Origin: Vibrio metschnikovii CIP 69.14
GTDB lineage: Bacteria > Pseudomonadota > Gammaproteobacteria > Enterobacterales > Vibrionaceae
Assembly: GCF_000176155.1 (NCBI RefSeq)
Contig: NZ_ACZO01000006.1
Span: 682,001 to 746,000, forward strand
Length of the DNA: 64,000 nt
Direction of reading: 5' to 3'
The notes below the pieces were generated by a model. That model was not told where the DNA came from, did not search any database, and saw nothing but the letters and a program-made list of their open reading frames with translations. Position numbers and translations under genes: made by a program. The number at the start of each line of letters is the position of its first letter. Position 1 is the first letter of the stretch. Of the stretch, positions 1 to 64,000 are shown one piece after another.

Positions 1-2
1 TT

Positions 3-782
3 GGTGAGGCAATTTCATTTTATCCAGTCATGCTATGGATGACGTTACTGGCTTTTTTCTCTATTGTTTACGCCTTTTTTGGTATCCGCGGCATGTTGGT
101 GTTAACCGTATTGAGTACTGTCGTCAGTCAGCTTGGGGTAACGTCATTACTTGAGCATGCTGAGCTATGGATGCAAACCCATGTACACCCAGGCTATGAG
201 TTGGATGCACGGTTAGACCTGTTTATGGCCAGTGGATGTTTTGGTTTTCTCTATGGGTGGGTATGGCATCATTACGCTGAAAAACGTGATGCGCTGAATA
301 AACTTGTTTTGGGCGTTGCGTTGGTGGCTTTAACACTCTATTTCTTGAATGGTCAAGCGGCGACCATTGATCTACATGATGTGTATGCCGAAGAGCATGC
401 TTTAGCAGAAGATACTATTGGTCGTCTCGGGATCTGGGGTACGGAATTTCTAGTGATTGGTTTAATCTTAACACTGCATCAAGCTGGGATCCGTTTAAGC
501 TGGCGTCCTCTCAATTGGATAGGCATGTACTCATTAACTGTGTTTATTTTCCATAAGTCGATTTTTATTTTCTTATGGGGACCGCTACTCACTTGGGCTT
601 CAGCGAAGATGGGAACGACCTTACCGAATAATTTCTTGCTGATATTTACCTTATGTTCATTATCAGTCGGCATCATTTATCTGTTTAAACGCTCAGGCAT
701 TATTTGTCATCTGATGGGTGATCATCAAGATCAGATGTGGAAGGATGTTTACCGTCAGAAAAGGCTACCCGATGCTCAATAA
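3..782 (+). CDS. Acyltransferase-3-like integral membrane protein (5' end cut off)
   Basis: The reading frame is open from the window edge, so the true start lies upstream; the first internal ATG is at 30. About 260 residues remain, with at least six hydrophobic segments. The late segment around NWIGMYSLTVFIFHKSIF resembles the final helices of acyltransferase-3/OafA-type or DUF1624-type membrane acyltransferases, where a serine-rich helix carries an F-H pair. Substrate is unknown; such proteins usually move acyl groups onto envelope glycans. The gene overlaps the next one by about 11 bases, which suggests a shared transcript with the predicted outer-membrane protein. Family assignment is moderate because the catalytic N-terminal half is outside the window. 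Confidence 0.55.
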   Translation, partial: GEAISFYPVMLWMTLLAFFSIVYAFFGIRGMLVLTVLSTVVSQLGVTSLLEHAELWMQTHVHPGYELDARLDLFMASGCFGFLYGWVWHHYAEKRDALNKLVLGVALVALTLYFLNGQAATIDLHDVYAEEHALAEDTIGRLGIWGTEFLVIGLILTLHQAGIRLSWRPLNWIGMYSLTVFIFHKSIFIFLWGPLLTWASAKMGTTLPNNFLLIFTLCSLSVGIIYLFKRSGIICHLMGDHQDQMWKDVYRQKRLPDAQ

Positions 783-1425
783 AACGATGATTCTAGGTTA
801 CCAAACTATCGTCGTGTTCACGCTGACCCTATGGGTCAGCGTTGTTCGTTGTGATGAATTTAGTCTTGGTGCAAGTTTTGGTATCGATAGCCCTGCGGTG
901 AGTTCATCAACCAAATGGCAATGGTCACCAAGTATCGCTTATGAAAAAGAGACGGAGTTTGGACTGTTGTTTGCTCAAGGAGGTGAAGCGGGGGTGGCTT
1001 TGCCTATGCCATATTCGGACAAGGCTTATTTTACCGTTGGTCCCGTTTTACTGAGCGAAGAACAGGGGGCGTCACGAATCGGTTCCAGTTTACGTATCGG
1101 TTATCTATTTACGGAATCACTGTCGGCCTCATTAGCATGGCAGAAGGATTGGTCAAATGCTGTTGGAGCACAGTGGCTGATTGATGGCTCCTATCGACTT
1201 AATGATGAGTGGAGTATCAATGGTTGGTCTCGTTATGCGGACAAACATAATCAAGCGTTACGTCATGTCTCTGGGACTTGGCGTGATGTCGGCATCAGTG
1301 TCGAATGGGAAACGCCGTTTTTATCCGATTGGGTGAGCGCGGTGGAGGTTGGCGTTAATCATCAAGTCGATAGGCATTTCACCGAGCCGGTACTGACTTG
1401 GAGTGTACGTTACCTATTTTGGTGA
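772..1425 (+). CDS. Predicted outer-membrane beta-barrel protein, unknown role
   Basis: This is a 217-residue protein if it starts at the ATG at 772, chosen because AAGG lies about 8 bases before it and a signal peptide follows directly (hydrophobic stretch, residues 5-24). A longer reading frame from 718 would put 18 unlikely residues ahead of the signal. The mature part is rich in alternating aromatic and polar strands and ends YLFW, an aromatic terminus typical of outer-membrane barrels. It is vaguely MipA/OmpV-like but no family motif is clear. It overlaps the end of the upstream acyltransferase-like gene, so the two are probably co-transcribed. Function is not assigned. Confidence 0.6.
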   Translation: MLNKTMILGYQTIVVFTLTLWVSVVRCDEFSLGASFGIDSPAVSSSTKWQWSPSIAYEKETEFGLLFAQGGEAGVALPMPYSDKAYFTVGPVLLSEEQGASRIGSSLRIGYLFTESLSASLAWQKDWSNAVGAQWLIDGSYRLNDEWSINGWSRYADKHNQALRHVSGTWRDVGISVEWETPFLSDWVSAVEVGVNHQVDRHFTEPVLTWSVRYLFW

Positions 1426-1522
1426 TCATCCTTTACCGCTATTCATGCCGGATACTTTGCTATTCCCTTTACTATTGAGGTCAATCGCTGTTAAGGCGCT
1501 TGCTTATCGGTTTGGAATCAGA

Positions 1523-1555
1523 CAAAACCATACATTTCAAGACTGAATGGTTTTG
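1523..1555 (+). terminator. Weak hairpin after the predicted porin
   Basis: A 9-bp perfect inverted repeat (CAAAACCAT / ATGGTTTTG) with a 15-base loop is followed by a T-rich but interrupted tail. It could end the upstream transcript, or be an operator for the gene at 1609. Confidence 0.3.
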
Positions 1556-1608
1556 ATGTTTATCTTTATAATAGATACTGTTAATCACTAATAGGATCGC
1601 TGTTCACT

Positions 1609-4410
1609 ATGTCGAAAACATTGGCACTTTCTCCGATTATGGGCCTGATGGCTTGTCTTGGACTTCATTCTCCTCATGTGTTGGCGGAGCCTGTCGCTTG
1701 GGATCAAGCGGGGCAGGTATGGCAAACCCAGCAATCGGCGCACTTTATAGTGCATTTTCGTCGTGAACTCGCCAATAGTGCAGCACGTGCATTAGATATT
1801 GCTGAGCAAGTTCACCAAGAGCTTGCGTCTCAGTTTGCACAAATGCCCGCCGAGAAAACGCATCTCACCTTAGTTGATGATTATGATTACTCTAACGGCT
1901 GGGCAACGCCACTGCCTTACGCACAGATACGTCTGATCATCAATCCACCCAGTGCGGTGAATGGATTAGAAGGTAATGATGAGTGGCTGCATTTACTGAT
2001 CCGCCATGAATACACTCATATTATCCATATGGAAATGAGTGATGGTGCTGTTACCATCGGACGAGGCATTGTCGGTCGTCATCCTCTTTTATTCCCACAT
2101 GCTCTTACCCCTTCGATGCTATTGGAAGGTTTGGCGGTCTATATGGAAAGCCAAAATGATCATGGTGTTGGGCGGTTGCATAATAGCCACTTTGCAATGC
2201 AGATGCGCATGGAAGTGGCGAGTGGTGAGTTAGCCGATATTGAACACGTGGTAGTGGCTCATAAGCGTTTGCCCTTTGGCAGTAACTATTTGTATGGTGC
2301 TTATTTTGTTCAGTATCTAGCCAAAACCTATGGTGAAGAGTCTGTTCAGGCCTTTTTAACCGATTACAGTGGCTATCTGGTTCCGGGACTTTTCTTAAAT
2401 CTCAGTGCTCGACACATTTTTGGGAAAGATTTTTTCGCGCTTTGGGAAGAATTTCGTGCCGATTTGAACACGCAGTTTGCCGATCAACTGACTTCGAATG
2501 AGGCGTTCACTTACCATGAGCTCGATGCTCAGCCGTTTGAGTATTTGTTAGCCCATGACCGTGATACGTTGATCGCGTGGCGTCAAAATGGCGACGATCG
2601 TGCTAACCTTGCTCAATGGGATACCAAGCGTGGTCAATGGCAAAGTCTGGTCAGTACCAAAAGCTTAACCAGTATCGACTCGCATCCGACGCAAGGGCTA
2701 GTGGTTTCGCAAATCAATTCGTATGTTGATGGGCGTGTTTTTAATGATCTGTATCGTTATGTCGATGGCCAGTGGCAGCGTTTAACCGAGCAGCAACGCT
2801 TTGTGCAAGCACGCTGGAGTAACGATGGGCTAAGCATTTTTGCGGTCCGTCATCAGCAAGGCCTGGCTGAGTTATGGCAAATCGAATTAAACGGCAAGCA
2901 AACTCAGTTGTGGCAGGGTGAAGCAAATTGGGTACTAGGCGATATGGCCGTATCACCAAACGGTGATATTTATGCCGCCGTGAAAGCGCCTTTTCAGTCG
3001 TGGAATATTATGCGTTTTGATCAGCCAACGCAAAGCTGGATGGCGGTCACTGAAACCGCCGCTACTGAACATCAATTGAGCTTTACTGCGCAAGGCGATT
3101 TACTGTTCAGCGCCGATTATACTGGGCGTTATCAGATTTATCGTCTTGATTTGCAAACCAATATCGTTGAACAATTAACCGCAGAAATCGGCGGTGCATT
3201 TTCACCGCAATCGGGGCCTGAAGGGATTGTTTATCAAGCGTATGAGCATGATGGTTACCATCTGCGTCGTGTAGAGAATCCGCAAGGACTTGCCGATATA
3301 CCGCTATCGACGCTACCGGTGGCCAACACCGTGAATGCGGCTCCGATAGCCACGATTACTGCTACAGAGAAAAGTCAGCCAACAGGATACTCGCCATTAT
3401 CGACGTTAGCGCCACGTTATTGGGTGCCGGTATGGCAGTCTGATGATAATCAATCGTTATTTGGTGTTGCTACTAGTGGCTCCGATGTATTGGGTCGCCA
3501 CCAATATGAGATCATGGCGGCATGGGACAGTAAAAATGCGTTTGCTGCTTATCAACTTGGCTATCAATACGATAACCGCTGGCAAGCGACATTAAGTCGT
3601 GAACATGAGTTTAAATTTAACGCATTAACGGGTAAAGACGATCGGATTGTTCGTCAGGATGATTTCACACTGCAGCGTAACCATTTATGGCATGCGTTTG
3701 ATGACCACTTAAACGTTGGCGTCGGAACGTATTGGCAGAAAGAAGCGCTGGTTAAATCTCCTCAAGGTTCTCACTATGCGGACGCGAGTAATGAATGGCT
3801 GGTCGGTGGTGCGATTCAATGGGATAACCGTGAAAACTTGTTGAATATCCCCGGTTACGCTTGGGGACATTACGCTGACTTAGTGTGGGAAACCAATATT
3901 GACGGTGACTACTCAGGACAGAAGTGGCAAGCACAGTGGCAGGCGAACTGGGATTTACCCGGACGTTTACGCTTAACAACGCATTTGGCCGCCGGTTATG
4001 CCGATGCTAAAGCTAAACCTTTTGAACTTGGTGGTTATACGGGTGACGAAGCACAACTTTATGGCCGAAATGAACTTAAACTACGCGGTTATGGTTCTGC
4101 GGCGCAAGTGGGCCAGCAATATGCCACACAAAGTATTGAGCTAAGCCGTTTGCTGTATCGCGCTGAGCGAAACTGGGGCTTATGGCCGATTGGTTTAGGT
4201 GACATTTCTGCGACCGCATTTGTTGATTCCGGTTCCAGTTGGAATTCTCAGCAAAGCTACAGCGCATTAACGGGCATCGGTGCTGAGTTACAAGTCGATG
4301 CGATCGTTTTGTATGGTAATGCGTTACCGATTCATATTGGATATGCTCATGGCTTAGACAGTAAGCTAGGCAAAGATGAAGTGTACATTAAGCTCGCGGC
4401 TGAGTTTTAA
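1609..4410 (+). CDS. Outer-membrane metallopeptidase-like protein: gluzincin, beta-propeller and C-terminal barrel
   Basis: This 933-residue protein appears to have three modules. After a signal peptide (residues 1-26) comes a peptidase-MA-like domain with a zinc motif HEYTH at residues 133-137 and a candidate third ligand Glu173 in LLEGLAVYMES. Residues of about 290-560 form WD40/PD40-like blades (repeats such as RWSNDGLSIFAV and SPNGDIYAAV) as in TolB-type propellers. From about 610 the sequence is strand-rich and resembles the BamA/surface-antigen D15 barrel, with a VDSGSSWN-like segment and a terminal Phe (KLAAEF). Expected to sit in the outer membrane with the peptidase in the periplasm or at the surface. 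Substrate is unknown. A strong terminator follows. Zinc-site residues are intact. Confidence 0.7.
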   Translation: MSKTLALSPIMGLMACLGLHSPHVLAEPVAWDQAGQVWQTQQSAHFIVHFRRELANSAARALDIAEQVHQELASQFAQMPAEKTHLTLVDDYDYSNGWATPLPYAQIRLIINPPSAVNGLEGNDEWLHLLIRHEYTHIIHMEMSDGAVTIGRGIVGRHPLLFPHALTPSMLLEGLAVYMESQNDHGVGRLHNSHFAMQMRMEVASGELADIEHVVVAHKRLPFGSNYLYGAYFVQYLAKTYGEESVQAFLTDYSGYLVPGLFLNLSARHIFGKDFFALWEEFRADLNTQFADQLTSNEAFTYHELDAQPFEYLLAHDRDTLIAWRQNGDDRANLAQWDTKRGQWQSLVSTKSLTSIDSHPTQGLVVSQINSYVDGRVFNDLYRYVDGQWQRLTEQQRFVQARWSNDGLSIFAVRHQQGLAELWQIELNGKQTQLWQGEANWVLGDMAVSPNGDIYAAVKAPFQSWNIMRFDQPTQSWMAVTETAATEHQLSFTAQGDLLFSADYTGRYQIYRLDLQTNIVEQLTAEIGGAFSPQSGPEGIVYQAYEHDGYHLRRVENPQGLADIPLSTLPVANTVNAAPIATITATEKSQPTGYSPLSTLAPRYWVPVWQSDDNQSLFGVATSGSDVLGRHQYEIMAAWDSKNAFAAYQLGYQYDNRWQATLSREHEFKFNALTGKDDRIVRQDDFTLQRNHLWHAFDDHLNVGVGTYWQKEALVKSPQGSHYADASNEWLVGGAIQWDNRENLLNIPGYAWGHYADLVWETNIDGDYSGQKWQAQWQANWDLPGRLRLTTHLAAGYADAKAKPFELGGYTGDEAQLYGRNELKLRGYGSAAQVGQQYATQSIELSRLLYRAERNWGLWPIGLGDISATAFVDSGSSWNSQQSYSALTGIGAELQVDAIVLYGNALPIHIGYAHGLDSKLGKDEVYIKLAAEF

Positions 4411-4437
4411 ACGCGCACCACTATTATTATCGGTTGT

Positions 4438-4468
4438 AAAAAGGGCAGAATGATTTCTGCCCTTTTTT
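4438..4468 (+). terminator. Rho-independent terminator after the peptidase-barrel gene
   Basis: A stem AAAAGGGCAGAA / TTCTGCCCTTTT with a 3-4 base loop runs straight into a T tract, 27 bases past the stop codon. Confidence 0.85.
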
Positions 4469-4536
4469 ATTGCTGTATCGATCGATAATCCCTCGATTTA
4501 CGTATCAAAATAAAATTTAATCATCGGTTACTTTTT

Positions 4537-5892
4537 ATGTCCATACGCTCTCTTTATTGGTTTACCAATGACTTACGGATTTCAGATAACCCATTATTGA
4601 CTCAAGCCGCGCAAAATAGTCACCAGTTGACTTGCTGCTATCTGATCCCTTCGTTAACGCCTTTAGATCAACGTTTTCAAGTTGTGGCCAGTAATGGCTT
4701 GGCCAAGCAGCGGTTTTTATTAGAGAGCTTGGCGGATTTGGATGCAAAATTGCAAACGCTCGGTCAATCATTACAGATAGCCACCGGAGAGGCGGTATCG
4801 CAGCTTTGCCAGTTTATTGAACTGACCGAAGCCAATCATTTGTATGTGTCTGAATCTGTCGACTTTGCCATTCATCAAACGTTACGTGAAGTACGCTTAC
4901 GCTACCCACAATTAACGGTGGTCTCTCTTAATACTCATCGTTTATTTGAGCAAGCCGAATTACCGTTTTCGTTAGCGGCGTTACCTGACTCTTTTTCTGT
5001 TTTTCGTAAACAGGTCGAATCACTCGAGGGTCGATATTCATCGCAATCAGCGCGGTGGAATAGCGATATCACGGCTTTGCCACCCAGTGTTCTTCCATCG
5101 TCGAGCTCTTGGTTATCGACCGCCATCAGATCCATCAATCTTGAGTTGCGGTCTTCGCCGCTGTGGAGAGGCGGTGAAAGTGCTGCCTTAGAGCATCTTG
5201 AAGATTATTTTTCTAGCGATGCGTCATTGATTTATAAACAAACGCGTAATGCGTTAGATGAATGGGAGTCTTCGACGAAGTTTTCGCCTTGGCTTGCCAA
5301 TGGTTGTCTCTCGATTGGCCGTTTATTAGCAAGGCTTAACGATTATGAAACGCAACGAGGAGCGAATGAGTCGACATACTGGATTTATTTTGAATTGTTG
5401 TGGCGAGAATATTTTCAATGGTACGCCCTTAAATATGGGGCGCAATTATTTCAATTCTCAGGTATCAAAGGTCAAGTGCCGTTGACCAGCTACTATCCGC
5501 AACGGATGCGCAGTTGGATCAATGGTACAACCCCTTATCCGATTGTGAATGCGGCAATGAAGCAATTAAAAGCCACAGGATACCTGTCTAATCGAAGTCG
5601 TCAGCTTGTTGCCAGTTGTTTGGTGCATGAGCTAAGCATCGATTGGCGCTATGGCGCGCAGTATTTTCAATCACAATTAATCGATTATGATGTCGCCAGT
5701 AATTGGGGTAATTGGCAATATTTAGCGGGAGTTGGCGCGGACCCTCGCGGTCATCGCCGCTTTGATTTGGCTAAGCAGACCGCGTTATACGATCCTGAGT
5801 TGAGTTTTATTCGTCATTGGCAGGGGGAAGCGGATCAGCACAGTATTGATGTTGTTGATATGGTTGATTGGCCTGTCTCTCCAGCGCAATAA
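4537..5892 (+). CDS. DASH-type cryptochrome / photolyase
   Basis: A 451-residue flavoprotein with an N-terminal photolyase Rossmann domain (WFTNDLRISDNPLL, residues 8-21) and a C-terminal FAD-binding helical domain. Diagnostic stretches are KQTRNALDEW at about 234-243, WREYFQWY starting at Trp289 and NWGNWQYLAG starting at Asn389. These match the Cry-DASH branch, which binds FAD and usually methenyltetrahydrofolate and repairs cyclobutane dimers in single-stranded or looped DNA; a signalling role is also possible. Length is normal for the family. Its ribosome site is weak. The next gene begins 276 bases later behind its own regulatory site, so it is probably monocistronic. Confidence 0.88.
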   Translation: MSIRSLYWFTNDLRISDNPLLTQAAQNSHQLTCCYLIPSLTPLDQRFQVVASNGLAKQRFLLESLADLDAKLQTLGQSLQIATGEAVSQLCQFIELTEANHLYVSESVDFAIHQTLREVRLRYPQLTVVSLNTHRLFEQAELPFSLAALPDSFSVFRKQVESLEGRYSSQSARWNSDITALPPSVLPSSSSWLSTAIRSINLELRSSPLWRGGESAALEHLEDYFSSDASLIYKQTRNALDEWESSTKFSPWLANGCLSIGRLLARLNDYETQRGANESTYWIYFELLWREYFQWYALKYGAQLFQFSGIKGQVPLTSYYPQRMRSWINGTTPYPIVNAAMKQLKATGYLSNRSRQLVASCLVHELSIDWRYGAQYFQSQLIDYDVASNWGNWQYLAGVGADPRGHRRFDLAKQTALYDPELSFIRHWQGEADQHSIDVVDMVDWPVSPAQ

Positions 5893-5979
5893 GCGTACGA
5901 TTATTGCGCAAGCGTGGCGCCATTCACTTTTTGTCATCATTCTCATCGATTCGACACACCTTTTGGCTCGGTTATCATG

Positions 5980-6007
5980 AATAAGTTTGATATACATCAA
6001 ACTTATT
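5980..6007. promoter_or_regulatory. FNR/CRP-type operator upstream of cioAB
   Basis: A perfect TTGAT-N4-ATCAA core lies at 5987-6000, the consensus FNR (anaerobic regulator) site. Symmetry continues outward to 12-bp perfect arms around the 4-base spacer. It is 165 bases before cioA. Whether FNR activates or represses cannot be told because the promoter elements are not clear. Confidence 0.7.
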
Positions 6008-6171
6008 TGTGTTTTTATACCGAGTCGATCGCTATTAACCCTAATTGGCAATGGCAAAACACAATAAAAATAGCAACGAGTAAACCAAATTGGAGTGGGA
6101 CTCGTAATTAACAAGTAAGTTAATAATCGTTGTGTCATTGCCTAGCGGTTTTTTAGATTTAGGAATACGTG

Positions 6172-7506
6172 ATGTTAGATACCCTCATGTTGTCGCGGAT
6201 ACAGTTTGCGGCCAATATTAGTTTTCATATTTTATTTCCGACCATCACCATTGCGTTAGCGTGGATCATGGTGTTTTTCAAGTGGCGTTTTGTTCGTACT
6301 CAAGCTCAGTTATGGCTTGATTTGTACTATTTTTGGGTCAAGGTATTTGCGCTTACCTTCGCTCTTGGGGTTGTCTCTGGTATTACCATGAGTTTCCAAT
6401 TTGGCACCAACTGGCCGGGTTTTATGGAAAAAGTCGGTAATGTTGCCGGACCATTACTGGGTTATGAAGTGATGACCGCTTTCTTTATGGAAGCGACCTT
6501 CCTTGGTGTGATGTTGTTTGGACGGGGTCGTGTTCCTGAATGGGTACACACCTTAGCCACCGTACTGGTTGCGATTGGTACCTCACTCTCTGCCTTCTGG
6601 ATTTTAGTCCTTAATAGTTGGATGCATACGCCAACGGGTTATGAACTGATTGACGGCATAGTACATGTGACCAGTTGGAAAGAAGTGATTTTTAATCCTT
6701 CTATGCCTTATCGTCTCGCCCACATGTTACTTGCTTCGTTACTCACAGCCAGTTTTGTTATTGCTGGGATCTCGGCTTATCAGTACCTGCGTAATTCACA
6801 ACTTAACGCCGCCAAAGTGGGCATGAAAGTAGCGATTATTCTTGCCGCTGTTGGTATTCCGGTGCAGATTTTGGTCGGTGATTTACACGGTTTAAATACG
6901 CTTGAACATCAGCCTGCGAAAATCGCTGCGATGGAAGGGGTGTGGGAAACTGAACAAGGTGCGCCATTACTGCTTTTTGCTTGGCCCGATGAAACCACGC
7001 GCAGTAATCATTTTGAAGTCGGGATCCCTAAATTAGCGAGCTTCATTTTAACCCATGACTTAAATGGTGAAATTCAGGGCTTAAATGAGTTTGCGCCAGA
7101 TCATCCTCCGGTCAAGCCTTTATTCTTTGGTTTTCGGATCATGGTGGGTGTCGGGATGTTGATGCTATTGGTGAGTTGGTACGGTGCTTGGCGATTGCTA
7201 CGCCAACAATCACTACCGAAACCTTACTTATACACTTTAGTGGCGATGACATTTTCCGGATGGGTAGCAACCCTAGCGGGTTGGTATGTGACAGAAATTG
7301 GTCGTCAGCCTTGGTTAGTTCAAGGGGTATTACGAACCTCAGATGCGGTAACGACGGTGGCGAGTAGCTCTGTAGCCACGTCATTAGTGATGTACTTAAT
7401 TGTCTATGCGGTCTTGCTGGTGGCTTACATCCATACCCTGTTTTATTTAGCCAGACAGTTTTCATCACCGACTGAAACCGCAACCACTAATGAGCAAAAG
7501 GTATAA
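6172..7506 (+). CDS. cioA: Cytochrome bd-type quinol oxidase subunit I, cyanide-insensitive (CIO) type
   Basis: A 444-residue inner-membrane protein with about nine helices. Expected heme ligands are present: His19 (in FHILFP) and His184 (in YRLAHMLLAS) for the b595/d and b558 sites, and Met324 (in FRIMVG). The GRQPW motif is also present. The quinol-binding Q loop is short and total length is well under the roughly 520 residues of E. coli CydA, which places it in the CioA subgroup. It oxidises ubiquinol and reduces oxygen to water without pumping protons. The ATG at 6172 is preferred over the adjacent GTG at 6169, with AGGA at 6161. It is followed after 2 bases by subunit II, and an FNR site lies upstream. 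Confidence 0.92.
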   Translation: MLDTLMLSRIQFAANISFHILFPTITIALAWIMVFFKWRFVRTQAQLWLDLYYFWVKVFALTFALGVVSGITMSFQFGTNWPGFMEKVGNVAGPLLGYEVMTAFFMEATFLGVMLFGRGRVPEWVHTLATVLVAIGTSLSAFWILVLNSWMHTPTGYELIDGIVHVTSWKEVIFNPSMPYRLAHMLLASLLTASFVIAGISAYQYLRNSQLNAAKVGMKVAIILAAVGIPVQILVGDLHGLNTLEHQPAKIAAMEGVWETEQGAPLLLFAWPDETTRSNHFEVGIPKLASFILTHDLNGEIQGLNEFAPDHPPVKPLFFGFRIMVGVGMLMLLVSWYGAWRLLRQQSLPKPYLYTLVAMTFSGWVATLAGWYVTEIGRQPWLVQGVLRTSDAVTTVASSSVATSLVMYLIVYAVLLVAYIHTLFYLARQFSSPTETATTNEQKV

Positions 7507-7508
7507 GC

Positions 7509-8501
7509 ATGATCACACATCTACCTGAAATTTATCTATTACTGCTGGGCTTTAGTGTCTTCATGTATGCCGTGCTTGATGGCTATGATTTAGGCGTTGG
7601 CATTTTGTTACCGCGTAATAATGAGCAGCAACGCGACCGAATGATCGCTTCGATTGGCCCTTTTTGGGACGCTAATGAAACGTGGCTAGTATTAGGTATT
7701 GGTATCTTATTAATCGCGTTTCCTGCCGCTCATAGCTATATCCTTACCGAACTCTATATGCCTGTCGCCATTATGCTGATCGCCTTGATTATGCGAGGTG
7801 TGGCGTTCGATTTTCGCGCCAAAGCGAAAGCCGATCATAAAGATCATTGGGATTTGTGCTTTAAAACGGGTTCACTGCTCGCGGCACTGACTCAAGGCTA
7901 CATGATTGGTCGCTATGTGATGAGTTTTGAAGAGTCGACTCAAGCGTACGCCTTTGCACTGCTCAGCGCGTTGTGTGTCACTGCGGCTTACGTGTACATT
8001 GGTGGCGCTTGGCTAGTCTTAAAAACAGAGGGTGAGTTACAAAAGCGCGCGGCATATTGGTCTCGCCGAGCTGGCTGGTTAGCGGCATTAGGTATTTTAG
8101 CGGTCAGTGTGGTTAATCCACTGTTTAATCCGATGGTGGCTGAGCGTTGGTTCAGTTTTCCTGAGATGTTACTGTTGGCTCCGGTGCCATTGGTAGTGTT
8201 GGCGACCATTTTTATGGTTGATCGTTATTTAAGACGGGTGCCGATAGAGAATGATATGGGCGTTCAATGGCCATTCTTTGGGGTAATGTTGATTTTTGCT
8301 TTAAGCTTTCTTGGTTTAGCTTACAGCTTTTTCCCAGATGTGGTGCCCGGGGTGATGACAGCGCAAGAATCAGCCGCTTCTACTGCTAGCTTGTTAGTGG
8401 TCGGGATTGGGGTAGTGATTGTTATGCCAATGATCTTGCTTTATACCTTTGTTGTCTATCGGATTTTTAAAGGTAAGGCGACAGACTTAAGCTACAAGTA
8501 A
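7509..8501 (+). CDS. cioB: Cytochrome bd-type quinol oxidase subunit II
   Basis: A 330-residue polytopic membrane protein whose N-terminus (VLDGYDLGVGILLP, then FWDANETWLV) is the conserved CydB/CioB signature, with the RGVAFDFRAK segment following. It pairs with the subunit I encoded 2 bases upstream and is needed for stable heme insertion. No small CydX-like gene was identified between the stop and the downstream terminator hairpin. The operon therefore appears to be just two genes. Confidence 0.92.
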   Translation: MITHLPEIYLLLLGFSVFMYAVLDGYDLGVGILLPRNNEQQRDRMIASIGPFWDANETWLVLGIGILLIAFPAAHSYILTELYMPVAIMLIALIMRGVAFDFRAKAKADHKDHWDLCFKTGSLLAALTQGYMIGRYVMSFEESTQAYAFALLSALCVTAAYVYIGGAWLVLKTEGELQKRAAYWSRRAGWLAALGILAVSVVNPLFNPMVAERWFSFPEMLLLAPVPLVVLATIFMVDRYLRRVPIENDMGVQWPFFGVMLIFALSFLGLAYSFFPDVVPGVMTAQESAASTASLLVVGIGVVIVMPMILLYTFVVYRIFKGKATDLSYK

Positions 8502-8524
8502 TCGCATGTAGTGGTATTGGAAAA

Positions 8525-8554
8525 AATAATGGCCTCGAAAGAGGCCGTTATTTT
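8525..8554. terminator. Bidirectional terminator between cioB and rlmI
   Basis: The stem AATAATGGCCTC / GAGGCCGTTATT with a GAAA tetraloop is flanked by A and T runs, so it can end both the rightward cioAB and the leftward rlmI transcripts. Confidence 0.8.
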
Positions 8555-8561
8555 ATGGTAT

Positions 8562-9755
8562 TTACATCACCTTGCAGGCAAAGCCTTTCAGATAAAAACC
8601 TTCTGGGTATGCGGTATCAACGGGATGATCCGCGGCTTGTTCGAAGCGTTCGATAAACTTCACATCGCGACCGGCATCCAGCGCTGCATCGGCAATGATT
8701 TTTTGAAACAGGACTTGATCCATCAAACCCGAGCACGAATAGGTGAGTAGGGTGCCACCAGGTTTTAAAATTTGCATCGCTAACATGTTAATGTCTTTGT
8801 AGCCACGACAAGCGCCGTTCAACTGAGCTTTAGACTCGGCAAACTTAGGTGGGTCCATAATCACTACGTCGAATTGCGTGCCTTGCTCTCGGTACTCGCG
8901 CAGTAGTTTGAACACATCCGCATTGAGAAACACCGCGCGTTTTTTGCTGATATCAAATTCATTGAGCTCGGCATTCATTTTCGCATTATCGAGTGCTGGC
9001 TGTGACACATCGGCATTAATTACCCGCTTAGCGCCACCTTTTAACGCGTATAACCCAAAGCCACCGGTGTAAGAGAAGCAGTTGAGTACTTCTTTATCTT
9101 TAACGTATTTCATTGATTGCTGACGGCTATCGCGTTGATCAAGATAAAAGCCAGTTTTATGGCCACCAACTATATCAACACGGATTTTAATGCCATTTTC
9201 TTCAATCACCACCACCTCTGGTGGAACTTCTCCGTGCAATACACCAACGCGCTCTTCTAAGCCTTCTTTCTTACGCACTGCAACGTCTGAACGCTCATAA
9301 ATATGACAATCGGCAAAACAGTGTTTAAGTGCGGCGATCAAGTGCGGTTTTTGGTATTCAGCACCGGCACTGAGTAGCTGACAGACTAAATAGTTATCAT
9401 ATTTATCAATCGTTATACCGGGCAAGCCATCCGATTCAGCAGCAATCAGGCGATATCCAGTGACGCCGTCACGCTCAATCAATTCGTCGCGCAGTTTTTG
9501 AGCTTGCTGAATACGTTTGATAAAAAAATCATTATCAATGCTTTCATTGGTAAAGCTCCATACACGAGCACGAATTTGAGAGTGGGGAGAGTAAGCCGCT
9601 TTCGCTAACCATTGTCCATCATGCGTGTAAATATCGACCGTTTCACCGAGTTGTGGATCGCCTTCAACTTTGCTGATGCCACGAGAAAAAACCCAAGGAT
9701 GTTTACGACGTAAAGATTTATCACGACCTTTGACCAGATAGATTGCAGGAGTCAT
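8562..9755 (-). CDS. rlmI: 23S rRNA (cytosine-1962 C5)-methyltransferase RlmI
   Basis: A 397-residue protein from the ATG at 9755; the longer open frame to 9803 adds 16 residues not seen in E. coli RlmI. The N-terminal PUA-like domain ([16 protein letters not shown]) is followed by an SAM-dependent Rossmann methyltransferase: [18 protein letters not shown] (SAM loop), [11 protein letters not shown] (catalytic PP motif) and a YSCSG segment supplying a cysteine. It methylates C1962 of 23S rRNA. It sits head-to-head with acyP, and the rlmI-acyP-tusE-yccA order matches the E. coli region, which strengthens the call. Confidence 0.92.
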
Positions 9756-10016
9756 TGCGCTACTCAAAAAGATTAATAAAAATGGGCAGGCATTGTCGTG
9801 CAACTTGGGGTGAAAAGCAAATCAGAGTATCCCTTTGCTTTATCAACGCTACGGCATTAACTACGCTCATCCTCAGTACTCATATCGTTATATTGATCTT
9901 CATGAGATAACGATGCTTCATTTCCCGCTATAGCGTTACCAAATGGTTATCTACCTACAACGGTAAGTCGCTGAGAGATATACTCTACTGGAGATGACTT
10001 TGACGTGGAGGAAAGT

Positions 10017-10295
10017 ATGAATAACGTAATAAGCGATAAGTTTATCGTGTCGGGAAGAGTACAAGGGGTTGGCTTTCGTTACCATACCGCCTTGCAGGCA
10101 TCGAAGCTTAGTGTGCTCGGTTATGCGAAAAACCTTCCTAGTGGTGAGGTTGAGGTGCTGGCGGTTGGTCAATCAGAACACGTTGAGCAGCTCTTTATAT
10201 GGCTACAACAAGGGCCGAAAACGGCACGAGTGGAACAAGTGATGCGCAGTCAAGTCACTATCGATTCAGTACCATCGGATTTCCAAATTTTATAG
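10017..10295 (+). CDS. acyP: Acylphosphatase
   Basis: A 92-residue enzyme with the family signature GRVQGVGFRY and KNLPSGEVEV. The catalytic pair falls at the classic positions Arg21 and Asn39 when counted from the ATG at 10017. That start is supported by GGAGG 5 bases upstream; the in-frame GTG at 10005 lies inside this ribosome site. It hydrolyses carboxyl-phosphate bonds such as acetyl or carbamoyl phosphate. It converges on tusE across a short hairpin. Confidence 0.95.
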   Translation: MNNVISDKFIVSGRVQGVGFRYHTALQASKLSVLGYAKNLPSGEVEVLAVGQSEHVEQLFIWLQQGPKTARVEQVMRSQVTIDSVPSDFQIL

Positions 10296-10305
10296 CGAGT
10301 TCAAA

Positions 10306-10330
10306 GAGGGCTGATTCACTGTCAGCCCTC
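10306..10330. terminator. Hairpin between convergent acyP and tusE
   Basis: A perfect 9-bp stem GAGGGCTGA / TCAGCCCTC with a 7-base loop lies 11 bases past the acyP stop. There is no long T run, so termination strength is uncertain. Confidence 0.5.
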
Positions 10331-10346
10331 GGCTGTTTAGTCGGGC

Positions 10347-10676
10347 TTATAAGCACTTCGCGGGTTTGGGTAAGCCTGCGAGCTTTGTTGCTTGTTTAGC
10401 GGGACCTTTAGGAAACAGCTTAAACAGGTATTTACTATTGCCTTTTTCCGGCCCGTGGGCTTTTTCCATTGCCTTGACTAGCATGCGAATCGCGGGAGAG
10501 GTTTGGTATTCTTCATAAAATTGACGAACAAAATGGATCACTTCTAAGTGCGCATCACTCAACAGGATCCCCTCTTCATTAGCTAGAATCTCTATCATTC
10601 CTTCTTCCCAAAGGGTGTGATCAAGTAAATACCCTTGTGCATCGGTTGCAATGCTTTTACCGTTATAGTCGAACAT
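10347..10676 (-). CDS. tusE: Sulfur-relay protein TusE (DsrC family)
   Basis: A 109-residue protein when started at the ATG at 10676, which has GAGA upstream; a longer frame to 10760 runs through the neighbouring terminator and is rejected. The DsrC fold is recognisable ([16 protein letters not shown], then the C-terminal KPAKCL). The conserved penultimate Cys that accepts persulfide from TusBCD is present, and the second DsrC cysteine is absent, as usual for TusE. It passes sulfur to MnmA for 2-thiouridine in tRNA wobble positions. Confidence 0.92.
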
Positions 10677-10743
10677 CAGTTTCTCGCCCCAATTGAAAAG
10701 TGCGCATAGGGTAATGGAGGCTTGGTTTTTGCTCAAGAGAAAA

Positions 10744-10775
10744 CAAAGGCCCGAAAGCAAGCTTTCGGGCCTTTG
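10744..10775 (-). terminator. Terminator downstream of yccA
   Basis: The stem CAAAGGCCCGAAAGC / GCTTTCGGGCCTTTG is followed on the minus strand by a T-rich tail. It separates yccA from tusE, so the two are not a simple operon. Confidence 0.75.
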
Positions 10776-10802
10776 GGTGATGTTATTTCAGTTGTGTTGC
10801 GA

Positions 10803-11462
10803 TTAGTCGCGCATGATGCCAAGAATCGTCAACAAGCTGATGAATAGGTTGTAGATTGAAACGTAAAGGCTGACGGTCGCAGAGATGTAGTTAGTCTCAC
10901 CACCACGAACAATTTGCTGAGTTGTTAACAAGATAACACCGGTTGAAAACAACACGAACATTCCGCTCATTGCTAGGTGCAGCATTGGCATTTGTAGGAA
11001 AATATTTGCCACAATACCGATAAGCAGCACAACGAAGCCAGCCATCAGTACGCCACCAAGGAAAGAAAGGTCACGCTTAGTCGTTAACGCATACGCTGAT
11101 GCACCCATAAAGGCTAAGGCCGTACCACCTAAAGCGGTGAGGATAACATCGCCCATGCCTGCACCGATGTACATATTGAGGATTGGACCAATCGTATAAC
11201 CTAAGAAGCCAGTAAATAAGAACGTAAACACAAGGCCAAGGCTGTTGTTACGGTTTTTCTCAGTTAAAAATAACAGACCATAAAAACCGACCAGCATAAG
11301 AATTAAGCCAGGGCGTGGTAGGTTCATTGCCATTGAAACGCCAGCGACAACCGCTGACCATAATAAGGTCATTGAGAGTAGCGCATAGGTGTTTCTTAGC
11401 ACTTTGTTGGTTTGTAGAGCACTGTCATAAGACGAGGTGCGTGAATACATTGGACTGTTCAT
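10803..11462 (-). CDS. yccA: Bax inhibitor-1 family membrane protein YccA-like
   Basis: A 219-residue protein with seven predicted membrane helices and the BI-1 pattern, including GALLF-type glycine-rich helices and a short charged C-terminus (GIMRD). E. coli YccA is a substrate and modulator of the FtsH protease. The ATG at 11462 is chosen because GAGGA lies 7 bases upstream; an ATG 12 bases earlier overlaps this site. Its position beside tusE, acyP and rlmI follows the E. coli order. Confidence 0.88.
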   Translation of the reverse strand: MNSPMYSRTSSYDSALQTNKVLRNTYALLSMTLLWSAVVAGVSMAMNLPRPGLILMLVGFYGLLFLTEKNRNNSLGLVFTFLFTGFLGYTIGPILNMYIGAGMGDVILTALGGTALAFMGASAYALTTKRDLSFLGGVLMAGFVVLLIGIVANIFLQMPMLHLAMSGMFVLFSTGVILLTTQQIVRGGETNYISATVSLYVSIYNLFISLLTILGIMRD

Positions 11463-11703
11463 ACTCTTCCTCATAGAAGGTGTAGTTAACTATGTAGACA
11501 GTAATGGGGTGAAAAGTTCACTATTTCAATCCCATATCTGTATTTTTGTTTACGAGAATAATAATCAAAAAGCGCGAATTAAGTGTGAACAAGTTGTAAC
11601 ATGATATTACTTGTGTTCGCTATTCATACTAGAACGGGGCGATCGCGCTTGTGAATAGGTAACGCTTATTCTACGTTAAAATAGACGTAATAATAAGAAA
11701 CTT

Positions 11704-12726
11704 TTAGCGTATTGGTGTGGCGTACATAATTCCTCCGGCGTTCCAAAGGGCATTCAGTCCACGTGGAATGGCTAGAGGAGAGTCTTCGCCGACATTACGT
11801 TGAAAGCTTTCACTGTAGTTGCCCACTTGTTTGATGATTTGATAAGCCCAATCGTTATTAATGCCCAGTGGACGCCCAATTTCTCCTTCAACACCAAGGA
11901 GTCGTCTGATTTCAGGGTTGGTTGATTTGCGCTGTTGGTCGACGTTGGCTGAGGTAATGCCGAGTTCTTCGGCGTTAATCATCGCGGCGAGCGTCCAGCG
12001 AGTGATATTTAACCAGCGATCATCGCCTTCGCGAATCACGGGGCCAAGCGGCTCTTTGGAAATGATTTCTGGTAGAATAATGGCTGAGTCTGGTTTCGCT
12101 AAGTTCAGTCGCAAGGCATATAATCCAGACTTATCGGCGGTGACCGCAACACAGCGCTCTGCATTGAAGGCGCGAGCAATTTGTATTGCAGTATCAAACA
12201 CCACGGGTTGGTAACTCATGCCGTGATGACGAAAATAATCATCCAAATTCAATTTGGTGGTGGTTTCTGATTGAACGCAAATAGGGCGATTATTAAGCTG
12301 GCTTACTTGGGTTATGGCTGATTTTTTAGTAACCATAAATCCTTGGCCGTCATAAAAATTAACGCCGACAAAGTTTAAGCCCATTGTGGTATCTCGCTCA
12401 AATGTCCATGTAGTATTGCGAGAAAGCACATCGACCTGTCCCGATTGCAAAGCATTAAAGCGCTCGCGAGCCGTTAACGGCACGTACTCTACTTTATTTT
12501 TATCGCCTAATACTGCGGCGGCGAGGGCGCGACAATAGTCCACATCCAAACCTTGCCATTGACCTTTGGCATCGGCATCAGAAAAACCTGCTAAACCAGT
12601 GCTGATGCCACAGGTTAGCTTTCCTTGGGTTAACACACGGTCTAAGGTCGTTGGCGATGCAAAAGCGAGATGAGTGGTTAACGATAATGAAACCGCACAA
12701 ACAAGAGTAGCCAATCGATTCGCCAT
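11704..12726 (-). CDS. General L-amino-acid ABC transporter substrate-binding protein (AapJ/BztA-like), orphan
   Basis: A 340-residue periplasmic protein with a signal peptide (residues 1-23, ending AFA). It has the type-2 periplasmic binding fold with the AapJ-like features LTCGISTGLAGFS, LDVDYCRALAAAV and DVLSRNTTWTFERD. Its closest kind binds a broad range of L-amino acids (aspartate, glutamate and others). The ATG at 12726 has AGGA 8 bases upstream. No permease or ATPase gene is adjacent: the next gene downstream is yccA, and upstream lies the divergent siroheme gene. It is either a partner for a transporter elsewhere or serves another receptor. Confidence 0.85.
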   Translation of the reverse strand: MANRLATLVCAVSLSLTTHLAFASPTTLDRVLTQGKLTCGISTGLAGFSDADAKGQWQGLDVDYCRALAAAVLGDKNKVEYVPLTARERFNALQSGQVDVLSRNTTWTFERDTTMGLNFVGVNFYDGQGFMVTKKSAITQVSQLNNRPICVQSETTTKLNLDDYFRHHGMSYQPVVFDTAIQIARAFNAERCVAVTADKSGLYALRLNLAKPDSAIILPEIISKEPLGPVIREGDDRWLNITRWTLAAMINAEELGITSANVDQQRKSTNPEIRRLLGVEGEIGRPLGINNDWAYQIIKQVGNYSESFQRNVGEDSPLAIPRGLNALWNAGGIMYATPIR

Positions 12727-12904
12727 GGGAATATCCTTCTTTGAGCAGAAGCGCTCGGTCAATTTGTTAGTTATTATAAGCGTAGATAAGATAAGTCACT
12801 TCTACCAAGTCAAATTAATGTTAGATTGCTTCAACAACCTATCTACTGTTAGTGTTGTTTTTTTGTTAGCATGAATCGATTGAATTAAAAGGTAAAAGAC
12901 TAAC

Positions 12905-13843
12905 ATGCGCTATTTTCCAGTATTTCTTGATTTGTCCAATAAAGCCGTTTTAGTGGTGGGTGGTGGCGAGGTAGCGTGTCGAAAAATTGAGGCGCTGATG
13001 CGTGCTGGTGCCCATATTACGGTAGTGTCCCCCCATATTACCCCTCAATTGCAGGCGTGGGTTGAGCAAGACCGCTGCCAATGGATTCAAAATTTCTATT
13101 CCTCAAAATTTATTAGCGCCGATTATGTGCAAGTTTGGGCGACCACAGATAATCCCGATCTGAATCATCAAGTGTTTCGTGATGCCAAGTCAGTCGGAGT
13201 CTTGGTTAATGTGGTCGATGATCAGCCTTATTGCGATTTTATTACTCCGTCGATGATTGAACGCGGCCGAATTCAATTGGCGATCTCTAGTGGTGGAGCT
13301 TCCCCAGTCTTGATCCGCAATATTCGTGAAACCCTCGAAAGTGTTTTACCGCAAAACCTCGCGTTATTGGCTGATTTTGGAGCTTCGAAACGTAATTCGA
13401 TTAAAGATCATCTCACGACCGTCGATCAACGCCGTAAGTTTTGGGAACTATTTTTTGCGCAAACTGCGGTTAAAAATGCCACTAGCCGTGAAGCATTAGA
13501 AAAGCAGTATTGTGCGGCACTAGAGCAGCCGATGGATGAGCGAGGAGAAGTAACGTGGATTGAGTGTGGTAGGGATGTTGAGCTGCTTTCACTAAAAGCG
13601 TTACGTTATATGCAACAAGCGGAGTTGGTGTTGTTTTGTGACTCTTGTGACCATGAGTTTGTTAACTTGTGTCGTCGTGATGCTGAGCGCGAACCGTTTA
13701 GTCATCCTGGTCAATTAAGCGAACGTTTAGCCAGTGCAAAACAGGCTCAGCAGCGTGTAGTGATATTAATCCCTTCGGCACGTCAAGAATATGTGCTTTT
13801 GCAAGGGCAAGAGAAAGTGCTTAAACAAGGTAGCGAAGGGTAG
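12905..13843 (+). CDS. cysG: CysG N-terminal enzyme (precorrin-2 dehydrogenase/ferrochelatase) with degenerate methylase tail
   Basis: Residues 1 to about 205 form the Met8/CysG-N unit: an NAD-binding Rossmann fold (VVGGGEVACRKIEAL), NVVDDQPYCDFITPS with the catalytic Asp region, and the ISSGGASPVL dimerisation segment. It converts precorrin-2 to sirohydrochlorin and inserts iron to give siroheme for sulfite and nitrite reductases. Residues of about 215-312 resemble the first third of the uroporphyrinogen-III methylase domain (ECGRDVELLSLKALRYMQQA) but have lost the GAGPGD SAM loop and the remaining two-thirds. Methylation must be done by a separate CobA/SUMT. Total length 312 against about 457 for full CysG. 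Confidence 0.85.
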   Translation: MRYFPVFLDLSNKAVLVVGGGEVACRKIEALMRAGAHITVVSPHITPQLQAWVEQDRCQWIQNFYSSKFISADYVQVWATTDNPDLNHQVFRDAKSVGVLVNVVDDQPYCDFITPSMIERGRIQLAISSGGASPVLIRNIRETLESVLPQNLALLADFGASKRNSIKDHLTTVDQRRKFWELFFAQTAVKNATSREALEKQYCAALEQPMDERGEVTWIECGRDVELLSLKALRYMQQAELVLFCDSCDHEFVNLCRRDAEREPFSHPGQLSERLASAKQAQQRVVILIPSARQEYVLLQGQEKVLKQGSEG

Positions 13844-13885
13844 TGTTCCCTTGATACCTAAAACACCACTCTAGTTTGAGAGTAT

Positions 13886-13921
13886 AAACCCCCCCCGAAT
13901 CATTTAATAAGGGGGGTTTTT
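13886..13921. terminator. Bidirectional terminator between cysG and the Cof phosphatase
   Basis: An AAACCCCCC / GGGGGGTTT stem with a 14-17 base AT-rich loop is flanked by T and A runs on both strands, at a convergent junction. It contains an eight-C homopolymer. Confidence 0.8.
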
Positions 13922-13933
13922 AAATGGTGTTTC

Positions 13934-14740
13934 TTAACGTAAAGCAAACTGCTCAATCGCAACAGCAACACCGTCTTGATCATTGCTCAAGGTAATATGG
14001 TCAGCGATGCGTTTGGTCTCTTCCATGGCATTGTCCATCGCAATACCGAGTCCTGCATATTGCAACATATGGTGATCGTTTTCAGCATCCCCCATGCACA
14101 TCACTTCAGAGGCCTGAATGCCTAAGTGTTCAGCAATCGCTTGTACGCCAATGCCTTTATTGCTTTTAGGATTAAGGAATTCAACAAAAAATGCCGCACT
14201 TTGTACAATCGTGAAATCTCGATAGAACTCAGCCGGAATTTTCGCGATGGTTGCGGTTAACACTGCTGGCTCTGCGACAATCATTGCTTTGATGATCGGA
14301 TGATCATCTTCCAACTGGTCAAAGTCCATCTCAGTGATGGAAATGCCATTTATAGTCGCTTCGACTTCAGTATATTGGCTGACTTTAGGGGTGATCAAAC
14401 CATGAATTTGACTAAATGCATGGGTATTAACGCCCAGCTCTTTGGCTAATTGTGCTACCCGTTTAGCCGAGCGACCATCAATAATTTGTTGATAGATAAC
14501 TTCCCCCGTACCAACGTTTTGCACCATCGAACCGTTGTAGTGCAATACATAGTCTTGATCTGAGGTGAGGTGTAAAAGTTCGAGTTTATCTTGCATCCCC
14601 GCGAGTGGACGACCAGAAGCAAGCACGACTTTAATTCCTTGCTCGCGAGCTTTGGCTATCGCTTGTTGAGTGCGTAGAGAAATCTGCTTTTGGCTATTGA
14701 GTAAGGTGCCATCCATATCGAGCGCGATCAATTTATACAT
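13934..14740 (-). CDS. HAD-superfamily Cof-type sugar phosphatase (YidA-like)
   Basis: A 268-residue cytosolic phosphatase with the four HAD motifs: DMDGTLL at residues 8-14 (nucleophile Asp8 and acid Asp10), an LASGRPLAG motif-II region, Lys in the NPKSNKG segment, and GDAENDHHML with the metal-binding acids. A C2B-type cap lies in between. It is closest in look to YidA, which removes phosphate from several sugar phosphates. Single gene, convergent with cysG. Confidence 0.88.
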   Translation of the reverse strand: MYKLIALDMDGTLLNSQKQISLRTQQAIAKAREQGIKVVLASGRPLAGMQDKLELLHLTSDQDYVLHYNGSMVQNVGTGEVIYQQIIDGRSAKRVAQLAKELGVNTHAFSQIHGLITPKVSQYTEVEATINGISITEMDFDQLEDDHPIIKAMIVAEPAVLTATIAKIPAEFYRDFTIVQSAAFFVEFLNPKSNKGIGVQAIAEHLGIQASEVMCMGDAENDHHMLQYAGLGIAMDNAMEETKRIADHITLSNDQDGVAVAIEQFALR

Positions 14741-15059
14741 GTGTTACCTAAAATGACTAAAAAGAGAGTTACCGCTGGATTTATCGTTTTTAGCCCATTT
14801 GCCGTGGTGCAACGGATAAATCGCTTGGCTTGAAAGTATGACAAGATACGTGTTTTTTATGAAAATCTAAAGTCAGTTTATAAAAAGCGTGGGATTGAGG
14901 TAGATGAATCAACCTCGTCAATAACGCTAACGGTTCAAGTAAGAAGGGAGCGGAGCCCTTAACGAGAAATTATTGATGATCGGCGGGTTTAAATTGACCT
15001 CAAGTTGAGCATCTATTAAGGTCTGCGGCCTAACGTTTTATCAGCGCAAATATAGGCCA
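14741..15059. other. 319-base non-coding gap upstream of queE
   Basis: No convincing gene was found. It must carry the divergent promoters for the Cof phosphatase and queE. Two short inverted repeats are visible: GAGGT / ACCTC around 14897-14915 and AAGGG / CCCTT at 14944-14960. I looked for a preQ1-I riboswitch pattern ahead of queE and did not see the A-rich aptamer tail. Confidence 0.5.
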
Positions 15060-15734
15060 ATGACTTTGTACAAAGTGAATGAAATATTTGAAACCATCCA
15101 AGGGGAAGGCGTCTTCACTGGTGTCCCAGCGGTATTCGTACGTCTTCAACAATGTCCGGTTGGTTGTGCTTGGTGTGATACTAAGCAAACTTGGGATGCT
15201 GAGCCACAAGATCAGCGTAGCTTCGAGCAAATTATTGTCAAACAAGGCGATAGTCCAACATGGTGTCAAGGCTCTGCGGAGCAGATCGTCGCTCAGTATC
15301 AGCAGCAAGGCTACACCGCCAAACATATTGTGATCACGGGTGGCGAGCCTTGTCTTTATGATCTTGTCCCTTTGACGGAAGCGTTTGAAGCGATTGGCTG
15401 TCAATGTCAAATTGAAACCAGTGGTACGTTTGAGATTAAAGCCAGTGCGAAGACTTGGGTGACCGTGTCACCGAAAATCGCGATGAAAGGTAAGTTACCG
15501 ATTGTGCCGTCAGCACTACAACGGGCCAATGAAATCAAGCATCCAGTGGGTACAGAAAAAGACATCGCACAGTTAGAGGCCTTATTAGCACAAGTAGCGA
15601 TAAGCCCTGATACCATTATTGCTTTGCAGCCGATCAGTCAAAAACCACGGGCAACCCAGTTATGTATAGAGACTTGTATTACCCGTAACTGGCGTTTATC
15701 GATTCAAACCCATAAATACTTAAATATTGCTTAA
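15060..15734 (+). CDS. queE: 7-carboxy-7-deazaguanine synthase QueE
   Basis: A 224-residue radical-SAM enzyme. The iron-sulfur cluster cysteines fit CxxxCxxC exactly (Cys32, Cys36, Cys39) and the [13 protein letters not shown]-terminus is diagnostic for QueE. TGGEP is the SAM-amino-group motif. It converts 6-carboxytetrahydropterin to 7-carboxy-7-deazaguanine in queuosine synthesis. The next gene, queC, starts 11 bases later and performs the next step, so this is a two-gene operon. In E. coli QueE also affects cell division; nothing here tests that. Confidence 0.95.
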
Positions 15735-15745
15735 AGGAATCCAAC

Positions 15746-16444
15746 ATGAATAAAGCGGTCGTGGTATTCAGTGGTGGGCAAGATTCAACTACCTGTTTAG
15801 TGCAAGCCTTGCAAGAGTTTGATGAAGTTCATGCGATTACGTTTGATTATGGGCAGCGACATAAACTTGAAATTGAAGTTGCTCAGCAATTAGCACTCAA
15901 ATTAGGTGTCAAAGCACACAAAGTGATGGATGTCAGCTTGCTTAATGAATTGGCGATCAGCTCACTGACTCGTGATGATATTCCGGTCTCTCATGAATTG
16001 CAGGCAAACGGTTTACCGAATTCCTTTGTCCCGGGACGAAATATTTTGTTTCTGACTTTAGCGGGTATTTACGCTTACCAAATTGGTGCTGATACGATCA
16101 TTACTGGGGTGTGTGAGACCGATTTTTCAGGGTATCCGGATTGTCGAAATGATTTTGTCAAAGCGATGAACCACGCTTTGGTGCAAGGTATGGATCGCCA
16201 ATTAACCATTCGTACTCCGTTAATGTGGTTGAATAAAGCAGAAACATGGGCGTTAGCGGATCAGTATCAAGCTTTGGATTTAGTGCGTAACGAAACGCTG
16301 ACCTGTTACAACGGCATGATTGGGGATGGCTGTGGGACTTGTCCGGCTTGTGAGCTTCGTAAAGCCGGTTTGAATCAATATTTACAGCACCCTCAATCGG
16401 TTAGCCAATTTTTGTTCAGTAAGCACACCATCGATAAAGGGTGA
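15746..16444 (+). CDS. queC: 7-cyano-7-deazaguanine synthase QueC
   Basis: A 232-residue ATP-dependent amidase/nitrile-forming enzyme. The PP-loop SGGQDSTT (residues 9-16) binds ATP, and the four-cysteine zinc site is intact (Cys187, Cys196, Cys199, Cys202). It converts 7-carboxy-7-deazaguanine to preQ0. AAGGA lies 7 bases before the ATG. It is co-transcribed with queE. Confidence 0.96.
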
Positions 16445-16505
16445 TCAAGATAGTGTTTTAAGCGTAAAAGAGCGTAAATACTGTGTATAATGACAGTGTT
16501 TACGC

Positions 16506-16547
16506 TTGACAAGCCTAGAGGCTGAGCTATGCTGGTTATATAACCAG
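16506..16547 (+). promoter_or_regulatory. Sigma-70 promoter with palindromic operator
   Basis: A perfect -35 TTGACA (16506-16511), a 16-base spacer and TATGCT as -10 (16528-16533) precede the 74-residue gene. A perfect 16-bp palindrome CTGGTTATATAACCAG covers 16532-16547, overlapping the end of the -10 and the expected start site, the usual place for a repressor. Another TATAAT hexamer sits upstream near 16486. Confidence 0.55.
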
Positions 16548-16563
16548 TGGTAAGGAGGTCTCT

Positions 16564-16788
16564 ATGTTGTGGGAAACATTAGAACGCGTTAACCGCCTAC
16601 GCCAACAGGCGATATCAAACCCTGAGTTCATTCAATCAGCCAAAGAGCACGAGCAAACGTTAAAACACGTTGAGCAAGAGTTCGAACCTAAACGGCGTCG
16701 AAAAGCCAGAGCCAACAAAGTCAAAGCGCTGGCGGATATTTATCAACAAACCGAATTTAGTCATAACCCTTCCGGTGTACAACACTAA
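16564..16788 (+). CDS. Small conserved-looking basic protein, unknown function
   Basis: A 74-residue protein, helical and highly charged, with the basic run EPKRRRKARANKVKAL near residues 42-57. The ribosome site AAGGAGG ends 6 bases before the ATG, among the strongest in the window, and a clear promoter and terminator frame it as a single-gene unit. There is no signal peptide or membrane segment. The basic patch could bind nucleic acid, but that is inference from charge alone. I do not recognise a family. Confidence 0.7.
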   Translation: MLWETLERVNRLRQQAISNPEFIQSAKEHEQTLKHVEQEFEPKRRRKARANKVKALADIYQQTEFSHNPSGVQH

Positions 16789-16797
16789 CCATTTATT

Positions 16798-16823
16798 CCA
16801 CTCAGCCAGTTAGGGCTGGGTGG
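16798..16823 (+). terminator. Terminator of the 74-residue gene
   Basis: The stem CCACTCAGCC / GGCTGGGTGG (one G-T pair) has a 6-base loop and a T-rich tail starting 10 bases past the stop codon. Confidence 0.7.
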
Positions 16824-16861
16824 TTTACTGACTCTTTATTGATCATGCTACCTTTTTGTCG

Positions 16862-16891
16862 CCTAACGGCTTAGTTCCTAACGGCTTAGTT
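16862..16891. repeat. 15-bp tandem duplication at the 3' end of the unknown gene
   Basis: CCTAACGGCTTAGTT occurs twice in direct tandem (16862-16876 and 16877-16891). The second copy supplies part of the stop codon of the minus-strand gene and so may have altered its C-terminus. Confidence 0.85.
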
Positions 16892-17441
16892 ACAGAGAGG
16901 CTTTAACAAAATAGGGATTGGTCTGTTTGTTTTCAGAGCCGAATTCTGAACGCACTATGCGGTTCCATAATACCGAGTTAAATTGTCCTTTGGGGATCGA
17001 TGGATAGAGCGTTTCCAGCTCTTCTTGCGCAAACCGCATAAACTGCTTTTTTTGTTGCTGATTGTATTTGCTCAATACCATGTTGTATTGCTTAATCCAT
17101 TCGGCTTTAAACGCACGTAAAGCTGGCTCAGCCTGTTCAAGAGGTAAACGAGACAGATAAATTCGCTTATAAGTCACCTTTCGGTCGATCATGGTGAGCA
17201 TTGTCGTTTGGATGTATTTGCCGTGATGGGTGATAGAAATATCCTCGGTAGAGAATGGGGTTAAGCACCAACCACGAGGCAAAAAATTAGCTTGATGATA
17301 CTGTTGGTTACGTAGCGTTAGCGCTTGGTGTAAAACAATATCGGAGGTTCCACGAAAGGTCGATTGCCATTGACCTATACGAACTTGTATTGAGCCTGGT
17401 AGGCGAAACACATTCATAAATTTATCGGCGTTCATAGACAT
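16890..17441 (-). CDS. Hypothetical protein, unknown function
   Basis: About 183 residues from the ATG at 17441; a TTG at 17450 and a further ATG at 17435 are also possible, and none has a clear ribosome site. The protein looks soluble, without a signal peptide. It contains a mixed N-terminal half and a helical, Gln- and Lys-rich C-terminal half (KYNQQQKKQFMRFAQEELETL). I do not recognise the family. The stop codon lies inside the second copy of a 15-bp tandem repeat. It lies downstream of mdlAB on the same strand, separated by a hairpin. Confidence 0.65.
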   Translation of the reverse strand: MSMNADKFMNVFRLPGSIQVRIGQWQSTFRGTSDIVLHQALTLRNQQYHQANFLPRGWCLTPFSTEDISITHHGKYIQTTMLTMIDRKVTYKRIYLSRLPLEQAEPALRAFKAEWIKQYNMVLSKYNQQQKKQFMRFAQEELETLYPSIPKGQFNSVLWNRIVRSEFGSENKQTNPYFVKASL

Positions 17442-17634
17442 ATCATACAACTGCTTTACTTAAGGTGATCTATCCTGCTAATGGGGCTTAGAGCTGAACG
17501 GTGAGTCATCATGACAGCCGCGCATCATACCGTAGTCATGGATGAGATAGCGAGTATTTTATCATTAATGAGAGGGATCCTCGTAGGCATGAGATACGAA
17601 GGGATTTTTTATCATTACTTGAGAGAGGTGCGAT

Positions 17635-17665
17635 ATACCGCTTCGTTCTGTTTACGAAGCGGTAT
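17635..17665. terminator. Strong hairpin after mdlB
   Basis: A perfect 12-bp stem ATACCGCTTCGT / ACGAAGCGGTAT with a 7-base loop lies 5 bases past the mdlB stop. There is no T run after it, so it may stabilise the 3' end rather than terminate on its own. Confidence 0.5.
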
Positions 17666-17669
17666 AGGA

Positions 17670-19439
17670 TTAGCAAACGGGTTCGAGCGGTGTTTGGTGC
17701 TCAATATCACGCAGGTGTTCACCCACTTGCTGCATTTTATACATTTGCGCGTAACGTCCTTTTTGAGCCAGTAATTCTTGATGTGAGCCTTGTTCGACCA
17801 ATTCACCATGATGCAAAACAACAATTTTATCGGCTTCCATAATGGTTGATAGGCGGTGGGCAATCACCACTAAGGTCATATCATGGCGTAACGCATGGAG
17901 GCTACGCTGTATTAATGCTTCTGTGCCTGAATCGATATTGGCTGTCGCTTCATCTAAGATCAGTATTTTAGGTTTAGCGACTAAGACACGAGCCATCGCG
18001 AGCAGTTGTTTTTGTCCGGCGGAGAGATTGGTTTGACCTTGCCCTAATTGAGTGTCTAATTGCTCGGGATAGTGCTGAATCTGTTCAGCCAGTCCGACTT
18101 GATGTAACGCTCGCCAAATTGACTCATCACTGATTTTGCGTCCAAGAGCAATGTTATCACGCACTGATGACGGTAGAACATGTGGGTCTTGTTGCACCAT
18201 GGCAATGTCTTTTCTTAATACGGTTTTATCGAGATCATGAATCGCTCTGCCATCAATCAATAATGTCTCTTGTTCCACCGGATAAAAGCCCATCAATAAC
18301 GAAGCGATGGTACTTTTACCACTACCGGTATGGCCAACTAAAGCCACAAAGTGCTGATGAGGAATAGTCAAATTAATCTGCTTGAGTACGGTTTGTGTTC
18401 CGTCATAGCTGAATGAGAGATTATTTAAACAGATGGCACCACTGGCCAGTGGTCGAGTATCTTCACCATAGGTTTGTTGTGGCGCATCGATCATCTCAAA
18501 AATTCGTTCACTGGCAACTAAGGCTTGCTGTAATAGAGCTAGTTGTTGAGTCATTTCTATTAGCGGCTCGGTAATTCGTCCGAGATAGCTAATAAACGCG
18601 TAAAGCACGCCAACACCGATTAACTCAGTGCCACTAAAACCAAAAATAGCCACTAAGGTTAATAACGCAATGCCAGCCAATAGATCCATTAATGGACGAA
18701 GCAGAATACCATTTAAGGTGATCACTTTTTTACCGGCATTGAAATGTTCGGCGGTCAGTTGTTTGAATTGTTGGTTAAAACGTTGTTCTTGGCGCATTAA
18801 CTGAATCACACTCATGCCTTGAATCGATTCACTCATGTTGCCATTGATGTCAGTAAGTAAATCACGCATTACTCGATAAGCTGAAGTGCTGAGTTTTTGG
18901 AAAAGTAACATGAACCCTATAACCACGGGTAAAAGAACCAGCACGACCAGCGTGAGTTGCCAGCTAAGTAGCCACATTACGACCAGCATGACGGAGATCA
19001 TCACGATATTTCTAACCACCGAAGCGATCAGTAATTCATAAAACTGTTGCAGCGATTCAGTATCGTTGGTTAACCGTGAGACCAACTTACCGGTTGGCGT
19101 GTAATCGAAGGCTGACAGCGGCTGTCGAAGGACACGATTAAAAGCCTGTTTACGAATGGTTTTGATCACCCCTGTGGCGACAATATTAAATTGAATACTT
19201 TGCAGATATTGAAACAGCGCTGAGCACAGGGTAAGACCAAGATAACCCGCTGCTAATAGAGTTAACGCTTGCTGCGAATAATCCCCTTTAGCAATGTGTT
19301 CATCGATAAAGTGTTGGATAAGCCAAGGCCCCCCTGCATTCGCTACGGCAGCGATAAACAGAAACAACAGGCCAATCATCATCGGCTTGGGTTGTGATAG
19401 AGGGTAGGTAAACAGGCGTTTTATGGTTTGCTTTCTCAT
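17670..19439 (-). CDS. mdlB: Heterodimeric ABC exporter subunit MdlB-like
   Basis: A 589-residue half-transporter with a six-helix membrane domain (about 20-305) and a nucleotide-binding domain (about 340-575). Walker A is GHTGSGKST, the signature is LSAGQ, Walker B is ILILDEAT with the catalytic Glu, and the switch is VIAHR. The variant LSAGQ signature and intact Glu make it the catalytically competent partner of an asymmetric pair. It starts 2 bases after mdlA stops, so translation is coupled. Multidrug-like substrates are assumed by homology; the natural substrate is unknown. Confidence 0.88.
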   Translation of the reverse strand: MRKQTIKRLFTYPLSQPKPMMIGLLFLFIAAVANAGGPWLIQHFIDEHIAKGDYSQQALTLLAAGYLGLTLCSALFQYLQSIQFNIVATGVIKTIRKQAFNRVLRQPLSAFDYTPTGKLVSRLTNDTESLQQFYELLIASVVRNIVMISVMLVVMWLLSWQLTLVVLVLLPVVIGFMLLFQKLSTSAYRVMRDLLTDINGNMSESIQGMSVIQLMRQEQRFNQQFKQLTAEHFNAGKKVITLNGILLRPLMDLLAGIALLTLVAIFGFSGTELIGVGVLYAFISYLGRITEPLIEMTQQLALLQQALVASERIFEMIDAPQQTYGEDTRPLASGAICLNNLSFSYDGTQTVLKQINLTIPHQHFVALVGHTGSGKSTIASLLMGFYPVEQETLLIDGRAIHDLDKTVLRKDIAMVQQDPHVLPSSVRDNIALGRKISDESIWRALHQVGLAEQIQHYPEQLDTQLGQGQTNLSAGQKQLLAMARVLVAKPKILILDEATANIDSGTEALIQRSLHALRHDMTLVVIAHRLSTIMEADKIVVLHHGELVEQGSHQELLAQKGRYAQMYKMQQVGEHLRDIEHQTPLEPVC

Positions 19440-19441
19440 GT

Positions 19442-21184
19442 TTATTCTCCCTCAATCGCTTGAGCCAGTTGTTGATATTGGTACATCTCGGCATACCAAG
19501 CGTGATTGGTCAGCAAGCGTTGATGTCGACCGCGTTCGGCGATTCTCCCGTGATTAAGGACAATGATTTCATCGGCTTTCTCTAAAGCGGTTAAGCGATG
19601 AGCAATGATAATCAAAGATTGCTGCTGGTTACTCGTTGCAAGGTTACGCAAGATGGTATGTTCAGTGCGTCCATCCACCGCTGATAACGCATCGTCGAGA
19701 ATCAATATTTCGGCATTCAATAACATCGCACGCGCGATCGCTATGCGCTGTTTTTGTCCACCGGATAACGTGATGCCTTTTTCTCCGACCTCGGTATCGT
19801 AACCTGCTGGAAATTTCAAAATATCGTCATGAATACAAGCCAGTTTCGCTGCTTGGTAAACCTCTTCTTGAGTGGCGGTAGGGCAACCTAGGGCAATATT
19901 GTCAAATATCGAACGTGAGAAAAGAAAAGGCGATTGGCTCACCACCGCAAATTTACTGCGCCATTGATCCAATTTGGCCTCTTTTATCAACACATCACCA
20001 TAACGAATCTCTCCATGTTGTAACTCTTGTTGCCGCAGTAGTAAGGCGACTAAGGTCGATTTACCACTACCCACGGGGCCAGCAATACCCAACATCGCAC
20101 CGGGTTTAAGATGAATATGGCACTGTTCCAAAGCCGCGGGAAGTTGTGCATCCCAGTGAAATTGTTCGATATGGATTGTTAGTGGCTGAGCTTCGTTTGG
20201 TAATGCATGATCACCACTGATGATGCTCGGCGCAAGGTCGAGTACCTCTTGCAAGCGATCCCAAGCGGCAGAGCCGCGTTCTAAAATGTTAAATAAAAAC
20301 GCAAATGCTAACATCGGCCAGATCATCAGGCCGAGATACATAGTGAACGCGGTGAGATCACCTAGACTAATTTCTTGTTGATCAACCAGATAGGCACCGA
20401 CGCTGATACTGATAAAAAATGATAAACCAATCGCCAACTGGATCGCGGGATCAAAACGGGCATCGACACGAGCGACGGCAATATTTTTATCGCCAGTTTC
20501 GTTAACCATTCTTTCAAAGCGCTGTTGTTCTTGGCTTTCTAGGCCAAATGCTCGCAACATACGCACGCCATTTAATGACTCTTGAGTCATGTCAGACATA
20601 TCAGAGAAAGCTTCTTGAGCGACTTTAAAGCGCTGATGGAGAATGCGAACAATGAAAAAAATCGCTAATCCAAGAAAGGGCATAGGCAATAGTGCCATTA
20701 GGGTTAGTTTCCAACTGATTTGAGTACTCATAATGATCAGTACAGCAATACCGGTGATCAGTGAATCTGTCGCGGTAAGCACACCTTCGCCTGCCGTCAT
20801 AACAATATTTTTCACATCATTGGTGCCACGCGCCATGAGATCGCCGGTTTTATAGCGTTCAAAAAAACGTGGCGGCTGGTGTGATAGGTGTTGATAAAGA
20901 CGGTTACGCAGAATACTGCCCAGTTCAAAACTGGCACCAAATAACCAAATACGCCAGAGAATTCGACAACCATAGATGATAAGAATAACCACCAAGAGTC
21001 CACCCAGCCATTGCAATACTTCATTACGCGTCATAGTGTTGTCGACGACACCATCCACAATATGGCCAACGGCTTTGGGGGTAATAAGTTGCATGGTTGA
21101 AATGAGCACGAACAGTAAGATAGAACCACAATAATGTTGCCAGCGTAGTCTAAAAAACCAGCGCAAATGCCAAAATATTTTCAC
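19442..21184 (-). CDS. mdlA: Heterodimeric ABC exporter subunit MdlA-like
   Basis: A 580-residue half-transporter with six helices then an ATPase domain. Walker A is GPVGSGKST, the signature is LSGGQ, and Walker B reads ILILDDAL: the catalytic Glu is replaced by Asp. That is the hallmark of the degenerate ATP site in heterodimeric exporters. The start is a GTG at 21184 with AGGAGA 6 bases upstream. It is the first gene of the mdlAB pair, behind a 909-base non-coding region. Confidence 0.88.
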   Translation of the reverse strand: MKIFWHLRWFFRLRWQHYCGSILLFVLISTMQLITPKAVGHIVDGVVDNTMTRNEVLQWLGGLLVVILIIYGCRILWRIWLFGASFELGSILRNRLYQHLSHQPPRFFERYKTGDLMARGTNDVKNIVMTAGEGVLTATDSLITGIAVLIIMSTQISWKLTLMALLPMPFLGLAIFFIVRILHQRFKVAQEAFSDMSDMTQESLNGVRMLRAFGLESQEQQRFERMVNETGDKNIAVARVDARFDPAIQLAIGLSFFISISVGAYLVDQQEISLGDLTAFTMYLGLMIWPMLAFAFLFNILERGSAAWDRLQEVLDLAPSIISGDHALPNEAQPLTIHIEQFHWDAQLPAALEQCHIHLKPGAMLGIAGPVGSGKSTLVALLLRQQELQHGEIRYGDVLIKEAKLDQWRSKFAVVSQSPFLFSRSIFDNIALGCPTATQEEVYQAAKLACIHDDILKFPAGYDTEVGEKGITLSGGQKQRIAIARAMLLNAEILILDDALSAVDGRTEHTILRNLATSNQQQSLIIIAHRLTALEKADEIIVLNHGRIAERGRHQRLLTNHAWYAEMYQYQQLAQAIEGE

Positions 21185-21575
21185 AACTTTCTCCTAAATT
21201 CTCGATGGCGTTTGAGGTATCGTAGATATTCTCTTCCCTGATGACTTGATAACGCCGAGATTCAAAAACTTTCCTTTCCTGTAAAACGCTATGGCTCAAG
21301 GAGAGGGAATGGCGATCAATCGCGAGTGGGTAGAGTATTGGGAATCAGTAAGTTACGATAGAATGATTGTTACACGTCTTATTTATTCTTTTTCTCTTTC
21401 AATGTTCTGCGTCATTAAATGCTTTCACCACGGTAGTCACATTACTTATGTCTATCTACGCTTATCGTGGTCGATGAACGGATGATCCGTTTGCCACCTA
21501 AAGCCGCTCGGGGTGATTGAACTGACTATTATTAACCGATGCTCAATTAATACAAGTTCAATTGTTACTAATGTT

Positions 21576-21618
21576 AAAAAACGGCATAAAACAGTGAATA
21601 AAAAGTGGTTTTATGCCG
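21576..21618 (-). terminator. Orphan rho-independent terminator on the minus strand
   Basis: An 11-bp perfect inverted repeat (CGGCATAAAAC / GTTTTATGCCG, arms 21582-21592 and 21608-21618) is followed on the minus strand by six T residues. No minus-strand gene lies just upstream of it, which raises the possibility of a small RNA between here and the ERIC element. Confidence 0.6.
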
Positions 21619-21737
21619 AAATATCCTCGTCTATGCTGAATGCATCCAGTTTTATAGAGTGTTAGTCGGTTGTAGAGTGTTCTTTCTAATACTGTGAATC
21701 ACGGCAGTGACGCTTAATGATGAGTTTAGGTACTCGT

Positions 21738-21936
21738 TATCCCTTTCCTACTTGAATCTGTAGCGGTGTTGGCTACGTTCGTTCACCCCAATCACATCGT
21801 TTGTCTACGCTCATGGGGATGATGAGAGCCATCCGTGGCTCTCACCAAAGGCCAGCCTACGGCTGTTCAAATTTGTTCCAGACAAATTTGTCAGTCACTT
21901 GCCGCCTACCTGCAACTCCAAGTCGTTTGGGTATAG
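21738..21936. repeat. ERIC element with an internal 70-bp insertion
   Basis: The core GTTGGCTACGTTCGTTCACC and the distal CTTGCCGCCTACCTGCAACT match the enterobacterial repetitive intergenic consensus. Compared with the 126-bp copy at 53523-53648, about 70 bp (21821-21890) are added after CATGGGGAT. The insert holds its own inverted repeats (GAGAGCCA / TGGCTCTC and CAAATTTG twice). ERIC elements are non-autonomous and sit in transcribed intergenic regions. Confidence 0.88.
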
Positions 21937-22037
21937 ATGACAAGAATGTAATCTTCAGGTCATGTTACTGACAGGCAGCGTAGACTATGATTAGTTTGTT
22001 CCAGCGACCAAAGCAGATTGTACTTTGGGTTGTGATC

Positions 22038-22067
22038 AATGTTGAGTTGTCAGGCAATGGCAACATT
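22038..22067. promoter_or_regulatory. Dyad upstream of the DUF305 gene
   Basis: Arms AATGTTG (22038-22044) and CAACATT (22061-22067) flank an inner near-palindrome GTTGTCA-N5-TGGCAAC. It could be an operator for the adjacent CusR-type regulator, but its half-sites are oriented opposite to the E. coli CusR box. Confidence 0.3.
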
Positions 22068-22093
22068 TTCATTACGTTTATATCGAGGTATTT

Positions 22094-22468
22094 ATGTTAC
22101 GTAAAGTAGGGTTATTGACCAGTGTCTTGGTGATGTTTAGTGCCGTGACTTTTGCGGCCACCGATGGACATGCCAAACACCATACAAAGATGGCTGCCCC
22201 ATCGGCACAATCAGCGTCGATTGCGGCTTATCAGGCCATTAATGATCAAATGCACCAAGCCATGAATATCAATTTTACCGGTGATGCCGATGTGGATTTT
22301 GTGCGCGGAATGATCCCTCACCATGAAGGTGCGGTTGAGATGGCGAAAGTGGTATTAGAGCACGGTAGCGATCCTAAAATTCGTGCTTTGGCGCAAGCGG
22401 TCATTGCAGCACAAGAAGAGGAAATTAGCATGATGCAACAATGGTTAGCGGAACGAGGCCTTAACTAA
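22094..22468 (+). CDS. DUF305 (CopM-like) periplasmic protein
   Basis: A 124-residue protein with a signal peptide (residues 1-21, ending TFA) and a His- and Met-rich mature part. The DUF305 core is clear: FVRGMIPHHEGAVEMAK, then an Ala/Glu/Met-rich helix ending in MMQQWL. In CopM and related proteins the His and Met residues bind copper or silver in the periplasm. It lies just upstream of a CusRS-like two-component system, which supports a metal-handling role. GAGGT precedes the ATG. Confidence 0.82.
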   Translation: MLRKVGLLTSVLVMFSAVTFAATDGHAKHHTKMAAPSAQSASIAAYQAINDQMHQAMNINFTGDADVDFVRGMIPHHEGAVEMAKVVLEHGSDPKIRALAQAVIAAQEEEISMMQQWLAERGLN

Positions 22469-22486
22469 TTCGTTAAAGCTTATGCT

Positions 22487-22517
22487 TAGGGTCTGTTTGT
22501 GTGGTCAACAGACCCTA
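22487..22517 (+). terminator. Hairpin after the DUF305 gene
   Basis: A perfect 11-bp stem TAGGGTCTGTT / AACAGACCCTA with a 9-base loop lies 18 bases past the stop. The following T run is delayed by 10 bases, so read-through into the regulator gene is plausible. Confidence 0.5.
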
Positions 22518-22538
22518 GTGATACGATCCTTTTCGACA

Positions 22539-22583
22539 ATGTTCTCGTTAAGTATTGTTATCGTTTGGTGTTTACGAGAACAT
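22539..22583. promoter_or_regulatory. Inverted repeat ahead of the CusR-like gene
   Basis: Perfect 10-bp arms ATGTTCTCGT (22539-22548) and ACGAGAACAT (22574-22583) with a 25-base spacer lie 30 bases before the regulator start. It is a candidate autoregulation site or leader hairpin. Confidence 0.35.
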
Positions 22584-22616
22584 AACGCCACCTGTCCTGA
22601 ACTGTAGTAGCGAATG

Positions 22617-23294
22617 ATGAAAATTTTGATCGTAGAAGATGAAAAGAAAACCGGCGATTATTTACAGCAAGGGTTAAGTGAAGCCGGTTTTGTGGTTGAT
22701 CTGGTACGTGATGGCATTGATGGATTACATCTGGCATTAACAGGAGAGTATGACCTCTTAATATTGGATGTTATGTTGCCGGGACTGGATGGGTGGGGTG
22801 TGTTAAAGACGATTCGTCGTGCTGAATATCATATGCCGGTGCTGTTTTTGACCGCGCGGGATGCCGTTGAAGATCGTGTGCATGGGCTTGAATTGGGTGC
22901 TGATGATTACCTCATCAAGCCTTTTGCTTTTTCCGAATTGCTTGCTCGAGTTCGGACCTTATCGAGAAGAGGGAAAACGCAAAAGATCGATCACTTACAG
23001 GCAGCAGACTTAGCGCTTGATCTGGTGAAACGTCGAGTGATACGAAATGGACAACGAATTGATTTAACAGCGAAAGAATTTATTTTATTAGAGTTATTAT
23101 TGCGCCGACGAGGTGAAGTTTTATCGCGCTCGTTTATTGCTTCTCAGGTATGGGATATGAATTTTGATAGCGATACGAATGTGATTGAAGTGGCTGTGCG
23201 TCGTTTACGAGCGAAAGTTGATGACCCCTTTGAGCCAAAGTTAATTCGTACTGTTCGAGGAATGGGGTACGTGCTTGAGGTTGACGAGACGTGA
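22617..23294 (+). CDS. Heavy-metal response regulator, CusR/CopR-like
   Basis: A 225-residue OmpR/PhoB-family regulator. The receiver (1-115) has acidic residues Glu7 and Asp8, the phosphorylation site Asp51 in [14 protein letters not shown] and Lys in IKPF. The winged-helix DNA-binding domain follows (about 125-222), ending [11 protein letters not shown]. The sequence is typical of the copper/silver (CusR, CopR) group. The ATG at 22617 starts the canonical MKILIVEDE; the preceding ATG at 22614 is equally open. It overlaps the kinase gene by 4 bases (GTGA). No efflux genes are adjacent. Confidence 0.88.
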
Positions 23295-24676
23295 AATTGG
23301 CGCAATCTCTAACCGTTAGACTGGCGGTGTTGTTTGCTCTGATGGCGGGTGGACTATTGATCATCATGGGCGTGTTAATTGAGCGCTCAGTGTCCCTCCA
23401 TTTCGATGAATTAGATAGCCATGAGCTAGCAACCAAGCTGGCTACTGTAGAAAGACTCCTATCGACGGCGAATTCTCATCACTCACTTGACACCTTATCG
23501 CCCCGAATCAATGAGATCCTTGTAGGGCATGATAATGTTGCCATTTTGATCGCTATTGCCGATCAGCAATGGCAATATGCTCTGCGTGCTGAACACCTTG
23601 AGCCGATTAAGACTCATTTAGTCACCTCTAAGCAACCTTTTCTCAAATGGAGCGATGCCTCTGGGGCGGATTTTATTGGTATCGCCACTCAGTTTTCTGT
23701 GTCATTACCAGAGCTTAGCGACGTTAATGTCTTGGTCGGGTTAGATATCTCTCATCACGTGCATTTTCTTAATACCCTACGCTTACAATTAGGCATCGGG
23801 ATTGGTATTGCAACGTTATTTGCGGCGATGCTCGGCTGGATGGCCGCCCATAAAGGCTTAGCGCCAATGCGAACGATTGCTGGTACAGCAAGGCGATTAT
23901 CGGCACATAGCCTTGGGGAACGGTTATCAACAGAAGAGGCACCCAGCGAGATACAAGAACTGGTGCAAGCTTTTAATGGCATGTTAGAGCGTCTCGAACA
24001 GTCGTTTCGTCGTTTGAATGAATTTTCTGCCGATATCGCTCATGAGTTACGCTCACCAGTCTCCAACTTGATGACCGAGACACAAGTGGCGTTATCACGC
24101 TCTCGCTCGGCAGAGGAGTACCAAGAAGCCTTACATTCTAACCTAGAAGAATTTGAACGCTTAGCCCGGATGATTGCTGATATGCTGTTTTTGGCTAAGG
24201 CTGATAATGGCATGCTGCCGAAACCTGAGCAAAATGTTGCACTTGAATCAGAAGTGCGCGCTCTGTTTGAATTTTACGAAGCTTTGGCAGAAGAAAAGGG
24301 CTTAACGATGAAGTTGGTCGGTAAGGGCTCCGTGATCGGTGATCGCTTAATGTTACGAAGAGCACTGTCTAATCTTTTATCTAACGCGATTCGACATACT
24401 CCCGCTGAACACGTGATTACGGTGACGATAAAAAGGGTTAATCATCAGGTTCACCTTCTAGTGAGTAATCCGGGAGAGCCAATCCCTCGCGATCATATCC
24501 CCTTGGTGTTTGAGCGCTTTCATCGAGGCGATCCTTCTCGTCTACGTCAAGGCGATGGCTCTGGTCTCGGTCTTTCTATTACCCGTTCAATCGTTGAGGC
24601 TCATCAAGGTGAGATTATACTGGAGTCTGATCCCCAGCAAACGACATTCACGATACGGCTCCCCGCTCATCCATAA
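23291..24676 (+). CDS. Heavy-metal sensor histidine kinase, CusS-like
   Basis: A 461-residue inner-membrane kinase with two transmembrane helices (about 10-32 and 160-182) around a periplasmic sensor loop. A HAMP segment follows (about 185-237), then the H-box [10 protein letters not shown] with phospho-acceptor His251, and the ATPase with N-box [19 protein letters not shown]-box. It starts with GTG overlapping the regulator stop, so the pair is translationally coupled. The sensor loop is about 125 residues; no obvious metal-binding cluster can be pinned down by eye. It probably controls the DUF305 gene upstream. Confidence 0.88.
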
Positions 24677-24699
24677 CTAGCGGTGAAAATACCAATATA

Positions 24700-24730
24700 A
24701 TAAAGAACAGCTACCGTGACTGTCCTTTAT
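24700..24730. terminator. Bidirectional hairpin between the kinase and Hsp70 genes
   Basis: An 11-bp stem with one mismatch (ATAAAGAACAG / CTGTCCTTTAT) lies at a convergent gene junction. Confidence 0.5.
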
Positions 24731-24770
24731 CGATCTTAAAGTCTATCAACACCTTCGTTACAACTGACGA

Positions 24771-27575
24771 TTAATGTTCAATCAGCTGTAGGCCATACGG
24801 TAAAGCATCACCAAAGACACGTTTTGACTCACTGGCAGAAAGCTCACTGACGCTATCGACCAGAGCTACCCATGCATCCGGAACCTTACTGTGTTTCAGT
24901 TTGCTTAACACATCGCGACGCATGGAATCACTAATATCAAACAAGCGATCACCCGTTTTACGGCACATCATCACGGTGGCAAAAGCAATCATTGGTTCTT
25001 GTTGCCAGTTTTGCTCAAGCAGAGTGGGTAACCATTGTTCTGCTTGTTCTCGCGCAATAACGGTGTGTTGGCTGCCATAAAATAGACTGCGTGAGGCAAG
25101 TCGGCCAAATGCCCACCAGTGAGCCTGAGCGAAGTTGGTTTGGTTGAGGGCTTTATTCAAAAACCAAGACGCGAGCAGAACTTTATCTTCAACATCCAGG
25201 TGTTCTAACGATGCAGCAAGGCGCACCATCGCTTCGTAGCCCATCTCTTGCGCTGCTTTCGCCGTTTGTGGGTTTTTCATCGCGCCGGGATGCAAGTATT
25301 TGGCAATGTCGGCTAGAATTTGCTCTTGTTGGCTTTGGTTTAATCCCCCTGCAATTCGCCTCCAAAATACCCACCAATCGCTCCAACCTTGTTGATTTTG
25401 AAACTGAATACCTTGCTGATAGAGACCCCATACCTGATCGATGCGCCATGGGTCGGTGCTATCACCAAAACCTGGACGTAATGTAAACCCAGCCAAGCGT
25501 AGCCAATGTTTTTCGTGTGCTTCTGAGCGACGGCGACGTTTACGTCCTTGGGCTAATACATCAAATAAATGGCGCAGGGTGGTGAAATCCCATTCATCGC
25601 GTTTGCCCAGTTGTTTCTCAAGGGTTTTGGTTAAGGTTTTTATCTCGTTATTCGCTGCACTTTTGGTATTACCGCTGTACAAACGGGCGATTAAAGCTTT
25701 GCATTCCGATAAGCGAGGATGAAGAGAGGCTGGTTGCTGCATCGCTTCGGTTTGCTGACGAACTTCGAATTCTAATGCCCAGCGTTTACTTTCATCGTCG
25801 ACGTGAACACACTCTATTTTCAATGTACCAACTTCGGTTAGCTGACAGGCCAGTTGTACTTCAATGCGCTCTTTTTGGTTGGCATGTAAAACGGCCCCTT
25901 CACCTTCGAGGCTGGTAATGTAGGGCGGTAAAGGCGTAAATCGTTCCGGTTCAATGTTGATCAGCATCCCATTTTGTATTGGCGCTTTTTCATCAATCGT
26001 ATCGTAACTGGAGGTAAGAAGGTTAAAACGGACAGGCTCGCCTAACGTTAACGAGAAGCGCCGACCAGTTAAGCGGATCTCTTGCCCTTCTTCACTGCCT
26101 TTAGCGAGTAAACACAATGCTTTGCCTAAATGATTCTTTTCGGGAAGATGTAAAAAATACGAGCGAGCAGATCCGCCGCCAATTTTCAGCTGTGCACCAC
26201 GTCGAGCCTTGGCAAACGCGACAGCACCAAGCGCTACGGCTAAATCAGGGTGAGGGTTATCTAATACGGTTATTGGCGCCCCTCGCCAATCGGTCAGCAA
26301 TTGGGTAAGACGTTCGGTAATTAATGGACTATTAAAAACCCCACCGTTGAGCAGCAACCCAACGGGTATTGCTGGCTGTGTGGTATCGAGCTGATTGAGT
26401 GCTGATAGCGCAACAGATTGATGCTGGTGAAGAAATTCGGCGACATGTTTACTCACTGCAGGGTCAGCGACGTAGGGCAAGCCAAATTCGACCACCGCAC
26501 GACGCCGCTTATCAGGCAGCCGTGAAAATTCAGACCGTGGAAAGAATCCTTCTAAAGCAATCTGATGCACTTCTTGGCGAGTGAGCGAGACGCTTTTACT
26601 GCCACCGAGCAATTTAGATCCACTGCCTAATAGGGTGATTTTTACATTGTCTGGGGGATTGGTAGACAGCAGTTGCTCTTTTGCTTGCCGTGTTTGTTGA
26701 ATCAATTTACTCAGGCTTGCAGCGCTCAGCTTTTGGTTCGTATTGAAATGTTGTTCCGCAAGATGGGCGAGGGCGAGGTCTACGTTATCACCACCGAGCA
26801 TGAGGTGCTCACCGACACCAACACGATTGAGGATTAAACTTTGCTGGTGTTTGGCTTCAATTAAGCTCAAATCGGTGGTGCCGCCGCCGACATCACAAAC
26901 TAAAATCAAAGGGACTTCGCTCAGTTGCTCACTGGCGGTAGCGGAATGACGAGTATACCAATCGTAGCAAACGGCTTGTGGCTCTTCTAATAAAATGATG
27001 GTAGATAAACCTGCCAATTGCGCAGCATCGAGGGTGAGTTGACGGGCTGTTTCATCAAATGAGGCTGGCACGGTGACTACCACTTCTTGATTTTCTAACC
27101 GATCTCCCGGATGGCGGTGATTCCACGCTTGACGGATGTGGTTGAGATAACTCGCACTGGCAATCACTGGTGAGACTTTATCGACATCACTCGCTCCAGC
27201 CCAAGGTAAAATGGCGGAGTGTCGGTCGACACTCGGATGAGACAGCCAGCTTTTGGCACTCACCACTTGGCGACCTTCGACTTTGGCACCGAGCGCTCGG
27301 GCCCATTCACCAATGATTACCTGAGGAAGATCGCCACTGACCGGTTGATGTTCCCAAGGTAGGGTAAGATCGGCGGCGTTGACTTGCGCTGCTGCTGGGT
27401 GATAGCGAAAAGAAGGCAATAACGGTCTACGCACCACTTCACCGGGCCCAATTAATTGATCGATCTCGAACAAAGCCACGGGTGAATGTAATAAATCCGT
27501 GGTTAGCTCGCAATAAGCAACGACAGTATTGGTGGTGCCTAAGTCAATGCCCACCAGAAAACGAGGAGATGTCAT
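24771..27575 (-). CDS. Large divergent Hsp70 with C-terminal DUF3731-type domain
   Basis: A 934-residue protein. The N-terminal actin-like ATPase shows phosphate-1 VGIDLGTTNTVVAY, phosphate-2 LVCDVGGGTTDLSL and the adenosine motif LLLNGGVFNSPL. A beta-rich region at about 560-630 (TEVGTLKIEC) stands where the Hsp70 substrate domain would begin, but the DnaK lid is missing. Instead about 290 mostly helical, Trp-rich residues follow (such as RIDQVWGLYQQG and WWVFWRRIAGG), as in Hsp70-plus-DUF3731 proteins. The ATG at 27575 has AAGGG upstream. It is third in an operon with another Hsp70 and a DUF2760 protein; its partner and client are unknown. Confidence 0.8.
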   Translation of the reverse strand: MTSPRFLVGIDLGTTNTVVAYCELTTDLLHSPVALFEIDQLIGPGEVVRRPLLPSFRYHPAAAQVNAADLTLPWEHQPVSGDLPQVIIGEWARALGAKVEGRQVVSAKSWLSHPSVDRHSAILPWAGASDVDKVSPVIASASYLNHIRQAWNHRHPGDRLENQEVVVTVPASFDETARQLTLDAAQLAGLSTIILLEEPQAVCYDWYTRHSATASEQLSEVPLILVCDVGGGTTDLSLIEAKHQQSLILNRVGVGEHLMLGGDNVDLALAHLAEQHFNTNQKLSAASLSKLIQQTRQAKEQLLSTNPPDNVKITLLGSGSKLLGGSKSVSLTRQEVHQIALEGFFPRSEFSRLPDKRRRAVVEFGLPYVADPAVSKHVAEFLHQHQSVALSALNQLDTTQPAIPVGLLLNGGVFNSPLITERLTQLLTDWRGAPITVLDNPHPDLAVALGAVAFAKARRGAQLKIGGGSARSYFLHLPEKNHLGKALCLLAKGSEEGQEIRLTGRRFSLTLGEPVRFNLLTSSYDTIDEKAPIQNGMLINIEPERFTPLPPYITSLEGEGAVLHANQKERIEVQLACQLTEVGTLKIECVHVDDESKRWALEFEVRQQTEAMQQPASLHPRLSECKALIARLYSGNTKSAANNEIKTLTKTLEKQLGKRDEWDFTTLRHLFDVLAQGRKRRRRSEAHEKHWLRLAGFTLRPGFGDSTDPWRIDQVWGLYQQGIQFQNQQGWSDWWVFWRRIAGGLNQSQQEQILADIAKYLHPGAMKNPQTAKAAQEMGYEAMVRLAASLEHLDVEDKVLLASWFLNKALNQTNFAQAHWWAFGRLASRSLFYGSQHTVIAREQAEQWLPTLLEQNWQQEPMIAFATVMMCRKTGDRLFDISDSMRRDVLSKLKHSKVPDAWVALVDSVSELSASESKRVFGDALPYGLQLIEH

Positions 27576-27634
27576 GACAACCCTTTTCATGAATAAAAAC
27601 GACACTCTGAAAGTGCCGTTTTTGTAATGGATGA

Positions 27635-29536
27635 CTAAGCGGTCGGTTGCGCTTCTTCACGGACATTGAATTCAACATGCCACGTTTGGCCATTATCAGC
27701 GGCGATGGCCTCAAGGCGTAACGTTCCTAACTCAGTGACTCGTGCAGCTAAGGTGACAGGGACAATTTCACCTTCGCGACGGCCTTCTGATACCGGTAAA
27801 GTGACTTGGATCTCCGGTAGTTCTTCTAATTCGTCATCTTGCCAATGATCCAGATGGGTGCCTGCGGCATCGTCACGGCGAGTTGTTGAGCCAAAAAACT
27901 GGAAGTTAACCGGTTGACCAATCACCAAACCAAAAGTTTGGCTGGGGACGTCGACGCTAGAGCCTTCTTCCATACCAAACGGTGCAACACAGAGTGCTTC
28001 CATTGGCGGAGCCATACCGGGAATTGCTGGCATCGCACTTTCAATACCCACGTAGTAACTCGAAGCTATACCACCACGAATACGCACCCCTTGACCGCGG
28101 CGAACCACACCATAATAAGCGGCACCTCTGGCAACGGCTAAGTCTAAGTCAACACCCGTCAGGCGTTTAGCGATTGGGGCGTTGGCTTCGACTAGCCATT
28201 GATTAATGGTGTCTTGCAAACGTTCAGCTAAGAGAGAGGATTTTAACACTCCGCCATTAAACAATATCGCGGTTGGCTTAATAAAAGCGTTTGACGGTGA
28301 TGATTGGCCGGGCATGCCACCAAGAAACGGATTGAATTCTTGGTCTGTTGCCTCTGTGGTTGCGTTGGCTTGTTTGGCAAGAAACGCGGCAATATGGCGA
28401 GTAATACCCGCATCTTGCGCATAAGGTAGGCCCATTTGGGTTAATGCGCCACGGCTACGTTGCTGCGGATGATCATTAATCGTCACTTTCGGGAAGAAGC
28501 CGTCAATCAGCATTTGCTGAACGTCATCTTGTGTTAACTCGGTTTTCAAGGTGCTACCGAGCAGTTTGGATCCGCGACTTGGCACAACAATCGGCATCGC
28601 TTGTCGTTGACTATCATTCAATAACGCTTCTTTGGCATCGCGGCAAGCGTGAGTCATCGCTTGCACTTGCCAAGGTTGTAGATCTTTACCTTCTTTGGCC
28701 AGCTTCATTTTTAAGTGGTAGGCAAGAGCGAGATCCATATTATCGCCACCGAGCAAAATATGCTCACCGACGGCGATGCGTTGTAAACTTAGTGTTCCTT
28801 CATCTTCGGTCACTTCAACCAGTGATAGGTCGGTAGTACCACCCCCAATATCCACCACAAGTACGATATCGCCGACATTGACCTGATCACGCCATTGATC
28901 ATGACTATTATCGATCCAGCTATACAGTGCGGCTTGAGGCTCTTCGAGTAGGGTCAAATGGGTTAAGCCAATATTCCGCGCCGCTTCAGCCGTGAGCTCT
29001 CGCGCTGCCGGATCGAACGAGGCGGGTACGGTGATGGTTACTTCTTGATCACAGAGCGGATGTTCGGGATGAGTGTGATCCCACGCTTGTTTTAAGTGCT
29101 CAAGGTAAAGTTCGGTGGCGCGTAGGGGAGAGATTTTCTCCACTTCTTCGGGACTGCCAGCAGGTAAAAATGCTTCACGACGATTCACACCGCCATGGCA
29201 TAACCAAGATTTCGCACTGGCCACCAAGCGAATCGGTGTTTTAGCGCCAAGGTTGCGGGCAATCGCTCCTACTAAGGCATTGGGTTTATCTGTCCATGGC
29301 AATACACGAGACGCTGGATTCATTTCGTGTTCATGGGGTTGATAGACGAAAGAACCAAGCTGATTGAGCGATTCGACGCTACCCGGTGCGCTGAGCTGAG
29401 GAATCGGCATCACTTGCACACTCGCGTGTTCGTTGCGTGTATCACTATAGGCAAGCACACAGTGAGTCGTACCTAAATCAATACCGACACTAAAAGTTGC
29501 TGATGGTTGCGTGGAGAGATCGTGTTGATGTTCCAT
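27635..29536 (-). CDS. Divergent Hsp70-family ATPase
   Basis: A 633-residue protein with an Hsp70 ATPase domain: phosphate-1 VGIDLGTTHCVLAY, phosphate-2 LVVDIGGGTTDLSL, and adenosine site ILFNGGVLKSSLLAERL. The C-terminal ~130 residues are beta-rich and end in a block (TELGTLRLEAIA, WHVEFNVRE) shared with the neighbouring larger Hsp70, so the two are paralogues. A canonical DnaK helical lid and EEVD-like tail are absent. It starts by a one-base TAATG overlap with the DUF2760 gene. No dnaJ or grpE lies nearby. Function is unknown; an ATP-driven complex with its two operon partners is likely. Confidence 0.82.
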   Translation of the reverse strand: MEHQHDLSTQPSATFSVGIDLGTTHCVLAYSDTRNEHASVQVMPIPQLSAPGSVESLNQLGSFVYQPHEHEMNPASRVLPWTDKPNALVGAIARNLGAKTPIRLVASAKSWLCHGGVNRREAFLPAGSPEEVEKISPLRATELYLEHLKQAWDHTHPEHPLCDQEVTITVPASFDPAARELTAEAARNIGLTHLTLLEEPQAALYSWIDNSHDQWRDQVNVGDIVLVVDIGGGTTDLSLVEVTEDEGTLSLQRIAVGEHILLGGDNMDLALAYHLKMKLAKEGKDLQPWQVQAMTHACRDAKEALLNDSQRQAMPIVVPSRGSKLLGSTLKTELTQDDVQQMLIDGFFPKVTINDHPQQRSRGALTQMGLPYAQDAGITRHIAAFLAKQANATTEATDQEFNPFLGGMPGQSSPSNAFIKPTAILFNGGVLKSSLLAERLQDTINQWLVEANAPIAKRLTGVDLDLAVARGAAYYGVVRRGQGVRIRGGIASSYYVGIESAMPAIPGMAPPMEALCVAPFGMEEGSSVDVPSQTFGLVIGQPVNFQFFGSTTRRDDAAGTHLDHWQDDELEELPEIQVTLPVSEGRREGEIVPVTLAARVTELGTLRLEAIAADNGQTWHVEFNVREEAQPTA

Positions 29537-30168
29537 TATAGCTCCACCTCTGCTGGGGCAATGATTGAGGGATCATAATGCTCGGCCAGTTTCGGCAAGT
29601 GTAGTGCGCTGGCTTTCCACCCTTTGTGGATCAACGTACCAGTAAACGGTGCTTGTCCGGTCACGTTGCCGATCAAACGAATCGCTTGCGAGTTGAACCC
29701 TTGTTCAACGGTGATGCGGGTCTCTTCTTCTTCAGTACGAATTGGCTCTAACGTTAAGTATTCTTTGAGAACTTTTTGACCGCCCGAATGGATAACGCGA
29801 GCCGCTGCACCGACTTCTTCGTCAGAGAATGCGCTGAGTTCTTCTTGTAAAAAGTCAATGAAGCGGGCTTCTTTTTGCAAAATGGCCAGCAATTGCAGTG
29901 CCGAGTCAGTGGATGTGGTGGCAAGCTTGGATTCTACTTCGACCACTTTTTCGACGATTTTTTCTACTTCAACAATCTTTTCGACTTCAATAATTTTCTC
30001 CACCGGTTTTTCCACTTCGACGATCTTCTCAATCGGCTTTTCAACGATGGTTTCTATCACACGCGGTTTACGAAGAATCAGTAATAACAGAGCAAATAAG
30101 CTGAAAATAGTAAGGACAGCATGGAGCATGTCGACGGTGGTTGGTATAGCGCTTAAATCGAAGTTCAT
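29536..30168 (-). CDS. Membrane-anchored DUF2760 protein with Val-Glu-Lys repeats
   Basis: A 210-residue protein. A single transmembrane helix (about residues 14-33, LHAVLTIFSLFALLLLIL) is followed by a charged linker of imperfect repeats based on (I/V)VE(K/V)xVEKI at about 40-78. A globular DUF2760 domain (about 88-205) follows, with EARFIDFLQEEL and GQAPFTGTLIHKGW. The most likely topology is a short N-terminal tail with the DUF2760 domain in the cytosol, held off the membrane by the linker. It is first in the operon with two Hsp70 genes, so it may tether them to the membrane. Confidence 0.82.
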   Translation of the reverse strand: MNFDLSAIPTTVDMLHAVLTIFSLFALLLLILRKPRVIETIVEKPIEKIVEVEKPVEKIIEVEKIVEVEKIVEKVVEVESKLATTSTDSALQLLAILQKEARFIDFLQEELSAFSDEEVGAAARVIHSGGQKVLKEYLTLEPIRTEEEETRITVEQGFNSQAIRLIGNVTGQAPFTGTLIHKGWKASALHLPKLAEHYDPSIIAPAEVEL

Positions 30169-30477
30169 GATGAATTCTCAATATTAGGTCTAACAAATAC
30201 AGCGTGGTGCAGTATTTTGATGATCAGAATAGCTTGATAAATAAGGGCAGATATTAGCATATTCAACCGATGAGGCATGGTTAAATCGGTGTTTTCAGGG
30301 TGAGAGTGCGACTATTCGTTCGCTTTTTAAGCGCTCAACGTGGTGATTTGCCGAGTTTGTCGACAATCGTTTTAAAATTGCGGCAACCAATCGTGGTGCT
30401 ACGGTTTAATCGTCGAGTTTTGGCAGAGAGTTGGGTAGTATTTGTGGTTTATTGACAATCAGTCACGGAATAAACGA
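30169..30477. other. 309-base divergent intergenic region (DUF2760 operon / exonuclease)
   Basis: No gene was found inside. It should hold both divergent promoters; the leftward one is given separately. The rightward promoter was not identified. Confidence 0.5.
30238..30266 (-). promoter_or_regulatory. Candidate sigma-70 promoter for the DUF2760-Hsp70 operon
   Basis: On the minus strand TTGAAT (30266-30261) and TATTTA (30243-30238) are separated by exactly 17 bases, about 70 bases before the start codon. I saw no sigma-32 heat-shock pattern (CTTGAAA with CCCCAT) here. Confidence 0.4.
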
Positions 30478-31008
30478 ATGAATTACAACCGAGTGGTGTG
30501 TTTTGACCTCGAAATGTGTTGCTGGAATGAGAACGGCGTAGGCACTACCGGAGAGATCATCGAAGTGGGGTTGGCTGAAATCGATCTTACGGCGGGTAAA
30601 ATCGTCAAGCGTGCTCAATATTATGTTCAACCCGAGCAGGATAAAATTTCTGAGTTTTGCGTTGAACTAACGGGGATTACTCCGCGTAAAGTGGCTAAAC
30701 AAGGCCGCCCCCTTGCCGATGTGTTGCGGTCGATGGTGAAAAACTTTGGTGGCAGTAAGAAAATTTATGCGTGTTGGGGAAGAGACGATTTGATCTTAGC
30801 CAAAGAGTGCGCGCAAAAAGGTCTGCCTATGCCGATCCACGAATGCATCAACTTAGCGACCTTATATCGTCTTCAACATCGTTTAAAAGATAAACGGATC
30901 GGGCATCGAGCGGCGCAAGAAGCACAGGGTATTGATTGGGAAGGACGTCAGCATTCCGGTTATGTCGATGCTTACAATCTGGCAAAACTGGCATTAACGA
31001 TGTTTTAA
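30478..31008 (+). CDS. DEDDh-type 3'-5' exonuclease (ERI1/KapD-like)
   Basis: A 176-residue exonuclease of the DnaQ-like fold. The four acidic positions can be assigned: Asp and Glu in CFDLEM (Asp9, Glu11), an Asp in the WGRDDL segment, and the HSGYVDA motif with the His and final Asp. The sequence around the first motif (FDLEMCCWNE) is close to the ERI1/KapD/PrnP group that trims RNA or single-stranded nucleic acid. The ATG at 30478 starts directly at this domain; a longer frame from 30442 adds 12 unsupported residues. Substrate is unknown. Confidence 0.82.
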   Translation: MNYNRVVCFDLEMCCWNENGVGTTGEIIEVGLAEIDLTAGKIVKRAQYYVQPEQDKISEFCVELTGITPRKVAKQGRPLADVLRSMVKNFGGSKKIYACWGRDDLILAKECAQKGLPMPIHECINLATLYRLQHRLKDKRIGHRAAQEAQGIDWEGRQHSGYVDAYNLAKLALTMF

Positions 31009-31122
31009 ACATTCATCGATCTATTTATATGGCAAATATCTCAATAAAAACGCGATGACAATGCTCAAAGGAAAAATCTGACTTAAACTGGTAGTAATCA
31101 ATGGATAAGTAAGGTTATCAGG

Positions 31123-33198
31123 ATGAAATTTACCAGTATTCGCCAACAGGTTTTAACCTTTAGTGTGTTAGCTCTTTTATCAATCACCCTTGCGGTGATT
31201 GGTTTTAGTTATCATAGCAGTCAAATTTTATCGGCTTCCGTTAATCAACAGGTCGATCAAGAGCTGCGCCGTCAAGCGTTACAAAACATGCAGCTTATTG
31301 CAACGCAAGAAGCGTTAGGAGTGAAAAGTCGTTTTGACCAAGCGATGCTCATTTCACAGTCATTATCGAGTAGCTTAGAAGGTGAGCGTCCTTCTCGTGA
31401 AGTGGTCACTGAGATGTTACGCAGTGTTTTTCTTCAACATCCCGATTTGCTAGGTATTTATACCGGTTGGGAAGCGCATCAATTCGATGGTGATGATATT
31501 TTTTCGCTCGGCTTACCGCATAGCAAAGATAATGGTCAATTCGCCCCCTACTGGAATCGCTCGGCTTCGGGGCAACTAGGGATGCGTCCATTAGGTAATA
31601 TGTACGATAAAACCGTTTCTTCGACAGGCGTGCGTAATTCTGAGTGGTATTTATGCCCCATCGAAACGGGCAGAAATTGCGTGATTGATCCTGCAAGTTA
31701 CGATATCCAAGGTGTACAAACCTTGTTGAGTTCTTTTGTTTCTCCTGTGATGGTTAATGGTAAAGCGGCGGGGATGGTTGGTGTCGATTATTCGTTAAAT
31801 TTCCTGCAACGCATTGCTGCCGACACCCAAAAACATATTGATCGTCAAGCGCGAGTCCTCATCCTTAGCCCGAAAAATATCGTGAGTGCAGACAGCTCTG
31901 AAGCCGCGAATGTTGGTAAAGCTCTTCAACAGACAGGTGTCGCTCAGTTGATCAGTAAGCGGGTGGTTGGACAAAGCCGCATTGAAGATAATTCAGTGAT
32001 CGCATCAGCGCAGTTTCGTGCTCATGGCGTGAATGATAACTGGGAAGTGATTGTGATATTACCGGTTTCTGTGGCATTAGCTCAGGCCGCTGTGATCTCC
32101 CAGCAATTAGATCAAGGTTTCTCCGCTAATCTACAAGGTCAGCTTTGGGTCGGTGGTTTACTCATCTTATTAGGTATTATCGCCATGTGGGTCATGGCAT
32201 TATCAATCAGCCGTCCGATTCAAAAGCTGGTTGGTTTGGTTGAAAAACTCACCCAATCTGGAGGTGATTTAACCCAAACCATTAAAATTGATCGCCGTGA
32301 TGAAACCGGGCAATTGGCTCATCATTTAAATACCTTTGTCGGTAACGTTCGATCGATAGTCTCTGATGTCGCTCAGCAAATGGATGGCTTAACGGAAAGC
32401 ACGCAGCGTTCGGCTTCTTATGCGAAACAGGGCGTCGATCAAATTAGGCATCAACGAGCAGAAATAGAGCAAGTGGTAACCGCAACCAATGAAATGTCTT
32501 CTACCGCGCACAGTGTTTCCGACAATGCTCAAGAGACGGCCAGCGCCGTGACTCAAGCTCAGCAAGAAATTAACCAAAGCCAGCGCGAAGTAGAACAAAG
32601 TGCCGAAGGCTTGAAACGTTTAGCTAATGATCTTCTTAAATCTGCGCAAGAGATAGAAGAGCTGGAAGCGCAAAGTGAGCAAGTGGGGTCAATCTTGGAT
32701 GTCATTCGAGCCATCTCTGAGCAGACCAACTTATTGGCATTAAACGCAGCGATTGAAGCGGCGCGTGCTGGTGATCAAGGACGCGGCTTCGCCGTAGTGG
32801 CTGACGAGGTGCGTAACCTTGCCACGCGCACTGCGCAGTCCACCGATGAAATACAAACCATGATCGATACCTTACGTCAGCGCAGTAAAAAAGCGGTGGC
32901 CACGGTGAATGAAAGTCGTGAGCAGAGTAATAACTGCCAAGCGTTATCACAACGTGCTGTCGATGCTTTAAAAGAAGTGCGCGCACAAAGTGAGCGTATT
33001 CAAGACATGGCCCACCAAATCGCCACCGCAGCAGAAGAGCAGGCGGCGGTGACTGAAGAGGTGAATCGTAATATTGTGGCGATTAATGATGCGGCGAATG
33101 AAATTGATCATGGTGCCAGCGCCGCCGATCAAGAGAGCCGTGATGCAGCGAATCGAGTGAGTGCGGTGAGCTCGCGTTTAAATCAGTTTAAATACTAA
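31123..33198 (+). CDS. Methyl-accepting chemotaxis protein with dCache-like sensor
   Basis: A 691-residue transmembrane receptor. Helix 1 lies at about 10-32 and helix 2 at about 340-362. The 300-residue periplasmic part looks like a double Cache domain ([34 protein letters not shown]). A HAMP domain and a long coiled-coil follow, with the conserved hairpin tip [20 protein letters not shown] and [10 protein letters not shown]. It probably binds a small ligand such as an amino acid or organic acid. A CheR-tethering pentapeptide is absent at the C-terminus. It stands alone, 20 kb from the chemosensory cluster. Confidence 0.9.
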
Positions 33199-33212
33199 CG
33201 AACGGTCTTGGA

Positions 33213-33250
33213 GACCTTGATGGGTGTATTGCTTCGCTCCCATCAAGGTC
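33213..33250 (+). terminator. Hairpin after the dCache receptor gene
   Basis: A perfect 12-bp stem GACCTTGATGGG / CCCATCAAGGTC with a 14-base loop lies 15 bases past the stop. No T run follows. Confidence 0.5.
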
Positions 33251-33302
33251 ATCGTGGAATTCAACATTAAAGAAAGTAAAAACAGCAAACAAATAAATCA
33301 TC

Positions 33303-33345
33303 AAGCGAAGGTCGCGTTAATTCGAGAACTTCGCTTTATTTTTTT
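33303..33345 (+). terminator. Second terminator hairpin, overlapping the end of the TerB-like gene
   Basis: The stem AAGCGAAG / CTTCGCTT with an 18-base loop is followed by TATTTTTTT. The stem abuts the stop codon of the minus-strand TerB-like gene, and it would end rightward transcription from the receptor gene. Confidence 0.5.
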
Positions 33346-33785
33346 GGATTAACAACCATCAGTTTTGCGCGAATAAACTGACTGTGGTCAACGTACAATA
33401 ACTCAGCCGTTTTACGGATCACCGCATCTTCTAGTGGATCAATCTCACCATCCGCATGGGCAACTTCCCACATCGCTTTTATTAACTCAAATCGTTTGCC
33501 TTGGGTTAATTCTCGTAGCTGAGAGGTAAATTCATACAATGATGCCGATTGACGTATTTGTTGCTCAGCACGGCTAATCAAAGCTTGTGCTTCACTGTCG
33601 TCTATTGCAAGTAAACGTTGCAGTAAGGCTAGCTTCGCTTGTCGTTCTGTGGGGGTTATTTTTTGATCTGAACCGGCGACCTCACTCAATAAACAAGCGA
33701 TTGCAAAATTAGGGCTAGGAGAAGGTTGACTTAGATCGTGCCCGTCGAGGAGCTGTTTAAATAAGGCGGTAATAGTATTGAACAT
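33336..33785 (-). CDS. TerB-family protein
   Basis: A 149-residue cytosolic helical protein. The TerB/DjlA-type pattern is visible as two paired motifs: ACLLSEVAGSDQKITPTERQ and MWEVAHADGEIDPLEDAVIR, each with the acidic metal-binding-like D/E residues. TerB-fold proteins occur in tellurite-resistance and stress modules, but single-gene relatives like this one are common and uncharacterised. AAAGG lies 8 bases before the ATG. No other ter gene is near. The next minus-strand gene upstream encodes a small acidic protein. Confidence 0.8.
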   Translation of the reverse strand: MFNTITALFKQLLDGHDLSQPSPSPNFAIACLLSEVAGSDQKITPTERQAKLALLQRLLAIDDSEAQALISRAEQQIRQSASLYEFTSQLRELTQGKRFELIKAMWEVAHADGEIDPLEDAVIRKTAELLYVDHSQFIRAKLMVVNPKK

Positions 33786-33919
33786 AAAAAATACCTTTCT
33801 CTATATACGGTACCAGTGAACGTTAATGATTGGAGGATAAAACGCTGCCACAGTTCCCTTATTGTTGTAGAAAATGGCGCAGAGAAGGTGCTTATTCAAG
33901 CGTTGAGAGAGTTAAACGC

Positions 33920-34267
33920 TTACAGTTCCCAGTCACTGATCATTTCTACAAACTCCGAACTGCTTTGTTCATGGGCAAGCAGCAGTAGGGCGACTAAAGC
34001 TTCAACTTGAACGCTCTGTGGATTGGGTTCATTGAGTAATTGAGTAATACGTTCACGGATCAGATTGATTTCATGCTGAACAAAACCGCGACCCTCTTCC
34101 TCGCCTTCACCTTCTTCTGGAGCATTATCAAATTGTAAAAACAGCATATCGTTATCGTGCTGAGTACCGACTAAACGTTCGGGCAGCCAAAGTTCTCCCA
34201 TGACGACTTCAGGGTCACAATCAGCAGGCAGGTCATCAAGTCTTAGTTTCAGTTCAGAAGCTTTCAC
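33920..34267 (-). CDS. Small acidic hypothetical protein
   Basis: A 115-residue acidic protein starting with GTG at 34267. A Glu/Gly-rich stretch (EEGEGEEEGRG) sits in the middle, and the ends are well-ordered (MKASELKLRLDDLP and AHEQSSSEFVEMISDW). There is no signal peptide or membrane segment. I do not recognise the family. It is 134 bases upstream of the TerB-like gene on the same strand and may share its transcript, and it is divergent from hrpA. Confidence 0.65.
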   Translation of the reverse strand: MKASELKLRLDDLPADCDPEVVMGELWLPERLVGTQHDNDMLFLQFDNAPEEGEGEEEGRGFVQHEINLIRERITQLLNEPNPQSVQVEALVALLLLAHEQSSSEFVEMISDWEL

Positions 34268-34497
34268 AGTATTTTCTACTTAGTTAGGTATCTTTCTATT
34301 TTAGCGGCCAAATGACAATAAAACTAAACCTTCTTGTATGCAATGGGCCATAAACGAACAATTAATCATCGAAATACATTTCTTTACTGGTTACCGAGCC
34401 GAATCAGCAGGATTGGCTCAATACGAAGTACCGATCGACCAACAAGTTTGTGATACAATTCGGCTAATTTTATGCAAAGAAAAGAATAGGTAACGCT

Positions 34498-37400
34498 TTG
34501 ACTCAGTCACAGCCTCACTCAGAAAAAAACACGATGGCAAAAGCCAATACTGTCAAGTCACTGCAACAAGCGTTGCAACAGTGTTTGATAAAAGACCGTT
34601 TTCGTCTCAATAAGCGGATCATCGGTGCCAGTAAAATTGTGAAAGAACAAGCAAGAACAGCCGTCTTTGATGAAATAGCGCTGGATATTGCTCGTTCAAT
34701 GATGGTGGTTTCACAGCGAGAAGCGCAAAAAATCACGATTGATTACCCAGAACAGTTACCGGTAAGTCAAAAGCGGGATGATATTGCGCGAGCAATTGAG
34801 CAGCATCAAGTGGTGATTGTCGCTGGGGAAACCGGTTCAGGTAAAACCACTCAGTTACCGAAAATTTGCGCTGAACTTGGACGTGGTAAATATGGGCTGA
34901 TTGGCCACACGCAACCCCGTCGACTCGCCGCTCGTTCGGTGGCTAATCGTATTGCCGAAGAGATGCAGTGTGAGCTCGGCGGAGTCGTTGGTTATAAAGT
35001 GCGTTTTAACGATCAAATCTCTGAACAAACGCAAATCAAATTAATGACTGACGGTATTTTACTGGCAGAAATTCAACATGATCGTTATCTCAATCAGTAC
35101 GACACGATCATTATTGACGAAGCTCACGAGCGCAGTTTAAACATTGATTTTATTCTCGGTTATTTACGTCAGTTATTACCCCGTCGTCCCGATCTTAAAG
35201 TGATCATCACCTCGGCAACCATTGACCCTGAGCGATTTTCGAAACACTTTGCTAATGCGCCGATCATTGAAGTGTCAGGGAGAACTTTCCCTGTGGAAAC
35301 GCGTTATCGTCCACTAGTGACAGAAACGGACAGCGATCGCGATCAACTCGAAGGCATTTTTGATGCGGTGGATGAGCTATGCCTAGAAGGTTTAGGGGAT
35401 ATCCTGATTTTCATGAATGGTGAACGGGAAATTCGTGACACTGCCGATGCGTTGGCAAAACGTAAGTTACGGGATACAGAGATTGTTCCTTTGTATGCCC
35501 GTTTATCCTCTGGCGAACAAAATAAGATTTTCCAACCTCATAGCGGCCGGCGGATCGTACTTGCCACCAACGTGGCGGAAACCTCGTTAACGGTGCCAGG
35601 GATCAAGTATGTTATTGATCCGGGTACCGCGCGGATCAGCCGTTACAGCTATCGTACCAAGGTGCAACGTTTACCGATTGAACCGATTTCTCAAGCCAGT
35701 GCTAACCAGCGTAAAGGGCGCTGTGGGCGTGTCGAAGAGGGGATCTGTATCCGTCTGTACTCAGAAGAGGACTTTTTATCTCGCCCTGAGTTTACCGATC
35801 CGGAAATTCTGCGCACCAACTTAGCGTCAGTCATTCTACAAATGACCGCGCTAGGCTTAGGCGATATCGAGGCGTTCCCATTTGTGGAAGCGCCAGACAA
35901 ACGCCATATCCAAGATGGGGTTCGCTTGCTGGAAGAGTTGGGGGCAATGAACCCTGAGATCAGCGACCCGAAAAAACGCCTGACCACGATTGGACGTCAG
36001 TTGGCTCGTTTACCGATTGACCCACGTTTAGCGCGAATGGTGTTGGAAGCGCCGCGGCTCGGTTGCTTAAAAGAGGTGATGATCATTGCCTCAGCGTTAT
36101 CGATTCAAGATCCCAGAGAAAGGCCGAGTGATAAGCAGCAAGCCTCAGATGAAAAACATCGCCGTTTTGTCGATGAAGACTCGGATTTTGTTACCTTAAT
36201 CAATCTGTGGCATTACTTACAAGAGCAGCAAAAGGCCTTGAATAGCAATGCTTTTCGTCGTCAATGTAAACAGGATTATTTAAATTATTTGCGCGTTCGT
36301 GAGTGGCAAGATGTTTATTTCCAAATTCATCAATCGATGCGTGAAATGGATTATAAGCTCAACGATCAGCCGGCCAATTATGACAGTCTGCACAGCGCCA
36401 TTTTGGTGGGTTTGCTGTCACACATCGGCAGTAAAGACGCTGAAAAAAATGAGTATCAAGGGGCTCGTAATGCAAGATTCAATATCTTCCCAGCTTCTGG
36501 TTTATTTAAAAAACAGCCAAAGTGGGTGATGTCGGCAGAATTGGTTGAAACCTCGAAACTGTGGGCGCGGATTGTCGCCAAAATTCAACCGGAATGGATT
36601 GAGCCTCTTGCTAAGCACTTGATCAAACGCAGTTACAGCGAACCACATTGGTCGAAGAAAAGTGCTGCGGTGATGGCGTATGAAAAAGTGACTCTTTATG
36701 GCGTACCTATCGTTGCCAAACGAGCGGTCAATTATGGGGCGATTGATGTGCCATTGAGCCGCGAGATTTTCATTCGCAGTGCTTTAGTGGAAGGTGATTG
36801 GCAAACCAAACACGCTTTCTTTAAGCAAAATCGCGCTTTGTTACTTGAGGTCGAGGAGTTAGAGCATAAATCTCGTCGCCGAGATATCTTGGTGGATGAT
36901 GAAGAGCTGTTCCAATTTTATGATCAACGAGTTGGCGCGGAGGTGGTCTCAGGACGTCATTTTGATGCTTGGTGGAAAAAAGCAAGCCATGATAACCCAG
37001 ACTTACTCAATTTTGAAAAAGAGATGCTGGTTAAAGGTGATGCCAGCCATATCACTGAACTCGATTACCCTAATTTCTGGCACCAAAACGGAATTAAATT
37101 AAAGCTCAGTTACCAGTTTGAACCGGGTATTGATAGTGACGGTGTTACGGTGCATATCCCACTGCCGATCCTTAACCAAATTGAGCCTCAAGGCTTTGAT
37201 TGGCAAATTCCGGGTTTACGTCATCAATTAGTGGTCAGTTTGATTAAATCGCTACCGAAAACGCTGCGTAAGAATTTTGTACCAGCGCCAAACTATGCTG
37301 ATGCCTTTTTAGCGCGCGTCACGCCATTGGAAATGCCGTTACTGGATGCGCTGGAAAAAGAGCTTAAGCGGATGACAGGCGTGGCTATCCAGCGTGAAGA

Positions 37401-38421
37401 TTGGAATTGGCAGCAAGTGCCCGATCACTTAAAAGTGACTTATCGGGTAGTGGATCACCGTCATCGGAAACTCAATGAAGATAAAGACTTATACGCATTG
37501 AAAGAAAGCTTGAAAGCCAAGGTTCAAGAAACCTTATCGCAAGTGGCGGATGATGATATTGAGCAGAAAGATCTCCACACTTGGTCGTTTGGTGAGCTGC
37601 CGAAAGTTTACCAGCAGAAACGCGGCGGTTTTGAGGTTAAAGCGTATCCGGCGTTGGTGGATAATAAAGACAGCATTGAAATTAAGCTATTTGAAACGGA
37701 AAGTGAGCAGCAAACTGCGATGCAAGCCGGACAAAGACGATTAATTTTGCTTAATGTGCCATCACCGATCAAATACTTACACAGTAACTTGCCTAATAAA
37801 TCCAAGCTTGGCTTGTATTTTAACCCTTACGGTAAAGTGCTGGATTTAATTGATGACTGTATTGCCTGTGGCGTTGATAAGCTTATCGAACAGCATGGGG
37901 GCATGGTTTGGCAGCCAGAAGCCTTTGAAGCGCTGAAAGAATATGTTCGCGCTGAACTGGGCGATACGGTGGTCGAGATTGCCCAGCAAGTAGAAACCAT
38001 TTTAACCACCGCGTACAACATTAATAAGCGTTTGAAAGGTAAAGTCGATTTCACGATGGCTTTTGCTTTATCGGATATCAAAGCACAAATGGAAGGGCTG
38101 ATTTTTAAAGGTTTTGCCACCGAATGTGGTTGGAAAAAACTAGCGGATATTTTGCGCTACATGAAAGCGATTGAAAGGCGGATGGAAAAGCTGCCGGTTG
38201 ATCCCAATAAAGATCGCTTGCATATGTTGAAAATTGAATCGGTGGTTAACGAATACAAGACCTTATTGAATAAAATTCCGAAAGGGGTTGCTGTGCCTGA
38301 ATCGGTCAAAGAGATCCGGTGGATGATTGAAGAGCTAAGAGTAAGTTATTTTGCTCAGCAACTTGGTACGCCTTATCCGATTTCGGATAAACGAGTCAAA
38401 CAAGCGATTGATGCCTGTTAG
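34498..38421 (+). CDS. hrpA: ATP-dependent RNA helicase HrpA
   Basis: A 1307-residue DEAH-box helicase. Walker A GETGSGKTT, the DEAH box IIIDEAHERS, SAT motif ITSATID and the QRKGRCGRVEEG motif VI are all intact. These are followed by the winged-helix/ratchet, OB-fold region and the long C-terminal domain specific to HrpA. In E. coli it acts on mRNA processing and ribosome stalling rescue. The start at TTG 34498 has AGG 6 bases upstream; the ATG at 34534 lacks a ribosome site but lines up better with the E. coli N-terminus. Monocistronic. Confidence 0.93.
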   Translation: MTQSQPHSEKNTMAKANTVKSLQQALQQCLIKDRFRLNKRIIGASKIVKEQARTAVFDEIALDIARSMMVVSQREAQKITIDYPEQLPVSQKRDDIARAIEQHQVVIVAGETGSGKTTQLPKICAELGRGKYGLIGHTQPRRLAARSVANRIAEEMQCELGGVVGYKVRFNDQISEQTQIKLMTDGILLAEIQHDRYLNQYDTIIIDEAHERSLNIDFILGYLRQLLPRRPDLKVIITSATIDPERFSKHFANAPIIEVSGRTFPVETRYRPLVTETDSDRDQLEGIFDAVDELCLEGLGDILIFMNGEREIRDTADALAKRKLRDTEIVPLYARLSSGEQNKIFQPHSGRRIVLATNVAETSLTVPGIKYVIDPGTARISRYSYRTKVQRLPIEPISQASANQRKGRCGRVEEGICIRLYSEEDFLSRPEFTDPEILRTNLASVILQMTALGLGDIEAFPFVEAPDKRHIQDGVRLLEELGAMNPEISDPKKRLTTIGRQLARLPIDPRLARMVLEAPRLGCLKEVMIIASALSIQDPRERPSDKQQASDEKHRRFVDEDSDFVTLINLWHYLQEQQKALNSNAFRRQCKQDYLNYLRVREWQDVYFQIHQSMREMDYKLNDQPANYDSLHSAILVGLLSHIGSKDAEKNEYQGARNARFNIFPASGLFKKQPKWVMSAELVETSKLWARIVAKIQPEWIEPLAKHLIKRSYSEPHWSKKSAAVMAYEKVTLYGVPIVAKRAVNYGAIDVPLSREIFIRSALVEGDWQTKHAFFKQNRALLLEVEELEHKSRRRDILVDDEELFQFYDQRVGAEVVSGRHFDAWWKKASHDNPDLLNFEKEMLVKGDASHITELDYPNFWHQNGIKLKLSYQFEPGIDSDGVTVHIPLPILNQIEPQGFDWQIPGLRHQLVVSLIKSLPKTLRKNFVPAPNYADAFLARVTPLEMPLLDALEKELKRMTGVAIQREDWNWQQVPDHLKVTYRVVDHRHRKLNEDKDLYALKESLKAKVQETLSQVADDDIEQKDLHTWSFGELPKVYQQKRGGFEVKAYPALVDNKDSIEIKLFETESEQQTAMQAGQRRLILLNVPSPIKYLHSNLPNKSKLGLYFNPYGKVLDLIDDCIACGVDKLIEQHGGMVWQPEAFEALKEYVRAELGDTVVEIAQQVETILTTAYNINKRLKGKVDFTMAFALSDIKAQMEGLIFKGFATECGWKKLADILRYMKAIERRMEKLPVDPNKDRLHMLKIESVVNEYKTLLNKIPKGVAVPESVKEIRWMIEELRVSYFAQQLGTPYPISDKRVKQAIDAC

Positions 38422-38430
38422 GCAAGCTGC

Positions 38431-38456
38431 AAGTCACCGCTATCAGGCGGTGACTT
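38431..38456. terminator. Hairpin after hrpA
   Basis: A perfect 10-bp stem AAGTCACCGC / GCGGTGACTT with a 6-base loop lies 10 bases past the stop; no T run follows. Confidence 0.45.
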
Positions 38457-38601
38457 CAAATGATAAGCGGATATATTATTGATCTTTATTCACTATCTGT
38501 CCTTTCGTTCCTTGAGGTGCGGTGAAGATGATTCTATAATTTCCGGTAATGCATAACATTGGCTTAGCAGCAGCGGCCAGACAACTATCAAAAGGTTAAT
38601 T

Positions 38602-39081
38602 ATGAAAAAAACGTTACTTGCCCTCGCGCTATTGGGAGCCTCTTCTGCAGCAATGGCAGATGCTTTGGTTTACGCTGGTGCATCGGTTGGCCAATCTGAT
38701 TACCGTGGTGATAGCAGTACGGCTTATAATTTGCATGTTGGAACCGGAATTCTGCCATTTTTTGCGGTTGAAGGTGGTTACACAAAATTAGGCGATTTTA
38801 AAATTAACGGTATTGAAACCTCTGCTTCAACCATGTATGCCGCACTAAAGCCAAGCATTGATTTTGGTCCTTTACATATTTATGCGCGTGGTGGTATCCA
38901 TTCATGGAAAACAGAAATCAACAACAATAAAGATGATGATGGTTTCGATATCATGTATGGCGTAGGCGCTGAATATTTTATTATGGGTCCTTTTTCGGTA
39001 GGCGCGGGTTACCATCGTTATACGCTCGACAAGAAAGATGTCAGTGTGCTTTCCTTTAACGCGACTTTCCATTTTCTATAA
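38602..39081 (+). CDS. Small outer-membrane beta-barrel (OmpA-N/porin-family) protein
   Basis: A 159-residue protein with a clear signal peptide cleaved after AMA (residue 20). The mature ~139 residues alternate hydrophobic and polar positions in strands typical of an eight-stranded barrel of the OmpA-like/OmpX size (VYAGASVGQSDYRG, AVEGGYTKLGDF, GVGAEYFIMGPFSVGAGYH), ending in FHFL. No peptidoglycan-binding domain follows. Role is unknown. AAAGG precedes the ATG and a strong terminator follows. Confidence 0.82.
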   Translation: MKKTLLALALLGASSAAMADALVYAGASVGQSDYRGDSSTAYNLHVGTGILPFFAVEGGYTKLGDFKINGIETSASTMYAALKPSIDFGPLHIYARGGIHSWKTEINNNKDDDGFDIMYGVGAEYFIMGPFSVGAGYHRYTLDKKDVSVLSFNATFHFL

Positions 39082-39138
39082 TCGCTTTAGCGGTTAGTCG
39101 CTAAATCGGTTTATCGCTCAGTTGATAAACCATTGATA

Positions 39139-39178
39139 ACGCCCTTGGAGGTTTTGTTTTTCTCCAAGGGCGTTTTAT
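39139..39178 (+). terminator. Terminator after the small porin
   Basis: A perfect 11-bp stem CGCCCTTGGAG / CTCCAAGGGCG with an 11-base loop and TTTTATT tail. Confidence 0.85.
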
Positions 39179-39187
39179 TCTCGTCAA

Positions 39188-40093
39188 TTATGTATTTAAC
39201 CAATGACTGAACGCCACTCTTGGCCAATGTGCATTAATGTAGTCAATAAAAGCTTGGGTCCTTTCTGGTAAGAATCGCCGTTGAGGGTGCAGTAAATAAA
39301 CATCAGCCCCTTCTATATCCCATTCTGGCAATAGAGGAACTAATTGCTGCTGCGTCAGTTCTTGGCTAATCAATCCTTTCGGTAAGCGAGCGACTCCCAT
39401 ATCTAGGAGTGTCGCTTGTAAAATCGTATCTAACTCTTCTGAACTTAAGCGAGCTCGGGGGGTAAATTGAAATTGTTCTCCTGTGAGCCGATGCTTAAAC
39501 ACCCAAGCCTGTTTGGTATTCAGCGTCAGTAGCGGTAATGTTTGCAACTGTTCAGGGTGATTTAAGGTTAAGGTAGCGGCGTAACTGGGAGTCGAGCAGA
39601 GCTGCGATGGATTATTGGCTAGCTTACGAGCGACCCAATCGGAATGAGGCTGAGGACCAAAACGCAAAGCGATATCAATATCGTGACGCGTGAAGTAATC
39701 CATGCCCGCACCGACCTGAAAATGGATATTAACGTTGGGATGTTGCTGACAAAATTCTAATGCAAGTGGGCTCAGTTGATGACGTAAGGGGATAATCGGT
39801 GCATTAATGACAATCGTGCCACGATATTCTTGTTTGGCACGTAAGGCGATTTCTTGTTTCGATTCGATTTCAGCGAAGAGCTCGGCATAGGTTTCAAATA
39901 ACTGTTCACCTTCTTTAGTTAAAACAATTTCTTTACTGCTACGGATCAGCAAGATGCTGCCCATATCATGCTCTAATTGTTGAATTCGGCGACTCAGAGT
40001 GCTGCTGGAGAGCGCTTTTTGCTTAGCGGCTAAGGCGAAGCTGCCGCAGCGTACCACCGTAAGAAAAAGCGCCAGATCGTCTAATTTCATCAT
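39188..40093 (-). CDS. LysR-family transcriptional regulator
   Basis: A 301-residue LysR regulator. The N-terminal winged helix (LALFLTVVRCGSFALAAKQK, then SSSTLSRRIQQLEHDMG) is followed by an effector-binding domain of the CrgA type (residues ~90-295). It is transcribed away from an MFS transporter gene, the usual arrangement for a regulator of that transporter, and a perfect dyad lies between them. The effector is unknown. Confidence 0.9.
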   Translation of the reverse strand: MMKLDDLALFLTVVRCGSFALAAKQKALSSSTLSRRIQQLEHDMGSILLIRSSKEIVLTKEGEQLFETYAELFAEIESKQEIALRAKQEYRGTIVINAPIIPLRHQLSPLALEFCQQHPNVNIHFQVGAGMDYFTRHDIDIALRFGPQPHSDWVARKLANNPSQLCSTPSYAATLTLNHPEQLQTLPLLTLNTKQAWVFKHRLTGEQFQFTPRARLSSEELDTILQATLLDMGVARLPKGLISQELTQQQLVPLLPEWDIEGADVYLLHPQRRFLPERTQAFIDYINAHWPRVAFSHWLNT

Positions 40094-40120
40094 AATCCCA
40101 TATTTGCAATTGACGATCCC

Positions 40121-40144
40121 ATTCTATCCCATTTTAGATAGAAT
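40121..40144. promoter_or_regulatory. LysR-type dyad between the regulator and the MFS gene
   Basis: A perfect inverted repeat ATTCTATC-N8-GATAGAAT sits 28 bases upstream of the LysR start and about 150 bases before the transporter start, fitting a LysR operator. Confidence 0.5.
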
Positions 40145-40290
40145 GATATTCAGTTATCTTATCGTGATGCGCGATAGGCTGCGCTTTCTTCAATCTTGAG
40201 TTACCGAAGCGGCGCATCCTCTGCGCTTATTCGCTGATCACTTACCCATCACGTTATGTTGTATTGGTATCGTTTAATACCAGAGGATTT

Positions 40291-41703
40291 ATGTCAACCG
40301 ATTCGACTTATTCATCCAACCCGAAAATTGTTTTTGCCAGCGTCGCACTAGTGATTGCCTTAGGCTCTTTAGAAAAAAGTATTGTTACTACACCTTTGGC
40401 TTTGATTGGTCAGGAGTTATCAGCTGGAAAATCCCTTACTTGGGTGATTACCGCTTATTTATTGGCCGCGACAGCAGTGCTACCCGTTTATGGTAAGTTG
40501 AGCGATCTATTTGGTCGGGTACGCATGCTCAATATCAGCATTGTCATTTTCATGATTGGCTCGGCACTCTGTACGTTTGCGATTGATTTACCGAGTTTAA
40601 TTGGTGCGCGCGTGATTCAAGGTATTGGTGGTGGTGGCTTAATTGCGCTCGCCTTTACCGTGATTGCTGATTCGATTCCTGCCCGTGAAGTGGGTAAATA
40701 TCAAGGCTATATTTCTGCCGTGTATGCGGTATCGAGTATTGCAGGGCCACTATTAGGCGGTTATTTTGCCGATCATTTAACGTGGCGCTGGGTATTTGGA
40801 ATCAACTTGCCTCTTGGCTTGGTGGCATTATGGATGGTTAATCGTTACCTCAGCCACTTGAATAAACGCCGTAATAGCCGCTTTGACTGGCTTGGTGCCG
40901 GATTATTGATGATCGCCACTACCATGTTGCTGCTGTTGCTTTCATCACACTCGTTTATGCCGAATGGCTGGGGGGCGTTTATTTTATTGGCAAGCCTTGT
41001 CATGCTTGTATTAGTAGAAAAACGTGTTAGCGATCCTATTTTACCCGCTCGCTTAGCGCGTTTGCCCAACTACTTAACCGCCATTATGTTAGTGATGGGA
41101 TCGCAAATGTTGATGTTTGCGCTGCTAGTTTATTTACCTTTACAACTGCAATGGCAGAAAGGGCTTTCTCCATCACAAAGTGGCGTCGTGATGGTAATTT
41201 TTATGTTTTGTATCACGGCGGGCGCGTATGTTGGCGGTAAGTTAGTTGCTAAGTTTGCTCGTTATAAATTATTGGTAGCGTTAGGTTTTGCTTTGGCGAT
41301 GGTTGCGCTATGGCAAATTCACTATGATATTTGGGTTAATTTCGCGCTCGGTTTTGCAGGAATTGGACTTGGCTTAACCTTGCCTGCACTCAGTGTGGTC
41401 GTGCAAAGTGTGTTACCTGCTCGCGATCGTGGTATTGGTATGTCGTTATTTAACTTTGGTCGTGAGTTAGGTGGGGCATTAGGGGTGGCATTTTGCTCGG
41501 CGTTATTCTATCTACGAGTTCCCCAAGACGTGACAGTCAGTGAACATGGCGCTGAACAAGCGCAAGTCGCGAGTCATATACTCGCTCAAGGGTTTAGCTT
41601 GGTTTATATCGGGATGAGTATTTTAGCGCTTTGTACCATGCTACTGACTATTCTCAAGCTGCGTCGTGATGCATTAACCGTTAAGGCACCAGCCACAGAG
41701 TAG
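40291..41703 (+). CDS. MFS multidrug/efflux transporter, DHA2-like
   Basis: A 470-residue polytopic protein with about 14 predicted helices. Motif A (GKLSDLFGRVRML) after helix 2 and the antiporter motif (AGPLLGGYFADHLTWRWVFGIN) place it among drug:H+ antiporters. It starts at the ATG at 40291 with GAGG 4 bases upstream; a TTG-initiated extension from 40264 is rejected. A divergent LysR gene probably regulates it. Its substrate is not known. Confidence 0.88.
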   Translation: MSTDSTYSSNPKIVFASVALVIALGSLEKSIVTTPLALIGQELSAGKSLTWVITAYLLAATAVLPVYGKLSDLFGRVRMLNISIVIFMIGSALCTFAIDLPSLIGARVIQGIGGGGLIALAFTVIADSIPAREVGKYQGYISAVYAVSSIAGPLLGGYFADHLTWRWVFGINLPLGLVALWMVNRYLSHLNKRRNSRFDWLGAGLLMIATTMLLLLLSSHSFMPNGWGAFILLASLVMLVLVEKRVSDPILPARLARLPNYLTAIMLVMGSQMLMFALLVYLPLQLQWQKGLSPSQSGVVMVIFMFCITAGAYVGGKLVAKFARYKLLVALGFALAMVALWQIHYDIWVNFALGFAGIGLGLTLPALSVVVQSVLPARDRGIGMSLFNFGRELGGALGVAFCSALFYLRVPQDVTVSEHGAEQAQVASHILAQGFSLVYIGMSILALCTMLLTILKLRRDALTVKAPATE

Positions 41704-41733
41704 GGTTATTCACTTTTTTGATGCTAACCAATG

Positions 41734-41770
41734 CGCTTAACACTAATCGGTGTTGAGCGTATTTTTTTTT
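41734..41770 (+). terminator. Terminator after the MFS gene
   Basis: A 10-bp stem CGCTTAACAC / GTGTTGAGCG (one G-T pair) followed by a run of nine to ten T residues. Confidence 0.85.
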
Positions 41771-41821
41771 ACCTTTATTGGATAGAATTCAGATAGTTTT
41801 TATTTCTGTGATGGCAACACT

Positions 41822-42310
41822 ATGTCAGCGATTATCCTATCAGCGGCTCAGGTCGATGATTTAGAAGTACTCAATCAGTTGATGTTTGAGTTACATGACG
41901 AGCATCACCGTGCTTGTCCAGCTTATTTCAAAACCGCTCATGAAATTGAGCAAGAGAAGAGCATTGCCCGTTATTTAGATGATCCGGAATGTTTGGTTTA
42001 CGTAGCTAAACAGGGTTCTCAGATCGTTGGTTTTATTACTGGGCATTTTTGTGAGTTAATTTCGAGTGTCAGTCAGCCCATTCCGATGGGGAGTATTGAT
42101 GAGCTATATGTTGTTCCCTGTTATCGTCAACAAAGAGTCGCAGCCTCACTTCTTGCTCATTTAGAGCAGACATTCGTTGAGTATGGCGTCAAAGACATGT
42201 TTGTTGAGGTGTGGGAGTTTAATCAAACGGCGCAACATTTTTATCAGCAAGGGGGATTTGTTCCGCATATACACTGGTTGCGCAAATCCCTATCACAACA
42301 GAAGGTGTAA
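41822..42310 (+). CDS. GNAT-family N-acetyltransferase
   Basis: A 162-residue enzyme with the GNAT acetyl-CoA fold: the central strand MGSIDELYVVPCYRQQRVAAS contains the R-x-x-x-[AG] pyrophosphate loop, and the C-terminal strand FVEVWEFNQTAQHFYQQGGF is typical. Substrate is unknown. It stands alone, converging on the EAL gene, with only 27 bases between them. Confidence 0.85.
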   Translation: MSAIILSAAQVDDLEVLNQLMFELHDEHHRACPAYFKTAHEIEQEKSIARYLDDPECLVYVAKQGSQIVGFITGHFCELISSVSQPIPMGSIDELYVVPCYRQQRVAASLLAHLEQTFVEYGVKDMFVEVWEFNQTAQHFYQQGGFVPHIHWLRKSLSQQKV

Positions 42311-42337
42311 CCTGAGTGTTGTTCTGGCTGGTCTTCA

Positions 42338-43831
42338 TTAGGATATGGATGATTTCCCCTTTGTTATTGCCGAAAGATCGAGAGGTTTAGAGTAGAAATA
42401 CCCTTGTTGATATTGAACCCCTTTGTTGGCAAGGTATTTGGCTTGAGCGGCATGTTCCACTCCTTCCGCGACGATATTGACCTTAAGCTGATGAGCCAGC
42501 TCAATAATGGTGTTTAAAATTGGCGCGCTAACCGATTGCACGCCAATTGAATCAATAAAACATTTATCAATTTTTAAATAATCGAAAGCGATATGTTGTA
42601 GTACCGATAACGAGGTTTGTCCTGTGCCAAAATCATCAATAGAGATCATCACGCCAGCTTGCCGTAATTCTTGTAAAATAGTTTGTCCTTTTTTATCCAG
42701 CAGTTGGCGTTCAGTAATTTCAACCACCAATTGAATTCCTTGAGTAGCAAGATGACTGGCACAAAGAATTAAACGATGAATATGTTTTTGATGCGTAAGG
42801 TAACAAGGTGGAACGTTGATACCAAGGTGTAATTGCTGATGGTTAGGTAAATGCTGAGCATCTTTTTGAGCTTGATTAATCACATAATCAGTCACTTTAT
42901 TGATTAAGCCGTACTCTTCTGCAATTTGAATAAACGTATCGGGTTTAACAAAACCTAATTTAGGGTTAATCCAACGCAGTAACGCTTCATAGCCGACAAC
43001 ATTTTGTTTCTGGCTGTCGATGACAGGTTGATAGACTAAAAACAGCTCGTGTCGTTCTAATCCTTTTTTTAAATCATCTAATAAGCTCGTCCGGCCGGTG
43101 AAAAATAAAAACAGCACATAAATGAATAGTGAAAGTGCAATCGAGGCCGGAAGGGCACTCAGTAGATAAAAGGTTATCTGTTCAGTAACAAAAGAGTCAC
43201 TAGCGACAATTTGTAACGTAAAAAGCTGGTTGGCCGATGTGACCTTTACGTTATGTTGTTTAGTGATGAATTTACTATTAGCTGGGTAGTATTGATTACC
43301 GACTTTGACGATTAACTCGGCAATACGAGTGTCGGTGTGATAACCGAGACGAGCTTGAATATAACCTTGATCGACAACAGAAATGGCTCCGCGATAGGGA
43401 TTGTTTTTATCGGCATCAATCACTAATAATGTGCGCATGGCTGGATCGTTTTGCAAGTCAAAGAAGCGTTCTTTACTGGTGACAATGCCATCAGGATAAT
43501 AGTCGCTGATATCTGACTGCATCTCTCCCCGTTTGGACGAACAAACAATTTGTTGATTTTCTACGATCAACATTTCACGCAGTAAACTTTCAAATAACAG
43601 GTCTTCTTGAATCTGTGCGCAGCTTTTATTGCTGTATAACGCTTTGGCATTTTCATCATGGAGATCAGCAATCAGGCTATCGATACGTTTGGCGTACGAA
43701 TCGGCAATGGTGTTCAACTGGCTATTAATGCTCGTGACGCTGGTATAGTAAGCGTAAAAAAAAACGATCGGAATAGGGATAAGACAAGCAGATAATATTT
43801 TTTTGAGTAAGACTCTTTTTTTATTTTGCAA
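42338..43831 (-). CDS. CSS-motif EAL cyclic-di-GMP phosphodiesterase
   Basis: A 497-residue inner-membrane protein. It has a helix near residues 12-30, a periplasmic CSS domain with the Cys-Ser-Ser motif in IVCSSKRG and a partner cysteine in NKSCAQI, and a second helix near 225-245. The EAL domain (about 250-490) is complete: YEALLRW, LGINVPP, VVEITER, DDFGTG, DYLKIDK and AEGVEH. Members of this class hydrolyse c-di-GMP to pGpG, with activity set by disulfide state through DsbA/DsbB. It begins at a TTG with AGG upstream. Confidence 0.9.
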   Translation of the reverse strand: MQNKKRVLLKKILSACLIPIPIVFFYAYYTSVTSINSQLNTIADSYAKRIDSLIADLHDENAKALYSNKSCAQIQEDLLFESLLREMLIVENQQIVCSSKRGEMQSDISDYYPDGIVTSKERFFDLQNDPAMRTLLVIDADKNNPYRGAISVVDQGYIQARLGYHTDTRIAELIVKVGNQYYPANSKFITKQHNVKVTSANQLFTLQIVASDSFVTEQITFYLLSALPASIALSLFIYVLFLFFTGRTSLLDDLKKGLERHELFLVYQPVIDSQKQNVVGYEALLRWINPKLGFVKPDTFIQIAEEYGLINKVTDYVINQAQKDAQHLPNHQQLHLGINVPPCYLTHQKHIHRLILCASHLATQGIQLVVEITERQLLDKKGQTILQELRQAGVMISIDDFGTGQTSLSVLQHIAFDYLKIDKCFIDSIGVQSVSAPILNTIIELAHQLKVNIVAEGVEHAAQAKYLANKGVQYQQGYFYSKPLDLSAITKGKSSIS

Positions 43832-44333
43832 TGCTTTTTACCTGTATTTCTAACTTCGTCTTAAATTTGAAACGGATTGTGCATAGATTGCGCATTATAG
43901 AGCAAGCGTGCTGAGGTACAAGGCATAACTCATCGAAGATATCGTTTTTTATGCGGACATATAACCTCACTAATTAAAAATAGTATTCAGTCATTGATTT
44001 CGCCAATCGGTTATTCGTTGGCGGCATTAAGGCGACATTAAAAAAACAACCCTTCATTAGGTTTAATAGACCATTAAATACTTCATTTTTTTACACCTGT
44101 ATAAATATTTATACTCACTAAACTCTGTTCTTTCGAAGCATGTTTACCCGCAAAATGACCACTACATTGATGAGATACTGGTGATGTAAACGGATTATGG
44201 TTGTTTAATGTAATGAAAGTGTTACATTTTTGGTGTTTTTTAGAGTGGGCGATAGGTATCTGCTGATCGTTGCGACTTTATTGAATCGTGCCATGGTTAA
44301 TAAAGATTTCGACCCTATAAAGGAAACCTAGAC
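43832..44333. other. 502-base divergent region before the tyrosine-degradation operon
   Basis: No gene is evident. The part close to hpd holds two TyrR-like boxes (separate entry). The rest is AT-rich; promoter elements for the EAL gene and hpd were not assigned. Confidence 0.5.
44185..44226. promoter_or_regulatory. TyrR-like boxes upstream of hpd
   Basis: TGTAAT-N6-GTTACA at 44209-44226 fits the TyrR consensus TGTAAA-N6-TTTACA, keeping the essential outer TGTAA / TTACA. A weaker box begins with TGTAAA at 44185, six bases upstream of the first. Paired strong and weak boxes are common for TyrR, and the downstream genes degrade tyrosine. Confidence 0.55.
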
Positions 44334-45407
44334 ATGACATCAATAAGCAACCCCCTTGGTACCGATGGTTTTGAGTTTGTTGAATATACGGCAGCGGATG
44401 CGCAGGGGATTGACGCACTAAAACAGCTGTTCACTTCTTTAGGTTTTGCTGAAATCGCGAAACACCGCTCTAAACAAGCTTGGCTTTATCGCCAAGGGGA
44501 TATCAATTTCATCATCAATGCTCAACCTCATAGTCAAGCGGCTGATTTTGCTAAGCTTCATGGTCCATCAGTGTGTGGAATGGCATTTCGGGTTAAAGAT
44601 GCAGCTGAGGCTTTAACGCATGCTTTACAGTGTGACGCGGTTGCCTATCAAGGTGAAGTTGGACCTATGGAGCTAAGCATTCCGGCTATTTATGGCATCG
44701 GTGATAGCTTATTGTATTTTGTTGATCGCTACGGTGATAAAAGTATCTATGATGTTGACTTTTTGTTTTATGCTGATGCTGAGCAGCGTTTGCAACAAAA
44801 GCAGGTCGGTTTATGTGAAATCGATCATCTCACTCATAATGTGATGCAAGGCAATATGAATAAATGGGCTGGATTTTATGAACGGCTCGCCAACTTTAAA
44901 GAGATTCGATATTTTGATATTGAAGGGAAATTGACCGGCTTGGTTAGCCGTGCGATGACATCGCCGTGCGGTAAAATTCGTATTCCAATCAATGAATCGC
45001 GTGATGATAAGTCACAAATTGAAGAATTTTTACGTGAATACAATGGCGAAGGGATTCAGCATATTGCCTTGAGTACCACCGATATTTATCACACTGTGCG
45101 TACGTTGCGAGCGCAAGGCATGGAGTTTATGCCAACCCCAGATACCTACTATGAGAAAATCAATTCGCGCGTTCTCGGTCATCATGAATCCGTTGATGAG
45201 TTACGCGAATTGCGGGTATTGATTGATGGTGCACCATTAAAAGATGGTATTTTGCTGCAAATATTTACCCAAACCGTTATTGGTCCAGTCTTTTTTGAAA
45301 TTATTCAGCGCAAAGGCAATCAAGGTTTTGGCGAAGGTAACTTCAAAGCCTTGTTTGAATCGATAGAAGAAGATCAAATTCGTCGTGGAGTGCTAGATGA
45401 TGCATAA
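44334..45407 (+). CDS. hpd: 4-hydroxyphenylpyruvate dioxygenase (VllY-like)
   Basis: A 357-residue vicinal-oxygen-chelate enzyme converting 4-hydroxyphenylpyruvate to homogentisate. The iron ligands are in place: His165 (CEIDHLTHNV), His243 (GIQHIALST) and Glu322 (GPVFFEIIQRKG). V. vulnificus VllY, described as a haemolysin, belongs to this family; that activity probably comes from the pigment route. AAGGA lies 9-10 bases before the ATG. It is first of four genes and overlaps hmgA by 11 bases. Confidence 0.94.
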   Translation: MTSISNPLGTDGFEFVEYTAADAQGIDALKQLFTSLGFAEIAKHRSKQAWLYRQGDINFIINAQPHSQAADFAKLHGPSVCGMAFRVKDAAEALTHALQCDAVAYQGEVGPMELSIPAIYGIGDSLLYFVDRYGDKSIYDVDFLFYADAEQRLQQKQVGLCEIDHLTHNVMQGNMNKWAGFYERLANFKEIRYFDIEGKLTGLVSRAMTSPCGKIRIPINESRDDKSQIEEFLREYNGEGIQHIALSTTDIYHTVRTLRAQGMEFMPTPDTYYEKINSRVLGHHESVDELRELRVLIDGAPLKDGILLQIFTQTVIGPVFFEIIQRKGNQGFGEGNFKALFESIEEDQIRRGVLDDA

Positions 45408-46542
45408 ACCGTTTACGTTTCCTCATCGCGAAGGGGTGTTTTCGAAACAGGCTCATGCGGATTTTCCTGAGCAAGCGATCTATGAGCGAGAAGCTGGGCG
45501 CAGTGGCTTTTTTGGCGCTGCGAGTCACTTTCATCATCAGCATCCACCCACCGCATGGACCGAATGGCAGGGCGATTTACGGCCCAGAGCATTTAACTTA
45601 AATCACTTGAGCCACTCTGAACAATTATCCCCTTGGTCTGTCCCTCATTTGCTGCATAACCAAGAGGTGAAAATCCGGGTCTGGCAGCTTAGCCAACCAA
45701 TGACCCAATTGGTGCGTAATGCGGATGGTGATGAATTATTATTTGTTCATAAAGGCAGTGCCGAGCTGTTTTGTGATTATGGCCATATGACGATTCATGA
45801 AGGGGATTATGTGTTAATTCCGCGCTCAACGACTTGGCGTTTAGACCCTAATGAACCGCTGTTTTTGTTGATGATCGAGAATACGGATGCCGCTTATGCC
45901 TTACCAGAAAAAGGTATTGTCGGTCAGCACGCTGTGTTTGATCCGGCGGTGCTTGAAGTGCCGAGTATTAATACACGTTTTCAGGCGCAGTACTCAGAAC
46001 GCACCACGCACGTTGAAGTTAAACGGCACGATCAAGTGAGTGTGATTACCTATCCTTTTAATCCCCTAGATGCGGTAGGCTGGCATGGCGATCTGGCGGT
46101 GCTGAGGCTCAATTGGCGAGATATTCGACCGCTAATGTCCCATCGCTATCATCTACCGCCGTCTGCACATACCACCTTTGTTGGGCAAGGGTTTGTGGTC
46201 TGTACGTTTGTGCCAAGACCGATTGAAAGTGACCCTGGCGCATTAAAAGTACCGTTTTATCACAATAATGATGATTATGATGAAGTGCTGTTTTATCACG
46301 CGGGTGACTTTTTCAGTCGCGATAATATTGAAGCTGGGATGGTGACGTTTCACCCTGCGGGCTTTACTCATGGCCCTCATCCGAAAGCGTTCCAAGCCGG
46401 ATTAAAAAACAGCAAAACGTTTACCGATGAAGTGGCGGTAATGATTGATACCCGCCACGCCCTGCAATTTAGTGAGGCGGTTAAAGAAGTAGAAAATCCT
46501 CAGTACGTTTATAGCTGGAAAGAGCACAAGGATACGCCATGA
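45397..46542 (+). CDS. hmgA: Homogentisate 1,2-dioxygenase
   Basis: A 381-residue cupin-fold dioxygenase that opens homogentisate to maleylacetoacetate. The FVHKGSAELF cupin strand, FVPRPIES, the metal-binding FYHNNDDYDEVLFYHAGDF segment and the HPAGFTHGPHP motif support the call. It is on the short side compared with the roughly 430-residue mammalian and Pseudomonas enzymes, as in many Vibrio-like bacterial versions. It overlaps both neighbours, so it is translationally coupled. Loss of this gene causes pyomelanin pigmentation in vibrios. Confidence 0.93.
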   Translation: MMHKPFTFPHREGVFSKQAHADFPEQAIYEREAGRSGFFGAASHFHHQHPPTAWTEWQGDLRPRAFNLNHLSHSEQLSPWSVPHLLHNQEVKIRVWQLSQPMTQLVRNADGDELLFVHKGSAELFCDYGHMTIHEGDYVLIPRSTTWRLDPNEPLFLLMIENTDAAYALPEKGIVGQHAVFDPAVLEVPSINTRFQAQYSERTTHVEVKRHDQVSVITYPFNPLDAVGWHGDLAVLRLNWRDIRPLMSHRYHLPPSAHTTFVGQGFVVCTFVPRPIESDPGALKVPFYHNNDDYDEVLFYHAGDFFSRDNIEAGMVTFHPAGFTHGPHPKAFQAGLKNSKTFTDEVAVMIDTRHALQFSEAVKEVENPQYVYSWKEHKDTP

Positions 46543-47555
46543 AGTTAGCGACGTTAAAAAATGACACACGAGATGGGCAATTAGTGGTTGTCAGTCGAGA
46601 TTTACAGCGCTGTGTGGTTGTTGACCACCTCGCTTCAACACTCCAACGAGCACTCGATGATTGGCAAAAAGTGGAAGGTCCGTTACAAGAGATCTCCCAA
46701 GCTTTAAATGCCGGCCAGCTTACTCATACTTTACCGTTTGTTGAGGATAACTGTGCCTCGCCGTTACCAAGGGCATTTCAATGGGCAGATGGCTCAGCTT
46801 ATGTCAACCATGTTCAGTTAGTTCGACGTGCTCGTGGAGCCGAATTACCAGAGAGTTTTTGGACTGATCCGCTAATGTATCAAGGGGGATCGGACAGTTT
46901 TCTGGGGCCACACGAACCTATCCCGCTTGTTGATCCCCAATGGGGATTAGATTTTGAAGCTGAGGTGGCGGTCGTCACTGATGATGTCCCTATGGGGATC
47001 ACAGCGGAGCAGGCAGGGCAACATATTCGCTTAGTAATGCTGGTGAATGATGTCTCTCTACGAGGGTTAATTCCCAATGAATTAGCTAAAGGTTTTGGCT
47101 TTTTCCAATCGAAACCAAGCTCAGCTTTTTCTCCGGTGGCAGTGACTCCTGATGAACTTAACGGCGCATGGGACGGCGCTAAGTTATCTTTACCATTATT
47201 GTCGACTTATAACGGTCAGTTGTTTGGCTGTCCGAATGCAGGGGTCGATATGACCTTTGATTTTCCTCAGTTGATTGCCCATGCAGCGAAATCTCGCCCT
47301 TTATGCAGTGGCACGATTATTGGTTCTGGTACCGTCTCAAATAAGCAAGGCACGGAGTACGGAAGTTCAATCGGTGAAGGGGGTGTCGGTTATTCGTGTA
47401 TTGCCGAGTTACGAATGATTGAAACCATTCGTGATGGGCAACCCAGCACCGCTTTTATGCAGGTCGGTGATACGATAAAACTTGAGATGCTCGATCATCA
47501 AGGTAATAGCGTATTTGGTCGTATTGAACAAACGGTGATTGAATCAGGGAGATAG
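46539..47555 (+). CDS. fahA: Fumarylacetoacetase (FAH family)
   Basis: A 338-residue hydrolase splitting fumarylacetoacetate to fumarate and acetoacetate. The FAH fold is visible in the C-terminal two-thirds (DFEAEVAVVTDDVPMGI with its metal-binding acids, LVNDVSLRG, GFGFFQSKPSSAF, GSGTVSNK). It overlaps hmgA by 4 bases (ATGA). It comes before maiA in gene order although it acts after it. Confidence 0.92.
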   Translation: MKLATLKNDTRDGQLVVVSRDLQRCVVVDHLASTLQRALDDWQKVEGPLQEISQALNAGQLTHTLPFVEDNCASPLPRAFQWADGSAYVNHVQLVRRARGAELPESFWTDPLMYQGGSDSFLGPHEPIPLVDPQWGLDFEAEVAVVTDDVPMGITAEQAGQHIRLVMLVNDVSLRGLIPNELAKGFGFFQSKPSSAFSPVAVTPDELNGAWDGAKLSLPLLSTYNGQLFGCPNAGVDMTFDFPQLIAHAAKSRPLCSGTIIGSGTVSNKQGTEYGSSIGEGGVGYSCIAELRMIETIRDGQPSTAFMQVGDTIKLEMLDHQGNSVFGRIEQTVIESGR

Positions 47556-48197
47556 ATGATGAGTGAGCTGAAATTATACGGCTACTGGCGCTCATCGGCA
47601 ACGTATCGGGTGCGTCTTGCCTTAGCAATTAAGCAACTGAGTTATCAGCAGTTTCCGGTTGATCTCATCGCTCAAGGTGGTGAGCAACACAGCGAGGTAT
47701 TTCATCAGCTTAATGCGAGTGAATTAGTGCCAGTGTTAGTTGATGGCGATTTCGTTCTTAATCAATCACTGGCGATTATTGAATATCTTGATGATCATTA
47801 CCCGCAGCCGCGTCTTATTCCTGTCTCAGGTGAGGCAAAATACCGTGTGTTGTCGCTAGCTCATGATATTGCAATGGATATTCATCCATTAAATAACCTA
47901 AGGGTTTTACAATATTTATCACAAAACCTTGCTGTGGATGAGCCCCAAAAAACGCAGTGGTATCAACATTGGATAGCGGTAGGTTTTCGCGCCATTGAAG
48001 AAAAGCTGACTATAAGTGCAGGGCAATATTGTATCGGCGATGCACTTTCTCTGGCGGATATCTGCCTGATACCTCAAGTGTATAATGCTGAGCGCTTTGC
48101 CGTTGACATGAGCCTTTATCCAAACATCATGCGTATTACCAATACGCTGCGTGAGCGAGCTGATTTTCACTCAGCCGCACCGGAAAGCTGCCGCTGA
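47556..48197 (+). CDS. maiA: Maleylacetoacetate isomerase (zeta-class GST)
   Basis: A 213-residue glutathione-dependent isomerase turning maleylacetoacetate into fumarylacetoacetate. The zeta-class motif SSATYRVRLALA with the catalytic Ser pair is at about residues 13-24, and the thioredoxin-like then helical domain layout is normal. Its ATG abuts the fahA stop. It completes the tyrosine pathway. A hairpin (TCACTCAGC / GCTGAGTGA, 48167-48201) covers its stop codon. Confidence 0.93.
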   Translation: MMSELKLYGYWRSSATYRVRLALAIKQLSYQQFPVDLIAQGGEQHSEVFHQLNASELVPVLVDGDFVLNQSLAIIEYLDDHYPQPRLIPVSGEAKYRVLSLAHDIAMDIHPLNNLRVLQYLSQNLAVDEPQKTQWYQHWIAVGFRAIEEKLTISAGQYCIGDALSLADICLIPQVYNAERFAVDMSLYPNIMRITNTLRERADFHSAAPESCR

Positions 48198-48201
48198 GTG
48201 A
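48167..48201 (+). terminator. Hairpin over the maiA stop codon
   Basis: A perfect 9-bp inverted repeat whose right arm contains the stop codon; it lies at the convergent junction with ugpC. No T run follows. Confidence 0.35.
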
Positions 48202-48220
48202 AGCGTTTAACTTAGGATGA

Positions 48221-49375
48221 TTAAGCGATAGCTCGCTGGGCTAATGAGGTAGGGCATAAGCGCTTCCCTTGTTCATCAAACAGATGCAGGTTATCTATGT
48301 TGATCGATAGGTTAAGCGTTTGATCAATATCTACATTCATTTCAGGTGTTACCGCAATAAAATCGCTGAGTTGAGTTAACCCAGCGATTTTTCCATGCAC
48401 CAATTGATTGGGACCAAGTGGTTCAACGACACTGATTTGTAAGCGTAAATTCAGAGCGTTTTCACTGCTCGAAAGTCCAGCATGCTCAGGACGAATACCT
48501 AGGGTTAATGATGGAGCGCTGAGTTGTTGATAGTGCGGTAGATAAATTTTTTGATGACCAACCTGTAAATAGCCGTTATCGAGTGTTGCGGGGATAAAGT
48601 TCATCGCTGGGCTACCAATAAAACTCGCCACAAAGGTACTCGCCGGTTGGTGGTAAACTTCTTTTGGGCGACCGACTTGTTCAATTTTTCCTTGGTTTAA
48701 GACCACAATGCGATCGGCTAATGTCATCGCTTCTACTTGATCGTGGGTGACATAGACACTGGTCACCCCGAGTTTGCGTTGCAGTTTTTTTATCTCTAAG
48801 CGCATATGCGCGCGTAACGCCGCATCGAGGTTGGATAGTGGCTCATCAAATAAAAACAGCTGCGGATCGCGGACAATCGCGCGTCCCATCGCGACACGTT
48901 GACGTTGACCACCAGACAGTTTGGCGGGTTTACGATCTAAATACTCTTCAATTTTGAGGGTTTTAGCGACGTGATTAATTTTTTCAGCGATGGATTTTTT
49001 ATCCACCCCACGATTTTTTAAGCCATACGCCAAGTTATCGTAAACGCTCATATGAGGATAAAGAGCGTAGTTTTGAAATACCATCGCAATATCACGTAGC
49101 GCAGGTTTTTCGTTATCCACTCGGCGACCGGCTAGATGGATTTCTCCACTGTTGATGGGCTCAAGCCCAGCAATCGAACGTAGAATTGACGATTTACCAC
49201 AACCTGATGGTCCAACTAAAACGATGAATTCGCCCTCATTAATTGACAAATCAACGCCTTTAACTGCTTGATGACCATTTTCATAGGTTTTGACTAACTG
49301 TCTGATATCCAACATAACATTGTCCAGTTTTTGTGGTGAGGTTGGGGTGACTAAATGCATAGAGTTATTTTTCAC
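48221..49375 (-). CDS. ugpC: ABC transporter ATPase UgpC/MalK-like
   Basis: A 384-residue ATPase with Walker A GPSGCGKSS, the LSGGQRQR signature, Walker B LFLFDEPLSNLDA, and a C-terminal regulatory MOP-like domain (IRPEHAGLS). It powers the UgpAE permease for sn-glycerol-3-phosphate or related glycerophosphodiesters. The frame opens with a GTG at 49375 that overlaps ugpE by 11 bases; an ATG at 49360 and one at 49315 (MLDIRQLVKTYENG) are alternatives. The last two start closer to where other UgpC proteins begin. It is the last gene of ugpBAEC. Confidence 0.88.
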   Translation of the reverse strand: MKNNSMHLVTPTSPQKLDNVMLDIRQLVKTYENGHQAVKGVDLSINEGEFIVLVGPSGCGKSSILRSIAGLEPINSGEIHLAGRRVDNEKPALRDIAMVFQNYALYPHMSVYDNLAYGLKNRGVDKKSIAEKINHVAKTLKIEEYLDRKPAKLSGGQRQRVAMGRAIVRDPQLFLFDEPLSNLDAALRAHMRLEIKKLQRKLGVTSVYVTHDQVEAMTLADRIVVLNQGKIEQVGRPKEVYHQPASTFVASFIGSPAMNFIPATLDNGYLQVGHQKIYLPHYQQLSAPSLTLGIRPEHAGLSSSENALNLRLQISVVEPLGPNQLVHGKIAGLTQLSDFIAVTPEMNVDIDQTLNLSINIDNLHLFDEQGKRLCPTSLAQRAIA

Positions 49376-50207
49376 TTTCGACTAATCCTTTAACAAACCA
49401 GCGTTGGAAAATGACCACGACGAATACCGGCGGCAGCATGGCTAAAATCACCATGGCGAACGCGTAGTCATAACGTGGTAAACGAGTTTCATTAATATTA
49501 TTGAGAATTTGTTTAATGCCCATCACGATGGTGTTGTATTGCTCATCGGTGGTCATCATGATGGGCCATAAATACTGGTTCCATCCTACGACAAACATAA
49601 TGATGAAAATGGCGGCGATCATGGTTTTCGATAGCGGCAGTAATACGTCGATGAAGAAACGAATCGGTCCAGCATTATCGAGCTGTGCTGCTTCCATCAA
49701 TTCATCTGGAATCGTTTTAAAAAACTGACGAAAGAAAAAGGTTGCAGTAGCCGAGGCAATCAAAGGCAAGATAAGCCCTGTATAACTATTGAGCATTCCT
49801 AGGCTTGAAACGACTTCATAAGAGGGGATGATTCGCACTTCTAACGGCAATAAAAGCGTGACAAGAATAAGCCAAAACCAGAAGCTGGCATAAGGCAGCC
49901 GGAAATAGACCAAAGCGTAAGCCGCGATCATCGAAACCAAAATTTTCCCGATCGCAAAACCCAGCCCCATGATCATCGAATTGGTGATCATCGATTGCGC
50001 GGTAATATTGCCCGAAAATCCGTGGCTTTTGTGCCAAGCTTCTTTATAAATAGCCAAAAATTGATCGCCCATTCCCCACTGCAAACCTTCACTGATGATG
50101 GTGTTGGGATGATGAGTCGAGCTGGCAAAGATGAGCCAGATTGGCACTAGCATAAATAAGGCTCCGGTGATCAAAATTAAGTGATCGAATAGGTTATTAC
50201 TTTTCAT
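49365..50207 (-). CDS. ugpE: sn-Glycerol-3-phosphate ABC transporter permease UgpE
   Basis: A 280-residue inner-membrane permease with six helices and the EAA loop (EAAQLDNAGPIRFFIDVLLP) that docks the ATPase. It partners UgpA, encoded 23 bases upstream, and overlaps ugpC. AAGGA sits before the ATG. Confidence 0.92.
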   Translation of the reverse strand: MKSNNLFDHLILITGALFMLVPIWLIFASSTHHPNTIISEGLQWGMGDQFLAIYKEAWHKSHGFSGNITAQSMITNSMIMGLGFAIGKILVSMIAAYALVYFRLPYASFWFWLILVTLLLPLEVRIIPSYEVVSSLGMLNSYTGLILPLIASATATFFFRQFFKTIPDELMEAAQLDNAGPIRFFIDVLLPLSKTMIAAIFIIMFVVGWNQYLWPIMMTTDEQYNTIVMGIKQILNNINETRLPRYDYAFAMVILAMLPPVFVVVIFQRWFVKGLVESEK

Positions 50208-50230
50208 TTTGCTTCCTTGGATATAAAACC

Positions 50231-51112
50231 TTAATAATGAACACGTTTTTCAACCACACGGAACTGGATAAACGTCAGCCCGAGAACGAGCAGTAATAAG
50301 ATCACAGATTGTGCTGAACTGCCGCCTAAATCCGCCCCAACAAATCCATCACGGTATACCTTATAAACCAAAGACGTTGTTGAACCTCCTGGCCCGCCGT
50401 TGGTCATGGTATCGATCACGCCGAACGTATCGAAAAAGGCATAGGTGAGGTTAATCACCAAGAGAAAAAATCCGGTCGGGGCAAGCAAAGGAAAAGTAAT
50501 GGTCCAAAAGCGTTTGGCATCACTGACGCAATCGAGCGTCGAGGCTTCTTTAACGGCATAAGAAATGGACTGTAATCCGGCGAGAAAGTAGATGAAATTG
50601 ACGGAGACCTGTTTCCATACGGAAACCAAAATCAATGCGAAGGTTGCATCAAACGGATTGGTTTGCAGGCTAAATTGCCATCCAAACATCGCAAAAAGAT
50701 CCGTTAATAGGCCAATGTGGGGGTTAAACAAAAAACCACCGATAATTCCGGCTATCGCAGGAGCGACGGCATAAACCCAAGTTAAGCTAACCTTGTACGC
50801 TCCTTGACCATGAATGATATTATCTGCTTTGACCGCCAGTAGCAGAGCGATGGCGAGTGATAAAAAGGAGACCACGATAGAAAACAGTAAAGTGAAGCTC
50901 AGCGATTTCAAATATTCATGGGATTGAAACAGCATCTGATAGTTTTCAAAGCCAATGAAAGTGGATGACATACCCCACGGGTCTTCCAGCATAAAGGAAA
51001 GATAAATCGCTTTTGCGGCCGGATAGAGAAAGAAAATCGCGATAATCACCATTTGCGGAGCTAACAGCAAATAGGGTAAAGGAGTGTGAGAAAATTGTTG
51101 TCGACGTTCCAC
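50231..51112 (-). CDS. ugpA: sn-Glycerol-3-phosphate ABC transporter permease UgpA
   Basis: A 293-residue permease with six helices and an EAA loop (EASTLDCVSDAKRFWTITFP). It starts with GTG at 51112. Between it and ugpB lies a strong stem-loop, which fits the higher amount needed of the binding protein. It pairs with UgpE. Confidence 0.92.
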   Translation of the reverse strand: MERRQQFSHTPLPYLLLAPQMVIIAIFFLYPAAKAIYLSFMLEDPWGMSSTFIGFENYQMLFQSHEYLKSLSFTLLFSIVVSFLSLAIALLLAVKADNIIHGQGAYKVSLTWVYAVAPAIAGIIGGFLFNPHIGLLTDLFAMFGWQFSLQTNPFDATFALILVSVWKQVSVNFIYFLAGLQSISYAVKEASTLDCVSDAKRFWTITFPLLAPTGFFLLVINLTYAFFDTFGVIDTMTNGGPGGSTTSLVYKVYRDGFVGADLGGSSAQSVILLLLVLGLTFIQFRVVEKRVHY

Positions 51113-51141
51113 GGTTATTTCCAGTCATAAAAAATCGTGCT

Positions 51142-51172
51142 GAAGAGTACGGCTATCTTCGCCGTACTCTTC
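51142..51172. promoter_or_regulatory. Stem-loop between ugpB and ugpA
   Basis: A perfect 12-bp stem GAAGAGTACGGC / GCCGTACTCTTC with a 7-base loop and no T tract. As in other binding-protein operons it probably protects the upstream ugpB mRNA and lowers permease expression. Confidence 0.6.
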
Positions 51173-51230
51173 AATGAGCGAGACTCAAGCGACGAAACGT
51201 CGGTTTGAAGTCTGTTGTAATCAACGAGCG

Positions 51231-52523
51231 TTATTGCACAGTGCGAGCAAAACGTTGCAGGAGATTTTTACTTTCGTCTTCGACTCGTTTAAGGCTATTT
51301 TCTACCGAAGAGCGTCCAGCAAAAATATTGTCGAATTCACGGTGCATGACTTCACGTATTTGCGGATAGAAACCTAAGCGATAACCTTGTGTCCATTCAC
51401 CGGAAGGTAGGCTTAGCTGTTTTACGCCCACTTCTGCATCGGGATAGGTTTGATAATAGCCTGAGGCTTTGGTTAGGCTATAAGCGGCATTGGTGACTGG
51501 TACATAACCGGTCGATGTGTGCCAATTCATCTGTACTTCAGGCTGAGTAAGATAAGTAAAAAAAGCCGCGACGGCATTTTCTTCTTCTTTAGTATGACCA
51601 CTTAAAGCAAACAGAGCGGCGCCGCCAATAAAAGTATGAGTGCCTTCAGCGTTTAATTTTTCCCAATGTGGTAAGTAGGTAGTACCTAACTCAAACGGGA
51701 CTCTATCACGCAGCCCACCGAAGGAACCTGATGAGCCCATCCACATCGCCACTTCTTGGCGTTCAAAAGGCGTTTGGTTGGCATCCCAGTTACTTCCGTA
51801 ATATTTGAAGTAGCCCTTATCTGACCATTCTTTAAGTTTATTAAAATGCATCAGCATATCTTGTGAATTAAACATCAGTTGTGATGAAAGAGAGGCATAG
51901 CCATTGTGCTGATCAGAGAGCGGCAAGTTATGACGAGATTTGAAGTTTTCAAACATAATCCATGGTGTATGCGATTGTGAAAAAGTAACGTAACCTTTTG
52001 CTTTTAGTTTTTCGGCTAAGACTTCAAGTTGTTCATAAGTTTGTGGTGCCGTAGCTCCAACTTTATTTAAAATATCTTTGTTGTAATACAGAACGGGAGT
52101 GGAACTATTGAAGGGCATACCAACCATTTTGCCTTTATTGTCCGCATAGAAATTACGCACACCAGACAGATAATCTTGAGCATTAAATGAGTAACCGGCA
52201 TTAACCAGAATATCTTGTACTGGTTTAGCCACACCAGGGACATTCATTATGGTTGCAGCTCCGGCATCAAAGACTTGGAGAATGTGCGGTGATTGACCTG
52301 CACGAAAAGCAGCAATACCTGCGGTTAACGTTTCGGTATAGTCCCCTTTGTAGATAGGAGTGATGGTATAGTCCTTCTGCGCGGCATTAAAATTTGCAGC
52401 GAGTTGGTTGACGGATTCTCCTAGTTGCCCTCCCATTGCATGCCACCAAGTGATTTCGGTCGCAGCAAGAGTGTGTCCAGAAAAAGTGGTTGCCATCAGA
52501 CCCGCTAGCCATAGCTTGTGCAT
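51231..52523 (-). CDS. ugpB: sn-Glycerol-3-phosphate binding protein UgpB
   Basis: A 430-residue periplasmic protein with a signal peptide (1-21, ending TLA). It is close in sequence to E. coli UgpB across its length: TEITWWHAMGGQLG, YKGDYTETLTAGIAAFRAG, PFNSSTPVLYYNKD and GGAALF. It delivers glycerol-3-phosphate or glycerophosphocholine to UgpAE. AGGGA precedes the ATG. I looked upstream for Pho boxes and saw no clear pair. Confidence 0.92.
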   Translation of the reverse strand: MHKLWLAGLMATTFSGHTLAATEITWWHAMGGQLGESVNQLAANFNAAQKDYTITPIYKGDYTETLTAGIAAFRAGQSPHILQVFDAGAATIMNVPGVAKPVQDILVNAGYSFNAQDYLSGVRNFYADNKGKMVGMPFNSSTPVLYYNKDILNKVGATAPQTYEQLEVLAEKLKAKGYVTFSQSHTPWIMFENFKSRHNLPLSDQHNGYASLSSQLMFNSQDMLMHFNKLKEWSDKGYFKYYGSNWDANQTPFERQEVAMWMGSSGSFGGLRDRVPFELGTTYLPHWEKLNAEGTHTFIGGAALFALSGHTKEEENAVAAFFTYLTQPEVQMNWHTSTGYVPVTNAAYSLTKASGYYQTYPDAEVGVKQLSLPSGEWTQGYRLGFYPQIREVMHREFDNIFAGRSSVENSLKRVEDESKNLLQRFARTVQ

Positions 52524-52752
52524 TGTATTTCCCTTAATTATATAAAGTTGGAGTTAACATAGTGGTTCGCTGAATAGGGTGGCGGTCAAATATTTCAATT
52601 TAATGTAATGTTTGTTTCACTTTGATTTTGTTCTGGTTTGTTTTTTGTAATGCGCCACAGATAACATTTTTGTTGATTTTTTGTTTATTTATTGTTTCTT
52701 TGAGTGGTATGGTTAGTCTTCTTGCCTTCAGGACCGACCAGTTAGAGTATTT

Positions 52753-53523
52753 GTGAAAATTCATACCCTTCGCGGCCATATCCAAAATTTATATTTGGTT
52801 GAATATCCAGATAGATTAATGCTATTGGATGGAGGATGTCGTGCTGATGTGTCTCTGATACTGGATTACATTACTGCTCAATTAGGTCGCTCAGTGAGCG
52901 AACTTAAGGTGGTGGTGGTCACTCATATGCATCCTGATCATGCTGGTGGTGCGCACTTATTGCGGCGTAAAACCGGCTGTAAGATAGTCTCTGGTGCGCA
53001 AGTGGGTCATTGGTATCAAGGTGGGTTAGGGATTGTGATGTTTTGGGCTGATTTAGCTTTGGCGCATTGGATGGCAAAGCGCTTGGGTAAACCAAGGCGT
53101 CGTTTATGGTTTCCTCGTAAATTACGTGCGGATCATCAATTAATGGACGGTGAAGCGATTCCTGGGTTTTCTGAATGGCAAGTTTTAGAAACGACAGGAC
53201 ACACCGATAGAGATATCTCTCTCTTTCATCCACAGCAAAGTATTTTGTATGTCGCCGATTTGATCGTCGAAGTAAAAAAACAGCTGATCTCTCCTTTTCC
53301 TATTTTTTTTCCCAAACAGTATCGTCGTTCGGTTGCGCGGGTATATCAGCTCAATCCGCAGCGTTTATTGCTGGCTCATGGTGGCGAAGCGATCCTTGAT
53401 GATCATGCCTATCAACATTTGATGGATACCACACCAATCACGCCCGCCACCCACTGGCGAGTAGTAAAAATCAAACTTAAGCGTTTTCTGTTTACCCCGT
53501 TAGCTCATTTGTTTCCTCGTTGA
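52753..53523 (+). CDS. Metallo-beta-lactamase-fold hydrolase
   Basis: A 256-residue hydrolase. The dinuclear metal motif HxHxDH is His58-x-His60-x-Asp62-His63 (THMHPDHAGG), followed by a distal His in ETTGHTDRDI and Asp in YVADLIVE, the third and fourth metal ligands. It begins with a GTG at 52753. The family covers glyoxalase II-like, lactonase and RNase types, and the substrate cannot be read from sequence. Divergent from ugpB, so it might act on phosphodiesters, but that is speculation. Confidence 0.8.
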   Translation: MKIHTLRGHIQNLYLVEYPDRLMLLDGGCRADVSLILDYITAQLGRSVSELKVVVVTHMHPDHAGGAHLLRRKTGCKIVSGAQVGHWYQGGLGIVMFWADLALAHWMAKRLGKPRRRLWFPRKLRADHQLMDGEAIPGFSEWQVLETTGHTDRDISLFHPQQSILYVADLIVEVKKQLISPFPIFFPKQYRRSVARVYQLNPQRLLLAHGGEAILDDHAYQHLMDTTPITPATHWRVVKIKLKRFLFTPLAHLFPR

Positions 53524-53648
53524 TATCCCCTTCCAACTTAAAGCAGCGGTGTTGGCTACCTTCGTTCACCCCAATCACGTCGTTTGCCTATGCTCATGGG
53601 GATTCACTCACTTGCCGCCTACCTGCAACTTTCAGCCGTTTGGGTATA
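53523..53648. repeat. ERIC element, full length without insertion
   Basis: A 126-bp element close to the typical 127-bp ERIC size. It shares GTTGGCTACCTTCGTTCACC, CATGGGGATTCACTCACTTG and the distal CCTACCTGCAACT with the copy at 21738-21936. It begins right at the stop codon of the hydrolase gene, so it probably forms the 3' end of that transcript. Confidence 0.88.
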
Positions 53649-53945
53649 GTGGGTTGAGCTTTAGTTTGATCTTCATATCACCCACACCATCGACAACAAT
53701 CCTGAATTCATCCATCTGGCACACTTTTCTCAGTGGTAATAGATAACTTTATCTACTTATCCGAGTTGGTAATGTTAAATCAATTCCATTATTTGCGTAG
53801 TTGATATCTGACTGCTACTTTTTAATTGAGCCTTATTTTGTTATGCGCCTAAGTGCTTTTTGGTGTTGATGGGTTGGTTGTAACAGATAAGCTCTCTAAT
53901 AATAATCATAATTTTACGTTAGTTCGGCATAGGATAACTGCACAT

Positions 53946-55124
53946 ATGTTAGCGCTCAGGCTTGTTCCTCTATTCATGCCTGCCCTAGTGTTATCGGGCA
54001 TGGTTGTGATCTATTCGAGTTTACCTTTATACATCAGTGCGTTGCTGGTATTGGCTTCCATTGCCAGCCTTAGCTACGTCGCTTGGAATTATGAATCGTA
54101 CATTCAAACCGTCAAACAGCAAAAAAAACAAATTGAACACCTCTCGGCGTTACAGGAGTCTCAATTAGAGTCCTATCACTCGTTAGAGCCCCTGTTTATC
54201 GAATCATTACCCGTCTGGGCACGACATATTGATTCCGCTAATCAACATCTAACCGATTCAGTTTCAGAGTTGAGCCAGCAGTTTTCTCAACTGGTCGAGC
54301 GGCTCAGTCATACCTTGTCTCTCACCGGAGTGAACAGTCACGGTAAAGAGCAATCGGTAACGGAAGAAATTCATCAATGTCGTAGCATGCTTAACAATGC
54401 GGTAGATGCGCTACGGGCTGGGCAAACACTAAGACAGCAAGTATTGAGTGAGATGCGTGAATTAATGAAATACACCACATCACTGAAAAAAATGGCTGGA
54501 GAAGTGGTTGGTATCGCAGATAAAACCAATTTATTAGCCCTCAATGCCGCGATTGAGTCCGCGCGAGCTGGAGAAGCGGGAAGAGGCTTTGCTGTGGTTG
54601 CCGATGAAGTGCGTGGTTTATCTCAACAATCAAGAGAAACCGCGAGCAAGATGACAGAGCAAGTGAATAGCGTTAATGCTGCCATCGAGAAAGCCTGTGA
54701 AATGGTTGAACAGGTTAATAAAGATGAAACTGAGCAAATGAATAATACCGAGCAATGCATTGATGAAGTTATCAACCATTTTCAGCACATAGTGCAAACG
54801 TTAGATGAACAAGCTCAAGGGCTCACTGAAGATGCCCAACAAGTCAAAGAGACGGTGACACACGTGATCATTCGCCTTCAGTTCCAAGATAGGGTGAGTC
54901 AAATTTTAGAGCAAATTACTCGTAATTTAACCGAGTTAGGCGATGCCATTACGTTAGTTCAACAAGATAGAAATCATCCGATTGTCGGACAATTATCGCC
55001 GCAAAAATGGCTCGATAAAATGAAGAGTAGTTACACCATGATTGAGCAGCATCAAGTTCATACGGGTAAAAAATCTACTCATAGTAGTAAACCAGAAGTG
55101 CAATCTGACATTACCTTTTTCTAA
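53946..55124 (+). CDS. Receptor-like signalling protein with CheZ-like C-terminal motif
   Basis: 392 residues from the ATG at 53946 (AGGA upstream, 11 bases); a GTG at 53853 would add 31 residues. Two adjacent membrane helices (about 8-25 and 29-46) leave almost no periplasmic part, so it probably senses inside the cell. After a coiled coil comes a short MCP tip with [18 protein letters not shown] and [10 protein letters not shown]. The segment [11 protein letters not shown] near residues 312-322 contains D-x-x-x-Q (Asp315, Gln319), the spacing of the CheZ phosphatase pair. It opens a cluster of cheY, STAS, cheA, a receptor, cheW, cheR and cheB. Confidence 0.78.
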
Positions 55125-55156
55125 CGAACAGCAAACCATAAGCAGGAGGTTTGAGG

Positions 55157-55525
55157 ATGAGTAAAACAATTTTGGTTGTCGATGATTCTGCAGCCATTCG
55201 TCAAGTTGTTAGCCTTGCTCTAAAAGGCGCGGGTTACCAAACGATTGAAGCCATTGATGGTGCTGATGCGCTAAGAAAAATTCAAGGCGTTAAAGTCCAC
55301 TTGGTGATCAGTGACGTCAATATGCCCAATATGGATGGATTGACCTTACTAAAAGAACTGAAAAAACAACCTGCGACCAAATTCACGCCCGTGATCATGT
55401 TGACCACGGAATCGGAAGCCTCGAAAAAAGATCAAGGCCGTTTAGCGGGCGCGAAGGCTTGGGTAGTGAAACCGTTTGTGCCAGATCAAATGTTGGCGGC
55501 GGTGAATAAACTGATGCCAGCTTAG
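55157..55525 (+). CDS. cheY: CheY-like single-domain response regulator
   Basis: A 122-residue receiver. Acidic pocket Asp9-Asp10, phosphorylation site Asp53 (LVISDVNMPNMDG), Thr in MLTTES, and Lys in VVKPF are all present. AGGAGG ends 7 bases before the ATG at 55157; the upstream in-frame TTG overlaps the spacer. Partner of the CheA encoded two genes on. With no flagellar genes nearby its output could be a motor or something else. Confidence 0.9.
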   Translation: MSKTILVVDDSAAIRQVVSLALKGAGYQTIEAIDGADALRKIQGVKVHLVISDVNMPNMDGLTLLKELKKQPATKFTPVIMLTTESEASKKDQGRLAGAKAWVVKPFVPDQMLAAVNKLMPA

Positions 55526-55535
55526 GAGTTAAGGT

Positions 55536-55850
55536 ATGCAGATCCTCGAAGAAAATGATCAACACGTCAACATTGAGTTATCCGGCGAGTTAACGATTTA
55601 TCAAGCGCAGGAAATGTATGAGTTTTTGACGCCATGGGTTATGAAGCCGATTGATTTATTGATTGATGTTACGCGCATTACTGATCTTGACACCAGCGCG
55701 ATTCAATTATTAGTAATGGTCAATAAAGCGAAACGAGAGCAACAGCAGCAATGTTTGTTACTGGTAGAGAATCCTTTGTTTATCCAAGTGATGGCTAAAT
55801 TAGGCGTTAATGCCCTTAACCATAATTTGGCATTGCAGCCCAATACGTAA
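55536..55850 (+). CDS. STAS-domain protein
   Basis: A 104-residue single STAS domain. The phosphorylatable region reads LDTSAIQLL, matching the conserved Ser of SpoIIAA-like anti-anti-sigma factors. In chemosensory clusters such proteins are usually of unknown role. It has GGAG before the ATG and sits between cheY and cheA, with spacing of about 10 and 21 bases. Confidence 0.85.
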   Translation: MQILEENDQHVNIELSGELTIYQAQEMYEFLTPWVMKPIDLLIDVTRITDLDTSAIQLLVMVNKAKREQQQQCLLLVENPLFIQVMAKLGVNALNHNLALQPNT

Positions 55851-55871
55851 TGCGCGAATAGGAGTATAAAC

Positions 55872-58010
55872 ATGGATCCGATGCTGTTGGCTGCACTTGA
55901 AACCTATTACACCGAAAGCCGTGAATTATTAGAAGGTATGGAGCTGGATTTACTCGAGCTTGAAGCGGGTAATCATCAAGATTTAAACGAAAGACTCAAT
56001 GCTATCTTCCGTGCTGCGCATACGGTTAAAGGCTCGGCAGGTATTTTTAATCTTGATGCGATTGTCCACTTTACACATAAAGTAGAAAACCTACTTGACC
56101 AGTTACGCTCAGAGCAATTGGTCTTGACTGGTGAAGTGATCAGTCTGTTGTTTCGCTGTCGTGATCATATGCTAACTCTGCTCGATGAAGCGCAATTTGA
56201 GCAGCAGCATCACGCGGATAACCAGCAAATCAGTGAAACACTGATTGAACAATTAAACGCGTTTCTTGGTGAGCAACCAGACGTGAAAACCAGTGAGGCA
56301 CCAATCAAAGACAGCGCTCCACTTACGGTAGAGGCTCAGCGTTTTCTATGGGTAAAGTTTCCGCAAAGTGCTTTACAGGATGGGATGGATCCGCTGTCCT
56401 TTTTTGCTTATTTAGCCAAATTAGGCCAAATCGAACAGATTATTTTCGATGACAGTAGCTTACCCCAAGAGTGGACAGACTTTGACTCAGAAAATTGTTA
56501 CTTGAGTTGGCAAATAGCGCTCAATAGTGATGCTCAAGATGAGGAAATTTTAGCGGTTTTCGAATTTATTCGGGACGAAGGCGAGGTGTATTTATTTTCC
56601 GCCAATCAGTGTACTCCGGCCTTACTTGATGAGTTACAACAGAAAGGTATGCACAATCTTGAGCATTTTCAAGCCTGTGGCTTACAACTGGATCTCATGT
56701 CTGAGCCGTTGATTGACGCTGAGTCACCGATTGAAGTGCAAGAAGACTCCGATCAATCCATCACTCAAGCTAAGCCAGTTAAATCGGACGCTGCCGTGGC
56801 AAAATCAGCGGCGAATGAAACGGTAAATCGCGAACAAAAAAGCTTGCGTGTTGATGCAGAAAAGCTTGACACGTTAATTAACTTGATTGGAGAGTTGGTC
56901 ACCGCTGGAGCGGGCTGCGCTTTACAAGCCAGCAGTCATGCCGATAGCGCAATGCAAGAATCGGTCTCTCGGCTCAATGGCCTATTAGAAGAAGTCAGAG
57001 ATGCGGCATTAAAGTTAAGAATGGTACCGATTGGCAATACGTTTATCCGTTTTCAAAGGGTCGTACGCGATGTTGCTAAAGAGTTAGGTAAAGAGATCCA
57101 ACTTGATATTCATGGCGGAGATACTGAGCTTGATAAATCGGTGGTCGAGAAAATCGGTGACCCGCTGATGCACCTGATTCGTAATGCCATGGATCATGGC
57201 ATTGAAATGCCTGAGAAAAGGCGAGAGCAAGGCAAAAATCACTCAGGACAAATCACCTTAAATGCCTACCATGATTCAGGCAACATCGTATTGGAAATTA
57301 TCGATGATGGTAAAGGACTTGATGCTGAAAAACTGCGTTTAAAAGCCATTGAAAAAGGGTTGATTGATGAGCACTCGGTATTGACCCGAGATGAAATGTA
57401 TCAATTGATTTTTGAACCGGGCTTTTCAATGGCACAAGAGGTTTCCAACCTATCGGGTCGAGGGGTTGGTATGGATGTGGTGCGTCGAAACATCAATGAA
57501 TTACGTGGTCGAGTAGAAATAGAAAGTGAGTTGTCGATTGGTACCACAGTACGTCTGATTCTGCCATTAACCCTCGCGATCATCGATGGATTTTTAATTG
57601 AAGTCGGTGATGAAGAGTTTGTTGTACCTCTTGATGCCGTTAAAGAGTGCGTTGAGCTGCATCATCCAGTGACCAAACAAGGGGTAAAAGTCAGCAGTCA
57701 CCTTAATTTGCGTGGCAGCGTTTTACCACTGATTGATTTACGCAAACAGTTCAACTTAAACAAGCAAGCGCCTCGTCGGCAAAATGTGGTTGTTGTACAA
57801 ACCGGTGGGCAAATGGCTGGATTGGTGGTTGACCGATTATTGGGCGAGTTACAAACCGTTATTAAACCGCTCGGACCTATTTTTGAGAATATCCAAGGGA
57901 TCAGTGGCTCTACGATTTTAGGGAATGGGGATATTGCCTTGATTTTAGATATTCCTGGTTTAACGCAGCAAATGATTCAACAAGAATCACAACAATTTGC
58001 GCTGCATTAA
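55872..58010 (+). CDS. cheA: Chemotaxis histidine kinase CheA
   Basis: A 712-residue soluble kinase. The P1 HPt domain has His50 in AAHTVKGSAG. A P2-like domain at about 155-265 contains FLWVKFPQSAL and CYLSWQIAL. P3 dimerisation starts near 330 (LRVDAEKLDTLINLIGELV), P4 ATPase has HLIRNAMDHGIE and SGRGVGMDVV, and P5, the CheW-like docking domain, runs about 565-700. It phosphorylates the neighbouring CheY and CheB. AGGAG precedes the ATG. Length is normal. Confidence 0.95.
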   Translation: MDPMLLAALETYYTESRELLEGMELDLLELEAGNHQDLNERLNAIFRAAHTVKGSAGIFNLDAIVHFTHKVENLLDQLRSEQLVLTGEVISLLFRCRDHMLTLLDEAQFEQQHHADNQQISETLIEQLNAFLGEQPDVKTSEAPIKDSAPLTVEAQRFLWVKFPQSALQDGMDPLSFFAYLAKLGQIEQIIFDDSSLPQEWTDFDSENCYLSWQIALNSDAQDEEILAVFEFIRDEGEVYLFSANQCTPALLDELQQKGMHNLEHFQACGLQLDLMSEPLIDAESPIEVQEDSDQSITQAKPVKSDAAVAKSAANETVNREQKSLRVDAEKLDTLINLIGELVTAGAGCALQASSHADSAMQESVSRLNGLLEEVRDAALKLRMVPIGNTFIRFQRVVRDVAKELGKEIQLDIHGGDTELDKSVVEKIGDPLMHLIRNAMDHGIEMPEKRREQGKNHSGQITLNAYHDSGNIVLEIIDDGKGLDAEKLRLKAIEKGLIDEHSVLTRDEMYQLIFEPGFSMAQEVSNLSGRGVGMDVVRRNINELRGRVEIESELSIGTTVRLILPLTLAIIDGFLIEVGDEEFVVPLDAVKECVELHHPVTKQGVKVSSHLNLRGSVLPLIDLRKQFNLNKQAPRRQNVVVVQTGGQMAGLVVDRLLGELQTVIKPLGPIFENIQGISGSTILGNGDIALILDIPGLTQQMIQQESQQFALH

Positions 58011-58076
58011 TATTTACAGCGCACAAGGTATCAGATTAAGCGCATAACGCGCGTCACCGCTATAAGGAATCTGGCA

Positions 58077-59687
58077 ATGTTTAAGGATCTATCAGTAAAA
58101 ATTAAGCTCAGCCTACTCATTGGTTTGTTAGGTGTGTTATTAATCGGTGTTGGTTCGGCTGGCTTATACGGCATGAGCAAAATGGTTGATGGATTGAGAA
58201 GTGTTTATCTTGACCGAACCATTCCGATTGGTCAGCTAAATGATATTAAAGTTCGTTTTTTACAAAACCGGATTGCGATGGCATTTGCTCAGTTGTATCC
58301 CGATGATGAGAATATCAACGCTCAAGTCAAGAACGTAGAAGATAACTTAAAAGTAATTGATCAAATCTGGTCTCGATACATCACGACGACGTTAACCGAG
58401 GAAGAAGCTCGCTTGGTCAATCAGTTTCAGCGCGACAATAAAATCTTTATTGAGCAAGCCATTGAACCAACCTTGGTTGCATTAAGAATGGGGGATATTT
58501 CAACCGCCACCTCATTGGCATTGGAAAGAGTTCGACCTTTATATCCCCCCGTTGCTCAGTCTTTGGATCTATTGGTTGATTTGCAAATTCAAGAAGCAGC
58601 AGCGGAATATAATAGAGAAAGCACATTGTATGAAACGCTACGTTTGGTCTCCATCTCTTCGATAGCGGTTGGACTGATTTTGGCTTTCAGTTTCGGAATT
58701 GCTTTAATTCGGGGAATTTGTGGCCCATTAGAAAAAGCGGTCCATCTATCTCAAGAGTTGGCAAAGGGCAACTTAACCACCAAGTTAGAAGCAACCAGTA
58801 AAGATGAAATGGGGCGTCTGCTCGATTCCATGCAGCAAATGGTTCGTAAGCTATCTAGTATTGTCGGTGAGGTGAATGGGGCAAGTAACGCATTAGCCTC
58901 AGCGTCAGAGCAAGTCTCTGCGACGGCGCAAAACTTAAGTCAGGGTGCGAGTGAACAAGCGGCGAGTGTTGAAGAAACGACCTCTTCAATTGAAGAAATG
59001 TCAGCCTCTATTGCCCAAAATACCGAAAATGCCAAAGTAACCAACGGGATTGCCAGTAAAGCGGCTTTAGAAGCCCAAGAAGGCGGCAACGCGGTAGGTA
59101 AGACGGTTGCGGCGATGAAATCAATAGCAGAAAAAATTAGTATTATCGACGACATCGCTTATCAAACCAACTTGCTGGCTTTGAATGCAGCGATTGAAGC
59201 GGCTCGGGCTGGTGACCATGGTAAAGGATTTGCTGTTGTGGCGGCAGAAGTAAGAAAACTGGCTGAGCGTAGCCAAGTGGCTTCGCAAGAGATTGGTGAA
59301 GTGGCGAAAAATAGTGTCGCGTTGGCAGAGCAAGCTGGAAGTTTGTTAGAAGAAATCGTCCCTTCGATACAAAAGACCGCTGATTTGGTACAAGAAATCA
59401 ACGCGGCATCTATGGAGCAAGCTACAGGTGCATCACAAATCAATCAAGCGATGGAACAACTCAACAGTGTTACTCAACAAAGTGCATCAGCATCCGAAGA
59501 GTTAGCCTCAACGTCCGAAGAAATGAGTAGCCAAGCTCAGCAGTTACAACAATTGATGACCTTCTTTAAGACCGATGAGCGACAAGTGAAATTGGCGAGT
59601 AAAAAACAGCAACCCTCCGCCAAAGCATCGCCTGAAGCATCAAGAGTCACTCAAGACGATGATGATTCGGACTATGTACGTTTTTAG
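58077..59687 (+). CDS. Methyl-accepting chemotaxis protein with 4HB sensor
   Basis: A 536-residue receptor. TM1 is at about 10-30 and TM2 at about 190-212, enclosing a ~160-residue helical four-helix-bundle (4HB_MCP) sensor. HAMP follows (about 213-265), then the signalling bundle with [19 protein letters not shown] and [13 protein letters not shown]. The C-terminus is DDSDYVRF, without the NWETF-type CheR tether. AAGGA precedes the ATG. It lies within the che cluster and is the probable main input of the array. Confidence 0.92.
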
Positions 59688-59696
59688 GAGAATCGT

Positions 59697-60218
59697 ATGA
59701 TGGGACAGTTAGCGACACCCAACTTGGCAACCAGTATCAATGATCAGCAATATTTAACTTTTCTGTTGAACGGAGAGATGTATGCGTTTGCGATACTTAA
59801 TGTCAAAGAGATCCTCGAATACGGAAAAGTAACCCCGATCCCTCGTATGCCTAAATTCATTCAAGGGGTGATCAACTTACGTGGTGAAGTGGTTCCAGTG
59901 ATTAATTTGGCACATCGCTTTCAAATTGAGGCTCGCGCGATCACGAAACGAACCTGTATTGTCATTATTGAAGTCGATACCGATGATCAGCGCCAAGATT
60001 TAGGGGTGCTGGTGGATAGCGTGTCAGAGGTGATTGATATTCCGATGAGCGATATTCGTGCTGCGCCGGCTTTTAGTTGCCAGATACGGACAGACTTTAT
60101 CCGCGCGATGGCTCAGTTACAGGATAACTTTGTTATCATTTTAGCCGAAGATAAAGTGTTATCAGTTGATGAGCTTGCTATGGTTGATAAAGTAGCCAAG
60201 GAGCTCGGTAAGAGCTAA
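59697..60218 (+). CDS. cheW: CheW coupling protein
   Basis: A 173-residue CheW with the GVINLRGEVVPVINL motif that binds CheA and receptors. It starts 9 bases after the receptor gene with AGGAG upstream. The next gene, cheR, follows 10 bases later. Confidence 0.94.
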   Translation: MMGQLATPNLATSINDQQYLTFLLNGEMYAFAILNVKEILEYGKVTPIPRMPKFIQGVINLRGEVVPVINLAHRFQIEARAITKRTCIVIIEVDTDDQRQDLGVLVDSVSEVIDIPMSDIRAAPAFSCQIRTDFIRAMAQLQDNFVIILAEDKVLSVDELAMVDKVAKELGKS

Positions 60219-60228
60219 GAGGTGTAGT

Positions 60229-61068
60229 ATGGCTTTTCTTGAATCTGTGTATACAGAATGTCAGCCACAGCTATCGGACGAGACATTCATTCGTTACCAA
60301 CGTTGGTTATATGAAAAAGCGGGGATTTCCCTTAACGTAACAAAAAAATCTTTGGTCATTGGTCGACTTAATGTTCGTTTACATCAACTTGGCTTAAAAA
60401 GCTTTGATGCTTATTTTGATTTTTTTGCTTTAGCACCTGATAGTGCTGATAAAAAAGCAGAGCAACAGGTGGTGATTGATTTACTCACCACCAATGAAAC
60501 GTACTTTTTTCGCGAAGAGGCACATTTCACTTTCGTACAACAAGAGGTGATCCCCAACTATTATCCCCAAACACTGCGTTGCTGGAGTGCGGCAAGCTCA
60601 TCAGGGGAAGAAGCTTACTCTCTGGCGATGCTATTAATGGATAACAATCCACGACCTTGGCAGATAGTAGCGACCGACATCAACAGCCGAGTTCTCGCAC
60701 AAGCGAGTAGCGGAATTTATCCCTTATCTCGCAGTAGTAATATTCCGTTGCACTATTTACAAAAATATTGCCGTAAAGGCGTCGGTGCGAAAGCCAATAC
60801 ATTCAAAGTGATTCGTTCTTTACGTGATCGGGTCACTTTTCAGCAGGCTAATTTGCAAGAGAGCTTGGCTCGATTTGGACATTTTGATCTGATTTTTCTG
60901 CGTAACGTGATGATTTATTTTGATGCAGCGTCGAAACAAAGAGTGATTGATAATATCCAGCGTCAGCTTAATCCTGGTGGTTACCTGTTGATTGGTCATG
61001 CAGAAACGTTGCAGTCGATTAAAGCGCCATTAAAGTTAATCAGTCCGTCGATTTATCAAAAACTATAA
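60229..61068 (+). CDS. cheR: Chemoreceptor glutamate methyltransferase CheR
   Basis: A 279-residue SAM-dependent methyltransferase. An N-terminal helical domain is followed by CWSAASSSGEEAYSLAML (SAM loop) and ATDIN, with LIFLRNVMIYF as the catalytic-site strand. It methylates receptor glutamates for adaptation. No C-terminal TPR domain. GAGG precedes the ATG. Confidence 0.94.
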   Translation: MAFLESVYTECQPQLSDETFIRYQRWLYEKAGISLNVTKKSLVIGRLNVRLHQLGLKSFDAYFDFFALAPDSADKKAEQQVVIDLLTTNETYFFREEAHFTFVQQEVIPNYYPQTLRCWSAASSSGEEAYSLAMLLMDNNPRPWQIVATDINSRVLAQASSGIYPLSRSSNIPLHYLQKYCRKGVGAKANTFKVIRSLRDRVTFQQANLQESLARFGHFDLIFLRNVMIYFDAASKQRVIDNIQRQLNPGGYLLIGHAETLQSIKAPLKLISPSIYQKL

Positions 61069-61145
61069 GAAATCAAGATGATAGTGGTTAACTACACTTT
61101 AACGTTGATGATTGCTCTCCTCCTTTGCCTCAATAGGGAAGGTTA

Positions 61146-62240
61146 ATGACAAATAAGAAAATACAAGTCCTGATTGTTGATGATTCAGCGGTCGTCAGGC
61201 AAGTGCTTAGCCAAATATTAGTTGAGCAACCAGATATCGATTTGCTTCCTGCGGCGGCAGACCCATTATTTGCCATGAAACGGATGGAAAAAAACTGGCC
61301 CGATGTGATTATTTTGGATGTCGAAATGCCACGTATGGATGGCATTACCTTCTTGAAGAAAATCATGGCTGAGCGACCAACACCGGTGATTATCTGTTCA
61401 ACATTAACCGAAAAAGGCGCTCAAGTGACCTTAGAGGCATTACAAGCTGGTGCTGTTACGATCATTACTAAACCCAAAATGGGCTTAAAAGATTTTTTAG
61501 AAGATAGCGCAAATCAAGTGCTGCAAGCGGTAAGAGGGGCCGCGAAGGCGAAAGTTAAAAATTTGTTCAATGCTTCAGCATCTCACTCTGACAAATCATT
61601 ATCCACGGAACATAAATTTCAGACTCAGCCAGCAGCTTCATTACCGATCAATTCATTATTGAGCAGTGAAAAAATCGTCGTCATCGGCACTTCGACAGGC
61701 GGAACACAAGCCTTGGAATACGTTTTAACCCATTTACCGAAACACGCGCCGGGGATTGTGATTGTCCAACATATGCCTGAAAAGTTTACCGCAATGTTTG
61801 CTGAGCGCCTCAATTCATTGAGTCAGATGACGGTCAGTGAAGCCAAAAGTGGCGATCGAGTGCTGCCTGGTATCGCATTGATTGCTCCTGGAGGAAAACA
61901 CACTAAGTTGTTGCGCAGTGGTGCTCAATACAAAGTCGAGGTGTTTGATGGACCTTTAGTCAATCGACATAAACCGGCTGTCGATGTGTTGTTTCGTTCC
62001 GCAGCTCAGCAGGCCGGAAGCAATGTACTCGGGATCATCATGACTGGCATGGGCGATGATGGAGCCAGAGGGTTAAAAGCGATGTTTGACCATGGTGCGT
62101 CAACCGTCGCGCAAGATGAAGCCAGTTGTGTCGTCTTTGGTATGCCGAAAGAGGCGATTGCCCTTGGTGCGGTGCAGACTATTTGTCCTTTATCCGCCAT
62201 TCCTAAACAAATTCTGCGTTTTACTCAGCACATCAAGTGA
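61146..62240 (+). CDS. cheB: Chemoreceptor methylesterase CheB
   Basis: A 364-residue protein with an N-terminal receiver (Asp58 in [12 protein letters not shown]) and a C-terminal methylesterase domain. The catalytic triad appears in [11 protein letters not shown] (Ser), VQHMPEKFT (His) and [10 protein letters not shown] (Asp). It removes methyl groups from receptors when phosphorylated by CheA. A 77-base gap separates it from cheR, and no cheD follows, unlike many accessory clusters. It is the last clear che gene here. Confidence 0.94.
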
Positions 62241-62423
62241 TCGTGCTTCCTCGGGGCTGTTGCCATAATTTCATCGTTATCGAACCTCATGAGGCGTAAT
62301 TGACTCGCCATCGACTAACAACGTCAGTCTTTTGAGGCTTATTATCTCTGTCCGCGTTGGCTATCTTTACATTGTTTACGCTTATAATCGCAGCCAGAGC
62401 AGATTTTCATTGAAAATACAGTT

Positions 62424-62442
62424 GATAATGAGAGCCTTTATC
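62424..62442. promoter_or_regulatory. Fur box upstream of the TonB2-type system
   Basis: The 19-base site GATAATGAGAGCCTTTATC matches the Fur consensus at 15 of 19 positions, with both outer half-sites intact. It lies 33 bases before the DUF3450 start, in promoter position. Confidence 0.65.
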
Positions 62443-62474
62443 AATAACATGTCAGCATTCTCATGTGGTAATTG

Positions 62475-63251
62475 ATGACAACGATGAATTTAACCAAACC
62501 TAGCCTAATCTTATTTTCAGCGCTAAGCGTGTTAGCGGCGCATGCCAGTGTGCTGGATGATGCAAAAACAATCCAAAAAACCACCAATCGCGCTTCAGCG
62601 GTGAGTCAGCAGAACGTCGATAAAAGTGCAGAAGCAACCTTATCTCTTCAAGCGGACATTGAGCGATTAAATGAAGAAGTGAAAAATTTAACCATTTATC
62701 GTGATCATTTACTCTCGCTAGTAGCCAGTCAGGAAAGTGAAATGACGAGTTTAGATGAGCAGATCATTGAGGTTCATCAGACTCGTCAGGGGATTGTGCC
62801 TTTGATGTATCAAATGATCGATGGTTTAGATGTTTTAATCAGTGAAGATAAACCCTTACGTCTTTCCGCTCGCCAAGAGCGCCTTGAGCGACTCAAAGAG
62901 TTAATGCCACGCTCCGATGTGAGTGATGCTGAGAAATATCGCCGAATTCTTGAAGCGTATCAAATCGAGATGGATTACGGCACGAAATTAGGGGTTTACC
63001 AAGATCGAATCACCTTAGCTGATAAAGACACGATTGAGGCGGACATTCTTTACGTTGGCCGAGTTTCATTATTGGCTCGCAATCGTAATGGTTCACGCTA
63101 TTGGTCTTGGGACCAAAAGCAAGGGCAGTGGCAAGCATTATCGATTAAATCGAAAGGGGATATTGATACCGCCTATCAATTGGCTTATCAGCAAATCGCC
63201 CCAACGCTGCTTTACCTACCGGTTTCTCTTACTCCTGCGGAGGCAAAATAA
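62475..63251 (+). CDS. DUF3450 periplasmic protein of a TonB2-type energy system
   Basis: A 258-residue protein with a signal peptide (to about residue 24, AHA) and a mostly coiled-coil N-terminal half (LQADIERLNEEVKNLTIYRD). It is a DUF3450 protein. In Vibrio and relatives this gene heads clusters with TtpC, ExbB2, ExbD2 and TonB2. A Fur box lies upstream and TtpC follows with a one-base TAATG overlap. The start may be at 62475 or 62484; a TTG at 62472 is less likely. Its exact role in TonB2 function is unknown. Confidence 0.85.
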   Translation: MTTMNLTKPSLILFSALSVLAAHASVLDDAKTIQKTTNRASAVSQQNVDKSAEATLSLQADIERLNEEVKNLTIYRDHLLSLVASQESEMTSLDEQIIEVHQTRQGIVPLMYQMIDGLDVLISEDKPLRLSARQERLERLKELMPRSDVSDAEKYRRILEAYQIEMDYGTKLGVYQDRITLADKDTIEADILYVGRVSLLARNRNGSRYWSWDQKQGQWQALSIKSKGDIDTAYQLAYQQIAPTLLYLPVSLTPAEAK

Positions 63252-64000
63252 TGATCACTAAGCATGGCCTTGCAGCATTGAGTTTAAGCCTACTATTACT
63301 TCACCCAGTTCATGCAAGTAGCGGTTTGACCGAACAGGCACAAAATGAGAGTCGAGTACAACGCAGTCATAATGTTCAGCGTGAAGCAACATTTCAAAAA
63401 ACGGAACAGCAATTACGCGATGAAAAAAAGGCTCTGATGGCGCAAAGAGATCGCTTACAAGCAGAAGCCGATAAGCTGTCTACCCGTTTTAGCCAAAATG
63501 AAAATAGTCTTGCTCGTCTAGAAGAAAAGCTGCGTTTAGAAACCGGCAGTTTAGGTGAAATTTTTGGTGTCGTTCGACAAAACGGAAAAGAGTTACAAGC
63601 GACACTAAGTGATTCTGTAACGGGTGTTGATCGTCAACACTATGCCCCTGTGGTTGATCAGATTGTCGCGGCCCAATCCTTACCTTCGATGAAGCAATTG
63701 ATTGGTTTATGGCAGGCAATGCAAGAGCAAGTGATTGCCAGTGGCGAAATTAGCACGAATACGATTGCTTTTATTGATGGTGAAGGCAGAACTCAACAAG
63801 TGGATGCAGTTCGACTTGGTGCGATGGCTTTAGTCACTGAGCAAGGTTATGTCAGTTGGAATAATCGCCGTCAAGACGCGGTAGCTTATCAACAGCAGCC
63901 CGCTCAAGGTGCGCGTTTCTCTTCATTAACCGATCTTAAACAAGGAGAAATGCAATCGCTGGTATTGGATCCTTCACAAGGTCTTCTATTTGAACAGCTT
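63251..64000 (+). CDS. ttpC: TtpC-like MotA/TolQ/ExbB proton-channel family protein (3' end cut off)
   Basis: 250 codons are open to the window edge. After a signal peptide (about 1-24, VHA) comes a long periplasmic region with a coiled coil (EQQLRDEKKALMAQRDRLQA) and then a globular part (GSLGEIFGVVRQNGKEL). This N-terminal periplasmic extension ahead of an ExbB-like channel domain is the hallmark of TtpC, which is needed for TonB2-dependent siderophore uptake in vibrios. The channel domain itself should lie beyond the window. The assignment rests on the extension and on the DUF3450 neighbour. Confidence 0.78.
   Translation, partial: MITKHGLAALSLSLLLLHPVHASSGLTEQAQNESRVQRSHNVQREATFQKTEQQLRDEKKALMAQRDRLQAEADKLSTRFSQNENSLARLEEKLRLETGSLGEIFGVVRQNGKELQATLSDSVTGVDRQHYAPVVDQIVAAQSLPSMKQLIGLWQAMQEQVIASGEISTNTIAFIDGEGRTQQVDAVRLGAMALVTEQGYVSWNNRRQDAVAYQQQPAQGARFSSLTDLKQGEMQSLVLDPSQGLLFEQL

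Follow-up and report, generated by a model that had tools for sequence, protein, structure and literature searches.

What is the function of a locus that encodes a small membrane protein and two divergent Hsp70 proteins, and do the three proteins form one machine? Such a locus lies on the minus strand of Vibrio metschnikovii CIP 69.14, within a 64,000-nucleotide stretch of contig NZ_ACZO01000006.1 (the window), whose ORF list gave three ORFs here, referred to as D, H1 and H2 and collectively as the trio. An earlier note, made from the sequence alone, had described a three-gene DUF2760-Hsp70-Hsp70(DUF3731) locus, and this was confirmed by the ORFs and by Pfam. D matched PF10816 at 184 bits (residues 87-209; cut-off 25), H1 and H2 matched PF00012 at 72 and 73 bits, respectively, and H2 additionally matched PF12531 at 324 bits (residues 694-941; cut-off 25). 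No paper naming DUF2760, DUF3731, PF10816 or PF12531 was found in the literature collection searched, which fits the note's remark that no function had been defined. The features of the locus are listed below.

29536-30168, minus: DUF2760 gene (D), 210 aa, with a membrane helix, a charged linker and a C-terminal domain ending in IAPAEVEL (Pfam, AlphaFold2 model, 69-row alignment)
30076-30135, minus: predicted single membrane helix of D, residues 12-31 (AlphaFold2 model; hydropathy and K/R counts over homologues)
29938-30063, minus: charged V/I-E-K repeat linker of D, residues 36-77, predicted disordered (pLDDT <50 at 36-77; sequence)
29539-29910, minus: DUF2760 domain proper, residues 87-210; predicted helices 87-101, 103-108 and 116-137, then short strands (Pfam, model)
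29534-29538, minus: TAATG, in which the stop of D overlaps the start of H1 (sequence; recurs in other loci)
27635-29536, minus: Hsp70-1 (H1), 633 aa, with an ATPase domain, a beta substrate domain (the latter by homology to H2) and neither lid nor VLLLD linker (Pfam, motifs, alignment)
27595-27623, minus: terminator-like hairpin between H1 and H2, 13 pairs and a T run (gap analysis)
24771-27605, minus: H2 from the mechanical GTG start, 944 aa (ORF list)
24771-27575, minus: Hsp70-2 (H2) from the preferred ATG, 934 aa (ORF, Pfam, predicted structure)
25758-27569, minus: ATPase and beta substrate domains of H2, residues 3-606 (structural match to DnaK/BiP)
24783-25526, minus: DUF3731 domain replacing the Hsp70 lid, Trp-rich and predicted all-helical (PF12531; predicted structure; Trp conservation)

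Gene junctions

The junctions between the three genes had been described as tight, which held for one of the two. The one-base overlap of D and H1 recurred in 54/80 rows and a four-base overlap occurred in 5/80; the window's own locus is entered twice in these counts (53/79 with the copy removed) and a script chose the H1 starts. For the H1-H2 junction the description failed, as the window carries a terminator-like hairpin there. Comparable hairpins were present in 30 of 66 H1-H2 gaps, against 0.6 expected from single-base shuffles, and argue against one even transcript. A separate consensus scan of the region did not have this hairpin among its listed sites, and sigma-70-like sites were no more common in the region than in shuffles (4 observed vs a mean of 6.5). 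Because the GTG at 27605 falls within the hairpin and AAAAGGG stands just ahead of the ATG at 27575, H2 probably starts at the latter.

Co-occurrence of the three genes across genomes

DUF2760 was detected in 22/299 genomes and DUF3731 in 21/299, with 21 common to both (hypergeometric P ~2e-31, or ~2e-13 by genus, both of which ignore kinship). H1/H2-type Hsp70s (E up to 1e-40) occurred in exactly the 22 genomes with DUF2760. In a second sample, drawn by class, the two families occurred in 13/369 and 14/369 genomes, 13 of them shared. Thus 21/22 and 13/14 carriers had both families, and each miss was a contig ending beside the missing gene. Neither family was found in E. coli or 13 other control genomes, and DUF2760 was not found in phages. 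Among the best 80 of 234 loci, picked by DUF2760, D adjoined H1 in every case and H2 lay in the same locus in 68. In the 12 loci with no H2 in view, DUF3731 was encoded elsewhere in all 12 genomes. The search of genomes without an adjacent H2 was positive in 13/13, a set that includes L089 (H2 cut by the contig end), L090 (contig ending inside H1) and L106 (contig ending ~500 bases past H1). The note had named frequent occurrence of DUF2760 without the two Hsp70 genes as one result that would count against it; constant association was instead strongly supported, with one plasmid as a possible exception. The trio is almost always together, in many Vibrio and some distant bacteria, which suggests an unstudied inner-membrane protein-handling machine.

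Adjacency and mobility could also mean that the genes are a co-transferred cassette and nothing more, each Hsp70 acting as a free soluble protein. The spread of the two families was patchy (12 and 13 of 272 genera in the class sample), the trio was found on plasmids predicted to be conjugative, and almost half of the H1-H2 gaps contain the hairpin described above, all of which agree with a cassette. However, a mere cassette should lose members, whereas the genomes lacking H2 beside D-H1 still encoded DUF3731 elsewhere, and none of the 299 genomes had H1/H2-type Hsp70s without DUF2760. We regard a cassette without a common machine as unlikely.

The full trio was present in 6/7 plasmid regions read. 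The exception, Thiodictyon plasmid pTs485, carries D and H1 with no DUF3731 on the plasmid, and the genes around its D-H1 pair have annotations as anti-phage genes, as a VapC toxin and as a TIR protein. This setting would fit a phage-defence module, but it is a single case. PADLOC gave weak partial matches of the ATPase domains (23.5 and 27.7 bits) with no match for DUF2760, and both families were carried by 7/7 same-genus genomes listed, as would be more typical of a core gene set. A role in phage defence is hardly credible on this evidence.

Neighbouring genes were also compared. In 20 genomes, a methanotroph gene for a probably secreted protein lay upstream of DUF2760, sharing one frame with it in a single genome, and this gene was the neighbour that stood out when 41 regions were compared. 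A profile search of its product against solved chains gave a best E of 0.075. Across 20 diverse regions no family occurred in more than three loci, except for one cluster of long frames in seven loci, which was taken for antisense artefacts of GC-rich DNA. As no neighbour beyond the methanotroph gene was conserved, no client is indicated. ABC-transporter-type ATPases clustered in 10 loci of the 41 regions, taken for the chance presence of a large family.

Divergent Hsp70s with intact-looking ATPase sites

Residue calls were taken from motif searches, because the MAFFT alignment put the linker and the loop of the catalytic Lys in the wrong place; in that alignment, Vibrio DnaK positions are also shifted by one against E. 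coli after an early gap. The 80 H1 rows (79 distinct) hold the window's locus twice (window and L003) and lack H1 from L090, where it is cut, and from L102, where the script missed it. Among the phosphate, catalytic Lys and catalytic Glu motifs of the ATPase, SAK[S/T]W, EEP and LGGDN.D were present in 80/80 H1 and 67/67 H2 rows, and the GGT columns of the Hsp70 alignment were invariant. GIDLGTT was also present in all rows, having served to select them. Stricter patterns were partially conserved: VPASF in 73/80 H1 and 45/67 H2, GGGT.D.S in 62/67 H2, K270 in 76/80 H1, NGG in 59/80 H1 and 58/67 H2, and DLDLAVA in 73/80 H1 and 22/67 H2. Judged by these motifs, both ATPase sites look intact, as had been claimed.

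The predicted structure of H2 (pLDDT 82) matched DnaK/BiP with Z 29.6-35.4 in rows aligning 463-477 residues. The alignment to DnaK ran until about residue 500-508, covering the beta substrate domain and nothing past it, as would fit an absent lid. This domain therefore appears to be kept in H2 on the model, and presumably in H1 by homology. The DnaK lid is absent, in agreement with the note: DUF3731 sits in its place in H2, and the C-terminus of H1 coincides with the end of the H2 beta domain, leaving no helical lid. The Trp-rich helical extension of H2 was likewise borne out, as it is wholly helical in the predicted structure (622-921) and 13 of its Trp are invariant across ten homologues. 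DUF3731 had no match to solved chains in a profile search up to E 1.

The DnaK residues R167 and N170 are contacts for the J-domain. The N170 position was Glu in 78/78 H1 and 67/67 H2 proteins placed; that of R167 was non-Arg in 78/78 H1 and 61/67 H2, with Arg kept in 6/67 H2. A VLLLD-type linker, searched as one pattern within residues 400-520, was found in 0/80 H1 and 0/67 H2 rows. As H1 and H2 lack the DnaK linker and most of the residues that contact the J-domain, DnaJ-type control of them is unlikely. H1 and H2 thus share with DnaK and HscA the ATPase fold and motifs and the predicted beta substrate domain, but differ in linker, lid and J-contacts. They also fell far under the NCBIfam equivalog cut-offs for DnaK/HscA (best 97 bits for H2 and 80 bits for H1, both to HscA models, cut-offs 620 and 709) and branched apart from both DnaK and HscA in a 34-row tree, in which the H1 and H2 branch orders largely agreed.

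A signalling role and Vibrio cholerae data

The same losses would also fit H1 and H2 as signalling or scaffolding ATPases, not folding chaperones, with DUF2760 reading their nucleotide state and controlling an envelope process. StkA, an Hsp70-like protein of Myxococcus that reportedly controls exopolysaccharide (PMC4319316), would be a model. V. cholerae VC1373-1375 is presumed from gene order to be the trio, with VC1375 as the DUF2760 gene. HapR, a quorum-sensing regulator, activates the VC1375 / VC1373-1375 promoter (PMC10328515). VC1374 is listed as biofilm-repressed (PMC9201469) and shows a lower level when the sensor kinase VC1639 is mutated (Table 2, untreated wild type vs vc1639 mutant; PMC5636140). 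These data could point the same way. However, the V. cholerae HapR site was absent, within 3 mismatches, from the V. metoecus and V. mimicus locus, and HapR-like sites upstream of 60 loci were at chance level (mean best score 5.6 vs 5.5 shuffled; a score of 8 reached in 8/60, ~12 expected). The beta substrate domain that the model of H2 appears to keep also speaks against signalling, to which we give little credence.

A carbonylated peptide is attributed to a Photobacterium "DnaK-related protein" in PMC3706606. The peptide matched none of the D, H1 and H2 proteins compared and was therefore not assigned to the trio.

The DUF2760 protein as a probable membrane anchor

D had been described as a single-helix membrane protein with a repetitive charged linker and a DUF2760 domain. 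The Pfam match and the AlphaFold2 model, in which residues 36-77 are disordered and a confident domain begins at ~84, agree with this. A hydrophobic stretch was found in 100/113 DUF2760 homologues (113 rows, 111 of them distinct, chosen with L003 and L007 left aside), and K/R were richer after it than before it in 95/100; 13/113 proteins had no clear membrane helix. This K/R distribution suggests an N-out/C-in helix, and membrane tethering with a cytoplasmic domain is supported for most homologues. The C-terminal tail, APAEVEL, is nearly constant.

The note had further proposed that accessory roles are built into the trio, of which the most concrete form is DUF2760 as a membrane-anchored relative of the nucleotide exchange factor GrpE. 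The order of parts is similar (helices, then a small beta domain), HKGW...APAEVEL resembles the GrpE end by eye, and GrpE chains stood low in the fold list, at ranks 10 and 43 among unrelated rows (Z 3.5 and 2.9). However, hhalign against 30 GrpE sequences gave probabilities of 0.2% and 0.1%, and the score of 10.8 was at decoy level (mean 12.3 for 60 column-shuffled GrpE decoys, 41/60 at or above it; reversed GrpE 10.7). Neither GrpE nor a DnaJ or J-domain family was among the Pfam matches of DUF2760 up to E 1. In this form the proposal found no support at the sequence level, and kinship with GrpE is highly improbable. No co-chaperone fold was recognised in the fold search (lowest Foldseek E 0.63, highest VIA Z 3.9), and the best profile match to solved chains had E 0.27.

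A putative Hsp70 machine at the inner membrane

The reading we prefer, to which we give an even chance, is that D, H1 and H2 form one dedicated Hsp70 machine on the cytoplasmic side of the inner membrane, its complex, client and phenotype being putative. D, through its long charged tether, would recruit H1, the more conserved Hsp70, and take over the part of DnaJ and GrpE in regulating the ATPase cycle of H1, possibly with the APAEVEL tail of D inserted into a substrate groove. H2 and H1 would form an Hsp70-Hsp70 heterodimer, and the DUF3731 domain of H2 would stand in for the lid and hold a partner or client. The client would probably be an inner-membrane protein or complex, and in methanotrophs the probably secreted protein may connect the machine with the periplasm.

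Hsp110/Sse1 proteins are Hsp70-like, have a modified C-terminal part and pair up with a second Hsp70. Sse1 was among the Foldseek matches of H2 (ranks 40 and 47), but DUF3731 differs in having no detected sequence relative among solved chains, and an exchange activity would be putative. As a working plan, the trio resembles the fungal Zuo1-Ssz1-Ssb system, in which, according to PMC8476630, one tethering protein serves two Hsp70s, one of them atypical. In contrast, the tether of the trio is membrane-bound and not ribosomal, and has no J-domain match in Pfam. Specialised Hsp70 paralogues of Myxococcus, StkA among them, offer a bacterial parallel, with roles tied to the envelope or to membrane proteins (PMC4319316, PMC11019930); the text of PMC11019930 has no word starting with "DUF".

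A bolder form of the preferred reading is tentative and rather doubtful as a whole: a mobile three-gene cassette for a self-contained Hsp70 machine lacking DnaJ, GrpE, linker and lid, in which the DUF2760 anchor would drive a linkerless heterodimer on inner-membrane clients, with a periplasmic subunit in methanotrophs. Linker, lid and control by J-proteins are regarded as the basis of Hsp70 function. As neither family turned up in the control genomes, E. coli included, the trio could be transferred to E. coli K-12 for testing. A near-obligate trio with two intact-looking ATPases, no linker, no lid, few of the J-contacts and a membrane protein of its own would be a natural test of the extent to which the Hsp70 cycle allows rebuilding.

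Co-occurrence of the trio genes

On the minus strand of the window, the gene for a DUF2760 (PF10816) membrane protein is followed by two Hsp70 genes, the first lidless (Hsp70-1) and the second carrying DUF3731 (PF12531) instead of the lid (Hsp70-2). The trio and its neighbours are as follows.

22614-24676, plus strand: response regulator and histidine kinase pair, convergent with Hsp70-2
24771-27575, minus strand: Hsp70-2 with DUF3731 (open reading frame and Pfam, start at ATG)
27635-29536, minus strand: Hsp70-1 (open reading frame and Pfam)
29536-30168, minus strand: DUF2760 protein (open reading frame and Pfam)
33336-33785: TerB-domain protein (PF05099, 115 bits) near the trio

The window belongs to a genome of 3.8 Mb. 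The closest relative of its DUF2760 protein was that of Vibrio injensis (92% identity) among the matches listed, from which very near records were perhaps left out.

The constant co-occurrence proposed as a check in the earlier note found strong support. In the phylum sample (299 genomes), DUF2760 was detected in 22 genomes, DUF3731 in 21 and both in 21; in the odd genome, DUF2760 and Hsp70-1 are present and Hsp70-1 stops 84 bases short of the contig end. The class sample (369 genomes) gave 13, 14 and 13, respectively, and in its odd genome Hsp70-1 lies 75 bases from the contig end. With two genomes (the window's own and G082) common to both samples, 32 of the 34 distinct genomes with either family had both; the associated P values ignore kinship. 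A search of the 299 genomes with an Hsp70-1 profile retrieved Hsp70s of the two trio types at E up to 1e-40, and the genomes that had them were precisely the 22 with DUF2760. Neither DUF2760 nor DUF3731 was found in 14 control genomes.

Among 80 loci (the best 80 of 234, picked by DUF2760), DUF2760 was followed by Hsp70-1 in all 80. Hsp70-2 was also part of 68 of these loci, whole in 66 and truncated by contig ends in L052 and L089. Twelve had no Hsp70-2 in view, including one that stops inside Hsp70-1 (L090) and one that stops ~500 bases after it (L106). Whole-genome searches for these 12 and L089 recovered DUF3731 in 13/13. The two families are ~7 kb apart in G082 and on separate contigs in a few draft genomes (G053, G486, G586). 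The strongest indication that the trio genes are functionally linked is that they are retained even where they are not adjacent. At four loci (L080, L084, L218, L223), the same three neighbour families, two resembling surE and pcm by eye, occur near the DUF2760-Hsp70-1 half and near the separated Hsp70-2 half in different genomes, a pattern suggestive of the fragmentation of a single ancestral locus.

Gene junctions

The earlier note had described tight junctions, which held for DUF2760-Hsp70-1 only. These two genes share one base (TAATG) in the window, and the same one-base overlap occurred in 54/80 rows (53/79 without a second copy of the window's locus), with a 4-base overlap in a further 5/80. 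In contrast, the Hsp70-1-Hsp70-2 gap in the window holds a 13-pair hairpin followed by a T run, and the same strict scan found such a structure in 30/66 gaps (0.6 expected from single-base shuffles). These patterns suggest that DUF2760 and Hsp70-1 are tightly coupled, and that Hsp70-2 may be attenuated or transcribed separately in many Vibrionaceae. The listed Hsp70-2 start (GTG, 27605) falls inside a hairpin, and the better predicted start is the ATG at 27575, which follows AAAAGGG. On a V. mimicus contig (L052:8588-10524), two overlapping frames make up Hsp70-1, through either a frameshift or a sequencing error.

The DUF2760 protein

The structural model comprised a helix (residues 12-31), disorder (36-77) and a confident domain of helices and short strands from ~84 (mean pLDDT 85-96 per ten-residue block from residue 91 onward). 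A hydrophobic stretch occurred in 100/113 homologue rows (111 distinct), with K/R more frequent after than before it in 95/100, so the DUF2760 domain should be cytoplasmic. Twelve of the 13 homologues without this stretch have a segment such as SFFxRLxxAFxxF, a putative amphipathic helix; the start of the thirteenth (L167) had been shortened. The C-terminal tail is nearly constant: IAPAEVEL ends 52/113, and 109/113 carry one of the twelve most frequent endings, which differ little from one another. Kinship with GrpE was unsupported, as hhalign against 30 GrpE sequences performed no better than decoys. A further, divergent match to GrpE (53-72 bits) was present in G002, G018, G022, G026, G030, G037, G049, G053 and G057, genomes both with and without DUF2760.

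Architecture and control sites of the two Hsp70s

The Hsp70-2 model (pLDDT 82) aligned with DnaK/BiP (Z 29.6-35.4, 463-477 residues), the match stopping at the beta substrate domain; residues 622-921 were all helix, and 13 Trp of this part were invariant among ten homologues. By sequence alignment only, Hsp70-1 is alignable with Hsp70-2 and stops close to where the beta substrate domain of the latter stops; both lack the DnaK lid. The ATPase motifs are intact: SAK[S/T]W, EEP and LGGDN.D were found in 80/80 Hsp70-1 and 67/67 Hsp70-2 rows and the GGT columns were invariant, as was GIDLGTT, although the latter was the row-selection criterion. A pattern search found a VLLLD-type linker in 0/80 and 0/67 rows, respectively.

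The KRIINEP segment of DnaK contains J-domain contacts, and these are mostly changed in the trio. The N170 position is Glu in all placed rows (78/78 Hsp70-1, 67/67 Hsp70-2), whilst the R167 position is non-Arg in 78/78 Hsp70-1 (61 Thr) and Arg in 6/67 Hsp70-2. Control of the DnaJ type thus appears improbable, particularly for Hsp70-1.

In a tree of 34 Hsp70s, for which the program warned that long branches may mislead, Hsp70-1 (100/98) and Hsp70-2 (weak, 70/28) grouped together, far from DnaK and HscA-type rows, and their internal branch orders largely agreed by eye. The window's genome has four PF00012 matches only: DnaK, the two trio Hsp70s and one of 50 bits that is probably MreB. The 12 other same-genus genomes compared contain a further long Hsp70 (426-651 bits), taken for HscA, which was not seen in the window's genome, whether through real loss, an assembly gap or a stretch missing from the sequence searched.

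Plasmids and a fourth gene in methanotrophs

Across 72,556 plasmid records, DUF2760 occurred in 11 and DUF3731 in 10; DUF2760 was found in no phage record. Six of the seven DUF2760 plasmid regions read held the complete trio, in order. Two of these were on predicted conjugative Bradyrhizobium plasmids, and on one, pCB82_1 (L274:8001-16263), the trio is followed by groES-groEL. The seventh, pTs485 of Thiodictyon (L270), carries DUF2760 and Hsp70-1 without Hsp70-2, and the annotations of the surrounding genes include anti-phage, VapC and TIR.

In 20 genomes, DUF2760 is preceded by the gene for a ~127-aa protein. All 15 loci listed as Methylococcales, Methylococcaceae or Methylo- genera are among these, and the gap to DUF2760, where given, is up to 45 bases except at L101 (173). 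The N-terminus of this protein, by eye, looks like that of a secreted protein, which it probably is; two Cys were invariant in 13 rows, and two of these proteins had no Pfam match up to E 0.01. In G427 (single contig; L159:721-1872 and L192), this protein and DUF2760 share one open frame, although DUF2760 may possibly have an internal start. This fusion would fit an N-out, C-in DUF2760. The gene was found in only 2/29 searched trio-gene genomes (G427, G535) and not in the window's genome, and weak relatives occurred in 3/175 genomes (G410, G424, G430), none a class-sample DUF2760 carrier. It is thus a lineage-specific partner at most.

Expression in V. cholerae and a proposed mechanism

The literature searched yielded no paper naming DUF2760, DUF3731, PF10816 or PF12531. 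From gene order and 'DnaK-related' names, VC1373-1375 of V. cholerae is very probably the trio. The VC1375 promoter is reported to be activated by HapR in vivo and in vitro (PMC10328515), VC1374 is listed among genes repressed in biofilms (PMC9201469), and a study of iron and riboflavin recorded a roughly two-fold change for VC1373 (PMC5816637). In the V. metoecus and V. mimicus loci, a search allowing up to 3 mismatches did not recover the HapR site. VC1374 was lower in an untreated VC1639 sensor kinase mutant (log2 -2.7; PMC5636140); a histidine kinase gene also adjoins the trio in the window.

We favour, at about an even chance, a dedicated membrane-tethered Hsp70 triad. The three proteins would form a complex in which DUF2760 has a regulatory role and Hsp70-1 and Hsp70-2 may pair as a heterodimer. 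Its nearest working analogy is the Zuo1-Ssz1-Ssb triad (PMC8476630), and the client of the trio machine would be at the membrane.
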